DNA from: an uncultured Lachnospiraceae bacterium
Lineage (GTDB): Bacteria; Bacillota; Clostridia; Lachnospirales; Lachnospiraceae
NCBI GenBank assembly: GCA_947626475.1
Contig: CANQSK010000005.1
Span: 1-45,850 of the forward strand
Length of the DNA: 45,850 nt
Reading direction: 5' to 3'
Below the pieces are notes generated by a model, which was not told where the DNA came from, ran no database searches, and worked only from the letters and a program-made list of their open reading frames with translations. This document shows, piece by piece, positions 1 to 45,850 of the stretch; the stretch's first letter is position 1, and every line of letters begins with the position of its first letter. Made by a program: the position numbers and the translations under genes.

Positions 1-491
1 AGCGCGCCGTAGCGGGTGTGGGAATCGGAGCCTAAGATCATCCTGCCGCAGCCCGCGTACATTTCACGCATGAACTGATGGATGACCGCCACATGCGGGG
101 GAACGAAGATGCCGCCGTACTTCTTGGCGGAGGTCAGACCAAACATGTGGTCATCCTCGTTGATGGTTCCGCCTACCGCGTTCAGGGAGTTATGGCAGCA
201 GGTCAGGACATAAGGCATGGGGAATGTATCCATGCCGGACGCTCTCGCCGTCTGAATGATTCCTACATATGTAATGTCGTGGGATGTGAGGGCATCGAAT
301 TTGATCTTCAGGTTCTCCATGCTGTCATTCTGATTGTGTGACTCAAGAATGCCGTAAGCGATGGTCCCCTTCTTCGCCTCTTCCCTGCTCACGTTCTTTC
401 CGGTCAGTGCAGTTACTTTCGCAGCTTCGCTCTCGGGAACGATCTCCGTTCCGTTCACCAGATACACGCCGCCGTCGTACAGTTTTACCAT
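1..491 (-). CDS. Aconitase-family hydratase, N-terminal part (cut by window edge)
   Basis: The first 163 codons of a minus-strand gene are present; the rest lies beyond the left edge. The start is set by AGGAGG eight bases before ATG at 491. The segments [43 protein letters not shown] and the terminal [13 protein letters not shown] match clostridial 'hydratase' proteins of the aconitase superfamily; GSDSHT is the family's substrate/cluster-domain motif. Family members dehydrate or hydrate a carboxylic acid with a [4Fe-4S] cluster; the exact substrate cannot be read here, and the cluster cysteines would lie in the missing part. It is divergent from the LysR gene at 695, the usual arrangement of a LysR regulator and its target. 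Family call is confident, substrate unknown. Confidence 0.8.
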
Positions 492-551
492 GTGAATACC
501 TCCTGTGTTTTTATTTTAAGAGTAACCTTGCGTTATCTCTTTGTTGCATTT

Positions 552-580
552 ATCATAACACAGTGCTATAATATTGTAAA
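552..580 (-). promoter_or_regulatory. Sigma-A-type promoter of the hydratase gene
   Basis: On the minus strand a -35 box TTTACA (580-575) and a -10 box TATGAT (557-552) are separated by exactly 17 bases, upstream of the ATG at 491 with its AGGAGG site. The surroundings are very AT-rich. Read from the sequence by eye; the start of transcription would be near 545. Confidence 0.6.
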
Positions 581-603
581 ATACTATATTTATAATAGAA
601 TCC

Positions 604-618
604 ATAGGTTTTTTCTAT
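604..618. promoter_or_regulatory. Candidate LysR operator, ATAG-N7-CTAT
   Basis: A perfect ATAG-N7-CTAT dyad lies in the gap between the hydratase and the divergent LysR gene. It contains the T-N11-A pattern typical of LysR-type boxes and sits just upstream of the hydratase promoter, where an activator site is expected. Inferred from position and symmetry only. Confidence 0.4.
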
Positions 619-694
619 TTCATGTAAGAATTGCGCCGGAAACCTTACGTATTCTCAGATATTGCGCCTGACGCAGGAAAGAAGGGAATCCATT

Positions 695-1627
695 ATGACA
701 AGCCGGGAACTTTTATACGTAAAAACCATTGCAGAGGAGAAAAGCATTACCGGGGCGGCCCGGAAGCTTTACGTGGCCCAGCCGTCCTTAAGCCAGGCGG
801 TTCAGAAGCTGGAGGAACAGATCGGCACCCCTCTGTTCAACCGCACGACCAGCGGGCTGACTCTCACCTTCGCGGGGGAGCGCTACTACTATATGGCCTG
901 CCAGATTCTTAAAATGTATGAGAACTTTGAGATTGAGGTCAGCGATATCAACAATCTGAAAACAGGCCGGATCCATCTGGGCATCACCAATCACCTGGGA
1001 AGCATTGTCCTTCCCCGGACCATGCGGCGGTTTATGGAGATCTGTCCTTTCGTGGAAGTCATTGTGACGGAGGACAACACCGCCAACCTGGAGCGGCGCC
1101 TCCTTACCGGCGAACTGGACTTTGTGCTTATGCACGCCCCGGCACAGATTCAGGAGAACCGGATCCGGTACGAGATCCTGGAGCGGGACCCCTTTGTGGC
1201 AGTCCTATCGCCGGACCATCCTCTCGTTTCCGCCGCCCGGCCCTCAGACAGCTCCCCCTACCCCATTCTGGATATCAGGCTTCTGGAAGGACAGCCCATG
1301 ATCCGGCTGTATCCGGAACAGCGCATCCGGCAGGTGACGGACGCGGTTCTTAGGCGGGCCGGAATCAAGAATATCCGCACGGTGATGACTCTTCGGAACC
1401 ACACTACGGCCCAGCTTCTGGCCGGACAGGGCGTCGGCATCACCATGGTCCCCCTGCGCTACTCCCGCCTGACCACCGAGCAGACGCCTCCTGTGCTTCT
1501 GTCCATCGAAGACAAATATCAGGCGTGGTGGGACACCTGCATCGCCACCACCCAGGACAGTTTCCTCTCCAAGGCGGATCAGCTGTTTATCCGCTGCATG
1601 AAAGAAAGTATTCTCATTGAATCCTGA
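695..1627 (+). CDS. LysR-family transcriptional regulator 1
   Basis: 310-residue LysR-type regulator. Residues 1-60 form the winged helix-turn-helix (SITGAARKLYVAQPSLSQAVQKLE, here split by the helices), followed by a linker helix and a periplasmic-binding-like effector domain (about 90-305) with GRIHLGI at its beginning. I prefer the ATG at 695, which has AAGGGA upstream and yields the canonical LysR N-terminus, over an upstream in-frame TTG at 662. It is divergent from the hydratase gene, so autoregulation and hydratase control are the likely jobs. The effector is unknown. A second LysR gene follows after 101 bases. Confidence 0.85.
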   Translation: MTSRELLYVKTIAEEKSITGAARKLYVAQPSLSQAVQKLEEQIGTPLFNRTTSGLTLTFAGERYYYMACQILKMYENFEIEVSDINNLKTGRIHLGITNHLGSIVLPRTMRRFMEICPFVEVIVTEDNTANLERRLLTGELDFVLMHAPAQIQENRIRYEILERDPFVAVLSPDHPLVSAARPSDSSPYPILDIRLLEGQPMIRLYPEQRIRQVTDAVLRRAGIKNIRTVMTLRNHTTAQLLAGQGVGITMVPLRYSRLTTEQTPPVLLSIEDKYQAWWDTCIATTQDSFLSKADQLFIRCMKESILIES

Positions 1628-1728
1628 TAAAAAATATGGTATGATACAGACATTCTGAAGACTGCGTTTTCTGGCAATATAGGATTATATGACGCAGCAA
1701 TGAAAAGAAATATGCAAGGAGGCGTTCC

Positions 1729-2640
1729 ATGAATACCAAACACGCTCAGTATATGCTGACCATCCTCCAGGAAGGCAGCATCACCGCCGCCGCCAAGAAG
1801 CTTTATGTATCTCAGCCGTCCTTAAGCCAGATGGTCAAGCTGGTTGAAACGAATCTGGGAATGCCCATTTTTAACCGTAGCACCGACCCCATCACTCTTA
1901 CCTACGCAGGGCAGAAATACATGGAAGCCGCGCGCCAGCTTCTCACCATCGACGCCAACCTGCAGAAGGAGATCAGCGAGATCCACAACGAGGAGTACGG
2001 CACGATCCGCCTCGGCATCCCGGTACAGAGAGCCATGCAGGTTCTCCCCTACGTCATGCCGAAATTTATTCAGAGATATCCCCACGTGGAGGTGCAGATC
2101 CTGGAAAACGGCTCCGCCACCATCGAATCCCTGGTGCTGGAGGGAGCGGTGGATTTCGCCTGTCTGACCACTCATCCCCGCCATGAGGAGCTGGAGTACA
2201 TACTGGTGGAAAATGAAGACCTGGTGCTTCTGACCGGCCGCGGCTCCAATATCGCCAAGAGGATTCCTGCCGGAACTCCCATTGACATCACCGAAGCCAG
2301 GAATGAGATGTTCATCAACATCAAGGACGGTCACAGCGTCCGCAAGACCCAGGACCTGCTGTTCATCCGCAAGAACATGCATCCCAAGGTTCTTCTTGAG
2401 ACCATAAGCATCGAGGTCGCCAAGCGGACCGCCATCGCCTGCAACGCCGTGATGATCTGTCCTCAGAATTATATTGAGATGACGCCGGAGCTTCTGCCCG
2501 AATGCGTCATGTACCCGCTGGTCGACATTGACAGAAAGCGGCACTTCTACATCTGTCACCGGAAAGACCGGTACATGACCAAGTACATGAAAGACTTCAT
2601 CCTTATTCTGACGGAGCAGAAGAATCCGTTCATACAGTAG
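1729..2640 (+). CDS. LysR-family transcriptional regulator 2
   Basis: 303-residue LysR protein behind a strong AAGGAGG site seven bases before ATG. The N-terminal DNA-binding domain (QEGSITAAAKKLYVSQPS, SLSQMVKLVE) closely resembles that of the regulator just upstream, while the effector domains differ, so the two are paralogues with different ligands. The gene is convergent with the chromate-type transporter pair, leaving only 15 bases between the ends, with no clear terminator. Candidate targets are the upstream hydratase genes or the dyads between the transporter and citX promoters; the sequence does not decide between them. Confidence 0.85.
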   Translation: MNTKHAQYMLTILQEGSITAAAKKLYVSQPSLSQMVKLVETNLGMPIFNRSTDPITLTYAGQKYMEAARQLLTIDANLQKEISEIHNEEYGTIRLGIPVQRAMQVLPYVMPKFIQRYPHVEVQILENGSATIESLVLEGAVDFACLTTHPRHEELEYILVENEDLVLLTGRGSNIAKRIPAGTPIDITEARNEMFINIKDGHSVRKTQDLLFIRKNMHPKVLLETISIEVAKRTAIACNAVMICPQNYIEMTPELLPECVMYPLVDIDRKRHFYICHRKDRYMTKYMKDFILILTEQKNPFIQ

Positions 2641-2655
2641 AGAAGCCGGATCCCG

Positions 2656-3225
2656 TCATGCAAGCACCAGACCCAGGACCGCCGCGATCAGTATGGTCTT
2701 GGGTATGGAAAGCTTAAACTTCAGAAGGATCACCCCTGAGATTACAGCGATCAGCACCAGATTCCAGGAGACTCCCCCAAACAGGGTCCCAAAGGACAGG
2801 GTGTTCCAGGAAAGAAGGCCCTCCGGCCAGAATGTGGACAGACTCAGGGTCACTCCCGCCGCCACCAGCATTCCAAGGCTGGCCGGGCGGACTCCCCGCA
2901 TGGCGCTCTCCAGGTACTTATTTCCCTTCATGTGCATGATGAAATGAGCCGCCAGCAGCGACAGGGTCAGGGAAGGCATCATCACGCCCAGACTGGCAAA
3001 AGCCGCCCCCAGAATCCCTGCCGTCCGAAGTCCCACAAAGGTGGCGCAGTTGATTCCCAGGGAGCCGGGTGTCATTTCGGCCACCGCCACAATATCCAGA
3101 ACCTCTGACGGTGTCATCCACCCGTATCGCAGCACCTCGTCGTTGATAACCGGTATCATGGTCATGCCGCCGAAGCTGCAGAAACCGATTTTCATAAAAG
3201 AAAGAAACAGTCTAAGATAAATCAT
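2656..3225 (-). CDS. Chromate-type transporter, half-size subunit 2
   Basis: 189-residue membrane protein of the CHR (chromate ion transporter) family, short type. The N-terminal signature LRLFLSFMKIGFCSFGGMTM with a glycine-rich first helix, then EVLDIVAVAEMTPGSLGIN (split across a helix), is characteristic. About six hydrophobic segments follow. Short CHR proteins occur as gene pairs whose products together make one full transporter, and this gene overlaps the other half by 14 bases. GGGAGG lies before the ATG at 3225. Substrates of clostridial members are not established; chromate or another oxyanion is possible, and the neighbouring citrate-type genes leave an organic anion open. Confidence 0.8.
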   Translation of the reverse strand: MIYLRLFLSFMKIGFCSFGGMTMIPVINDEVLRYGWMTPSEVLDIVAVAEMTPGSLGINCATFVGLRTAGILGAAFASLGVMMPSLTLSLLAAHFIMHMKGNKYLESAMRGVRPASLGMLVAAGVTLSLSTFWPEGLLSWNTLSFGTLFGGVSWNLVLIAVISGVILLKFKLSIPKTILIAAVLGLVLA

Positions 3226-3769
3226 CTTCTATCCTCCCTCTCCAGATCAGAAGTCCCGCCATAAGGGCGATAATCACTAAAAGCAGCTTGCTGAACCCGG
3301 TCAGGGCGCAGATCAGAAAGCTGACGGCCAGGATTATCCAGGAACTTTTCCATTTTACAGCCGTGTCCCACATCTTCACGCAGGCGCTTATGATGATGGG
3401 AATGACCACGCTGCGCACCCCCGCAAGCACTTTCGCCACATATACATTGTCCCTGAGGGCCGAATAAAAATAAGTAACGACGGCGATGGCGGCCAGCGCC
3501 GGCAGGGAAAGTCCGAAAGCCGACACCACGGCGCCCGGAATCCCGGCCATGGCATAACCGGAAAACACCGACATATTGATGATCATGATCCCCGGAAACG
3601 ATTTGGCCAGGGACATGAAATCCACGATCTGCTCGTCCGTCATCCATCCTCTCTTCTCTACAAACTCACTCTGTACCTGGGCGATGATACTCCAGCCTCC
3701 GCCGAAGGTAAACAGGCCGATTTTCGCCATGGTAATAAAAATCGTCCACAATCGTTTGTTCTTTTCCAT
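3212..3769 (-). CDS. Chromate-type transporter, half-size subunit 1
   Basis: 185-residue short CHR-family protein, first gene of the pair. The N-terminus has IGLFTFGGGWSIIAQVQSEF and the later MSLAKSFPGIMIIN motif, equivalent to FGG...TPGS in its partner. I chose the ATG at 3769 because GAAGGTGG stands six bases upstream; an in-frame ATG at 3787 lacks a ribosome site. It is translated first and overlaps the second subunit, suggesting coupled synthesis of a two-subunit permease. A good promoter lies at 3805-3833. Confidence 0.8.
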   Translation of the reverse strand: MEKNKRLWTIFITMAKIGLFTFGGGWSIIAQVQSEFVEKRGWMTDEQIVDFMSLAKSFPGIMIINMSVFSGYAMAGIPGAVVSAFGLSLPALAAIAVVTYFYSALRDNVYVAKVLAGVRSVVIPIIISACVKMWDTAVKWKSSWIILAVSFLICALTGFSKLLLVIIALMAGLLIWRGRIEDDLS

Positions 3770-3804
3770 GGACAGCCACCTTCCCATCGATTTTTTTCTA
3801 CTAA

Positions 3805-3833
3805 ATCATACTCTTTTTTCAATTCCAGGTCAA
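3805..3833 (-). promoter_or_regulatory. Promoter of the chromate-type transporter pair
   Basis: Minus-strand TTGACC (-35, 3833-3828) and TATGAT (-10, 3810-3805) with a 17-base spacer, about 35 bases upstream of the ATG at 3769. The dyad at 3854-3875 lies just upstream of the -35 box, the normal position for a LysR activator site. Confidence 0.6.
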
Positions 3834-3853
3834 ATAGATAATCACGGATAGCC

Positions 3854-3918
3854 GTCATAGCCAAATCCCTATGACAGCCATAATAAGACTGCAGCTATAG
3901 AAGTCATAGCTTATTATG
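3854..3918. promoter_or_regulatory. Dyad-rich operator shared by two divergent promoters
   Basis: Two interlocking dyads: GTCATAG-N8-CTATGAC (3854-3860 / 3869-3875) and CATAATAAG...CTTATTATG (3879-3887 / 3910-3918). A further copy of GTCATAG is at 3903-3909. The second dyad ends three bases before the -35 box of the citX promoter; the first adjoins the -35 of the transporter promoter. This is what a LysR-type recognition plus activation site looks like. Which of the nearby regulators binds is not shown. Confidence 0.5.
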
Positions 3919-3921
3919 TAT

Positions 3922-3950
3922 TTGCCTTTTCCCGATATCTTCGTTATAAT
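3922..3950 (+). promoter_or_regulatory. Promoter of citX-citG-psiE operon
   Basis: TTGCCT (3922-3927) and a consensus TATAAT (3945-3950) with a 17-base spacer. Transcription from about 3957 would give a leader of roughly 160 bases before the citX start at 4120. Confidence 0.65.
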
Positions 3951-3980
3951 AGGATTGAAAAGCATCCGCTTGTGTTTGGC

Positions 3981-4101
3981 GCACTCTGTCGTATGCCGCT
4001 GTCCGGGGCCGGCTTCGCAACGGATATTCAACATGTTCCATTTTCTGCCAGGAAAACGCGAAGCCCGCTTATGGGCCAGCAGGTAGTGCCCGTAAGAGTG
4101 T
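3981..4101 (+). promoter_or_regulatory. Possibly structured mRNA leader of citX
   Basis: Within the leader, GCACTCT (3981-3987) can pair with AGAGTGT (4095-4101), closing the whole region just before the GGAGG site at 4108. Inside, GGCTTCGC (4011-4018) pairs perfectly with GCGAAGCC (4058-4065), and GCCC/GGGC (4063-4066 / 4073-4076) offers a competing hairpin. This resembles a riboswitch-like or attenuating leader, but it matches no class I recognise and no folding could be run. Confidence 0.3.
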
Positions 4102-4119
4102 ATGTTCGGAGGAAAATTC

Positions 4120-4629
4120 ATGGAAAACGTCAGTTTAATGGAGATGCTGGACGCAAGAGAGATGCGTTGTCGGATTCAGCAGCAGCTTCTTCTTTCTTAT
4201 CCGAAGACGCTGATCTGCCTAACCCTCAATATTCCGGGGCCGGTTAAAGTGCTGCCCGGAGTCCCGGATGCCTTTGAGATCGGATGCAGGAGAATCGAGG
4301 CTGTCCTGCTTGAGCGCCGGATTCCCCTGCTCCACTCAGAGGCGGTTAGAGAAAAAACTGGCTATGAAGCTTTTTACTGTATAGACGCCCCGCCTGACTC
4401 TGTCAAGGCCCTTATGATTCCACTGGAAGACCAGGACAGGCTGGGACGGATTTTCGATATTGACGTTCTTCGTACCGACGGCACAAAGGTCTCCAGGGAA
4501 GAGCTTGGCTTTCCTTCCAGGCGCTGTCTCCTCTGCAGCCGGCCGGCTCAGGTCTGCAGCCGCAGCCGCAGCCACAGTGTAGATCAGCTGACAGCTGAGA
4601 TCAGCCGCATATTAAAGACCATCAAATAA
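4120..4629 (+). CDS. citX: CitX: apo-citrate lyase phosphoribosyl-dephospho-CoA transferase
   Basis: 169 residues. CitX transfers the phosphoribosyl-dephospho-CoA prosthetic group from its triphosphate precursor to a serine of the citrate lyase acyl-carrier subunit. Recognised by LLSYPKTLICLTLNIPGPVK near residues 24-45, the central QDRLGRIFDIDVL with the family's DIDV core, and the C-terminal cysteine cluster RRCLLCSRPAQVCSRSRSH. GGAGG seven bases upstream sets the ATG at 4120. CitG follows after 10 bases. The lyase subunits (citD, citE, citF) are not in the window, so the modified carrier protein must be encoded elsewhere. Confidence 0.85.
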   Translation: MENVSLMEMLDAREMRCRIQQQLLLSYPKTLICLTLNIPGPVKVLPGVPDAFEIGCRRIEAVLLERRIPLLHSEAVREKTGYEAFYCIDAPPDSVKALMIPLEDQDRLGRIFDIDVLRTDGTKVSREELGFPSRRCLLCSRPAQVCSRSRSHSVDQLTAEISRILKTIK

Positions 4630-4639
4630 GGGATTTCTC

Positions 4640-5530
4640 ATGACTGACACCACCCCCGAAGCTGCCGGCCTGATTTCCAGGCTTTCCGATATAATAAAAT
4701 ATGCCCTGATCTCCGAGGTGTCCGCCACTCCTAAGCCGGGACTGGTGGACTTATGCGACAACGGCGCCCATACGGACATGTGCTATGACACCTTTGTCGC
4801 CAGCACCGGTGCGATCCTTCCCTACTTGACAGAAATGTTCTCCGCCGGCCTCAGCTGGCCTGACCGGAAGGGGGAAGGCCTGTTCACCGCCATCCGCCCT
4901 GTGGGCCTGGATGCCGAAAAAGCCATGTTTCAGGCCACCGGAGGCGTTAATACTCACAAGGGAATGATATTTTCCATGGGAATCATTGCCGCGGCTTCCG
5001 GTTTCTATTACAGCGAAAACCGCTGTTTCCGCCCTGAAGATATCCTGACGCTTTCAGGCCGCCTCTGCCATGACAGCCTGGATGAAGATTTTCGGAAAAT
5101 AGACAGGGAATGTCCCAAAACCCATGGAGAGATCCTTTACGTGCGCCATGGGCTTAAGGGAATCCGAGGAGAAGCCCAGGAAGGCTTTCCTTCCATCCGC
5201 AATATTTCTCTCCCTGCCATGCGTCACTGGAAGATAACCTGCGCGGACGACAACCAGGTTCATCTTAATACATTACTTGCTCTGATGTCACAGGTAGACG
5301 ACACCAATGTGCTGACCCGCACCGGCCCCCAGGCCCTGGAATACATGAAGGCTCGTTCTCTTCAGGCTCTGGAGCTGGGCGGAGCCGTCACCGGCAGGGG
5401 GATGGACGCCCTCAGGGAAATGAACCGGGAGTTCATCAGGCGCAATATCAGCCCGGGGGGATGCGCGGACCTGCTGGCCGTCACCATCTTTCTGTGGCGT
5501 CTGGAGCACTATAAGGAGGAGGAAGCATGA
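4640..5530 (+). CDS. citG: CitG: triphosphoribosyl-dephospho-CoA synthase
   Basis: 296 residues. CitG makes 2'-(5''-triphosphoribosyl)-3'-dephospho-CoA from ATP and dephospho-CoA, the precursor used by CitX. Motifs seen: ALISEVSATPKPGLVDLCDN near the N-terminus, then AHTDMCYDTF, GVNTHKGMIFSMG and the later DDTNVLTRTG, all typical of the CitG/MdcB family. MdcB of malonate decarboxylase is the alternative; the adjacent CitX supports CitG. The stop overlaps the next ATG (ATGA), indicating translational coupling. Confidence 0.85.
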   Translation: MTDTTPEAAGLISRLSDIIKYALISEVSATPKPGLVDLCDNGAHTDMCYDTFVASTGAILPYLTEMFSAGLSWPDRKGEGLFTAIRPVGLDAEKAMFQATGGVNTHKGMIFSMGIIAAASGFYYSENRCFRPEDILTLSGRLCHDSLDEDFRKIDRECPKTHGEILYVRHGLKGIRGEAQEGFPSIRNISLPAMRHWKITCADDNQVHLNTLLALMSQVDDTNVLTRTGPQALEYMKARSLQALELGGAVTGRGMDALREMNREFIRRNISPGGCADLLAVTIFLWRLEHYKEEEA

Positions 5531-5949
5531 AGAGTTTTGAGAAAAACAGCGAAAAGGTGCAGCAGGCCATATTCATGATCGCCCAGGGATTTGAACTGCT
5601 TCTCGCCATCAGCGTTATTGTGGCCCTGCTGATCGTGCTCTGTGAGGTGCCCCATCTGTTCTCGATGCTGTGGAACACTACCGGCCAGTTCAATGTATTT
5701 CTGGAAAGCATTTTCGAGATGATCATCGGCATCGAGCTGCTGAAGATGCTCTGCCGCCACGATCTGGACTCTGTGGTGGAGGTCCTGCTCTTCGCCGTGG
5801 CAAGGGGCCTGATCATCGAGCACATGCCCATCTATTTTACGCTTTTGGGCATTATCGCCATTGCCATCCTGTTCATGATACGGAAATTCCTGTTTGTCTC
5901 CGCCCTGGACAAGCACGCCGAATCCGAAAAGGAAAAGACAGAAGCCTGA
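5527..5949 (+). CDS. PsiE-like small membrane protein
   Basis: 140 residues with four predicted membrane helices. The stretch GIELLKMLCRHDLDSVVEVL and the following AVARGLIIEH match the PsiE (phosphate-starvation-inducible E) family. The function of this family is not known. It overlaps citG by four bases and so is the third gene of the operon; whether it relates to citrate lyase maturation is not evident. A strong terminator follows within 30 bases. Confidence 0.65.
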   Translation: MKSFEKNSEKVQQAIFMIAQGFELLLAISVIVALLIVLCEVPHLFSMLWNTTGQFNVFLESIFEMIIGIELLKMLCRHDLDSVVEVLLFAVARGLIIEHMPIYFTLLGIIAIAILFMIRKFLFVSALDKHAESEKEKTEA

Positions 5950-5975
5950 CCGCATATTTGTACATATACTCACAG

Positions 5976-6012
5976 AAATCCCTCCGGCATACCGCTTGCC
6001 AGAGGGATTTTT
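5976..6012 (+). terminator. Rho-independent terminator of the citX operon
   Basis: AAATCCCTC (5976-5984) pairs perfectly with GAGGGATTT (6002-6010), the inner GGCA/TGCC can extend the stem, and it ends in a short T run. It may also slow minus-strand transcription from metY, whose stop is 20 bases away. Confidence 0.75.
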
Positions 6013-6031
6013 GTCTCTCATGATTCTGTCA

Positions 6032-7312
6032 TCAGTTCTCCAGAGCCTGGGCGATGTCCGCGATAATATCATCGGCGCTCTCAATTCCCACGCTGAAGCG
6101 GATCATGGCCGGATCTACGCCTGCCTCTACCAGCTGTTCATCGCTTAACTGCCGGTGGGTATGGCTGGCCGGATGGAGGACCGACGTGCGCGCGTCCGCC
6201 ACATGGGTAACGATGGCCGCCAGCTTCAGCTTGTCCATAAATTCCGCGGCCGCCGCTCTTCCGCCTTTCAGGCCGAAGGAGATGACGCCGCAGGTCCCGC
6301 CGGGCATATACTTCTGAGCCAGCTCATAATATTTATCTCCCTCCAGCCCCGGATAATTGACCCATGCCACATCATCTCTGGACTTTAAGTACCTGGCCAC
6401 CTTCAGGGCGTTCTCACAGTGTCTGGGCATGCGCAGATGCAATGTCTCAAGGCCCACGTTCAGAAGAAATGCGTTCTGAGGCGCCTGAATCGGCCCCATG
6501 TCCCGCATCAGCTGGGCCGTAGCCTTGGTGATATATCCGGCCTTGCCGAATTTCTTCGTATAGATCACGCCATGGTAGGATTCATCGGGAGTGGTCAGGC
6601 CCGGGAATTTATCTCCATGAGCATCCCAGTCAAAATTGCCGCTGTCCACGATACATCCGCCTACGGTCATGGCATGGCCATCCATATACTTGGTGGTGGA
6701 ATGGGTCACAATGTCCGCGCCCCACTCGAAGGGCCGGCAGTTAATGGGCGTCGCAAACGTATTGTCCACGATCAGCGGTACGCCGTGGCTGTGGGCAAGC
6801 CGGGCAAATTTCTCAATATCCAGAACAACCAGAGCCGGGTTGGCAATAGTCTCACCGAAAACCGCCTTAGTGTTGGGCTTAAACGCTTTCTCAAGCTCCT
6901 CCTCGGAAGCGTCGGGATCCACCAGAGTACAGTCGATTCCGAAACGCTTCAGGGTTACGGTAAACAGGTTGGACGTTCCGCCGTAGATGGTGGCTGCGCT
7001 GACCACATGGTCACCCTCGGAACAGATGTTGATAATGGCGAACAGATTGGCTGCCTGGCCGGAAGAGGTGAGCATGGCCGCCACGCCGCCTTCCAGCCTG
7101 CAGATCTTATCAGCCACCATGTCATTGGTGGGGTTGGCAAGCCGGGTATAGAAATATCCGTTCTCCTCCAGGTCGAACAATCGTCCCATCTGTTCGCTGG
7201 TCTCATATTTGAAAGTCGTGCTCTGATAGATTGGCAGCACTCTGGGCTCGCCGTTCTTCGGCTGCCAGCCTCCCTGAATGCAGATTGTGTCAAGTGATTG
7301 CTTCTGGCTCAT
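6032..7312 (-). CDS. metY: O-acetylhomoserine sulfhydrylase (Cys/Met metabolism PLP enzyme)
   Basis: 426 residues. The enzyme makes homocysteine from O-acetylhomoserine and sulfide in methionine synthesis; PLP-dependent, cytosolic. Seen: the N-terminal LDTICIQGGWQPKNGEPR typical of MetY, YTRLANPTNDMVADKI, SSGQAANLFAI, VDNTFATP, and the PLP-binding lysine K208 in HSTTKYMDGH. Length matches the family (about 425). AGGAGG at a good distance sets the ATG at 7312; an upstream in-frame ATG is less likely. It lies 70 bases downstream of a LysR gene in the same direction, so the two are probably co-transcribed. No SAM riboswitch or T-box was recognised. Confidence 0.9.
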   Translation of the reverse strand: MSQKQSLDTICIQGGWQPKNGEPRVLPIYQSTTFKYETSEQMGRLFDLEENGYFYTRLANPTNDMVADKICRLEGGVAAMLTSSGQAANLFAIINICSEGDHVVSAATIYGGTSNLFTVTLKRFGIDCTLVDPDASEEELEKAFKPNTKAVFGETIANPALVVLDIEKFARLAHSHGVPLIVDNTFATPINCRPFEWGADIVTHSTTKYMDGHAMTVGGCIVDSGNFDWDAHGDKFPGLTTPDESYHGVIYTKKFGKAGYITKATAQLMRDMGPIQAPQNAFLLNVGLETLHLRMPRHCENALKVARYLKSRDDVAWVNYPGLEGDKYYELAQKYMPGGTCGVISFGLKGGRAAAAEFMDKLKLAAIVTHVADARTSVLHPASHTHRQLSDEQLVEAGVDPAMIRFSVGIESADDIIADIAQALEN

Positions 7313-7381
7313 GATTCGTCCTCCTGATCTTTTCACTTTTAAGATACTTTAGTTTACCACCTGCCGGCTTTACAGTCAACG

Positions 7382-8305
7382 CTATTTCAGCTCCCGCTCT
7401 CCAAATACCTCCTTCATCAGATCGATCAGACACCGTTCCGACCGGTCCAGATAAGCGTCTTCCTTGTAAACCACATTCACGTTCCAGGTGTCCGGTTCCT
7501 CCCCGTACTGATAACAGCAGAGTCCGTCGAGACGCCCCATCACCTCCACCGCCCGCTCCGGCACAATGGTAACGCCCAGACCCCCTCTGGCCAGCTGAAC
7601 CGCTGAGATGCAGCTGGACACCTCCATGATCTGCCGCGGAGAAATCTTGTGGCGGCGAAATACGGAATCAGCCTTTTTGCGGATGGCATGTCCTTTCTTC
7701 AAGAGAATGAAGGGCGTCTCCTTAAAGCAGCTTAAATTGACCACATTTTCACAGCCCTCCTTCATCATCTCAGGCCCTACCATGCCGGGACCGGCCACCA
7801 GATACAATTTTTCCCTGTAAATCAGCTCTGTCCTGATCCCGTCCGGAAGCTCGGACCGGCTTCTGGGAATAATATAAAAATTAATCTCATCTTTGGTCAG
7901 CTGTTCCAGAAGCGTATCGGAATCTGCCTCAAAAAGGCGCACCTCCACCCCCGGAAACTTCTCCTGGAAGCGCATCAGCACCTCAGGAAGCATATATCCG
8001 GCCCTCTCTGTAGGAATGCCCAGATTGATCTGCCCCTTCTCTCCCAGCCCGATATCCAGCAGCTCTCTCCGAAGATTGCTGTTGAGCGCCAGAATCTTCC
8101 TGGCCGTCTCCACATACTTCTCACCGGCATACGTCAGCGTCAGGGGATAATTCTTCCTCTCAAACAGCTTGACCCCCACATCCTGCTCCACCTTGGAGAC
8201 GATGTAGCTCAAAGACGGCTGCGATATGTACAGTTTTTTTGCCGCTGCCGTGATACTGCCGCAGTCCGCCACTGTAGTGATATAGGTCATTTCACGAAAA
8301 TCCAT
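7382..8305 (-). CDS. LysR-family transcriptional regulator 3 (next to metY)
   Basis: 307 residues, with the usual N-terminal winged helix-turn-helix (SITAAAKKLYISQPS, LSYIVSKVEQDVG) and an effector domain from about residue 92 (GQINLGIPTERAG). GGAGGAAG precedes the ATG at 8305. It stands upstream of metY in the same orientation, which suggests control of sulfur amino acid genes in the manner of other LysR regulators of cysteine and methionine pathways; this is inferred from position only. Its DNA-binding domain is close to those of the two LysR proteins at 695 and 1729. Confidence 0.85.
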   Translation of the reverse strand: MDFREMTYITTVADCGSITAAAKKLYISQPSLSYIVSKVEQDVGVKLFERKNYPLTLTYAGEKYVETARKILALNSNLRRELLDIGLGEKGQINLGIPTERAGYMLPEVLMRFQEKFPGVEVRLFEADSDTLLEQLTKDEINFYIIPRSRSELPDGIRTELIYREKLYLVAGPGMVGPEMMKEGCENVVNLSCFKETPFILLKKGHAIRKKADSVFRRHKISPRQIMEVSSCISAVQLARGGLGVTIVPERAVEVMGRLDGLCCYQYGEEPDTWNVNVVYKEDAYLDRSERCLIDLMKEVFGERELK

Positions 8306-8352
8306 ATGACTTCCTCCGCCGTTTTTTATGATCTCATTTTTTATATCATCAG

Positions 8353-8401
8353 GCTGATACTCTTATTTCGCGGCACATCTCCAAGTCTGCTCTCAGTTTA
8401 C
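8353..8401. repeat. Dispersed repeat, copy A (49 bp; copy B at 45546-45595)
   Basis: About 46 of 50 aligned positions match the segment at 45546-45595. Both copies lie immediately 3' of minus-strand reading frames and include one arm of a terminator hairpin (GCTGATACTCTT); in copy A the matching arm is lost. Confidence 0.7.
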
Positions 8402-9764
8402 TTACAGTAATTCAAATACAAGCAGATTCTTCCCGCCCTCACAGTCGTAACGGTACTCCTTTATCACGGCGCGCGCCAGTTTCCGCGACAGTTCATCTCC
8501 CTCTTCCATGGGATCATATTGCAGACCGTCCCAGGTAAGACGCATTTCCAGCCGGTTGTCTTTCTGTCCATATTCAACGGAAACCAAAATCGGGTACTCC
8601 GGTTTTCCGTCGGGAACAAGGTTCTGCGCGATGATCTCCTCGAATATGAGACGCAGATTTTCGGTCCGGCGCCTTGAGAGATAATATCCTTCTCCGAACT
8701 GCCTGAGTTCCTCCGACATGCTGATAAAATCATAATCCGCCGACGAAAGCTTAAGCTCCAGTGTTTTCAGCTGCCGTACGAAGACGCGGGTTCCCTCTTT
8801 CTTCGGATGTTCAAAGATCTCCTCCGGTGTGCCGTCCTCATAGATCACGCCGCCCTCCATGTAAAAGATCCGTGTGGACACATCGCGGGCAAACTGCATC
8901 TCATGGGTCACGATCATCATGGTCAATCCTTCTGCGGCAAGGCGCTTCATGACGCTTAAGACCTCGCCCACCATCGTCGGATCCAGGGCGCTCGTAGGCT
9001 CGTCGAACAGGATGATCTCCGGATCCATTGCCAGTGTCCGCGCAATAGCGACCCTCTGCTTTTGTCCGCCGGACAGTTCGTTCGGATAGTTTCCCGGCTG
9101 CAGCGGGAACGGCTCCCAACGCTTTCCGCTTCGGCCGAACCGTCCACTCGATTCTTCCGACACAGGCCGCGATGAGGAACGACAGGAAGAAATAAATAAC
9201 TGCCGTCGCAATCAGCGGGAAAAACGCCTCATACGTGTAGCTTCGGATGATATCTCCGACCTTCGTCAGAGCCTGAGGCATAATAATGCGTCCAAATGTC
9301 TCCGCTTTGCTGAAGCCAAGGGATACTCCGCCTTCCCACTGCCCCTTATCCACCGCTTCGATTCCCGTCTGAAGGATACCGGCCACAGAAACCGCGAACA
9401 TCACGGAAAACGCGATGATACCGACAGCCACCGGATCGATCTGGACAGAACCAAAAATAACAAAATAGGTAATCAGCAGCACAACCAGGCTGGGAATCCC
9501 CTGCATAAGCTGAGATAAAGCTCTGGCCGGGACAGAAAGAATCCGTATCTTACTCCTCAGGCACAGGCAGCGCAAAAATCCCAAAACCGTACCGAAAATT
9601 CCCGCAAAAACAGTAATCTGAATTGTAATAAGCAGACCGTCCGCAATCATTTTCCAACGGTTTTCTTTGAGGAAGGTTTTATAAAAGCTTTCCCTGAGCT
9701 CCGAAAGGAATCCGGAAGAGCCGGCTTTTTCCCCGCCGGAAAAGCAACACAAGACACAAAACAA
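8402..9764 (-). pseudogene. Deletion-fused amino-acid ABC transporter remnant (permease plus ATPase)
   Basis: Two reading frames overlap here. 9764-8901 carries the C-terminal permease half of a polar amino-acid binding-protein/permease fusion (FYKTFLKENRWKMIADGL, later GQWEGGVSLGFSKAETF); 9211-8402 carries the C-terminal part of the partner ATPase from just before the [19 protein letters not shown] signature through Walker B and an extended C-terminal domain. Missing are the whole substrate-binding domain, the stretch between MPQAL and DIIRS of the permease (normally about 30 residues with the EAA-loop continuation), the permease end, and all of the ATPase up to and including Walker A. The frames join near 9100-9130 by a frame-changing deletion. 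Without Walker A the product cannot be an active transporter. Confidence 0.75.
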
Positions 9765-10029
9765 ACGCTGCCATGAACATATTGCCGATAACTACGCAAA
9801 TTATACTATACTTACTCTCCGTTATTCAATACCCTTCCGGCAGACCGCTTCATATTTTGCAATATGGCGATCAAAGTATTAAATCCGCCGGCATCTCCGA
9901 CACACAGGAAAAATGAGCAATAAATAATCCCTGCAGGACCCGGAAACATCTTATCTGGTATCACATTCCGGACACGTCTCCGGCAGATTCCATGTACATT
10001 TTTTGATCACAAAAGGAGGAATTCTATCT
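9765..10029. other. Intergenic scrap region
   Basis: No coding frame is supported. The only recognisable content is the duplicated gene tail at 9883-9948 and the AAAGGAGGA ribosome site of the following gene. Confidence 0.6.
9883..9948 (+). repeat. Remnant 3' tail of a second PD-(D/E)XK gene
   Basis: 66 bases nearly identical to 10887-10951, the last codons, stop and left terminator arm of the intact gene downstream (differences: one base turning the stop TAG into CAG, one small indel). It ends inside the terminator loop, so the right hairpin arm is missing. It looks like what is left of a tandem or recombined paralogue. Confidence 0.75.
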
Positions 10030-10911
10030 ATGAACAATCTGACCCCTGATGCCTATACCGGTCCGGATCTGTCCCACCTTGACGGAGACCTGCCCGTCCA
10101 CATGACCAACGATTATCTTTTCCGGGCTGTTATGCAGGAGAACAACCATGTCCTCAAGGCTCTGGTCTGCTCCCTCCTGCACCTTGACAAAGCAGAAGTC
10201 AGCGACGTCTTAATCCAGAATCCCATCGAATTGGGACGGCACGTAGACGAGAAAGACTTCTTTCTGGATATCAAGCTTCTTCTGGACAGCCGCATGGTTG
10301 TCAATCTGGAACTTCAGGTGATCAATGAACGGAACTGGGTAGAGCGTTCTCAATGCTACCTCTGCCGTTCTTTCGACAGTTTGAACAAGGGTGAAAGCTA
10401 CAAAGACGTACTTCCCGCCGTCCAGATTGGGATTCTGAACTATACCCTGTTCCCGGATGCACCTGAATTCTATGCGACCTATCGCCTGATGAATATAAAA
10501 AGCCATAAAATATATGATGACAAACTGCGCCTCTCTGTGTTAGACTTAAAACATATAGAACTGACAACGGAAGAGGATAAGGCATATCAGGTTGACTGCT
10601 GGGCCCGCCTCTTTAAAGCGACTACATGGAAGGAGATGAAGGATTTGGCAGAACATGACTCCATATTTTCCGAAGCTGTCCGGACGGCTGTTGTCCTGAG
10701 CGGAGATGAAAAGATCCGTCTGCAGTGCGAGGCCCGTGAAGACTATTACCGAAGAACGGGCTGGAAAGATAATTATATCGAGCAGCAGACACAGAAAATC
10801 CGGCAATTGGACACGAAAATTCAACATCTTTCCTCTGAAAAACAACAACTGGCTTCCGAAAACCAACACCTACGCCAGCTTCTAAGATCCGCCGGCATCT
10901 CCGACACATAG
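10030..10911 (+). CDS. PD-(D/E)XK nuclease-family protein (Rpn/transposase-like)
   Basis: 293 residues of the PDDEXK_2 / Rpn recombination-promoting nuclease family. Seen: the N-terminal NDYLFRAVMQ, FFLDIKLLLD followed by VVNLELQV (the D...ExQ nuclease core, about residues 80-105), then SQCYLCRSFDSLNKGESY and the later LHDLKHIEL-like region. The last 40 residues form a Gln/Leu heptad coiled coil, common in the family. ATG at 10030 is chosen for AAAGGAGGA ten bases upstream. These genes are frequently duplicated and recombined, consistent with the tail fragment at 9883. Cellular role not established. Confidence 0.75.
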   Translation: MNNLTPDAYTGPDLSHLDGDLPVHMTNDYLFRAVMQENNHVLKALVCSLLHLDKAEVSDVLIQNPIELGRHVDEKDFFLDIKLLLDSRMVVNLELQVINERNWVERSQCYLCRSFDSLNKGESYKDVLPAVQIGILNYTLFPDAPEFYATYRLMNIKSHKIYDDKLRLSVLDLKHIELTTEEDKAYQVDCWARLFKATTWKEMKDLAEHDSIFSEAVRTAVVLSGDEKIRLQCEAREDYYRRTGWKDNYIEQQTQKIRQLDTKIQHLSSEKQQLASENQHLRQLLRSAGISDT

Positions 10912-10951
10912 GAAAAATGAGCGTAAATAATCCCTGCAGGACCCGGAAACA
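10887..10951 (+). repeat. Intact partner of the duplicated gene tail
   Basis: Covers the last codons, the stop and the left half of the terminator of the PD-(D/E)XK gene; matches 9883-9948. Confidence 0.75.
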
Positions 10952-10969
10952 GAGTTCTGCAGGGATCTT
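10930..10969. terminator. Bidirectional terminator between convergent genes
   Basis: ATCCCTGCAG (10930-10939) pairs perfectly with CTGCAGGGAT (10957-10966); CTTT follows on the plus strand and TTATTT on the minus strand. It serves the PD-(D/E)XK gene and is also the likely end of the long minus-strand array that finishes with the LCP gene. Confidence 0.7.
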
Positions 10970-11012
10970 TCATTCAATCCGGACTTGTTATGTACGGGTA
11001 AGAAGTATGATG

Positions 11013-12155
11013 TCAATGTCCCTCCACCAGCTTGTGCCATTCCTCCGTATTTTTCTGAAAATCGATTGTAAGCACAGACATATTCCGAATTTCCGCGTAT
11101 TGGTATGTGCCCTCGCGGGGGATCGTCATCGTCTCGATCTGATAGTCAGGGAAACGAAGAAGCATAAGGAGCAGAGACGCGCAGTCACTCTGAGTCAGGT
11201 CGGTCCGTACTTCAGGCAGGAATCTTTCCGCCAGCGCCATAAGCTCTCCGAGATTCATGTCCTTTATCTTCTCAAGACATTTGCTGATCACGATGCGCTG
11301 CCTTCCTGTTCTGGCAAAATCTGTCCCCACATACCGTACCCTTGTGTATGCCAGCGTCTGACTGCCGTCAGCGTGGAGGAGACCGGCGTCTGCTTCTGAC
11401 AAAACGTCCGTTTCCAAAGGCTTTTCCAGCATACGGTTGTGATTTCGGATATACATGTTCATCACTCTGATCTCATCCGCGGATACGTCAAGGTCCAGCC
11501 CGCCCAGGGCGTCTACCAGATCCATCATCAGATAAAAATTGATCACGACGCATCTGTCTACATGAATCCCGAGATTATTCTGAATGGTCTGCGTCAGAAG
11601 ACTCATCCCGCCTGTCAGATAAGCGTGGTTCAGCCTGTTGTTTCCATGTCCGGGAATTGACACGTAGATGTCTCGAAGCAGAGAAGTCATGACCACCTTT
11701 TTCGTATCCCTGTTGATACTGAGCAGGATCATGGCGTCAGAATTACCTGAAAATGAATCCTCACGGGCGTCTATGCCGATCAGCAGCAGATTGAACGCGT
11801 CGGTCTCATAGAGGAAAGAGCTTTCTTCCATCTGTCTGAGATTCGCGAGAAGCCGCTCTTCTATCTCCTCATGGGGACCGGAACCATCGGCGGTCTCAGT
11901 GGCAGCGTCCTCATCGGTCCGTATATCGATATGAGGCATGGCCGTTTCCGCACTGCCGTCCGCCGCCATGAGGCCGCTCTCTTCCGTGAGCACGGCTCCT
12001 ACATAATCATGATCATCCGGATCATAGTGATCCAGGAGACTGTAATAGTGATGAAAGACCGCATAACCGGCCAGGACAACAGCCGCCAGCGCGATCAGTA
12101 CGCATATAATGACATTCTTCCAGGTAAAGATCTTTCTTTTCTTCTTCAGTGTCAT
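11013..12155 (-). CDS. LytR-CpsA-Psr (LCP) family protein
   Basis: 380 residues. LCP enzymes are extracytoplasmic, membrane-anchored transferases that attach undecaprenyl-linked glycopolymers to peptidoglycan. Seen: a basic N-terminus, one membrane helix (about residues 15-34), a Ser/Glu-rich linker to about 110, then the LCP domain with LLLIGIDAREDSFSGNSD, RDIYVSIPGHGNNRLNHAY and TGRQRIVISKCLEKIK. GGAGGAAG sets the ATG at 12155. It is the last gene of the long minus-strand array. It probably serves the polysaccharide genes about 8 kb upstream, even though the peptide-maturation genes lie between; a role in attaching the peptide pathway's product is possible but unsupported. Confidence 0.85.
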   Translation of the reverse strand: MTLKKKRKIFTWKNVIICVLIALAAVVLAGYAVFHHYYSLLDHYDPDDHDYVGAVLTEESGLMAADGSAETAMPHIDIRTDEDAATETADGSGPHEEIEERLLANLRQMEESSFLYETDAFNLLLIGIDAREDSFSGNSDAMILLSINRDTKKVVMTSLLRDIYVSIPGHGNNRLNHAYLTGGMSLLTQTIQNNLGIHVDRCVVINFYLMMDLVDALGGLDLDVSADEIRVMNMYIRNHNRMLEKPLETDVLSEADAGLLHADGSQTLAYTRVRYVGTDFARTGRQRIVISKCLEKIKDMNLGELMALAERFLPEVRTDLTQSDCASLLLMLLRFPDYQIETMTIPREGTYQYAEIRNMSVLTIDFQKNTEEWHKLVEGH

Positions 12156-12235
12156 AGGTCGCTTCCTCCGCTCGCAGATCATTTACCGGACCTGGACCGC
12201 CTTACCCTCTGCCCGACAGACCGGACCGCGTCCGG

Positions 12236-13951
12236 CTATTTCTCCCTGCAGACCGTTCCGTTTTCCACACGGTAGATCCTGTCGCATCCTTCTATCGCTG
12301 ACATCCTGTGCGAAACGATGATCAATGTCTTCTGTCCTTTCAGGCGGTTGATGGAATCCAGGACAGCGGCCTCTGTCTTCAGATCCAGTGCCGATGTCGC
12401 TTCATCAAAAACGATCAGCGCCGGATCCCAATAGATCGCGCGGGCAAGCCCCAGCCGCTGACGTTCCCCGCCGGAAAGACGAATCCCCCGTTCCCCAATC
12501 TGGGTATCCAGGCCGCGGGGAAGGGCTCGTATCTTGTCGGCAAGGGCGGCCTTTTCCAGCGCCTCCCACACCTGATCGTCACGAATCTGCTCTTTTTCGA
12601 AGCCCATCGCTACATTATTCCGAACGGTATCATCCAGCAGAAATGTGGTCTGCGGCACATAAGCGATCTGATCGGGTATCCTGTATTGACCGGCGACAGG
12701 AACGCCGTCGATCAGGACCTGTCCCTCATCCGGCGCAAGCAGCCCGAGCAGGATATCCAGCAGCGTGGTCTTGCCCGCGCCGGAAGGGCCGATGATACCG
12801 ACCGATGTCCCCGCGGGGATCTCCATCCCCACATCCCTCAGTACGGTCTTCTCCCCACCATCGTAGGTATAGGACACGTGATCCAGCAGGATGGTCCCGT
12901 TCATATCCGGTTCCGTCTGACGGACAGGTGGCTCCTTCCCCTTTGCCGCCGTTTCCTCCATGGCGAGCCGGATCGCCTCCACGGATGTCTTTGCATAGCC
13001 CAGCCGGGTCAGGCCGCCATTGATCCGGTTGAATGCCGGCAAAAGGCGCACTGCCGTCCACGCCAGGGCCGAAAGGCTGGGCAGCTGATCGATCAGACCT
13101 TTTCCCGACCGCACAAAAAAGAGGAGATACAACAGCACGGTCAGCACCATGACACTCTCCATGCACAGAGACGGCAGCTTGATCCAGAACTGTCTCAGAT
13201 AATCGGAACGTAAATATTCCTCATCCGCTTCCTTAAATCTCTGTTCATAAAAAGATTCATGATGCCCGGTCTTAATGTCCTTGATCCCCTCGGCCATGTG
13301 ATGCAGCCACTTCCAGTACCTGCGGTTCGCGTCACGCTGCCGCTGCGAGGCTCTCCGGATCGGCCGGATGAGTATCACACGGATCAGCAGCGTCAGGAAC
13401 GCGATCCCTGCCACCAAAAAGAGCGTCATGACCGGGTCGATCAGTAACAGGCAGAGTCCCATTCCCAGCGCGGCGAGCGTTTCCATCAGGATCTGCATAC
13501 ACGCTTCAAGCCCCGCGGAAAACTGGAACATGTCCTGTCCGAGCAGGTTCTGAAGTTCCGCCGTGCTGTGCCGTATGAAATAAGTGTAGGGGCTCCGTAT
13601 GATGCGCTCGTACAGCCGCGCGGATACCTCATACCTTGCCCTACGGGCAAACTTCGCCGCAATATAATTCTCCCACGCCAGATACGGGAGCTTGAATGCG
13701 TATAACGCGATCAGCGCAAGGAGGAGCGCCTCCGTCAGGGCTGTTTCCGATCGGATCCGCAGGGTAGAGCGCAGCCAGAGCGCGATCGGGTCTTCTCCCA
13801 GCCGCGCGCTGTCCGAAAGGGAGGCGCAGATGGAGACGACCATGGTGAGGCCGGCCATTTCCAATAGGGATGCCAGCAGCATGGCGGGGATCAGGGCCAG
13901 CATCTGGTCCCTGCGCTTCGGCCCAATCAGGGTGATGATCGTTTTAATCAT
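12236..13951 (-). CDS. ABC exporter, fused membrane and ATPase domains
   Basis: 571 residues: six-helix type IV exporter domain (1-330) followed by a complete nucleotide-binding domain with Walker A GPSGAGKT (388-395), LSGGERQR (492-499), Walker B ALIVFDE (511-517) and the switch histidine in IVSHR. There is no C39 peptidase domain, so leader removal must be done by another protein. In context it is the obvious exporter for the peptide made by the maturation genes just upstream. A lipid-linked oligosaccharide flippase of the PglK/MsbA type is the alternative, given the glycan genes and LCP protein nearby. AGGACGTAGGAG precedes the ATG. Confidence 0.8.
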   Translation of the reverse strand: MIKTIITLIGPKRRDQMLALIPAMLLASLLEMAGLTMVVSICASLSDSARLGEDPIALWLRSTLRIRSETALTEALLLALIALYAFKLPYLAWENYIAAKFARRARYEVSARLYERIIRSPYTYFIRHSTAELQNLLGQDMFQFSAGLEACMQILMETLAALGMGLCLLLIDPVMTLFLVAGIAFLTLLIRVILIRPIRRASQRQRDANRRYWKWLHHMAEGIKDIKTGHHESFYEQRFKEADEEYLRSDYLRQFWIKLPSLCMESVMVLTVLLYLLFFVRSGKGLIDQLPSLSALAWTAVRLLPAFNRINGGLTRLGYAKTSVEAIRLAMEETAAKGKEPPVRQTEPDMNGTILLDHVSYTYDGGEKTVLRDVGMEIPAGTSVGIIGPSGAGKTTLLDILLGLLAPDEGQVLIDGVPVAGQYRIPDQIAYVPQTTFLLDDTVRNNVAMGFEKEQIRDDQVWEALEKAALADKIRALPRGLDTQIGERGIRLSGGERQRLGLARAIYWDPALIVFDEATSALDLKTEAAVLDSINRLKGQKTLIIVSHRMSAIEGCDRIYRVENGTVCREK

Positions 13952-13989
13952 GCTCCTACGTCCTTTCTACTGCCAACAGAACACGCCCG

Positions 13990-15156
13990 TTATCTTTCAT
14001 GATATATGATTACCGCGCCCGCTTCGCGGAGATTCCTCCGTCCATAGACGAACACGCCCCGGAAGAGCCTGTATACCCAGTAAAACGGCACAGCCCACCG
14101 ATGGCGGTAGACAAAGGGGGCTCTGAGCCGATACCAGTCCCACTCGGGAAAGAACCATCGGAACAGGTACCTCATTTTTGTCCGGGCCGTCACTGGTTTC
14201 TCGTCGTTCTGAATCCTGCGCAGCCCGGACTGAACACAATGGTCGATGGTTCCGTATACGCCGGAGCTCTCCGCCCAGTTCAGCATATCCCGTTCCCTCT
14301 CCGCCAGTTCCGGGCAGGGAACAGGACTAAAGAGCTTCTCCCCCAGGGAGCGGCAGACAGTCTCAAACTCCGTCAGTCCCAGCTTTCGCAGTTCTTCTCC
14401 GATATAAACGGTGTCCATCTCAGGCCTGGCCCGCCGGTACAGGTACACATCCAGCAGGGTGCGTAGCCCCGTGCCGTCTGTATAATAGTGCTTATAGGCG
14501 TGGGCGAGAAAATAAATATAAAAATCTTCGTCGCTGAAATGATATCCGAAGCGGTTGTCCACGTCTTTGATCAGCCGATCCCGCACGTTCCCGTAGTAGT
14601 CAGCATAGACATACAGGATATCTTTCCTGATATCCGCAGAGAACAGTTTCCGATGCATCTCAAAGTTGTATAGGGGCTGTTTATAGTAGACGTCATGTAT
14701 TCCAACACGAAACCCCTCTGCAGTGTAACCATTTCGCCTCATGTGCTTCCGCACATCGCGCCAGCGCTCCTCGTCAAAAAGGATGTCATTGTCCGCGAAC
14801 TGCCGCGTGCCGTACTGGGGATAATCAGTATTGATGACTGGGCCCTTTAATGGCGCATACCAGATGCCTTTTTCCTCCAGAGCTGTAAGGATCTTTCCCC
14901 GTTCCGCGTCCATAAGGATCGTCTTACGGACTGATCTGGCCTTCGCTTCCCGAAAGCGCTTCGCTGTCTCAGGGGGACAGTCCTCCATCAGGCCCGTCTG
15001 CTCCAGCGCCGCGCATACGGCGGCGGACAAAAGATGCCTGTTTGCTGTCTGAAAAAGCGCCTCATAATCCGGCGTTTCCGCCACATCCAAAACGGTTTCA
15101 TGGATCCATGCCGCCAAGAGACGGCACAGGGTCCGCACTGTGCTTTCCGTAATCAT
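13990..15156 (-). CDS. Nucleotidyltransferase-like protein (NTP_transf_5 type)
   Basis: 388 residues. Fold family recognised by the N-terminal helical region and the nucleotidyltransferase core WYAPLKGPVINTDYP...RQFADNDILF, where D-x-D after the glycine-lysine segment corresponds to the metal site. Such 'uncharacterised nucleotidyltransferase' proteins recur in gene clusters with PqqD-like and HPr-kinase-like proteins and may adenylylate or otherwise modify a peptide. The ATG overlaps the stop of the radical SAM gene (ATGA), so the two are translationally coupled. The precise reaction is unknown. Confidence 0.7.
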   Translation of the reverse strand: MITESTVRTLCRLLAAWIHETVLDVAETPDYEALFQTANRHLLSAAVCAALEQTGLMEDCPPETAKRFREAKARSVRKTILMDAERGKILTALEEKGIWYAPLKGPVINTDYPQYGTRQFADNDILFDEERWRDVRKHMRRNGYTAEGFRVGIHDVYYKQPLYNFEMHRKLFSADIRKDILYVYADYYGNVRDRLIKDVDNRFGYHFSDEDFYIYFLAHAYKHYYTDGTGLRTLLDVYLYRRARPEMDTVYIGEELRKLGLTEFETVCRSLGEKLFSPVPCPELAERERDMLNWAESSGVYGTIDHCVQSGLRRIQNDEKPVTARTKMRYLFRWFFPEWDWYRLRAPFVYRHRWAVPFYWVYRLFRGVFVYGRRNLREAGAVIIYHER

Positions 15157-16526
15157 ACTGTATCCGCCCGGGCCATGCGGCCCGCCTTCCATTCCTCATA
15201 GCAATTCAGAATGCCACGCTCCAACTTGATTTTCCTCTCCATCCTCTCGATTGGCGAACAAGATTCCACGCATGTCACGCATTTTTTCAGCCGGATACAT
15301 CGAGGATAGATGGCGCAGGTCCGGCACCTCTCTTCCGGTTCCCGGCGTTCCCGCCACTGCCGAAGCACTGCCTCATCCCGTTCTTCGGAGAAAACGCTGC
15401 CCCAGAGGCCCTGATCGATATGGGACTCGCAGCGCCCCAGGCGGCCCTCCGGCGTGATCGTGGCAGCGTTCGCTTTGTCTGACCAGCAGGAGTAGAGCAC
15501 AAGCCCCTGATACAGGGTACTTTTGATCGCCACGCCCTTTTGATCGAGATACGTCCACATCGCCCGGGCCTTTTCCGCCAGGGAGCGCCGCTCATCTTCC
15601 GCATAGCTATAAGGCTGTGAACCTTTGTTTTCAATAATAACTCTCGGTGCAATGCTGAAGCCCGGCTTTCCTCCAAACTGTGCTGTCAGTTTGTCTATCA
15701 ACGCATACAGATCACGCTCGTTATCCTCGTCCATGTTCATACGCACTTTGACCTGAACGCCAGCGTCCAGCAACAGATCTATATTTCCGAGTACCCGTTG
15801 AAAAGGACTGTCCTCTGAGTTGACGTATGCTTTGCGCCGGTTATAGACCTCCTCCGTGCCGTCCAGGGTGATCTGTACCTGTTCCAGCCCCCAGTCGGCC
15901 CTCGCCCGGGCTGCCAAGGTTTCGTCGAAAAGGGAACCGTTGCTGTCCATCCGGGAGCGGAATTCCACGCCCCGCTGGCGCAGAATGTCGGAAATTGTGT
16001 CGATAGCCTTTACATTCACCAACGGTTCGCCCCCGAACCAGACCAAATGGACCGGTTTTCCGCCGCAGTGGTCGGCGATGTATTCCCCCGCCGCCCGGGC
16101 GGTGTCCTCTGTCATGGTTGCCCGCCGGACGCCCGCTTCAAAGCAGTAGAAACAGCGGGCGTTGCAGGCGGTGGTGGTGAAGATAAGATACTCCGTCAAA
16201 GGGATGTCTTTTTCCATCAGACGTCGAGCAATGTCCCGCACCTGATCCGCCAGGGCCGTCTCGTCCGCCCCCTCTGGCACCAGGAACCGGTGAGAAACAA
16301 GCTCCGCCAGCGCGGCGGGAACAACGCCGGACAGTTTTTGAAGCTGCTCCGCTTCTTCCTTTTCCAGCAGGAGCAGTTCCCCCGTCAGAGTGTGGTACAG
16401 CAGGATCCCTTCCGGCTGTTCGATACGGATGTAATGCGTGGTCAATCGGTATGATGCCCCCTCATCCGGTTTTGGCGGTCTCAGTATCTTTTGTGTCAAA
16501 CTGACCGGCGAAACGATCTGCCGCAT
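15153..16526 (-). CDS. Radical SAM/SPASM peptide maturase 2
   Basis: 457 residues. An N-terminal domain of about 105 residues (EQPEGILLYHTLTGELLLL, then FLVPEGADE) precedes the radical SAM barrel with CNARCFYC (C121, C125, C128; the CX3CX2C cluster motif). The C-terminal SPASM region has a Cys-rich array (YSCW, GRCES, RCRTCAIYPRC, KKCVTCVESC), enough for auxiliary Fe-S clusters. SPASM enzymes install thioether, C-C or epimeric changes on ribosomal peptides. GGAGGAAATG sets the ATG at 16526. It is a close paralogue of the maturase just upstream (29 bases apart). The modification type cannot be read from the sequence. Confidence 0.85.
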   Translation of the reverse strand: MRQIVSPVSLTQKILRPPKPDEGASYRLTTHYIRIEQPEGILLYHTLTGELLLLEKEEAEQLQKLSGVVPAALAELVSHRFLVPEGADETALADQVRDIARRLMEKDIPLTEYLIFTTTACNARCFYCFEAGVRRATMTEDTARAAGEYIADHCGGKPVHLVWFGGEPLVNVKAIDTISDILRQRGVEFRSRMDSNGSLFDETLAARARADWGLEQVQITLDGTEEVYNRRKAYVNSEDSPFQRVLGNIDLLLDAGVQVKVRMNMDEDNERDLYALIDKLTAQFGGKPGFSIAPRVIIENKGSQPYSYAEDERRSLAEKARAMWTYLDQKGVAIKSTLYQGLVLYSCWSDKANAATITPEGRLGRCESHIDQGLWGSVFSEERDEAVLRQWRERREPEERCRTCAIYPRCIRLKKCVTCVESCSPIERMERKIKLERGILNCYEEWKAGRMARADTV

Positions 16527-16555
16527 ATCATTTCCTCCATACGCCGAGCCGCCGG

Positions 16556-17917
16556 TCAACTTTGCCCGGCGGCTTTCCACTCTTCATATACTCCTAAGAC
16601 TGCACGACGAAGCCTGTCTTCGCGATATGAACGCTCGATAGGTGAACAGCTCTCCAACCGACTTTTACATTTTTTAAGTCGAATGCACTGTGGATAGACG
16701 ACACATGTTCTGCATTCATCCTCATAAGGCTTGCGCTCCCGCCACTGGCGGAGCACCGCCTCATCCACTTCATCGGAGTAAATGCTGCCCCAAATGCCAC
16801 CGTCTTCGGCAGCTGAGCACCGGCTGAGCCTGCCATCAGGCATAACGACAGTAGCTCTGTCATTATCGGCAGCACACGCATTTAATGTAAGATTGCGCAT
16901 CATCGGCGCCACAGCCATTATGCCCTTTTTTTCAGCATAAGAACGCATCGACTGCGGCTTTTCGGCGTAGAAGCTGTTTTCTTTCACCGTATATCCTAAT
17001 GCGTCTGTTCCGGCAGTCCTTTGAATTACTATCGGATAGATGCCAAACCCCGGCTTCCCGGCAAACCGTTCCGCAAGTTCGTCTATCAGTATATAGAGAT
17101 TCTGTTCGTTGTTCCCGTCCATATTCAGGCGGATCTTTGCCGAAATACCCGTGTCAAGCAAAAGACCGATGTTATTGAGCACGCGTCTGTACGGGCTCCC
17201 GTCAGAATTGACATACGCCTTGCGCTTGTTGTAGACATCCTCCGTGCCGTCAAGCGTGATCTGTACCTCCTCCATATTCCACTTGTCCCGCGCACGCAGC
17301 ACGAGTGCCTCGTCGAAGAGATAACCGTTGCTTGTCATCGTGGAATGAAATTTAAGTCCCTGCTTCCGAAGAAAGTACGTTATTATGTCAATGGCCTTTG
17401 TATTTACAAGCGGCTCTCCTCCGAACCAGTGGATATAGACCGAATTGCCGCTGCAGTGCGCCGCTATATACTTTGCCGTGTCAATGGCGGTCTTCTCCGT
17501 CATTGTACTCTTTTTCCAGTCTGCCTCGTAGCAGTAAAAGCACCGCGCGTTGCAGTCAGTTGTTGTGAGGATCGTATATCCTGTCAGAGGCGCCTTCTTT
17601 TTTTTCTTAAAATGCTCTGCGATTTCACGTACCTGACCGGCCAGAGCCGCCTCGTCCGTACCCTCGGGAACGAGGAAGCGGCGAAAAACCAATTCTGACA
17701 AATCAGGCGGAGCCGAGCCGGGGAGTTTCTCCGTCAGCGCCGCCTCATCCGGTGTCAGCAAGAGAATCTCCCCGGTCAGAGTATGGTACAGCAGGACACC
17801 CTCCGGTTGCTCGACGCGCATACATTGCACGCTCATCCGATACGGGATTTCATCTTTTCTCTTCTGCGTCCCAAGTATTTTTTTGGCGATTTTTATCGGT
17901 GGAATTATCTGCTGCAT
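16556..17917 (-). CDS. Radical SAM/SPASM peptide maturase 1
   Basis: 453 residues, same layout as the following maturase: N-terminal domain (1-110), radical SAM motif CNARCFYC (C122, C126, C129), FGGEPLVN, and a SPASM Cys array (LNACAAD, SRCSAAED, ECRTCVVYPQC, KKC, LESCSP). It begins 37 bases after the stop of the 39-residue peptide, with GAAGGAG before the ATG, so it is the most direct partner of that precursor. Lysines 104-108 are encoded over an A8 run (T8 on the plus strand, 17598-17605), a possible slippage site, here in frame. Two tandem paralogues for one precursor suggest two successive modifications or a shared heteromer. Confidence 0.85.
   Translation of the reverse strand: MQQIIPPIKIAKKILGTQKRKDEIPYRMSVQCMRVEQPEGVLLYHTLTGEILLLTPDEAALTEKLPGSAPPDLSELVFRRFLVPEGTDEAALAGQVREIAEHFKKKKKAPLTGYTILTTTDCNARCFYCYEADWKKSTMTEKTAIDTAKYIAAHCSGNSVYIHWFGGEPLVNTKAIDIITYFLRKQGLKFHSTMTSNGYLFDEALVLRARDKWNMEEVQITLDGTEDVYNKRKAYVNSDGSPYRRVLNNIGLLLDTGISAKIRLNMDGNNEQNLYILIDELAERFAGKPGFGIYPIVIQRTAGTDALGYTVKENSFYAEKPQSMRSYAEKKGIMAVAPMMRNLTLNACAADNDRATVVMPDGRLSRCSAAEDGGIWGSIYSDEVDEAVLRQWRERKPYEDECRTCVVYPQCIRLKKCKSRLESCSPIERSYREDRLRRAVLGVYEEWKAAGQS
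17598..17605. repeat. Homopolymer run (8 bp) inside maturase 1
   Basis: Eight T on the plus strand (A8 in the coding strand) within codons for a lysine run at residues 104-108. The frame is intact in this sequence; a one-base change would truncate the enzyme before its radical SAM motif. Confidence 0.9.
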
Positions 17918-17954
17918 ATAATCTCCTTCAAATTATGATGTCTCGGCAAATATT

Positions 17955-18074
17955 TCAGGATCCTTCTGCCAGGGATCCGCCATTGTCGCAGCAATTATCC
18001 CCGCTAGCAAAAATGATATCTTCCTCATTGATCACAACGATCTCCATCACAGGGTTTTCATATTTTTCTTTCAT
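17955..18074 (-). CDS. Candidate RiPP precursor peptide (39 residues)
   Basis: A 39-codon frame with AAAGGAGA eight bases before its ATG sits between the S26-like peptidase gene (79 bases upstream) and maturase 1 (37 bases downstream). It begins MKEKYENPVMEIV, continues through an acidic, hydrophobic stretch (INEEDIIF), then has a small-residue motif ASG at 23-25 and a 14-residue tail DNCCDNGGSLAEGS. That layout, a conserved-looking leader with KYENP and an E-rich helix, then a short Cys/Gly-rich core, is typical of precursor peptides beside PqqD-like proteins and SPASM maturases in gut Firmicutes. It ends in serine, the residue phosphorylated by HPr-kinase homologues of certain lasso clusters. 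No homologue search was possible. Confidence 0.75.
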   Translation of the reverse strand: MKEKYENPVMEIVVINEEDIIFASGDNCCDNGGSLAEGS

Positions 18075-18153
18075 GACTTTTTCTCCTTTCAGCAAATTTG
18101 CTTTGATTTATATCCTGCACGAACGGGAAAATGTCCCCGCCCGATTCAGGCGT

Positions 18154-18600
18154 TCAGTTATAGCGCTTCCCCAGCTTTTTTCTGATTCGACCGGGCAGGG
18201 CCAAGCACCACAGGATAGCTGCTCGAAGCCAAAACAGATCGCACCAAAGATGTACATACAGCCGGTAGTGCGGGTCTGTCACCGGGATCTCTTTTCCGTC
18301 TCTCACAAAGGCGGTCAGCACACCGACGATCTGCCGGTCGGTGACGCCGTATTCCCTCCGCCACTGGTTGTCGCCGCAGAGTACATAGCCGTCTTTCCGC
18401 ACTTTCAACACACGGTGGAGCACATACTGGCCCGAGTTTCTCTTATAAAGAGTCACATCGTACCGTTTTAATCGTCCAGAGGGCCGTTCCACAATGATCA
18501 AGTCTCGCTTCGACCGCAGCATGGGCAGCATGCTGGTCCCTGCGCCGGTATACACAAGCTTCCCGTCCCGGGCCAGCACCTCTTCAAAGCTGGCGCTCAA
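18154..18600 (-). CDS. S24/S26-type signal-peptidase-like protein
   Basis: 148 residues with the S26 fold: GAGTSMLPML carries the nucleophile Ser23, DVTLYKR...YVLHRVLKV places His62 where the archaeal/ER-type signal peptidases use histidine instead of the bacterial lysine, and GYVLCGDN supplies Asp77. There is no N-terminal membrane anchor; a weakly hydrophobic segment lies near residues 115-135. In this setting the likely job is removing the precursor leader, and ASG in the precursor fits the small-residue preference of signal peptidases. It overlaps the PqqD-like gene by four bases. Confidence 0.7.
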   Translation of the reverse strand: MSASFEEVLARDGKLVYTGAGTSMLPMLRSKRDLIIVERPSGRLKRYDVTLYKRNSGQYVLHRVLKVRKDGYVLCGDNQWRREYGVTDRQIVGVLTAFVRDGKEIPVTDPHYRLYVHLWCDLFWLRAAILWCLALPGRIRKKLGKRYN

Positions 18601-18851
18601 TCTTCGATAGCTCCGATGGAACGCAGCTCTTCCAGCACCTTCGCCACGTCCTTTTCAATGACCTCCCGCGGCGCGTCGTACTTCGCCTCCATAGCGTCCA
18701 CGATCCGCTCCATCGTTGTGGGTTCTTTCAGCGACTCAATGATGAACGCGGCGGTCTTGTTGCTCCGGACCACGCCGGAAAAGCCCTCCGTTGACACCAT
18801 AGTGTGCTCTCCGCTGGCGGCATAGGTGATAAATGTGTCTTTCAGTTTCAT
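18597..18851 (-). CDS. PqqD-like RiPP recognition protein
   Basis: 84 residues. PqqD-fold proteins bind the precursor leader and deliver it to the maturases. Seen: an N-terminal beta region with ...TEGFSGVVRSNKTAAFIIE, then the helical part TMERIVDAMEAKYDAP and DVAKVLEELRSIGAIE, the typical PqqD end. Its start and stop overlap the neighbouring genes (ATGA at both ends), so HprK-like, PqqD-like and peptidase proteins should be made in equal amounts. Confidence 0.8.
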   Translation of the reverse strand: MKLKDTFITYAASGEHTMVSTEGFSGVVRSNKTAAFIIESLKEPTTMERIVDAMEAKYDAPREVIEKDVAKVLEELRSIGAIED

Positions 18852-19615
18852 AATGATCCTCCTTCACTCATAGTTTCGTAAGCGATGCGGGCCGCCTGAA
18901 TATCCGGGGTACAGCGCAGCCGGTAAAGACGGGCCTGCTTTGAGAGGATATCCGTCATAGCCAGTACCCGCTTCAGCTTTTCCGGTTCCGTTGGCCGGTA
19001 ACTCTGTCTCCAAAGCATCGGCCACGCCTCTTTCGCGGTAATGACTTCCATACTGTTTTCTTCCCCTCGCTCCAAAAGGCAAATTGCCCGCAACGGTGCG
19101 GAAATATTACTGCTTAAGCGATGTTTTCCGTCCCACGGCGTCCCCCAGACGGTAACGCCCGAGTCAGAAATGGCGAGAAGGGGTTTATCATCATTCACCA
19201 TAACGACCTGTCCGCCCAAAAGCTCCCGCCAGAGCCGGGCGTGAGTGGACTTCCCCATGCCGCTTTGCGCGGCAAAAAGATAACATGCGCCATCCACCGC
19301 CAGGGCTGAACCGTGGAACAGAAGGATGTCGTATTCTATCAGGCTCTCGGCAAGCTTGCGGTAAACAGCCAGTGTCTCCAGATATGCATCGTGGCTGTAC
19401 CCCCCCAATTCCCTTTTCTCTGACCTTCTGCGCTCATCGTCAATATCCCTCTGACTGATCGACAGGAACAGCTCAGGATTTTGTTCCGTCCGATACTCGC
19501 TGCATATTGTGTGTATCTTCGGATACAGCGAGCATATTTCTACCGTATGGCCCGCAAACCGATAAACATGTTTTTCCATATTTTTAACAGAGTCCACGCT
19601 TGTCTCTATTCTCAC
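18848..19615 (-). CDS. HPr kinase-like protein (possible peptide kinase)
   Basis: 255 residues from a GTG at 19615; an in-frame ATG at 19579 is the alternative and neither has a strong ribosome site. Residues 95-125 have FHGSALAVDG and Walker A AAQSGMGKST (115-124), followed by VMVNDDKPLL and GTPWDGKHRLSSN. These match HPr kinase/phosphorylase C-domain homologues that lack the regulatory N-domain, including PadeK of the paeninodin lasso pathway, which phosphorylates the C-terminal serine of its precursor. The 39-residue peptide downstream also ends in serine. It starts 15 bases after the stop of UDP-glucose dehydrogenase copy 1, so expression by read-through is plausible. Confidence 0.75.
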   Translation of the reverse strand: MRIETSVDSVKNMEKHVYRFAGHTVEICSLYPKIHTICSEYRTEQNPELFLSISQRDIDDERRRSEKRELGGYSHDAYLETLAVYRKLAESLIEYDILLFHGSALAVDGACYLFAAQSGMGKSTHARLWRELLGGQVVMVNDDKPLLAISDSGVTVWGTPWDGKHRLSSNISAPLRAICLLERGEENSMEVITAKEAWPMLWRQSYRPTEPEKLKRVLAMTDILSKQARLYRLRCTPDIQAARIAYETMSEGGSL

Positions 19616-20900
19616 ACATAATTTTTTAGATCAGTCCCTTCCGAATACATCCCTTGTATACACTTTCCCCTTCACATCATCCAGACACGCATCATATCTG
19701 TTTGCCATGATCACCCTGCTTCTCTGTTTGAATTCATCCAGATTATTCACAACCTGCCCCCAGAGAATCTCATCACCATCGCGAAGCAGCGGTTCATAAA
19801 TGATCATGGGTACACCCCTCTTTCCCAGACGCTCCATGATTCCCAAGATACTGCTCTGCCGGAAATTGTCGGCACAGTTCTTCATCACCAGACGATACAC
19901 CCCGATTACGCCAATATTCTTCTCTGCATCGTAAATTCCTGATCGCCAGTCTATCTTGACAGTCACGCTGCATTCATCATCGCTGCTGTTTCCAGTCTGT
20001 CCGTCTATATCTCCTTTACTACCTCTCACTCCCACCAGTTCTGCCACTTTCTCCGCGATATAATCCTTCCTAGTCCGATTTGACTCCACAACAGCCGCGA
20101 TCAGATTCTCAGGCACATCCTTGTAATTCGCCAGCAGCTGCTTTGCATCCTTCGGCAGACAATAGCCGCCGTAACCAAAGCTCGGGTTATTATAATGGCC
20201 CCCAATTCTCGGATCCAGGCATACGCCCTCTATCACAGACCGGACATCCAAGCCTTTCATCTCCGCATAAGTATCCAACTCATTAAAATACGATATCCGC
20301 AGCGCAAGATAAGTATTGGCAAATAGCTTCACAGCCTCCGCTTCCGCAGTTCCCATATATAAAATCGGAACATCTTCCTTAAGTGCCCCTTCCCGCAAAA
20401 GCCGTGCGAACTCGTGAGCATCCTGAACCAAACTCTCACTACTCGGCTCCACTCCCATGATAATCCGGCTGGGATACAGATTGTCGTAAAGAGCCTTTGA
20501 TTCCCGCAAAAACTCCGGACAGAACAGAATCCGCGCACCCGGATATACCTTCAGCATTCCGGTAGTGAACCCCACCGGAACAGTGCTTTTTATCACAATC
20601 ACCGCGGTCGGATTTACAGATAATGTATGGCGAATCACTGCCTCCACAGATGAAGTGTCAAAATAATTCTTCTCACTGTCATAATTCGTCGGCACCGCCG
20701 CCACTACATAATCAGACTCCTGACAGGCTGCATTCGCATCCGTGGTTGCGTGCAGATTCAGTTCTTTCTCCGCCAGAAATTCCTCTATGTATTCATCTTT
20801 CACCGGACTTATACGCTGGTTGATCTTATCCGTCTTTTCCGGCAGAAGGTCTACCAGCGTCACCGGATGTTTCTGCGCTAGAAGCACTGCGATGGACAGG
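19604..20900. repeat. Long direct repeat 1 (UDP-glucose dehydrogenase copy 1)
   Basis: Nearly identical to 27289-28500 over most of the gene and about 25 bases past its stop, where both copies share CTCTATTCTCACACATAATT (plus strand) and then diverge. Identity falls at the N-terminal end. The right border is approximate. Confidence 0.8.
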
Positions 20901-20944
20901 CCAACATAACCGGCTCCGAAGACCGTGATCTTAACATTTCTCAT
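19631..20944 (-). CDS. ugd: UDP-glucose 6-dehydrogenase, copy 1
   Basis: 437 residues. Oxidises UDP-glucose to UDP-glucuronate with two NAD+. Seen: the Rossmann motif [10 protein letters not shown] (8-17), [13 protein letters not shown], the long central helix region, and the catalytic Cys262 in [15 protein letters not shown], the E. coli Ugd version of the motif. Compared with copy 2 it has an extra hydrophilic stretch of about 29 residues (about 304-337) between the central helix and the UDP-binding domain. GAGGGGAAAC precedes the ATG. It is the last polysaccharide gene before the peptide-maturation genes. Confidence 0.9.
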
Positions 20945-20997
20945 TAGCTGTTTCCCCTCATCTCGAATTTTATGTAAAATTGTCTTTAAGCCACCGT

Positions 20998-22086
20998 TTA
21001 CACCCCCATAATTTCCTGTAAAAGAGGAACACCACGCACTGATTTCTGCGCTAAAATCGGACCTAACACATACTGAGATTTTATGATACCTGGCGTAAAA
21101 GCATTATACTCGATACAAATGATATTTTCGTTTTCATCTAATGTTAAGTCCCAGCCAATAATCTTGTGGTGTGGAAAACGCAAATGCTCTTTTTTCACTA
21201 AGTCTTTCATTCTCTGATATTTGTTTATCCGTCCATCAACTTTTTTTCCATTAAAATCGTGATAAAGTTCCACCAGGTCCGGCTCAATAACCCTGCTGCT
21301 CAGAGTGCCATCCTCATGAATGCCTATCATCCAACGATGTTCACCGTTTCCTGAAGGAATATGGTCGCAAAATGATCCAGGCGCTCCAATCTGCAAAATA
21401 CTTCCCAGAATATACACATCGCCTTCCCAGTTCAAGCTTGTCATACGAATATGATTCACCGATGATTCGTTCCATCTGGCAAGATCAGGAGACTGCCGGA
21501 TCCGTTTCTGCACAATGTAATCTTCTTTCCATTCCTCCATCACTTTGCGGTACTCCATCCTTTTTACCAAGCGCACACCGTCGCCATGACAGGAAGACAG
21601 GCTCTTTTTAAACACCAACTCCTCATAAGGCTCCAACAGGGAGAATGCATCCGCGACAGACTCATAGTCCGCATCCAAAAAAGTCCCTTCCACATTGCGG
21701 AGAACCGTTTCCGGTGTTTTCAGGTACTGCAGGAAGAAGTCATAATAATTCTTATCCAAAAACAGATTGCCTCCGGTTCTCTCCTGATTCAAAACATAAT
21801 CCATTCTATGGAGGCGCGGGAGAACACGCAGCTGATAATACCCATCGGAAATAAAGCCGTATTCCAAATGCCCCCATACTTTTTTATAGAGTCGAAACTG
21901 ATAAATATCCGATGGGAACCGCAATAATTCTTTCTCCTGATCCGTCAGTCTGATCTGCGGACATGCTGCCGCAGTTTGGACATCACGGCGGACCAGAGTT
22001 CTGAGATGCCGCCTGTCTCTGAACCTGGTCAGGCTCTGTATGACAAACATCTTCATGGCGTTTTTGATTTTCACAGCTAATCTCAT
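20998..22086 (-). CDS. Sugar-transfer-associated ATP-grasp protein
   Basis: 362 residues. The ATP-grasp fold is seen in [41 protein letters not shown] and the metal/ATP site [20 protein letters not shown]; the pattern fits the 'sugar-transfer associated ATP-grasp' family found in capsule and exopolysaccharide loci. ATP-grasp enzymes join a carboxylate to an amine or thiol, so a plausible job is amidating a uronic acid or adding an amino acid to the glycan. The ATG overlaps the stop of the flippase gene (ATGA). Confidence 0.75.
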
Positions 22087-23534
22087 TTCCTCAACAATAA
22101 TCTATCAAGTACCATGCCTGCAAAATCCGGACAATGCCGTCTGATATACAAAAAAGACAGCGTCCCGTACATTATCGCTCCGGCGGCAACCTCCGTCAGC
22201 AGACCGGCAACTGTCTTTGGCATGATAACGGATAGTTGTCTGACAACAAGAAACATTAAAAAGCCCATCCCCGCAAACGGCAGGAATGATTTCAAAAATA
22301 CATCTGGCCGAATCATTTTCCGGCACAATGCCATCTGAAAACAAAATCCGAACAATTCTGCTGCCAGACTCCCAATCACCGCGCCGTAGACACCCAGCAC
22401 CGGGATCAGCTGAATGTTCAATACCAGGTTAATCAAAGCATTCAAAAAGATACAGATATTATACTGCCTGTCCATCCCATAGGGGATAATATAGTGCGAT
22501 CGCAATATGCCTCCTGTGCCAATGATATAAACCAAAGGCACCATGGACGCAATGATATTGCCGCACGCAGCAAATGCCGGTCCATAGTACAGCCTGACAA
22601 ATAGTCCGGAAACGGCAGGCAGCCCGAACATGACCCCCACGGTCATGCACGTCGCAAACATCACGGAGCCGTGCAGATATGTTTTTAATTCCTTCTCCTT
22701 CTTCTGCGCAGCCAGCCGGGATGCCCGCGGCATCATAACTTTTCCAAGAGCGCTAACGATTATCAGCGGCGCCTTGACAATCTTATGGGAATATTCATAA
22801 TATGCTACATTTTCGCGCGTGCTCATGAACCCCAGCATCGTCTTGTCAAATACCGTATAAAGAGTGACAGAGAAAACCACAACTGCCAGAGAGAACAGCG
22901 GCACAAGATGTTCCCGCACATCTGCCGCAGTAAATTTTACCGGCCCGACTAACCGGAATGCGTAGGGCAGCATTACCATCTGGCCGACTAACGTCCCGCA
23001 GGCACTGATCAAAGCGTATGTTCCAATATCTTCCGGTCCTTTAACTAAAATAAAAACCAGAATACATTCCGCCGCTTTTACCAGCGTGCTTTTTATGACC
23101 ACACTGGAAAAGTTCTCCAGCCCGTAAAACAGCCAGGTGATATCAAATAGGGCGGACGCCACATAAATCGTTTCTATCAGACAGATGATTTTGTCCTCCC
23201 TCAGACCGCCCTTCAAAATGGCAAACAAGAGATATACCAATATCACAGCCAGCGAAATGATGATATGCAGCGTAAACAGACTCCAGAATGTCCGGGATAA
23301 GTCTTCCTTTCTCTCCGCGCTTTTTGCAATGATCCGTTTCCCGTAAATCTCAATGCCTAAATTAGCCGCCACAACAAAAAAATGGGCAATGGAATTGATA
23401 TATGTGTAGGTGCCAAGGGCTCTCTCATGCAAGGTTCTTGCCAGATAAGGGGCAAGGATCAGGGGCATCAGAGAAAACAGCGCCTGATGCAGGAACTGAA
23501 AAAGATAATTTGAGAGCAGACTCTGCTTTCTCAA
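22083..23534 (-). CDS. Wzx-type polysaccharide flippase 1
   Basis: 483 residues with about twelve to fourteen membrane helices, of the polysaccharide transporter (PST/MOP) family. N-terminal signature LLSNYLFQFLHQALFSLMPL then LAPYLARTLHERALGTYTY. It moves undecaprenyl-linked repeat units across the membrane. I choose TTG at 23534, which follows GGGGG by seven bases and overlaps the stop of the preceding gene (TTGA); an upstream in-frame ATG at 23585 would lie inside that gene. A second flippase is encoded at 33050-34484. Confidence 0.85.
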   Translation of the reverse strand: MRKQSLLSNYLFQFLHQALFSLMPLILAPYLARTLHERALGTYTYINSIAHFFVVAANLGIEIYGKRIIAKSAERKEDLSRTFWSLFTLHIIISLAVILVYLLFAILKGGLREDKIICLIETIYVASALFDITWLFYGLENFSSVVIKSTLVKAAECILVFILVKGPEDIGTYALISACGTLVGQMVMLPYAFRLVGPVKFTAADVREHLVPLFSLAVVVFSVTLYTVFDKTMLGFMSTRENVAYYEYSHKIVKAPLIIVSALGKVMMPRASRLAAQKKEKELKTYLHGSVMFATCMTVGVMFGLPAVSGLFVRLYYGPAFAACGNIIASMVPLVYIIGTGGILRSHYIIPYGMDRQYNICIFLNALINLVLNIQLIPVLGVYGAVIGSLAAELFGFCFQMALCRKMIRPDVFLKSFLPFAGMGFLMFLVVRQLSVIMPKTVAGLLTEVAAGAIMYGTLSFLYIRRHCPDFAGMVLDRLLLRK

Positions 23535-25648
23535 ATCAGCGTCCCCCTTTCCAAATGCCAAAGCTCGCCCAGGACAATATCCCATTCTTCGGGAAAAATA
23601 GCCTCATAACCGCTTCCATCCGTAAAAGTCATTTCTCCAAAATATATCTGATTCTGCACATAATATAAATCCACGCGAACCTGGTCAAAGCCCTGACAAA
23701 GGATAGACACGATTCTTTTCATCTCTTCAAATTTCTGGGGACGGGGCCCCGGTTCCGCCTGTGGATATGTATACTGGACGAAGGGCTGAACAGTCCAGTC
23801 CATATCATAAGTAATCCGCTTATGGATTCCGAATCGATCAACGTCTACCCAGCAATAATAAGGCCTGCCATGAAAGCAGATAAACTTATAATCCCGGATA
23901 GCATGTCCGTCGCCACTCAGATTTTTTTCAATCAATATCTTTGGTTTGATATCCCTGTAATGCATTTCATAGGAAACATACGCAAAGTTTCTCCTCATAT
24001 AAAAATCATACTGCCGCTTTAACCGCCGAAAATCCAATGTTTTCTTATCTTCAACCAAAATGGTGCTGCCGCTGTCATGATTACATTTCATCACAAAGCT
24101 CTGCGGCAGCGCGTCAAAGTCTATTTCCGCAAAGTTATCATATCCTCCACCATACATCGGGACAAGATATTCTTCTCCGACTTTCTGCGCGACCCATTCC
24201 CGTACCTGCAGCTTATCAGTCAACCGCGTTTTTTCCGGCGTCGCATTGTATAGTTTGGCAACACACAATTTCTGAGAATAGCTTTGGGGTGTATGAAAAT
24301 CCAGTCTGCGTCCGGTATGCTTCTTATAAGAGCGCACGACGTCTTTCTCCATTACCTTGACAGGCAGAATACTCCTGACCCTACATTTACATAACTGAAA
24401 TAGCAGCTGCACACGATAAAACCATGCCGCTTTCTTACGCTCTTTCCAGCGGTCTCTTATCTGGCTTACAAGTGCCGGCAGGCTAAAATAAATCTCCGGT
24501 AAGGTATCGGATGCCGCCCTCTTATCGTACAGGACCGGCGCCATTGCCAAAAGAAAAACATTATAGGACAGCATTTGCAAATAGCTTTCCTCCACACCAT
24601 ACAGAGCATATACCAAAAGAACGCCAACTAAAACACCATGGCTGTGCTTCCCATGCCAATAAATTGTATAGAGATATACTGCCGCAAACAGCAGAAATAC
24701 AACCATGCCATAGCGCAATAAAATATACCCATACGCATTATCCAGCCACAGAGATTGATCCAGTCCAATCAGAGCCCGCTCTTGTGGCGTTACATAGATC
24801 TTGTGTCCAAACAAAGTAACCCCATATCTCTGCCACACTGTATGCACACTCGCAAAGCGGCTGGAAAGCATTCGATCTATATATAATAGTAGGGGATATG
24901 CCCGGACATCCATCCAGCTTAAGGCAATACTCGCTGCGGGTATACATGCGGCAAATGTCACTGACCACCACACAGGGATTTTTATTCTCAAGCAAATACC
25001 CAGCATGACAATAAAAATGAACAGAATGCCCACTGTAGCGGCCTGACTGTTCGGCACCGAATAGGCAAAAAACGCCAGGGCTAACGTCAATACAATATCC
25101 CACCAGCGCAACCGACTGCGCCGCAGATAACAGCGGCATGCCGCAAGCTGAAAAAGGCGAGCGCCAAACGTATTGGGATGCGTAAAACCAAAAGAGAATC
25201 TCAAATGATTTTCCCGATCATAAAGCGGATCGGGGATAACGCCCGCAAGATAGAATAAGATAACGACAAATAACATTACCAGCAGAATGTCGTAAGCGAT
25301 ACGAACATTCTCATCAAAATCTGTATTTTGTGACGCCACAATAAAAAGCCAGGTTGAAAACAAGCTCCGAATGCCAGACGTCATCATTGCTATCGCCAAA
25401 AGTACCGATATCCCAGCAATGCACCAAAACTCTTGTTTCGTGTAATTTTGAAACCAAGCAATCTGAACCATTAATAAAGCCAGGGTAAGAACAGCCTGAA
25501 GCTGGGTAAGAAGATTCATGGAGATACCCGCCACGCTTTCCAGGTTCACCGACAGAAGAATCTCCGTCGCAAACCAGAACGCAAAAATATATGTTGTCAA
25601 GCATTTGCCTCCTGGGAGTGTTTCCGCATGCGTTAATTTATCCTTCAT
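23531..25648 (-). CDS. Wzy-like polymerase fused to TupA-type ATP-grasp domain
   Basis: 705 residues. Residues 10-400 are a multi-helix O-antigen-polymerase-like region (SFGFTHPNTFGARLF in the periplasmic-loop position, VPNSQAA, LDNAYGYILLRYG), very like the free-standing protein at 34490-35677. Residues about 430-700 are a TupA-like ATP-grasp: PQSFVMKCNHDSGSTILV, PKILIEKNL, IRDYKFICFHGRPYYCWV, VRVDLYYV and FGEMTFTDGSGYE. TupA-like proteins belong to teichuronopeptide and capsule pathways. The fusion would tie chain growth to addition of an amino-linked group. WTTGGAG-type site precedes ATG at 25648, overlapping the previous gene by 11 bases. Confidence 0.8.
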   Translation of the reverse strand: MKDKLTHAETLPGGKCLTTYIFAFWFATEILLSVNLESVAGISMNLLTQLQAVLTLALLMVQIAWFQNYTKQEFWCIAGISVLLAIAMMTSGIRSLFSTWLFIVASQNTDFDENVRIAYDILLVMLFVVILFYLAGVIPDPLYDRENHLRFSFGFTHPNTFGARLFQLAACRCYLRRSRLRWWDIVLTLALAFFAYSVPNSQAATVGILFIFIVMLGICLRIKIPVWWSVTFAACIPAASIALSWMDVRAYPLLLYIDRMLSSRFASVHTVWQRYGVTLFGHKIYVTPQERALIGLDQSLWLDNAYGYILLRYGMVVFLLFAAVYLYTIYWHGKHSHGVLVGVLLVYALYGVEESYLQMLSYNVFLLAMAPVLYDKRAASDTLPEIYFSLPALVSQIRDRWKERKKAAWFYRVQLLFQLCKCRVRSILPVKVMEKDVVRSYKKHTGRRLDFHTPQSYSQKLCVAKLYNATPEKTRLTDKLQVREWVAQKVGEEYLVPMYGGGYDNFAEIDFDALPQSFVMKCNHDSGSTILVEDKKTLDFRRLKRQYDFYMRRNFAYVSYEMHYRDIKPKILIEKNLSGDGHAIRDYKFICFHGRPYYCWVDVDRFGIHKRITYDMDWTVQPFVQYTYPQAEPGPRPQKFEEMKRIVSILCQGFDQVRVDLYYVQNQIYFGEMTFTDGSGYEAIFPEEWDIVLGELWHLERGTLI

Positions 25649-26282
25649 AATAATCTCCAATCCACTCATTATATAAATGCAAAAATTTCCCATACTCACT
25701 TGATTTTCTTGACGTTGCAGTTAAAATGATTACATTCTCATATCTATAGTAATCAACATTAATTCTCTTTCTGCTATAAGCGATTACGCTATATCCTGCT
25801 GTTTTTATTTCCGCTCCCGGGAAATCGTCTTCCACCTGTTTTACCACCCCGTAAAGAGTATGTCCTGTATCTACGGAATCGTCTACGATCAAAATCCTTT
25901 TATGTTCTTTTGCAGCTTCAGCTTTATATCTTGGGGTTATACATATTTCTCTTTCTTTTTTTATTTCATGAAATAAATACACAAAAGGACTTTTCAGCAT
26001 AAACAAAACTATCTTTTCAGGTAAATGTTCAATTATCTTTTTGGTTCTGTCCTTTCCTCTATTACTCGGTCTATTTGCAATAATATCTACCATCGGGCAT
26101 TTCAAAACTTCTGACATAGGTTTCGCAAAAAGGAACCCGCTTTTCGCTATATAAACAATCAGATCTGGGACAAAAGTTTTACTAATTTCATTTGCCCAAT
26201 TCTCACAATCTGGCACAATTTCCTGCATTGGCTTACTGAGGGTCATAATTTTATTACCAAAAATTCGTTCAAATCTTTTCAT
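25638..26282 (-). CDS. Phosphoribosyltransferase-like protein
   Basis: 214 residues. The PRPP-binding motif of type I phosphoribosyltransferases is clear: KRILIVDDSVDTGHTLYGVV (about residues 127-146). The N-terminal half has DLIVYIAKSGFLFAKPMSEVL, matching the first strand-helix of the fold. The substrate is not recognisable; purine salvage enzymes differ elsewhere. Its placement between a GT2 and the Wzy-TupA fusion suggests a role in supplying or modifying a phosphoribosyl or nucleotide-sugar unit for the polysaccharide. GGTGG precedes the ATG weakly. Confidence 0.7.
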   Translation of the reverse strand: MKRFERIFGNKIMTLSKPMQEIVPDCENWANEISKTFVPDLIVYIAKSGFLFAKPMSEVLKCPMVDIIANRPSNRGKDRTKKIIEHLPEKIVLFMLKSPFVYLFHEIKKEREICITPRYKAEAAKEHKRILIVDDSVDTGHTLYGVVKQVEDDFPGAEIKTAGYSVIAYSRKRINVDYYRYENVIILTATSRKSSEYGKFLHLYNEWIGDYYEG

Positions 26283-26337
26283 GCTGCCACCACATATAAG
26301 ATGTCAGCATTATCTGCACAAATCTTAATCCAGGGAA

Positions 26338-27261
26338 TTACCCCCCATCCTTGTCCATCATTTCAATCCTTGGATTAAACCGCACTCCTTCCAGGAATCC
26401 CTGTATCATTACCTTTATCTTGTCCTTCTTTCTTTCCTTTGAATTAATCAAAATATTCAAAATAGTATAAAAATCTTTTAATATAATATAACTCCATCCT
26501 ATAAGCCCATACTGCCTGTAACAATGCACGTCATTTCTATAAAGATACCAATATCTTCCGAATCTTTTCTTATCGTCTACAGCAAAATTCGGCCTGATGT
26601 TTTTTTGCATGGAATGGCATACCTTACTTCCCGGAATCATATAACAGGGATATCTTCTTGAGATTCTTCCTGTATATTCATAATCATCTGTCCATATAAA
26701 GTATTCTCTGATTGGCAGTCCTACTTCTTTCACTACGGAAGTCTTAAGGAGCAGCGATACGAATGAACACATCTTAATGGGCACTAACTCTTCCTGATAA
26801 GCGGCAGGACCAATATGCCGGAAAATCGTCCTTTTCTGTATATTCATACGGCATATGCTATCATCTGTCCAATATGCAACACTGGAAAGGAATCCCCATC
26901 TTCCATCCAGGCGCTGATCCGCTGTAAACAACATTGCCAGCGTAGTCTCCTGTGGTATCACATCGTCATCCATCATCCATATGTATTCATATCCCAGCTT
27001 TACTGCTTCGCGAATACCTATGTAAAATCCTCCGGCGCCCCCGGTATTCTTCCCCGTATTTATATAAAGGACTTCTCTCCTTCCGCTATATTCGTTCTGG
27101 ATAAAATCAGCTGTTCCGTCGGTACTTCCATTGTCTATAATCAGCACATCACAGGAAATATTTTTCTGACCCAGGACGGCTTTTATGCATCTCTCCAGAA
27201 GTTTATGTCTGTTATATGTCACAATAACCGCAGTTATTTTTTTTGACTCAATGGAGTCCAT
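26338..27261 (-). CDS. GT2 glycosyltransferase (GlfT/rhamnosyltransferase type)
   Basis: 307 residues, GT-A fold. Seen: AVIVTYNRHKLLERCIKAVL at the N-terminus, DNGSTDGT, NTGGAGGFYIGI, the metal site MMDDDVIPQE, and the acceptor-side FIWTDDYEYTGRI. The NTGGAGGF and W-x-DD-E pattern is that of COG1216/GlfT-like enzymes that transfer galactofuranose or rhamnose. Cytosolic face of the membrane. GGAGG eight bases upstream sets the ATG at 27261 rather than the ATG at 27276. It follows dehydrogenase copy 2 after 54 bases. Confidence 0.8.
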   Translation of the reverse strand: MDSIESKKITAVIVTYNRHKLLERCIKAVLGQKNISCDVLIIDNGSTDGTADFIQNEYSGRREVLYINTGKNTGGAGGFYIGIREAVKLGYEYIWMMDDDVIPQETTLAMLFTADQRLDGRWGFLSSVAYWTDDSICRMNIQKRTIFRHIGPAAYQEELVPIKMCSFVSLLLKTSVVKEVGLPIREYFIWTDDYEYTGRISRRYPCYMIPGSKVCHSMQKNIRPNFAVDDKKRFGRYWYLYRNDVHCYRQYGLIGWSYIILKDFYTILNILINSKERKKDKIKVMIQGFLEGVRFNPRIEMMDKDGG

Positions 27262-27288
27262 CGCCACAGCCTCCATTTCTATTCATGC

Positions 27289-28500
27289 CTCTATTCTCAC
27301 ACATAATTTCTTAGATCAGTCCCTTCCGAATACATCCCTTGTATACACTTTCTCTTTCACATCATCCAGACACGCATCATACCTGTTTGCCATGATCACC
27401 CTGCTTCTCTGCTTGAACTCATCCAGATTATTCACGACCTGCCCCCAGAGAATCTCATCACCATCGCAAAGCAGCGGTTCATAAATGATCATGGGTATAC
27501 CTCTCTTCCCCAGACGCTCCATGATTCCCAAGATACTGCTCTGCCGGAAATTGTCGGCACAGTTCTTCATCACCAGACGATATACCCCGATTACGCCAAT
27601 ATTCTTCTCTGCATCGCAAGTTCCCATTACCGCCAGTTCTGCCACTCTCTCCGCGATATAGTCCTTCCTCGTCCGATTTGACTCCACAACAGCCGCGATC
27701 AGATTCTCAGGCACATCCTGGTAATTCGCCAGCAGCTGCTTTGCATCCTTCGGCAAACAATAGCCGCCGTAACCAAAGCTCGGGTTATTATAATGGCCCC
27801 CAATTCTCGGATCCAGACATACCCCTTTAATCACCGATCGTGTATCCAATCCTTTCATCTCCGCGTAAGTATCCAACTCATTGAAATATGACACCCGCAA
27901 TGCCAGATAGGTGTTGGCAAATAGCTTCACGGCCTCCGCTTCCGCGGTTCCCATATATAAAATCGGAACATCTTCCTTAAGCGCTCCTTCCCGCAAAAGC
28001 TGTGCGAACCCGCGAGCATCCTGAACCAAACTCTCACCACTCGGCTCCACTCCCATGATAATCCGGCTGGGATACAGATTGTCGTAAAGAGCCTTTGATT
28101 CCCGCAAAAACTCCGGACAGAACAGAATCCGCGCACCCGGATATACCTTCAGCATTCCGGTAGTGAACCCCACCGGAACAGTGCTTTTTATCACAATCAC
28201 CGCGGTCGGATTTACAGATAATGTATGGCGAATCACTGCCTCCACAGATGAAGTGTCAAAATAATTCTTCTCACTGTCATAATTCGTCGGCACCGCCGCC
28301 ACTACATAATCAGATTCCTGACAGGCTGCATCCGCATCTGTGGTCGCGTGCAGATTCAGTTCTTTCTCCGCCAGAAATTCCTCTATGTATTCATCTTTCA
28401 CCGGACTTATACGCTGATTGATCTTATCCGTCTTTTCCGGCAGAAGGTCTACCAGCGTCACCGGCTGTTTCTGCGCCAGAAGCACCGCTATAGACACTCC
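27289..28500. repeat. Long direct repeat 2 (UDP-glucose dehydrogenase copy 2)
   Basis: Partner of 19604-20900, same orientation. The pair flanks about 6.4 kb (sugar ATP-grasp, flippase 1, Wzy-TupA, phosphoribosyltransferase, GT2). The right border is approximate because similarity fades toward the N-terminal codons. Confidence 0.8.
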
Positions 28501-28560
28501 TACATAACCGGCGCCGAAAACTGTGATTCTGCTCTCTTTCATGTCTTGTCTTTTTCTCAT
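27316..28560 (-). CDS. ugd: UDP-glucose 6-dehydrogenase, copy 2
   Basis: 414 residues, nearly identical to copy 1 (19631-20944) except at the N-terminus and for the missing 29-residue insert. Same functional motifs: [18 protein letters not shown], and [15 protein letters not shown] with the catalytic cysteine. The ATG at 28560 overlaps the stop of the preceding gene (ATGA), supporting this start over the internal ATG at 28542. Two copies in one locus should raise UDP-glucuronate supply or reflect two merged polysaccharide modules. Confidence 0.9.
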
Positions 28561-31167
28561 TCTGAAAATTTTACTACCATCATATTATTGACTATCCGTA
28601 TCGACCCGTCATTTGGATAAACCGTCATCGCCTGAACCTCCGGCAGGTCTTTCACATCATCCGGATTTCCCCAGACCGGCGCAAAACCATTCCAGTGCTG
28701 TATATAAGTCTTCATTGTCTGACCATGGTTTAATAACCCATCCAATCTTGTAAAATAGTGACCCGATTTATAATTCTCCCAATCAAATCTCCGATCTTCC
28801 CCTATCCCTGTATATCTTCCGACAAATACGACAGGCATATCTGCCTCGTATCCCTCCATACTTTCTATCCGTGTAATCAGCACTGTAAAAAAGGTTTGCG
28901 CTTGTGACTGAATAAATTCCGCCCTGAAATATTCCACATTCGCATAGCATACATATACACTGATAATACCTGCCATACTCCACAGTACACCATAATGGCA
29001 AAATATCTTATAACCCTTTTGAATCTTATCCGCCAGCCTTGATCCTCGCATTTCACCGGCAGCCATCTTCTCTCCGATGGTGACAAACAGCAACAAAGCG
29101 ATAACAAAACCATATTCCATGATCAGATTCGGCTCAGACGACGTCATAACAAAAATGAGATTCACGGCAAGCGGAACAGCCGCATACATCATTGTCAGCA
29201 GAAGTCCCTTGCAGCGTTCCTTACGCCAGACCATAATAATGTCAACAAAAGCCATCAGTATAAAAATAACTGTTAATATTCGAATTAGGTACATCGCAGA
29301 CGGTGTACAAGACAGATCCGTAACAGATGTTGCCAGTAAATACCATTTTCCATAGGCTCGTCCGACCAGTTCAGGGTATATCTGATCAATTTCACGGTAA
29401 GCCGACAACTCCGTAGATGTAAAATGGCAGGCCAGATAAGTCAGTATAAAATATAGAGCCAGTCCCATGCATAACGTCACCAGATACCTTCCGGCCGTTT
29501 TTACCAGCGATTTTATGTTTTCTGTGCTGAAACCGCACTTCAATATCATTACACCCAGCAGGGAAGCAGCCGCAATCGGAAAATACGCCTGATAGATTCC
29601 CATTGCCAGAGCAATCAGAATTACCCCCCCCGATACTCCCTATATACGAGTATTCTTTGATCATATAAACGGCAATTACTGTCAGAAGAACCGAAAAAAA
29701 GTAATATGGCGCGGTAAACATTACGGCAAACGTAGAAAATACCGTTGGGAATACACTCACAATCGAGCCTGCCAAAACACAGCCCTGCATGGAACGAATC
29801 TCTAAAATATCCACAAGTATTGCTGCAGATACTGCTATGAAAATGATTGAGATCAAACCGTTCAGCCAGGGTAAACTGTAAAGCCCATAAATCTTGTTCA
29901 CTGCCTCCCCTAATAATCCCAGCATCCAACGTCCGGAAGAATATGTCACTCCGACGCCGAATAAATTATGTATATCGTCCCCAAAAGAAAGCTTATTTGT
30001 CAGCATATAAATATGAGTCAGAATACCCACGATAAATGCAGACCAAAATGTCTGTTTGTGCCAGGGCTTAATCTTTAATCTTCCTTCTCTCTCCCTTTTC
30101 CAAACAGCCGATATTCTCATCGCAGCCCGGATTGCCCAGGAAATTCCGTTCATAACCGGAACTGTCTGCATAATCTGCCTTTCACCATTCGTCTTCCTAT
30201 AAATAGCATCTGCTATCGTCAAAAGAAATACATTATTTGTCAGGCGATACCAACAGGGGCTTCTCAGCCCTGCCAGAGAACAGAGAAAAAGAATCGTTAC
30301 CAGTTCGCCTTCTCCCTGTTTTCCAAGATAAAACATCGTATAAATATAACTCGCCGCCACCAAAAGATACATTACTAATCCATATTGCTTAAAAAGACTG
30401 TTATAAGAGTTCGTTACTCCTGTATCCTGAATGTTCAATATGGCACATACCGCTTGAATGACAACCAACATCAGGGATATGCAGGCCAGATATCTGACGT
30501 AAGCAGTCTCCCATCCCTTCTCCAAACACTTCCTGTAAATCATATGCAATACTGCCAACAGCATTAAGCATCCGGCTGCCGTCAGACTGTTTGGAACTAA
30601 TAGAAGAAATAATGCCGCTGCCGCAAGCCATATCATATCTTTGCCGCGGATTTTCTGACGATTTATGTAATAACAACATAACACCAGCTGCAGAACGTAA
30701 GCACCCAGTTCATCCACATTTTCAAATCCCCAGGAACGGCGCACCAACCAGCCCCGATAAATTATCTGCCCCCCGATCATTCCGAGAAAATATAATACAA
30801 ACACGCCAGGAATCATTGTACACAAAACAATACCGGCGATTCGGACCAATTCGTCAGATTTCTCATTTTTTGCCGCAATGATAAACAGCCACGCTGATGC
30901 GATATACCTGTTACCGGCAAGTATCGTACTGACTGCTACTAATAAAGACAGCATAACCAATACTATCGCTTCCTTTTTCGTATAATACAAAATCCCTGTA
31001 ATCTCTACTCCAAGAAGCAGTAAGCAAAGAAACGCCTGTATGGAGCTGAACGCTTCAATCTGCACCGAAAAAGTTTGCCGCAGCATCGTATGAGAAAGAA
31101 TCTCTGTACTAAACCAAAATCCAAAAACTACTTTATATAAATATTTTTTTATTATACAGAAGTTCAT
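28557..31167 (-). CDS. Wzy-like polymerase fused to GtrII transferase, frameshifted at G8
   Basis: Two frames form one gene interrupted at a run of eight G (29624-29631). With seven G the reading continues from ...SIGG into [14 protein letters not shown], exactly as in the paralogue at 31188-32753, giving 869 residues. The first 380 residues resemble the polymerase-like proteins at 23531 and 34490; the rest is a GtrII-type glucosyltransferase ([44 protein letters not shown] and a C-terminal extracytoplasmic part). GtrII enzymes add side-branch sugars from polyprenyl-phosphate donors. As given, a 591-residue truncated product results. AGGAG precedes the ATG at 31167. Phase variation or a sequence error are both possible. 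Confidence 0.7.
29624..29631. repeat. G8/C8 homopolymer tract, frame-breaking
   Basis: Eight C on the plus strand (eight G in the coding strand). Seven or ten G would restore the Wzy-GtrII frame. This is the classical form of a slipped-strand contingency tract. Confidence 0.85.
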
Positions 31168-31187
31168 GTCATTCTTACTCCTATCGA

Positions 31188-32753
31188 TTAACTGTTTTCC
31201 GCAGAAAGCTTTACTATCACTACCTGATCCACAATCCGTATTGATCCATTCGCAGGATACACCGGCATATCCTGAATTTCCGGCAGTGTCTTATACGCTT
31301 CCGAATCACTCGTGCGCGGTATGTACCCACAATAAATATTCATATAAGCTTTCCATGTATTACTATTCGTCATGCCGTTCAGAGTTTGAATATACGGGCT
31401 GACCCCATATTTTTTGTTATAAAACGAATTGTCCATAAGCTGCCCCGAAATTCCTCTCGCTCCTATGAACACAACAGGCATATCTTCTCTATAACCTTCG
31501 AGGCTGCTGATCCTCGTTTCCAACGTCGTAAAATATGTTTTTGTCTGCATCTGAAGAAATTCACACCTAAAGTATTCAAAATTAGAACAGTACAAATAGA
31601 CGCTTATAAATCCGACCATAACAGCTGCTATACCATAACGGCAGAAAGAGTGATATAATTTCGAGGCTCCCAACTGTTTTTCCCCGATTGAAAGCATCAA
31701 CAACAAAGCAATTGCTGTACAATACAGCATTCTTGGTTCCACGTATAATGCCCCCATCAAATAAACGGAATTTGCTGCCAAAGGAATCATAACAAACATA
31801 AACCACATCAACAGGCCGCTATATTTATTCCTTTTCCAGACAATCCATCCGCTGCGTATTCCAATAACAATCAATGCTGCTGTAAATAACCGATACAGGG
31901 TTATGGCAAACGGCGAACAAGACACCCCTGCTAAACTTGTCAGCCGTCTGGCCCAGGCTAAATACGCTTCGCCGATTCGCTTTGCAATCGAGTATATGTC
32001 CAATATATATATGGAACTTATCCCCTGATAATCAGTCAATTGAATCCCTGTATATGCGCAGACCATTCTTGTTACAGCCAGATACAGAATAATACTGAAT
32101 AGCAGCGCCATAATATACCGTACCCCTCTGCGGAATTCCATAGCCGGATTATTTTCCTCTGATAATGTTTTTATAATCGACGCGCACAGCAAAATCATTA
32201 CTGCCACAGGCAGGTACGCCTGATATATTCCCATCGCGCTTCCGATCAATATAATTCCCAGAATATAACCACCCCATCTGAAACGTATGATTAGATAGGA
32301 GCCCATTACTGTCATGAAAAACGCAAGAAAATAATATGGCGCGGTAAACATATAGGCAAACACTGAAAAAACAGCCGGAAATGTCACAAGCAGTCCGCCC
32401 ATCAAAACACAATTTCCCAAAGAGTAAATCTCAAGTACGTCCACAATAATTACGGATGAAGCCGCCAGCAAAAGCAGCGACAGCAGACCACCGCACACCG
32501 GAAGACTAAATACTCCCCATATGTCTTCTGACCATTGCCCCAGCAGTTCAAGGAGCCACCTTCCTGACTTTACCGTAGCGCCGACATGGAATAAAGCGCC
32601 CATATCATCATGAAAAGAGAATTTATTTGTAAACATACCGATATTCGCGATAACTCCAAAAAACATTGCAGAAGCAAATGTCCATAGATATCTGCGCTCC
32701 ATAAAACTTCTCTTCATTATATCTACCTGCTTTTCGTTGCTGTTTTTACACAT
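31188..32753 (-). CDS. GtrII-type glucosyltransferase, stand-alone
   Basis: 521 residues with about ten membrane helices. Seen: KFSFHDDMGALFHVGATVKS with the acidic DD of GT-C type enzymes, [38 protein letters not shown], and a C-terminal soluble part with MPVVFIGARGISG. It would transfer a sugar from a polyprenyl-phosphate donor onto the polysaccharide outside the membrane. The donor-making GtrB-type enzyme and GtrA flippase are absent from the window. The start at 32753 has AAAGGC upstream; 32717 (after AGGTAG) is nearly as good. It is paralogous to the C-terminal half of the next gene. Confidence 0.75.
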   Translation of the reverse strand: MCKNSNEKQVDIMKRSFMERRYLWTFASAMFFGVIANIGMFTNKFSFHDDMGALFHVGATVKSGRWLLELLGQWSEDIWGVFSLPVCGGLLSLLLLAASSVIIVDVLEIYSLGNCVLMGGLLVTFPAVFSVFAYMFTAPYYFLAFFMTVMGSYLIIRFRWGGYILGIILIGSAMGIYQAYLPVAVMILLCASIIKTLSEENNPAMEFRRGVRYIMALLFSIILYLAVTRMVCAYTGIQLTDYQGISSIYILDIYSIAKRIGEAYLAWARRLTSLAGVSCSPFAITLYRLFTAALIVIGIRSGWIVWKRNKYSGLLMWFMFVMIPLAANSVYLMGALYVEPRMLYCTAIALLLMLSIGEKQLGASKLYHSFCRYGIAAVMVGFISVYLYCSNFEYFRCEFLQMQTKTYFTTLETRISSLEGYREDMPVVFIGARGISGQLMDNSFYNKKYGVSPYIQTLNGMTNSNTWKAYMNIYCGYIPRTSDSEAYKTLPEIQDMPVYPANGSIRIVDQVVIVKLSAENS

Positions 32754-33049
32754 TATGCCGCTTGCCTTTCTCTGTATCCATCACGTCTCAAATAACGCCG
32801 CTTGCTCTACCACACAGTAATTGCTACATAACAACCGCAATACCCGTCTGCGCGCATACGGTCCAGACCAGCTGTTTCCAATCTGCCGGAACATACCCGC
32901 CTGACGCGACCCTCCATATTCCCACAGAAAAAGCTACTGCAAGAATTTCTGTCAGGTAGTCCAAATATAAGAACCAGCAACGAAAACTATGCTTTTTTGA
33001 TTTTCCATCTTAACCTTCCCTATTTTTCCTATACCTTCGGCTTTAAACA
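32754..33049. other. Gap between flippase 2 and GtrII gene
   Basis: About 300 bases without a supportable coding frame, promoter or terminator; unusual in an otherwise tightly packed array, so a gene may have been lost here. Confidence 0.5.
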
Positions 33050-34484
33050 TTATTTACCGTTAAGCAGATCTGATATCCCACTAGACAAGTATTTTATCAA
33101 CATCCACTCTAAAAACATAATCCCGAAAAACAATCCCATCCCAACCAGTATTTTAAGCAGGACTGCTTTCCATAGATAAAAACCCGAAAAACGAATAAGC
33201 CGGAGGATTACGAACATAACCATACCTCCACCGATAAAATGGAAGGATGCCGCTATATATTTTTTTAAAGGCAATTCTTTCCTTACAATAAAGCAATGAC
33301 CAACACAAACAAGCATTTCCGTTATCAATGTTGCTGCTCCTGCTCCGAATGCGGCGAAATGTGGAATCAATACTGCGTTGAGAATCACATTACATATAGC
33401 ACCTAGCAAAAGTATCGACGCATATTGTATATCCATACCGTGTGGAAGCAAATATTGTGTGCGAATCACACTGGCAAATGCCTGAAACAAACAACACGGT
33501 AACAGGATCCGTAAAATACTCACGCATTCATCAAACCCTTTTCCGAAAAACAACGGAACAAACTCATCCGCAATACCCATAAGTCCAAAACTCAAGGCGC
33601 TTGTTGCAAACATCAAAAACAGAATTGAACGATAAATATAAAACTTTTCCCCCTTCACTGGCCGCTTTGCGTTCATCAGACTGCTAATCCGGGGCAACAT
33701 CACTCCTTCAAGAGAAGTAACCAAGGCTAACGGTATATGCAGGACACGTTCGCTGCTCTCATAGTAGCCAACTTCTTTCATTCCTGAAATCGCTCCCAAC
33801 ATGACTTTATCCAGCTCCCGGTATATACTAACTGCCAAAATCGGCAAAAAAAAGTACAAAGACCGGCCGCAAATGCTGCCGCAGATTTAACCTGCTTTTA
33901 GGAAAACTGACATTTCCATAAAGACTGATACACACCCAGATATTTACCGCGAGTGTACATCCGGAAACAATCAATGCATAAAGCCAGACATCCTCCTGCT
34001 TTTTGATAAATGTCAATACACAAAATAGCATTATAATCTTGATAACAAAATTCCTGAATACAACAATTCCAAGCCTCTCCATTCCAAAGAAAAACCATGT
34101 TACATCAAACGCATTTGCTGCAAGCATAATTAAAAATGTCCAGGCGACCGCATCATTATCTAGAACAAACACAACAAATATGCTATATCCGATAGTGACC
34201 AGAACAGTGAAAAACATCTGCAGGAGACAGATTTCAAAAAACGACTGACTTTTCTGCATCAAATCTCTGTTCACCTTGGCTATGGCACGACTCCCATATC
34301 TGCTTATGCCCAACTGCGCGAATGCCAGAAAACAGGTAACAAATGCATAATAATAACCATACTGCCCAATACCATCGCTGCCCAGCGTTCTGGTTAGATA
34401 AGGGGTCATAATGACAGGCATGACCAAACCAAATATGTGATAACTACAGTTAAGGATGTAATTCTTCCTTATAGTATTTTCCAT
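33050..34484 (-). CDS. Wzx-type flippase 2, frameshifted at a T8 tract
   Basis: Two overlapping frames make one PST-family flippase. The N-terminal 218 codons (NYILNCSYHIFGLVMPVIMT, PYLTRTLGSDGIGQYGYYY) run to a stop just after eight T (coding strand; A8 at 33846-33853). With seven T the frame joins ...VFVLFLPILAVSIYRELDKVML and continues to 33050, giving 477 residues, normal for the family. AGGA precedes the ATG at 34484, six bases after the polymerase stop. As given, the flippase is truncated. Flippase 1 at 22083 might substitute if specificity allows. Confidence 0.75.
33846..33853. repeat. A8/T8 homopolymer tract, frame-breaking
   Basis: Eight A on the plus strand; seven (or ten) would restore the flippase 2 frame. 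Same length and same effect as the G8 tract 4.2 kb away. Confidence 0.85.
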
Positions 34485-34489
34485 TTGTC

Positions 34490-35677
34490 CTATCCGTTTC
34501 TACCCACGATTTTTACATGATTCTGAAGTATTTCTATAAAACTATGCGTTTCCTTTTCTGTTTCATTTGCGTTATATAATACTGCTGCCATTGATAAGAG
34601 GAATACATTATGCTGAACAGTAAAAAGGCAATTTTCCATCATGCCATACAGACTATAAAGGAACAATATAATAACCAAATCATTCCTTTCCTTCCTGGCA
34701 TAGCAATACATTGCGTACAAATACCCCGCCGAAAATACCACAAAAAGAATAATCCCATAACGGAGCAATATAGCGCTGTAGGAATTATCTAAGAAAAGCC
34801 GCGTACCTACTATTTCCTGACTTCCCGGTCCTGCATAAATTTTCCTGCCCAAAACAGAAAGACCAAATCTCTCCCAAACCATGTGACTGCTTGAAAATCT
34901 CTGGGCCATAATAGAATCAATTCTGGCAAGAATCGGTATCGCTTTCACATCAATATATGACATAATCACACTGATCAGATTTAACATGCCTGCCATTTTT
35001 ACTAAAATAGCTTTCTTACAGAACAAATACGGGAAGAACAAATTTGCTGCCATTAACAGAATAAGAGCTAAAACACATACGGCAGCGCTGCGGGCGTTTG
35101 GGACAAGAAACACAAATAGTTCTGCAAAAAGAAATAAGACAAAATCAGCCACAATTACTTTCCCGCGTCTCAGATAGCAATGACATACTGACAGATCAAA
35201 TACATATAACCCAAGCTGATTAGGATGCGCAAACCCAAGCGACATTCGCATAATCCCATTTCTTTCAGGCATTAATGAATTATCAATAACTCCTACAAAA
35301 TGAAGACACACAACCAATGGAATTCCGATAAGGAGAAATCGATAAATCCAACGGATCGTCCGGTCAAAATCATACTCCTTTGCCGCTGCCACGAACAGCC
35401 AGACAAACATAAGTCTCTTATCCCTGGCAAGTAATGTACTGATAAGAACAAGTAAGGAAGCACATATGATAAACCGCATCTCATTCAGAGTATATTTTTG
35501 TAAAAAAACAATCTGCAAAATTAGCAGGGACAATGTTACCGTTATCTGAAGTATTTTAAAATACGCTATCGGTATTCCCGCAATTTGCTTTAAGTTCGTA
35601 TTAAAAACAAACTCCAGACTGTACCAGAACATGACCGTCGCAATATATAGATTTTCAAATTTCTGCAATCGGTTCAT
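34490..35677 (-). CDS. Wzy-like polysaccharide polymerase
   Basis: 395 residues with about ten to eleven membrane helices. The loop MSLGFAHPNQLGLYVFDLSVCHCYLRRG and the later LFLDNSYSAILLRYGIILF recur in the two fused polymerases of this locus (23531 and 28557), as do VPNARSA and the SSHMVWERFGLSVLG segment, so the three are one paralogous family. Wzy-like proteins join repeat units on the outer face of the membrane. GGGGAG eight bases upstream sets the ATG at 35677. Confidence 0.75.
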   Translation of the reverse strand: MNRLQKFENLYIATVMFWYSLEFVFNTNLKQIAGIPIAYFKILQITVTLSLLILQIVFLQKYTLNEMRFIICASLLVLISTLLARDKRLMFVWLFVAAAKEYDFDRTIRWIYRFLLIGIPLVVCLHFVGVIDNSLMPERNGIMRMSLGFAHPNQLGLYVFDLSVCHCYLRRGKVIVADFVLFLFAELFVFLVPNARSAAVCVLALILLMAANLFFPYLFCKKAILVKMAGMLNLISVIMSYIDVKAIPILARIDSIMAQRFSSSHMVWERFGLSVLGRKIYAGPGSQEIVGTRLFLDNSYSAILLRYGIILFVVFSAGYLYAMYCYARKERNDLVIILFLYSLYGMMENCLFTVQHNVFLLSMAAVLYNANETEKETHSFIEILQNHVKIVGRNG

Positions 35678-35749
35678 TCTCATCTCCCCATGATGCAAAT
35701 CCTATCTTGATATTTTCTGATATATATGATGGCATGACAGAACATCGCA

Positions 35750-36919
35750 TCATTTATTTAGCAATATCTCTTGATATTCTTTATACACTTCCTCTGCATT
35801 CAGTCTCGCCGTAAAATTCTGCATTGCGTATACTCTTGCGAAGCGGCCCATCTTCTCGCGTAAAAATGGATTTTCCATCAAGGCAAGCAATTTTTCTTTT
35901 AAATCTCTCTCATCACCGAATCTGTATAATAGACCATTTTCTCCACTTTTAACTATTTCCGGATTTGCTCCTGTATCGGAAGCGATAACCGGCAGTCCGG
36001 CCATCATATATTCAACTGTGACCCGCCCAAACCCTTCTGATCGTGAACACATGACCCCGCAATCATATCCCGCTATTTCCTGATAAAAATCCTCTCTATA
36101 TCCAAGCAGATGAACTTCTTTTTCAAGATCTTCTTCTCTGATAAGTTTCTTTAAGCAATTGATATATCTTGATTTACCGCCGCCTACAATATCAACTCTG
36201 ATTTTCCTCCGTTCATCCGCAGACATACGGCCCACTGCCTGAATCAACTGGTATTGACCCTTGGTTTCACAAAGTGATCCCATTATAAGAAATCTGACCG
36301 GTTCTCCCTCTGCTTTTATATAAGATTCCTTCTTTTTTATGCTTTCCGTAACCCCGTTATAGATCCGTTTGATTTTCTCTTCCTTAATCCCCTTTTTTAT
36401 CCAATGCCAACGTACAGCGTCCGATATCGCGATCAGTCTCACGGCCGATATACTCATGAAATGGATAAAATCTTTCCTGTAAGAATAAACATCATAATCC
36501 AGATCGCCAAATTCCCTCACATGCCAGATCAATGGTTTATGGTATTTTAACGCTAACTGCCCTCCAAAGTCTTCTCGTGATGAATTTGAATGGATGATAT
36601 CTACCTGCCCGACATCCAGCTTTTTTTCAAGCATTCGTATCCCGCACATCCTGCCATAATAATAGAGCATTCCATATAAGATATATTTTACTGGAAACTT
36701 CCACTTCTGTTCCGGCCTGTCATACATAAACGGTTGATAAGAAACAGGATAGACATTACATCCTAATGCCTTATAAGACGCTTTCATCGCTGATCTTCTT
36801 GTCAGTATCACGCTGATCTTAATCTTATCATCTATTCTTAATAATTCTTTGATCATCTGATACATGGAATGTGACGCGCCGTACTTATCATCATCATCCG
36901 CCACAAACAGAATATGCAT
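35750..36919 (-). CDS. GT4-family glycosyltransferase
   Basis: 389 residues, GT-B fold. The N-terminal domain starts MHILFVADDDDKYGASHSMY; the C-terminal domain has GSLCETKGQYQLIQAV, then VHLLGYREDFYQEIAG and the nucleotide-sugar motif SRSEGFGRVTVEYMMAGLPV with the E-x7-E pair. It adds one sugar of the repeat unit on the cytosolic face. AAAGGG precedes the ATG. Donor and acceptor cannot be inferred. Confidence 0.85.
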   Translation of the reverse strand: MHILFVADDDDKYGASHSMYQMIKELLRIDDKIKISVILTRRSAMKASYKALGCNVYPVSYQPFMYDRPEQKWKFPVKYILYGMLYYYGRMCGIRMLEKKLDVGQVDIIHSNSSREDFGGQLALKYHKPLIWHVREFGDLDYDVYSYRKDFIHFMSISAVRLIAISDAVRWHWIKKGIKEEKIKRIYNGVTESIKKKESYIKAEGEPVRFLIMGSLCETKGQYQLIQAVGRMSADERRKIRVDIVGGGKSRYINCLKKLIREEDLEKEVHLLGYREDFYQEIAGYDCGVMCSRSEGFGRVTVEYMMAGLPVIASDTGANPEIVKSGENGLLYRFGDERDLKEKLLALMENPFLREKMGRFARVYAMQNFTARLNAEEVYKEYQEILLNK

Positions 36920-36952
36920 ACTACCCTTTTCACCTCATTTCTGTTGCTTTTC

Positions 36953-38965
36953 TCAGGTGTTCTGTCTATTTATAAAGTGTCTCTGATATCGACTGGTCAT
37001 ACCTCTTTCTTCAATCCATTTCAATATCTTTACATAGGGGAGATTAAGCTTCATAGTCTTTCTTAGGAAAAAGACTTTATTCTCACTGGTCTCAAACTCC
37101 GCTTTCCATTTCCTTGGGTGCATAAAGTAATAAAGAAAAGAATATTTTGGGACTATCGCGTGTCTGACAGTTCCGTCCGTATGCACAAAATCCTGAAACA
37201 ACTCAACCGTCCGCATGGATGGCCTCACACCCAGTGATACATAACCCTGAAAAACATCCTCGGGATCCAACTGCCTTTGATCATCCATATATCCGCTGTC
37301 CCTTGTTTCTTTCAGAAATCGCAGCGCCGAACACTGGACTGTCTCAATAAAGTTCTTTTCTTTCTCTCCATATTCCACTTCATCCAGAACCGGAACAGCT
37401 ATGCCGTTCTCTCTCTCATACGCCAGGACGCTTCCTTCCGTACTTAGGAAAAGAGTCTCAAAAAGTTCAGTCGTGAAACGTATCGCATAATTGATATCCT
37501 TGTTTTTTCCCGGACTGAACAGATAGCCGAAACGCTTCATATCCAGATAATATTTTTCATGTTCTACATTTCTGACCCCCATATAATAACCATTTATTTC
37601 TACGTCCCTCTTGCGAAACGCTCTTGTCAGGAATCTTTGCATCGTTCCGCTTGAACAGATGTCCACGATCCCGATTTTTCTGCCAAAACCATTTTGTTCA
37701 AGATACCGGTTGAGCAGATTCTTCTGCTGCAAAAAGCGAATATGTCCCAGTTCATGTACAAGGTTGAACACAGCCGCCTTTCTCCCTTCATCCACCTCAT
37801 AAACCGGTATCCTGATATCAAGTCCCAGTTTTCTCAGACCTTTCTCATATTCCTTCTTATCCAGGGAACAGATCTCTCCAATGGTCTCCAGCTGAGGCGC
37901 ATGCAAAAATGGCTTCATCAGATCGATCAGATCATCATAAGTTCTTGTTTCTAAGACTAAAGGGACCAGAAGCGCCCTGCGCGACACATACAGATAACAC
38001 TGAGGCATGCTTTCTTCCGGATGCATTACATGATATGCTTCCTGAAGAAATCTGCCTTCTCTGCTCAAAAAGAACAATTTCTCGATCCCATCTTCATGAA
38101 CTCTTTCATATAACCATTGACAGAATCCCAGCAGGATCGGCCCAATGACTTCATAACCGATCACGGATGCATCGCTTTTGTCATCCATCTTTAAGATCCT
38201 GTTATTCAGGAAAGCATATAACCAGTGTCTGTCGGTTAATCCCGATTCTGCGTTTGGACGTTTCCAATAACGCAGGTTATCCTTATCTCCATTAATCAGG
38301 CAGCACCTAATCCCTCTTCTCAAAGGGACTAGATAATCTCCCATAACGTTATCGCCTATATGTAATATCTTTCGCTGCATTCCCGGATAATCCGCTTTTA
38401 TACAGTCAAACAATTTTCCAGTCCGTTTTTTCCTTTTGTAAGACGAAGACAGATACAATTTTTCATAATCGGTGATATTGCATTTATTAAGCATTTTTCT
38501 TATGACGTTCTCCGGAAGATACATATCTGATGTTATAACGATATGCTTTCCTTTCTGGCAGGCATAACGGTACAACCGCGAAAAAGAATGATCCGGACAG
38601 CACATCTCCAATTCCGTCTCAATCTCCAGATTATATAATTCCGTCTTTATTTCCGCAGGATATTTCTCCAGATATTGGAATATCTCTTTTAATGTTATTT
38701 CTTCATTTGCTGAGTTCTTTCTTGCAAGTGCTTCCGCCCTGATTCTTTTTAGACGGTAATCATTTAACTGGTCCGTATGTTGTTTATTAAATTTACGCTC
38801 AACGATTTCATGAATCTGTTCCGGCAGTCGGACGTCTCTTTTCACCAGGGTATCAAACATATCAAATGAGACTACTTCCGCGTCATCAATTGCTTTTACT
38901 ATTCTTATCTCAGAAGAATATAATGGCCACCCCAATAGTCTCTTGATATAGAAGCGGATCCTCAC
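36953..38965 (-). CDS. HAD-superfamily protein in polysaccharide locus (COG5610-like)
   Basis: 670 residues. N-terminal HAD phosphatase domain: motif I SFDMFDTLV (D35, D38), motif II VITSDMYLP, motif III lysine in KRTGKLFDCI, motif IV LHIGDNVMGDY. The remaining 400 residues (LFFLSREGRFLQEAYHVM onward, then DICSSGTMQRFLTRAF) are of a type seen in large HAD proteins of capsule loci; function unassigned, possibly glycan phosphate removal or transfer. GTG at 38965 has GAGGTGA six bases upstream; it overlaps the extended end of the sugar transferase gene by 56 bases. Confidence 0.7.
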   Translation of the reverse strand: MRIRFYIKRLLGWPLYSSEIRIVKAIDDAEVVSFDMFDTLVKRDVRLPEQIHEIVERKFNKQHTDQLNDYRLKRIRAEALARKNSANEEITLKEIFQYLEKYPAEIKTELYNLEIETELEMCCPDHSFSRLYRYACQKGKHIVITSDMYLPENVIRKMLNKCNITDYEKLYLSSSYKRKKRTGKLFDCIKADYPGMQRKILHIGDNVMGDYLVPLRRGIRCCLINGDKDNLRYWKRPNAESGLTDRHWLYAFLNNRILKMDDKSDASVIGYEVIGPILLGFCQWLYERVHEDGIEKLFFLSREGRFLQEAYHVMHPEESMPQCYLYVSRRALLVPLVLETRTYDDLIDLMKPFLHAPQLETIGEICSLDKKEYEKGLRKLGLDIRIPVYEVDEGRKAAVFNLVHELGHIRFLQQKNLLNRYLEQNGFGRKIGIVDICSSGTMQRFLTRAFRKRDVEINGYYMGVRNVEHEKYYLDMKRFGYLFSPGKNKDINYAIRFTTELFETLFLSTEGSVLAYERENGIAVPVLDEVEYGEKEKNFIETVQCSALRFLKETRDSGYMDDQRQLDPEDVFQGYVSLGVRPSMRTVELFQDFVHTDGTVRHAIVPKYSFLYYFMHPRKWKAEFETSENKVFFLRKTMKLNLPYVKILKWIEERGMTSRYQRHFINRQNT

Positions 38966-39668
38966 AGAACGTCACCTCATTCAGCCCCACCCCCCGAATC
39001 ACGTCGGGGATCGTTTTTATTATCATCACCAGATCCGTCCAAAAGCCCATGTCCTCGATGTAATCCAGATCCAGTTCGATCCACTCGTCCCACTTGATAT
39101 CGGAACGTCCGCCAATCTGCCAGTAGCAAGTAAGACCCGGCTGAACTGTCAGACGCTGCCTTTCATAGTCGTTGCTCTCCTCCATCTGAAAGAGCAGGAT
39201 CGGCCGGGGACCGACGATACTCATATCCCCTTTTATGATGTTCACCAGCTGCGGCAGCTCATCGATGGACCAGCGGCGGATGAATCTGCCCACACGGGTA
39301 ATGCGCGGGTCGTCTTTGATCTTAAAGGCATGTCCGGTCTGCTCGTTGTATTTGAGCATTTCCGGGAGCTGCTTATCGGCGTCCCTGCACATGCTGCGGA
39401 ATTTATAGATCCGGAACGGTCTCATGTCCTTGCCGGCTCTGTCCTGAGAGAAGATCACAGGCCCGCCGTCGTCCAGCAGGATTGCCGCGGACGTCGCCGC
39501 CAAAAGCGGGGACAGGACAATCAACGCCGCGCAGGATAGCGTGATGTCAAAAAAACGCTTTGCTGCCTTATAGATCCGGCTTTTCCTTGAATAAACCTCC
39601 TGCATATGGCTACGTCGCTGACTGATATCGTAGAGCTTTCCGCTCACCGGGTTGCGGCGGTACTCCAT
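38910..39668 (-). CDS. Initiating sugar-phosphate transferase (WbaP/CpsE catalytic type)
   Basis: 252 residues. Begins repeat-unit synthesis by transferring a sugar-phosphate to undecaprenyl phosphate. Seen: one N-terminal membrane segment (RFFDITLSCAALIVLSPLL), IYKFRSM, RRWSIDELPQLVNI, GDMSIVGPRP and the QPGLTCYWQIGGRSDI region. The C-terminus looks wrong: after IRGVG the frame runs about 20 residues into the next gene; one more G in the run at 38985-38988 would give the familiar ending RGVGAE. AGAGGTGATAA precedes the ATG. It is the first enzyme gene of the island. Confidence 0.85.
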   Translation of the reverse strand: MEYRRNPVSGKLYDISQRRSHMQEVYSRKSRIYKAAKRFFDITLSCAALIVLSPLLAATSAAILLDDGGPVIFSQDRAGKDMRPFRIYKFRSMCRDADKQLPEMLKYNEQTGHAFKIKDDPRITRVGRFIRRWSIDELPQLVNIIKGDMSIVGPRPILLFQMEESNDYERQRLTVQPGLTCYWQIGGRSDIKWDEWIELDLDYIEDMGFWTDLVMIIKTIPDVIRGVGLNEVTFCEDPLLYQETIGVAIIFF

Positions 39669-39698
39669 ATGTTATCACCTCTTGTATCGACTTGATTC

Positions 39699-40028
39699 TC
39701 ATTGATCGGCCCGGGCAGCTATATTCTGGTTCACGGATCTTCTCAATCTCTTGCTCGCCCTGAATACGGGCTTGTACCCCGAAGGAATGATCACGTCCTC
39801 CAGTGTCTTGGGGTTTCTTGCAGGTCTTTCGCTGGTGGGCCGTATCTCAAAGATCCCAAACCCCCGGAAGCACACAGGCCTTTTTACACTCCAGCTGTCG
39901 GATAATATCTCCAGAAACGTATGCGTAACCCTGTCAGCTTCATCTTCCGTCATACCCGTCCTCTCAGCCAGCTCCGACACAAAATCATTCTTGAACATAT
40001 ATTTCTTTTCGTTTTCTTTACTGACCAT
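39699..40028 (-). CDS. HU-family DNA-binding protein at head of the island
   Basis: 109 residues. Helical N-terminus (FVSELAERTGMTEDEADRVT), then CFRGFGIFEIRPTSERPARN and PKTLEDVIIPSGYKPVFRAS, the beta-arm of HU/IHF. The tail is basic. AAAGGAACGG sets the ATG at 40028; codons further upstream in frame belong to the leader. As first gene of the polysaccharide island it may act as a local architectural regulator, or in DNA inversion, where HU is a known helper; both are inferences. Confidence 0.8.
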   Translation of the reverse strand: MVSKENEKKYMFKNDFVSELAERTGMTEDEADRVTHTFLEILSDSWSVKRPVCFRGFGIFEIRPTSERPARNPKTLEDVIIPSGYKPVFRASKRLRRSVNQNIAARADQ

Positions 40029-40052
40029 ATTCCGTTCCTTTCGCCGCGGTTT

Positions 40053-40077
40053 CGCAGATTTATCAACTCTGCGACAT
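40053..40077 (-). repeat. Left arm of 25-bp inverted repeat, in HU leader
   Basis: Plus-strand CGCAGATTTATCAACTCTGCG plus ACAT; 23 of 25 bases match the reverse complement of 40438-40462. The arm is itself a hairpin (CGCAGA/TCTGCG). In the minus-strand leader it is followed by AAACCGCGG, not by a T run, so it should not terminate. Confidence 0.75.
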
Positions 40078-40136
40078 TTCCGGTCAAACAATAGCCAATT
40101 ATATGAATTAATAATAAAATCAGGCATTTTTTATCT

Positions 40137-40166
40137 TATATACCACTAAATGATGGCATCTATCAA
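40137..40166 (-). promoter_or_regulatory. Promoter facing the polysaccharide island
   Basis: Minus-strand TTGATA (-35, 40166-40161), 18-base spacer, TATATA (-10, 40142-40137). It lies about 110 bases upstream of the HU start and inside the inverted-repeat interval. Confidence 0.5.
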
Positions 40167-40171
40167 AATTT

Positions 40172-40293
40172 TGACTGCCATTTTTGACTGCGATTAACGG
40201 GAAAAAGATAAATGAAAAGTGAAAAAATTCAAGGAATTACAAAGGATTATCAATCAAGACACATTTGAGATCATGACTGCGCTTGCTGACTGC
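40172..40293. repeat. Four TGACTGC repeats in two 13-bp-spaced pairs
   Basis: TGACTGC at 40172, 40185, 40274 and 40287. Each pair is spaced exactly 13 bases. Such paired heptamers in a promoter region may be regulator-binding sites; no binder is identified. Confidence 0.6.
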
Positions 40294-40383
40294 GCTTCGG
40301 CTTAAATCCTGTTAAAACTTCCTTTTTCTGCCGTTTATGGCAAGAAAATGATCGGAGTATTAAAAAAAAATCCCCTGTTACTA

Positions 40384-40412
40384 TTGAATTTCAGCAATAA
40401 GTATAGTAAAAT
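40384..40412 (+). promoter_or_regulatory. Promoter facing away from the island, into a terminator
   Basis: TTGAAT (40384-40389), 17-base spacer, TAAAAT (40407-40412), a good sigma-A match. Transcription would start near 40419 and meet the terminator at 40442, giving a transcript of about 50 bases and no gene. A second, weaker plus-strand candidate is TTGACT (40184) / GATAAA (40207). Confidence 0.55.
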
Positions 40413-40437
40413 ACCCTATGGTAAACATACAAAAAAG

Positions 40438-40462
40438 ATGTCGCAGATTTGATAAGTCTGCG
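40438..40462 (+). repeat. Right arm of 25-bp inverted repeat
   Basis: Inverted copy of 40053-40077 with two mismatches, 360 bases away. It includes the terminator hairpin; the T7 run lies just outside the repeat. Confidence 0.75.
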
Positions 40463-40469
40463 TTTTTTT
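40442..40469 (+). terminator. Rho-independent terminator
   Basis: CGCAGA (40442-40447) pairs with TCTGCG (40457-40462), the stem extends inward by TT/AA over a GAT loop, and seven T follow. Confidence 0.8.
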
Positions 40470-40594
40470 CGTCTCTCTGGCGGCCGGATAATCGCCGAAG
40501 TTAACGTCTATTTTCAGAGCTGCTCCGGTATCTCCTCTTCCTGGCCGGTACCAGCAGTATTTCAGCTGAACCACCAGCAGGTTTCTGTCGGTGA

Positions 40595-40900
40595 CATACT
40601 GATGGGCAATCTGGGACATACCATCCGACAGACAATCCGTCAGGGAAATGGTATTACGGAAAGGTCGGCGTTTCAGACGGTTTTGTCCATGACTGTGTCC
40701 TAATCATCAACAACGCAAAGCTGGAGCATCTGTTTCACAGAGAATGGGCCGCTCACCAAAATCTTGCCGTAGCATATCATGAATTACAGGATAAATTTGA
40801 TGCTTTGCGGAAAGAAAAAGAGATTTCCGACGGCAGAATTCAGGATCTGGAGCGTCAGATAAAAGAATTGAGCAAACCTATTGACAATCATCAAGATTAG
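40595..40900 (+). pseudogene. Headless reading frame with coiled-coil tail, unrecognised
   Basis: An open frame of 101 codons with no usable start follows a stop at 40592 and ends TAG at 40900. It contains GKWYYGKVGVSDGFVHDC, LEHLFHREWAAHQNLAVAYH and a charged heptad end (DLERQIKELSK). It reads like the C-terminus of a real protein whose front is gone. I do not recognise the family. It suggests the boundary of the island was formed by insertion or deletion. Confidence 0.4.
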
Positions 40901-40922
40901 CTGGCACATCATGATGCCAAAG

Positions 40923-40964
40923 AGACGGCAGTACCGCATCTTAGATGACCGGTGCCTGCCGTCT
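40923..40964. repeat. 9-bp inverted repeat after the headless frame
   Basis: AGACGGCAG (40923-40931) and CTGCCGTCT (40956-40964) pair perfectly around a 24-base loop; no T run follows. Possible decayed terminator. A perfect 16-bp palindrome GCAAACGGCCGTTTGC lies further on at 41024-41039, downstream of paaK. Confidence 0.6.
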
Positions 40965-41080
40965 TCAAACTTATAGTCTATCAAGTGATGAGTCAGCGTC
41001 TGGATAAGATTCATAAGGCTACTGCAAACGGCCGTTTGCCTTCTGCAGATATTTCCGGAAAACGATCCGCAGATCAGTTC

Positions 41081-42316
41081 CTATTCGTATCTTTCGTCGA
41101 TCACACGCTTCGATTTCTTCTCGCTCCGCGGCAGAACGCCAATCTCCACCACCTTCACCAGCGGGGTAAAACCGATGCGGCTCTTCACTTTCGCCGCGAT
41201 CCGGTCGCTCAGATCCGCGAAACTCACGCTTCCGTTGGTTTCCACATAGATGCGCATGGTATCTCTTCCGTCCAGGTGAGAGATCCGAATCTGGTATTCG
41301 CTGGACACCTCCGGGAATTCACGAAGCACCTCTTCAATCTGGCTCGGGAACACATTGACGCCCTTGATCTTCATCATATCATCGGTTCTGCCCATGATAA
41401 TGTCAAGCCGTGGGAATTTGCTTCCGCAGGGGCACTCTCCGGGGATGATCCGGGACAGATCATGGGTACGGTAACGGATCAGGGGAGCTCCTTCCTTCAC
41501 AAGAGTCGTGATCACGATCTCGCCGGGTTCCCCATCCGGCACCGGCTTAAGCGTCTGGGGATCCACGATCTCAATATAAATATAATCGTCCCAGTAGTGC
41601 ATACCCGTCTCGTATTTGCAGTTGACGCCGATGCCCGGACCGTAGATCTCCGTCAGGCCGTAAATGTCATAAAGCTCAATGCCAAGCTCGGTGCGGATCC
41701 GCTGGCGCATCTTTTCACCCCAGCGCTCCGAGCCGATCACGCCCTTCTTCAGGCAGATCTTATCCCGCAGGCCTCTTTTCTGAATCTCCTCAGCCAGTAA
41801 AAGGGCGTAGGATGAGGTGGCGCAGATCACCGTAGACTTCATATCGATCATCATCTGAAGCTGTTTATCCGTATTGCCGGGGCCCATGGGAATGGCCATG
41901 GCTCCCAGTTTCTCGGCTCCGTTCTGGAAGCCGATCCCAGCGGTCCACAGGCCGTATCCCGGGGTGATCTGGATGCGGTCCTTATTGGTGATGCCTGCCG
42001 TCTCATAGCAGCGGGCAAACATGATCGCCCAGTCGTCCACATCCTTGGCGGTGTATGGAATGATAACCGGAAGCCCCGTGGTTCCGGATGAGGAATGGAT
42101 CCGCACGATCTTCTCCTCAGGGGCCGTCATAAGTCCCAGGGGATAGGCCTCCCGAAGGTCGCTCTTTTCCGAAAACGGCAGCTTCTCGAAATCTTCCGGG
42201 GTGGACACGCCCAAGATGCCCGCTTCCTCCAGCTTCTTCCCATAGAAGCTGCCCGCTTTTCTCAGCGCCTGGATCTGGTTATTTACCTGGCTGATCTGTA
42301 ACTCTGAAATCTTCAT
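41081..42316 (-). CDS. paaK: Phenylacetate-CoA ligase
   Basis: 411 residues of the PaaK adenylate-forming family. Seen: AMP motif RIHSSSGTTGLPVIIPYT (72-89), IYGLTEIYGPG, RYRTHDLSRI, and the C-domain hinge MGRTDDMMKIKGVNVFPSQI. It forms aryl-acetyl-CoA from aryl acetate, ATP and CoA; beside IorAB it may run in either direction to link arylacetyl-CoA and arylacetate, with ATP gain in the reverse. Length (411) is that of the short clostridial form. AAAGGA lies upstream of the ATG. It ends the iorA-iorB-paaK unit. Confidence 0.88.
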   Translation of the reverse strand: MKISELQISQVNNQIQALRKAGSFYGKKLEEAGILGVSTPEDFEKLPFSEKSDLREAYPLGLMTAPEEKIVRIHSSSGTTGLPVIIPYTAKDVDDWAIMFARCYETAGITNKDRIQITPGYGLWTAGIGFQNGAEKLGAMAIPMGPGNTDKQLQMMIDMKSTVICATSSYALLLAEEIQKRGLRDKICLKKGVIGSERWGEKMRQRIRTELGIELYDIYGLTEIYGPGIGVNCKYETGMHYWDDYIYIEIVDPQTLKPVPDGEPGEIVITTLVKEGAPLIRYRTHDLSRIIPGECPCGSKFPRLDIIMGRTDDMMKIKGVNVFPSQIEEVLREFPEVSSEYQIRISHLDGRDTMRIYVETNGSVSFADLSDRIAAKVKSRIGFTPLVKVVEIGVLPRSEKKSKRVIDERYE

Positions 42317-42393
42317 GGTTGATTAATCCTTTCTGATTGATTTATCTTTTCTGCCCCGCACGGTTTCACGCGTCTACAGGGCTTCTGTCTCAA

Positions 42394-42435
42394 AATGATC
42401 CGTTTCTTTCCGCTAATGATCCGTTTCTTTCCGCT
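42394..42435. repeat. 21-bp tandem duplication at the iorB stop
   Basis: Two exact copies of AATGATCCGTTTCTTTCCGCT. The iorB stop (TAG, 42415-42413) lies at the junction of the two units, so the duplication itself creates or relocates the end of the protein. Confidence 0.85.
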
Positions 42436-43006
42436 CACGCGCGTAGCGGAGGGCGCGGAAATTGATCTCATGGAATTTCTCCGGAAGCCGTTCCTTTATG
42501 ACCTCCCGAAGCTCCTCCTCCGTAAATCCCAGGGCGCCGCTTTCGACTGCCGCTCCCAGAAGAAGAATATTCAGTACCTTGGGCGAACCGATCTTGCGGC
42601 ACGCCTGCTCCCCGTCTACCACATAAAGGCCGCGGACCTGCTCCCTCAAATATGTAATCATCACGTCTCCGCTGTAGGAGGAACCGGAAAGCGTGGCGGT
42701 TACCGGCATGATGGCACGGCTGCTCACCACAACCTGCCCGTCCGGCTTCAGATAAGGAAGCATACGCACCGCCTCGCCGGGTTCAAACCCCAGTATCAGA
42801 TCGGCTGTGCCCCTGGCTATCATAGGGGAACAGATGCCCTCCCCGATGCGCACATGGCTGAACACACTCCCGCCTCTCTGGGCCATGCCGATGGTTTCGG
42901 CGCTCATAACCGGAAGGTCCTTCTTCATAGCGGCCGCGGCGATCAGTTTGGACGCAAGGATCGTACCCTGGCCGCCGACGCCGCAAAGTATGATATTCTT
43001 ATTCAT
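42413..43006 (-). CDS. iorB: Indolepyruvate:ferredoxin oxidoreductase, beta subunit
   Basis: 197 residues of the pyruvate:ferredoxin oxidoreductase gamma-type domain. Seen: IILCGVGGQGTILASKLI at the start, then MSAETIGMAQRGGSVFSHVR. With IorA it oxidatively decarboxylates arylpyruvates to arylacetyl-CoA with ferredoxin. GGAGGTGACGG sets the ATG at 43006, inside the last codons of iorA (8-base overlap), so the subunits are coupled. Its last codons lie in a 21-bp duplication. Confidence 0.9.
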   Translation of the reverse strand: MNKNIILCGVGGQGTILASKLIAAAAMKKDLPVMSAETIGMAQRGGSVFSHVRIGEGICSPMIARGTADLILGFEPGEAVRMLPYLKPDGQVVVSSRAIMPVTATLSGSSYSGDVMITYLREQVRGLYVVDGEQACRKIGSPKVLNILLLGAAVESGALGFTEEELREVIKERLPEKFHEINFRALRYARERKETDH

Positions 43007-44978
43007 TGCCGTCACCTCCTCCAATGGCCTTTACCGGACATACCTGGGCGCAGAGCCCGCAGCCGGTACAGAGGGAAGCGTCCACGCACACGCGGCCGTT
43101 GTCTGTGATCAGCGCCGGGCAGCCAAGCTCCCGGATACATTTCCCGCACCGGATACAGCGGTCCTGGTCGACATGCAGACAGCCAGACGGTTTTGTTATG
43201 GCAATACAGGGCGATTGGAACAGAATGGCCTTCACGCCCGGCTCCGCCGCGACCCGTTTTACACAGGCGACGGACGCGGATAGGTCCAGGGGATCCGCCG
43301 TCTCCACCACAGAAACGCCGATACCCCGCAGAACCGCCTCGATGCTGACCTTGGCCGTCACGTCGCCCATTACCGTGCGGCCGGTGCCCGGATGGGGCTG
43401 ATGGCCGGTCATGGCGGTAGTGGAGTTGTCCAGCACCACAAGGGTCATGTTGGCCTGATTATACACGGCGTTCACTACGCCCGTGATGGCGGAGGCAAAA
43501 AACGTGGAATCGCCCACAAACGCGAAACAGGTGGTATCCGGCTCGATCCGCCTTACGCCCTGGGCAATGCCAAGTCCCGCGCCCATGCACAGGCAGGTAT
43601 CCACCATGTCAAGAGGCATGGCGTTTCCCAGGGTGTAACAGCCGATATCTCCGCAGAAAATCGTCTTTTTCCCCTTCATGGCGGTTTTTACCGCATAGAA
43701 GGACGCCCGGTGAGGACATCCCGCACAGAGCACCGGAGGACGCACCGGAAGGGACGGCTGAGAGGACGACTGGGAGGATGATTGGGAAGACGGCTGGGAT
43801 GGCGATTGGGCCTGGGACCGGGAAATATCCTCCTGTCCTGCCGCGCCGCCGAGAAAATCAGAGATATTCTGATTCACACTGTCCCTGCTGTTCTCCCCGG
43901 CGTTCTTTACATGATGGGTCAGTTTCCCGAATATTTTTACCGGAAGATGATGTTTTCCGCACAGATAGGTCAGTTCACGCTCAATGACCGGATCCAGCTC
44001 TTCCAGACAGAGGACCTCATTCAGGCCGTCCAGGAATTCCAGAGCCAGTTTTTCCGGGAAAGGAAAGGGCGTGGCAACCTTAAAAAGCCTGGCGGACTGC
44101 GGGCTGTCCTTCAGCGCTTCCATCGCGTAGGTAAAGCTGATCCCGCCGGCGGCTATGCCCTTCTTTCCTGTACCGGCGAACGGACCGGCGCCAGACGCAT
44201 CGTTTCTGCCCGCGGCTGTCCCAAAGCCGGACGCGTCATCTCTGCCTGCGGCTGTCCCAAAACCGGACGCGTCGTTTCTTCTGTCGGGCGGATAGATACA
44301 ATTTCTCTCATAGGAAGAAAAATCCTCGGCAAGAGTCTCATTTCTCGCTTCGATCTTTTCATGATTTCGGAGGGACAGGCGGGGGAAAATAACCCACCGG
44401 CCGGAATCTTTGATAAAACCATCCGGACTGTTGACCCGGTATTCGTCCGCATCCTTCACCGTCACCGAGGCGTACCCGTGACAAACTCTCGTGGTGGGCC
44501 GCAGGAAAACGGGCGTGCCGTATTTTTCCGAATAGTCAAAGGCCTCCTGCACCATCTCATAAGCCTCCTGGGCAGAGCACGGATCAAAACACGGCACCTT
44601 GGAGAATGCGGCAAAATGTCTCGTATCCTGCTCGGTCTGAGAGGAAATGGGGCCCGGATCGTCCGCCACCAGCACCACCATGCCGCCCTTGACGCCGATA
44701 TATTCCAGGCTCATAAGCGGATCGGACGCCACATTCAGGCCAACCTGCTTCATCGTCACCATGACGCGGGCCCCGGCATAGGCAGCCCCTGCCGCCACCT
44801 CCATAGCGGCCTTCTCATTCACCGACCACTCTACATACGTTCCGCGGGGGCGCCGTTTCGCTACCGTCTCCAGGACTTCGCTGGAAGGAGTGCCGGGATA
44901 TCCCGCCGCGAGATTGACTCCGGCGGCAATGGCTCCCAGCGCGATCGCTTCATTTCCCATTAAAAATTCCCTGTGCAT
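42999..44978 (-). CDS. iorA: Indolepyruvate:ferredoxin oxidoreductase, alpha subunit, with repeat inserts
   Basis: 659 residues, longer than the usual 590-620. N-terminal pyrimidine-binding domain (GNEAIALGAIAAG, AAGYPGTPSSEV), TPP domain (CAGCPHRASFYAVKTA at 418, GDIGCYTLG, GDSTFFASAITG), and a C-terminal two-cluster ferredoxin domain (CIRCGKCIRELGCP, CTGCGLCAQVCP). Two inserts explain the extra length: residues 234-269 are nearly three copies of a 12-residue unit (RNDASGFGTAAG), and 386-411 are a Ser/Gln-rich linker just before the TPP domain. Both are in interdomain positions, so activity is probably kept. GAGGTAACG precedes the ATG. Confidence 0.9.
   Translation of the reverse strand: MHREFLMGNEAIALGAIAAGVNLAAGYPGTPSSEVLETVAKRRPRGTYVEWSVNEKAAMEVAAGAAYAGARVMVTMKQVGLNVASDPLMSLEYIGVKGGMVVLVADDPGPISSQTEQDTRHFAAFSKVPCFDPCSAQEAYEMVQEAFDYSEKYGTPVFLRPTTRVCHGYASVTVKDADEYRVNSPDGFIKDSGRWVIFPRLSLRNHEKIEARNETLAEDFSSYERNCIYPPDRRNDASGFGTAAGRDDASGFGTAAGRNDASGAGPFAGTGKKGIAAGGISFTYAMEALKDSPQSARLFKVATPFPFPEKLALEFLDGLNEVLCLEELDPVIERELTYLCGKHHLPVKIFGKLTHHVKNAGENSRDSVNQNISDFLGGAAGQEDISRSQAQSPSQPSSQSSSQSSSQPSLPVRPPVLCAGCPHRASFYAVKTAMKGKKTIFCGDIGCYTLGNAMPLDMVDTCLCMGAGLGIAQGVRRIEPDTTCFAFVGDSTFFASAITGVVNAVYNQANMTLVVLDNSTTAMTGHQPHPGTGRTVMGDVTAKVSIEAVLRGIGVSVVETADPLDLSASVACVKRVAAEPGVKAILFQSPCIAITKPSGCLHVDQDRCIRCGKCIRELGCPALITDNGRVCVDASLCTGCGLCAQVCPVKAIGGGDGNE
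44173..44280. repeat. 36-bp tandem repeat inside iorA
   Basis: Units begin GACGC at 44194, 44230 and 44266, an exact 36-base period, with a few base differences; the third is partial. It encodes the 12-residue repeats of IorA. In-frame, so copy number can change without breaking the gene. Confidence 0.85.
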
Positions 44979-45092
44979 AGCGTTACCTCTTTTTCATCTA
45001 TAAATCGTATCAAAATTTTACGGCAGCCGTCATCATTCCACGCTGCCATAAACCTGAACTGCCACTATTACATTTTATCATGCTCCGTTGGA

Positions 45093-45425
45093 TTATACAA
45101 CCGCAAACCTGCCTTTTTCATTCTTGATGGTTCCCAGCGGGATACCTGTCTCTTCACGCAGCTGTTTTTAAGTAATGTTATTCCTTTCATGAATCACTTT
45201 CAGCAACAATAACTCATCTTCTGACAAATCAAGCTTTCTTTGGTGCTCTTTAGTTGCAGCTTTAGTCTCTCTTTTAGCCTCTTTAGTCGCATTACTTACG
45301 GAACTATTCCCCCAAAAATCATGATCATAGGAATAGGCTTCATCCAAAGGCACAGTGATTCGGAATATATCTCCTTCTCTAAATTCCGGATCTTTGCCAG
45401 AATAAAATTTTGTATAGTATAAACA
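45093..45425 (-). pseudogene. C-terminal remnant of an AlbA_2/ATP-binding regulator gene
   Basis: The frame reads YYTKFYSGKDPEFREGDIF, RITVPLDEAYSYD, a charged linker, then a helix-turn-helix end (LLLLKVIHERNNIT, stop, KQLREETGIPLGTIKNEKG). It matches the C-terminus of AlbA_2-domain 'ATP-binding' proteins. A TAA (45170-45168) replaces what should be a glutamine codon, and a stop at 45428 truncates the front. Non-functional remnant. Confidence 0.6.
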
Positions 45426-45517
45426 TTATCACTAGTAAATGCAAAACAATTAATATTCTTAGCTATTCACTGCAGGATAGGGTAAAACTCACTTCTACTT
45501 GAAAAAGAACCAAAAAT

Positions 45518-45557
45518 AAGAGTACCAGCCGTTCCTGACAGACAAGCTGATACTCTT
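45518..45557. terminator. Bidirectional terminator hairpin
   Basis: AAGAGTA-C-CAGC (45518-45529) pairs with GCTG-A-TACTCTT (45546-45557), one mismatch; TATTTT follows on the plus strand and ATTTTT on the minus strand. Confidence 0.65.
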
Positions 45558-45595
45558 TATTTTGCCGCACATCTCTAAGTCTGCTCTCAGTTTAC
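45546..45595. repeat. Dispersed repeat, copy B
   Basis: Partner of 8353-8401. It covers the right arm of the terminator and the stop of a decayed minus-strand frame ending VFPDAEKFIVKYR (stop at 45592-45594, interrupted further up by a TGA at about 45652). Confidence 0.7.
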
Positions 45596-45703
45596 CTGTA
45601 CTTTACGATAAACTTTTCAGCATCGGGAAACACTGAAAGCAAAACTTCTATTCAGTTCTCCATAAAATGTCCGATATGTTCCTTATGCCAGGACTTGCAT
45701 AAA

Positions 45704-45850
45704 TCACGCTTCTTTTCTTCGATTTCGCTGGATAACGGAGCACCGGAACGCCTTATACATTGCCGGCGACAGTTCAGGGCAATCCTCGTCAAATACAATC
45801 GGTCTATTCTTTGCCTCTCTCACTTCCTGGAGCTGTTCTTCAGTCGGCTT
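45704..45850 (-). CDS. Antitoxin-like small protein, C-terminal part (cut by window edge)
   Basis: 48 codons of a minus-strand gene entering from the right edge: KPTEEQLQEVREA, RPIVFDEDCPELSPAMYKAF and ...QRNRRKEA, stop. The IVFDEDCPEL(S/T) pattern is typical of short antitoxin-like proteins of toxin-antitoxin pairs in gut Clostridia. The toxin would be upstream beyond the window or is the decayed frame just downstream. No function can be shown. Confidence 0.5.
   Translation of the reverse strand, partial: KPTEEQLQEVREAKNRPIVFDEDCPELSPAMYKAFRCSVIQRNRRKEA

Follow-up and report, generated by a model that had tools for sequence, protein, structure and literature searches.

The window, that is, the whole 45,850-nt stretch of Lachnospiraceae DNA analysed here (contig CANQSK010000005.1), carries a run of eight genes on the minus strand, reading from position 19615 down to 12236. 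An earlier note, made from the letters of this DNA, had described eight genes in one direction and proposed a RiPP-type cluster. Gene calls and domain matches establish that all eight are real and in the order given there; 4-bp overlaps occur at three of the seven junctions between them. Capsule-type genes flank the cluster, encoding a LytR-type protein, a UDP-glucose dehydrogenase, flippases, glycosyltransferases, GtrII-type proteins and ATP-grasp proteins. PADLOC (E-value<=1e-5) returned ABC-type and viperin-type matches and nothing else.

The cassette genes

The first gene (18848..19615, minus strand as for all features below) encodes an HprK-like kinase comparable to LppK of the Linear Polyphosphorylated Peptides (LPP; Popov et al. 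2026, PMC13381572). It has no Pfam match; its predicted structure resembles the HPr kinase/PEPCK fold, and the Walker A motif (S118-G-x-G121-K122) and H125 are invariant in 11 aligned sequences. The kinase query finds one kinase in the window's own genome. The second gene (18597..18851) encodes an LppB-like, PqqD-like RiPP recognition element (RRE; PF05402, E-value = 4.2e-16). Three solved chains match its profile below an E-value of 0.001, namely TfuB1 (4.8e-7), TbiB1 (1.2e-6) and LppB (9x8z, 1.6e-4); the matched structures (6jx3, 5v1u and 9x8z) are lasso or LPP RREs. Residues N31, Y58 and D68 occupy the positions of LppB N33, Y60 and D70, and N31 is invariant in 15 aligned sequences. By sequence, this protein is similar to leader-binding RREs. 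The third gene (18154..18600) encodes a predicted S26/SipW-like leader peptidase resembling LppS. Its matches to signal peptidase families are weak, and Ser23, His62 and Asp77 are present in 18 of 18 sequences. The Ser-His spacing of 39 is that of LppS; the Asp lies 15 residues past the His here against 25 in LppS, a difference that counts against the interpretation favoured below. A structure model of this protein is of low quality (mean pLDDT 67.6) and was left unused.

A 39-aa precursor peptide (MKEKYENPVMEIVVINEEDIIFASGDNCCDNGGSLAEGS, 17955..18074) follows, its gene having an AAAGGAG ribosome-binding site. Next come two radical SAM/SPASM maturases (maturase 1, 16556..17917; maturase 2, 15153..16526; both PF04055), an LppN-like NTP transferase (13990..15156; PF14907, E-value = 1.9e-42) and an MsbA-like ABC exporter comparable to LppD (12236..13951; PF00664/PF00005). 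Within the genus, the NTP transferase turns up in 3 of 26 genomes, counting the window's own (E-value<=1e-10). NCBIfam matches of the exporter are of PglK/MsbA type, all below cut-off.

The precursor peptide and the distribution of the cassette

The 39-mer is a true precursor. A leave-one-out leader HMM finds it with an E-value of 6.4e-16, the next of 1267 segments being at 2.2, and the window's own genome yields a single precursor with the leader profile. Searching genome contigs with both maturases turned up 20 loci, of which 11 are close (L012-L022, 51-65% identity) and nine distant (L023-L031, 37-41%). Records of the close loci carry 'Lapin' in their name, presumably meaning rabbit, and rumen or omasum is named in the titles of six of the nine distant loci. 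The earlier note had made conservation of the 39-mer beside these enzymes in relatives a test of its proposal; a small ORF with the leader MKExYExPxxEI..DIIxxS does precede the radical SAM genes at all 11 close loci. A leader-bearing small ORF takes this place at seven of the nine distant loci (L030 among them) and was not found at L023 and L027. Because the leader profile included rows from seven of the close loci (L012, L013, L014, L016, L018, L021 and L022), only L015, L017, L019 and L020 are independent finds. The best match of the precursor profile against the PDB has an E-value of 0.57; an NCBIfam search with 18 precursors yielded none over cut-off (best E-value = 0.043).

Cores vary between close relatives whose enzymes are similar. 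Between L013 and the window, the kinases are 82%, the RREs 96% and the exporters 93% identical, and the residues after Ser24 are GGTCECNQSPAECP in L013 and GDNCCDNGGSLAEGS in the window. This tail is 6 to 22 residues long across the close group. Asp19 and Ile21 are invariant, as is, in 20 aligned precursor rows, Ser24, which lies 19 residues beyond Tyr5. According to the LPP paper (PMC13381572), LppK adds several phosphates to Ser3 of the core, LppS together with LppB cuts after T-1, and Y-16 and P-13 contribute to binding by the RRE. Since Ser24, 19 residues past Tyr5, matches in register LPP Ser3, 18 residues past Tyr-16, the window core probably starts at Phe22. In register with the LPP motif, the predicted leader (residues 1-21, 18012..18074) would carry the YxxPxM RRE motif at residues 5-10. 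The predicted core (residues 22-39, FASGDNCCDNGGSLAEGS, 17958..18011), placed by the Ser3/T-1 register and by the Cys positions described below, would hold the candidate phosphosite Ser24 together with Cys28 and Cys29. By analogy, positions -3 and -1 relative to the cleavage site would be taken by the invariant Asp19 and Ile21. A different possibility is that the kinase targets the C-terminal Ser39, cleavage after Ser24 or Gly25 then leaving a 14- or 15-residue core (14 residues in the earlier note). The window core does end in Ser, and paeninodin-type kinases modify a C-terminal Ser (PMC8498205). However, among the 14 complete precursors from the close group just one ends in Ser, Ser24 is the invariant residue, and the Ser3 modified by LppK lies near the cut (PMC13381572); we consider a Ser39 target quite improbable.

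The complete series of HprK-like kinase, PqqD-like RRE, S26 peptidase, precursor and radical SAM gene is present at seven of the 11 close loci (L013, L015, L017, L018, L019, L021 and L022). The NTP transferase follows at six of these seven, the contig of L019 stopping before that point, and the exporter is present at five; radical SAM genes number from one to three per close locus. Three satellite loci (L014, L016 and L020) have a precursor and radical SAM genes but lack the remaining cassette. L014 lies in the same assembly as L013, and L016 in the same assembly as L017; L014 retains a PqqD remnant, and a TupA-type ATP-grasp gene adjoins L016. The contig of L012 is 3.9 kb long.

A kinase search (E-value<=1e-12) matched 62 of 299 genomes of the host family. 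The kinase, RRE and S26 peptidase occur with the NTP transferase and/or ABC exporter in 7 of 20 neighbourhoods (L067, L068, L069, L070, L071, L078 and L084), where no gene similar to the window's maturases was found within the stretch examined; other neighbourhoods hold parts of the set. Because the same cassette thus occurs in the family without them, the radical SAM enzymes are an addition to the set and do not replace lasso enzymes as the earlier note had supposed. At six of the nine distant radical SAM loci the kinase was not found in the DNA examined, several contigs being short, so that phosphorylation and the radical SAM step need not go together; this speaks against a fixed partnership and is counted against the interpretation favoured below. 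A PqqD-like protein is present at seven of the nine. Radical SAM enzyme, RRE and Cys precursor may have formed a unit of their own, later joined by the LPP cassette, or the cassette may lie elsewhere in those genomes.

Small peptides of the form YExPxxEIIxFxxEDVITTSG are present at several kinase loci of the host family. A profile of 18 such peptides matches 20 of the 299 family genomes, of which 19 are kinase-positive (Fisher P = 1.5e-13). After removal of the window's own genome and the four genomes that supplied rows, 14 of 15 profile-matched genomes are kinase-positive (P = 3e-10). Related peptides are also encoded beside secreted enzymes.

Radical SAM genes and cysteines of the core

The two maturases are 54% identical to each other. 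Ten Cys residues, three of the radical SAM motif and seven of SPASM type, are invariant in 33 maturases. The best NCBIfam model for both is TIGR04463 (165 bits for maturase 1 and 144 bits for maturase 2, with a cut-off of 525), and no model is above its cut-off among the best 25 matches listed for each. Their best solved relative is 5wgg (E-value = 5.7e-20), which we take to be CteB, the thioether-forming ranthipeptide maturase. Maturase 2 falls in a clade of 10 sequences that has support (100/98); the two maturase-1-type genes of L019 are sisters (99/91), and the other maturase-1 types are poorly resolved. The idea that the maturase N-termini are PqqD-like RREs finds no support (probability 0.3%). 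A relative of maturase 1 is found in 4 of 397 family genomes, including the window's own (E-value<=1e-40). Viral contigs carry three relatives (32-35% identity), beside which local HMMs detect no other cassette part.

The radical SAM genes are coupled with the core Cys. At radical SAM loci (the window and L012-L031), 20 of 21 precursors have a Cys after Ser24, against 1 of 33 at other loci (Fisher P = 1e-12, related rows not being independent). With position 22 counted as core, the figures become 21 of 21 and 3 of 33. The single Cys-bearing exception is L033, whose contig also holds a more distant radical SAM relative. The one Cys-free tail at a radical SAM locus is that of the first of two precursors at L017, a point against the favoured interpretation. 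The count took only precursors with a readable Ser motif, identical sequences being left out. It therefore omits the third ORF of L019 and the second of L033, which have no Ser motif; L079 and L034 were left out for a leader match not below an E-value of 0.001. The L034 peptide is rich in Cys and has a radical SAM gene nearby. In 19 of the 20 Cys-bearing tails the first Cys is at most five residues past Ser24 (shuffle mean 10.9, P = 0.0002). In a kinase tree of 28 sequences, from which the partial L085 and the 621-aa proteins of L076 and L077 are omitted, the radical SAM label requires 3 changes compared with about 9 in shuffles, none of 500 shuffles being as low. L032, a cassette of a congener with a Cys-free 28-mer precursor and no radical SAM match, falls inside the radical SAM clade in this tree (99/95; 100/96 with L017). 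This placement fits a joint loss or replacement of the enzymes and the Cys precursor.

The ten invariant Cys of the maturases and their relationship to 5wgg are the reasons from which we infer a thioether-type bond. A Cys-to-Asp/Glu acceptor pattern is not enriched, 6, 11 and 13 of 20 tails having such a residue within 1, 2 and 3 residues (shuffle means 6.5, 10.0 and 12.2), and this is counted against the interpretation. It agrees as well with the same LPP-type cluster performing another radical SAM chemistry (a C-C or ether macrocycle, epimerisation or another oxidation), with the Cys serving as a metal, redox or disulfide site. The bond type is not legible from sequence, and the maturases stand above no NCBIfam cut-off among those 25 best matches; yet the close coupling of Cys with the radical SAM genes and the rank of 5wgg among solved relatives argue against such chemistry, which we regard as unlikely, though deserving attention.

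A proposed pathway and its comparison with known systems

The interpretation we favour, and think fairly probable, is a RiPP cluster of LPP type to which a radical SAM step has been added, leading to a cross-linked phosphopeptide. In its favour are the six core parts equal to the LPP set and the satellite loci holding only a precursor with its own radical SAM genes. The leader-bearing ORF at all 11 close loci, the coupling of Cys with the radical SAM genes, the position of L032 in the kinase tree, the short distance from Ser24 to the first Cys and the match to 5wgg also speak for it. In an order suggested by the enzyme families, the PqqD-like RRE would bind the YxxPxM leader, and one or both SPASM enzymes would introduce a cross-link at the Cys a few residues past Ser24, the likeliest bond, to judge from their family, being a thioether. 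The HprK-like kinase would phosphorylate Ser24, perhaps several times as in the LPP experiments, and the NTP transferase, by its family, probably decorates the Ser24 phosphate. The S26 peptidase would take off the leader, probably after Ile21, the site and RRE-dependence being modelled on LPP. The ABC exporter would release a cross-linked phosphopeptide of about 18 residues. For the LPP counterpart of the NTP transferase, deletion of LppN was without effect in a heterologous host, where LppN was inactive (PMC13381572); this, too, is counted against the interpretation.

The product might also not be a free peptide, the NTP transferase linking the phosphopeptide to a polymer of the capsule or wall that the neighbouring genes produce. 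The window lies within a capsule-type locus, L013 looks similar by eye, LPP clusters often sit in capsule loci (PMC13381572), and related peptides are encoded beside secreted enzymes. By contrast, the neighbours of L015, L017, L018, L021 and L022 do not by eye form a capsule locus, and the cluster has an exporter. We hold this end product to be rather improbable; the idea is otherwise compatible with the favoured interpretation, and our estimate concerns the alternative end product only.

Extending the interpretation of an LPP-type cluster with an added radical SAM step, one may propose a hybrid RiPP class whose short exported peptide carries, next to each other, a Ser that is (poly)phosphorylated and perhaps decorated further and a Cys cross-link made by radical SAM enzymes. 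One central cassette of LPP type would also act in trans for the satellite loci of precursor and radical SAM genes. The class itself would be one branch of a gut-Clostridia YxxP...DVITxS family, other members of which are encoded beside secreted enzymes. For this wider proposal we see the chances as evenly balanced. If true, Ser phosphorylation and radical SAM chemistry would act on one substrate. The branch with extra maturases and very short Cys cores would offer a compact system for probing the role of the phosphate and the NTP transferase, and a broad set of unannotated small peptides from gut Clostridia would be tied to processing machinery.

In the SynChlorMet cassette, two radical SAM/SPASM proteins accompany HprK-like and PqqD-like ones. 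The window proteins score below its models (ScmC, 16.3 of 125 bits; ScmE, 39.7 of 400 bits), and ScmD is absent from the NCBIfam matches of the window RRE; no relevant paper on this cassette was found among the matches listed in open-licence PMC. Ranthipeptides and sactipeptides (TIGR04463, CteB 5wgg) share with the window the SPASM maturases adjoining a Cys-bearing precursor. Both maturases remain under the TIGR04463 cut-off (144 and 165 against 525 bits) and, to our knowledge, a kinase, an NTP transferase and an S26 peptidase are not usual at such loci. In open-licence PMC, nothing was found on radical SAM with HPr kinase and PqqD/nucleotidyltransferase or signal peptidase in RiPPs, nor on a phosphorylated ranthipeptide with radical SAM in Lachnospiraceae. 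The papers found there on radical SAM, SPASM or PqqD with precursor peptides include none with HPrK, and leader strings led to unrelated papers only.

Phosphorylated lasso loci of the paeninodin/pseudomycoidin type share the RRE, HprK-like kinase, NTP transferase, exporter and YxxP-type leader, as described in PMC8498205, PMC7533575 and PMC5067487. The kinship with such loci proposed in the earlier note is therefore upheld, as is the absence it reported of the two lasso enzymes. Unlike those loci, the window has an S26 peptidase and radical SAM enzymes, with no B2 peptidase and no cyclase. Pfam scans of ten window proteins contain no Asn-synthetase-like cyclase; the B2 leader peptidase family PF13471 has no match in the window's own genome and is over cut-off in 0 of 15 genomes (below cut-off in 3). 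On the PF13471 result we reject membership of the lasso class, and a lasso cluster that relies on a cyclase and a B2 peptidase supplied from other loci is, despite the common RRE, kinase, NTP transferase and leader motif, extremely improbable.

The earlier note was right about the RiPP nature and the missing lasso enzymes; its statement that no named RiPP class has this set does not hold for the core set, whose six parts are the LPP set, named since 2026 (PMC13381572). No mention of 'radical SAM', 'SPASM', 'Lachnospir' or 'Clostridi' occurs in the LPP main text, and we found no description of a radical SAM branch of LPP-type clusters there or in our searches of open-licence PMC. Among the matches listed there for LPP names, we judged the LPP paper alone to be relevant. 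LPP clusters and the window have in common an HprK-like kinase (matched here by predicted fold to HPr kinase/PEPCK), a discrete RRE adjoining the precursor (PF05402; LppB 9x8z, E-value = 1.6e-4), a PF14907-type NTP transferase, an MsbA-like exporter (PF00664/PF00005), a YxxP leader followed by a Ser at a distance of 18-19 residues, and a capsule locus; the window's putative SipW-like peptidase may be a further common part. The hosts are gut Clostridia for the window and Bacilli for LPP, and the gene order differs. The window precursor departs from the consensus YxxPxVLxHQxIxFETxxS given for LPP, having YxxP and Ser without HQ and FET. Because of this absence and a Tyr-to-Ser spacing of 19 against 18, both counted against the favoured interpretation, we file the cluster as an LPP-type variant and not as a plain member. 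The two radical SAM/SPASM maturases in tandem and a core that bears Cys set the cluster apart from LPP and are what is new here.

Integrase and resolvase genes near the cassette

Four of the seven full clusters closely related to that of the window carry a resolvase or phage-type integrase gene about 250-340 bp ahead of the kinase gene (L015:7343-8008, L018:2702-3148, L021:6931-8046 and L022:5351-6466). This is a hint of mobility.

NTP transferase and TupA-like ATP-grasp

The NTP transferase is fused to a TupA-like ATP-grasp in one of these clusters (L018:6611-8701). By eye, the same fusion seems to occur at L032:8205-10295, in a congener cassette lacking a radical SAM match. A TupA-like ATP-grasp is also encoded next to the precursor of a satellite locus (L016:7061-8044). 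An NTP transferase (37% identical) adjoins the precursor of locus L136, on contig C9 of G291. This genome is the sole one without a kinase match (E≤1e-12) among the 20 precursor-profile-positive of 299 family genomes.

Other genes and dispersed peptides

In the window, a GtrII-type gene (28557-31167) and a flippase gene (33050-34484) each appear to be split into two overlapping pieces in different frames. The 302-aa ORF at 10003-10911 is, judged by eye, presumably Rpn/PD-(D/E)XK nuclease-like. In genome G109, Cys-bearing small ORFs of DVI/NII type share stretches with PqqD-like and distant radical SAM genes (L033, L034).

Outside the window, in family genomes, secreted-protein genes immediately adjoin dispersed YxxP...DVITxS peptides at about 13 of 20 loci (L120-L139; by eye). 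Pfam domains were found in 7 of the 10 scanned secreted neighbours, including GH53, GH10 with CBM, GDSL lipase, BspA-type LRR, F5/8C and cohesin.
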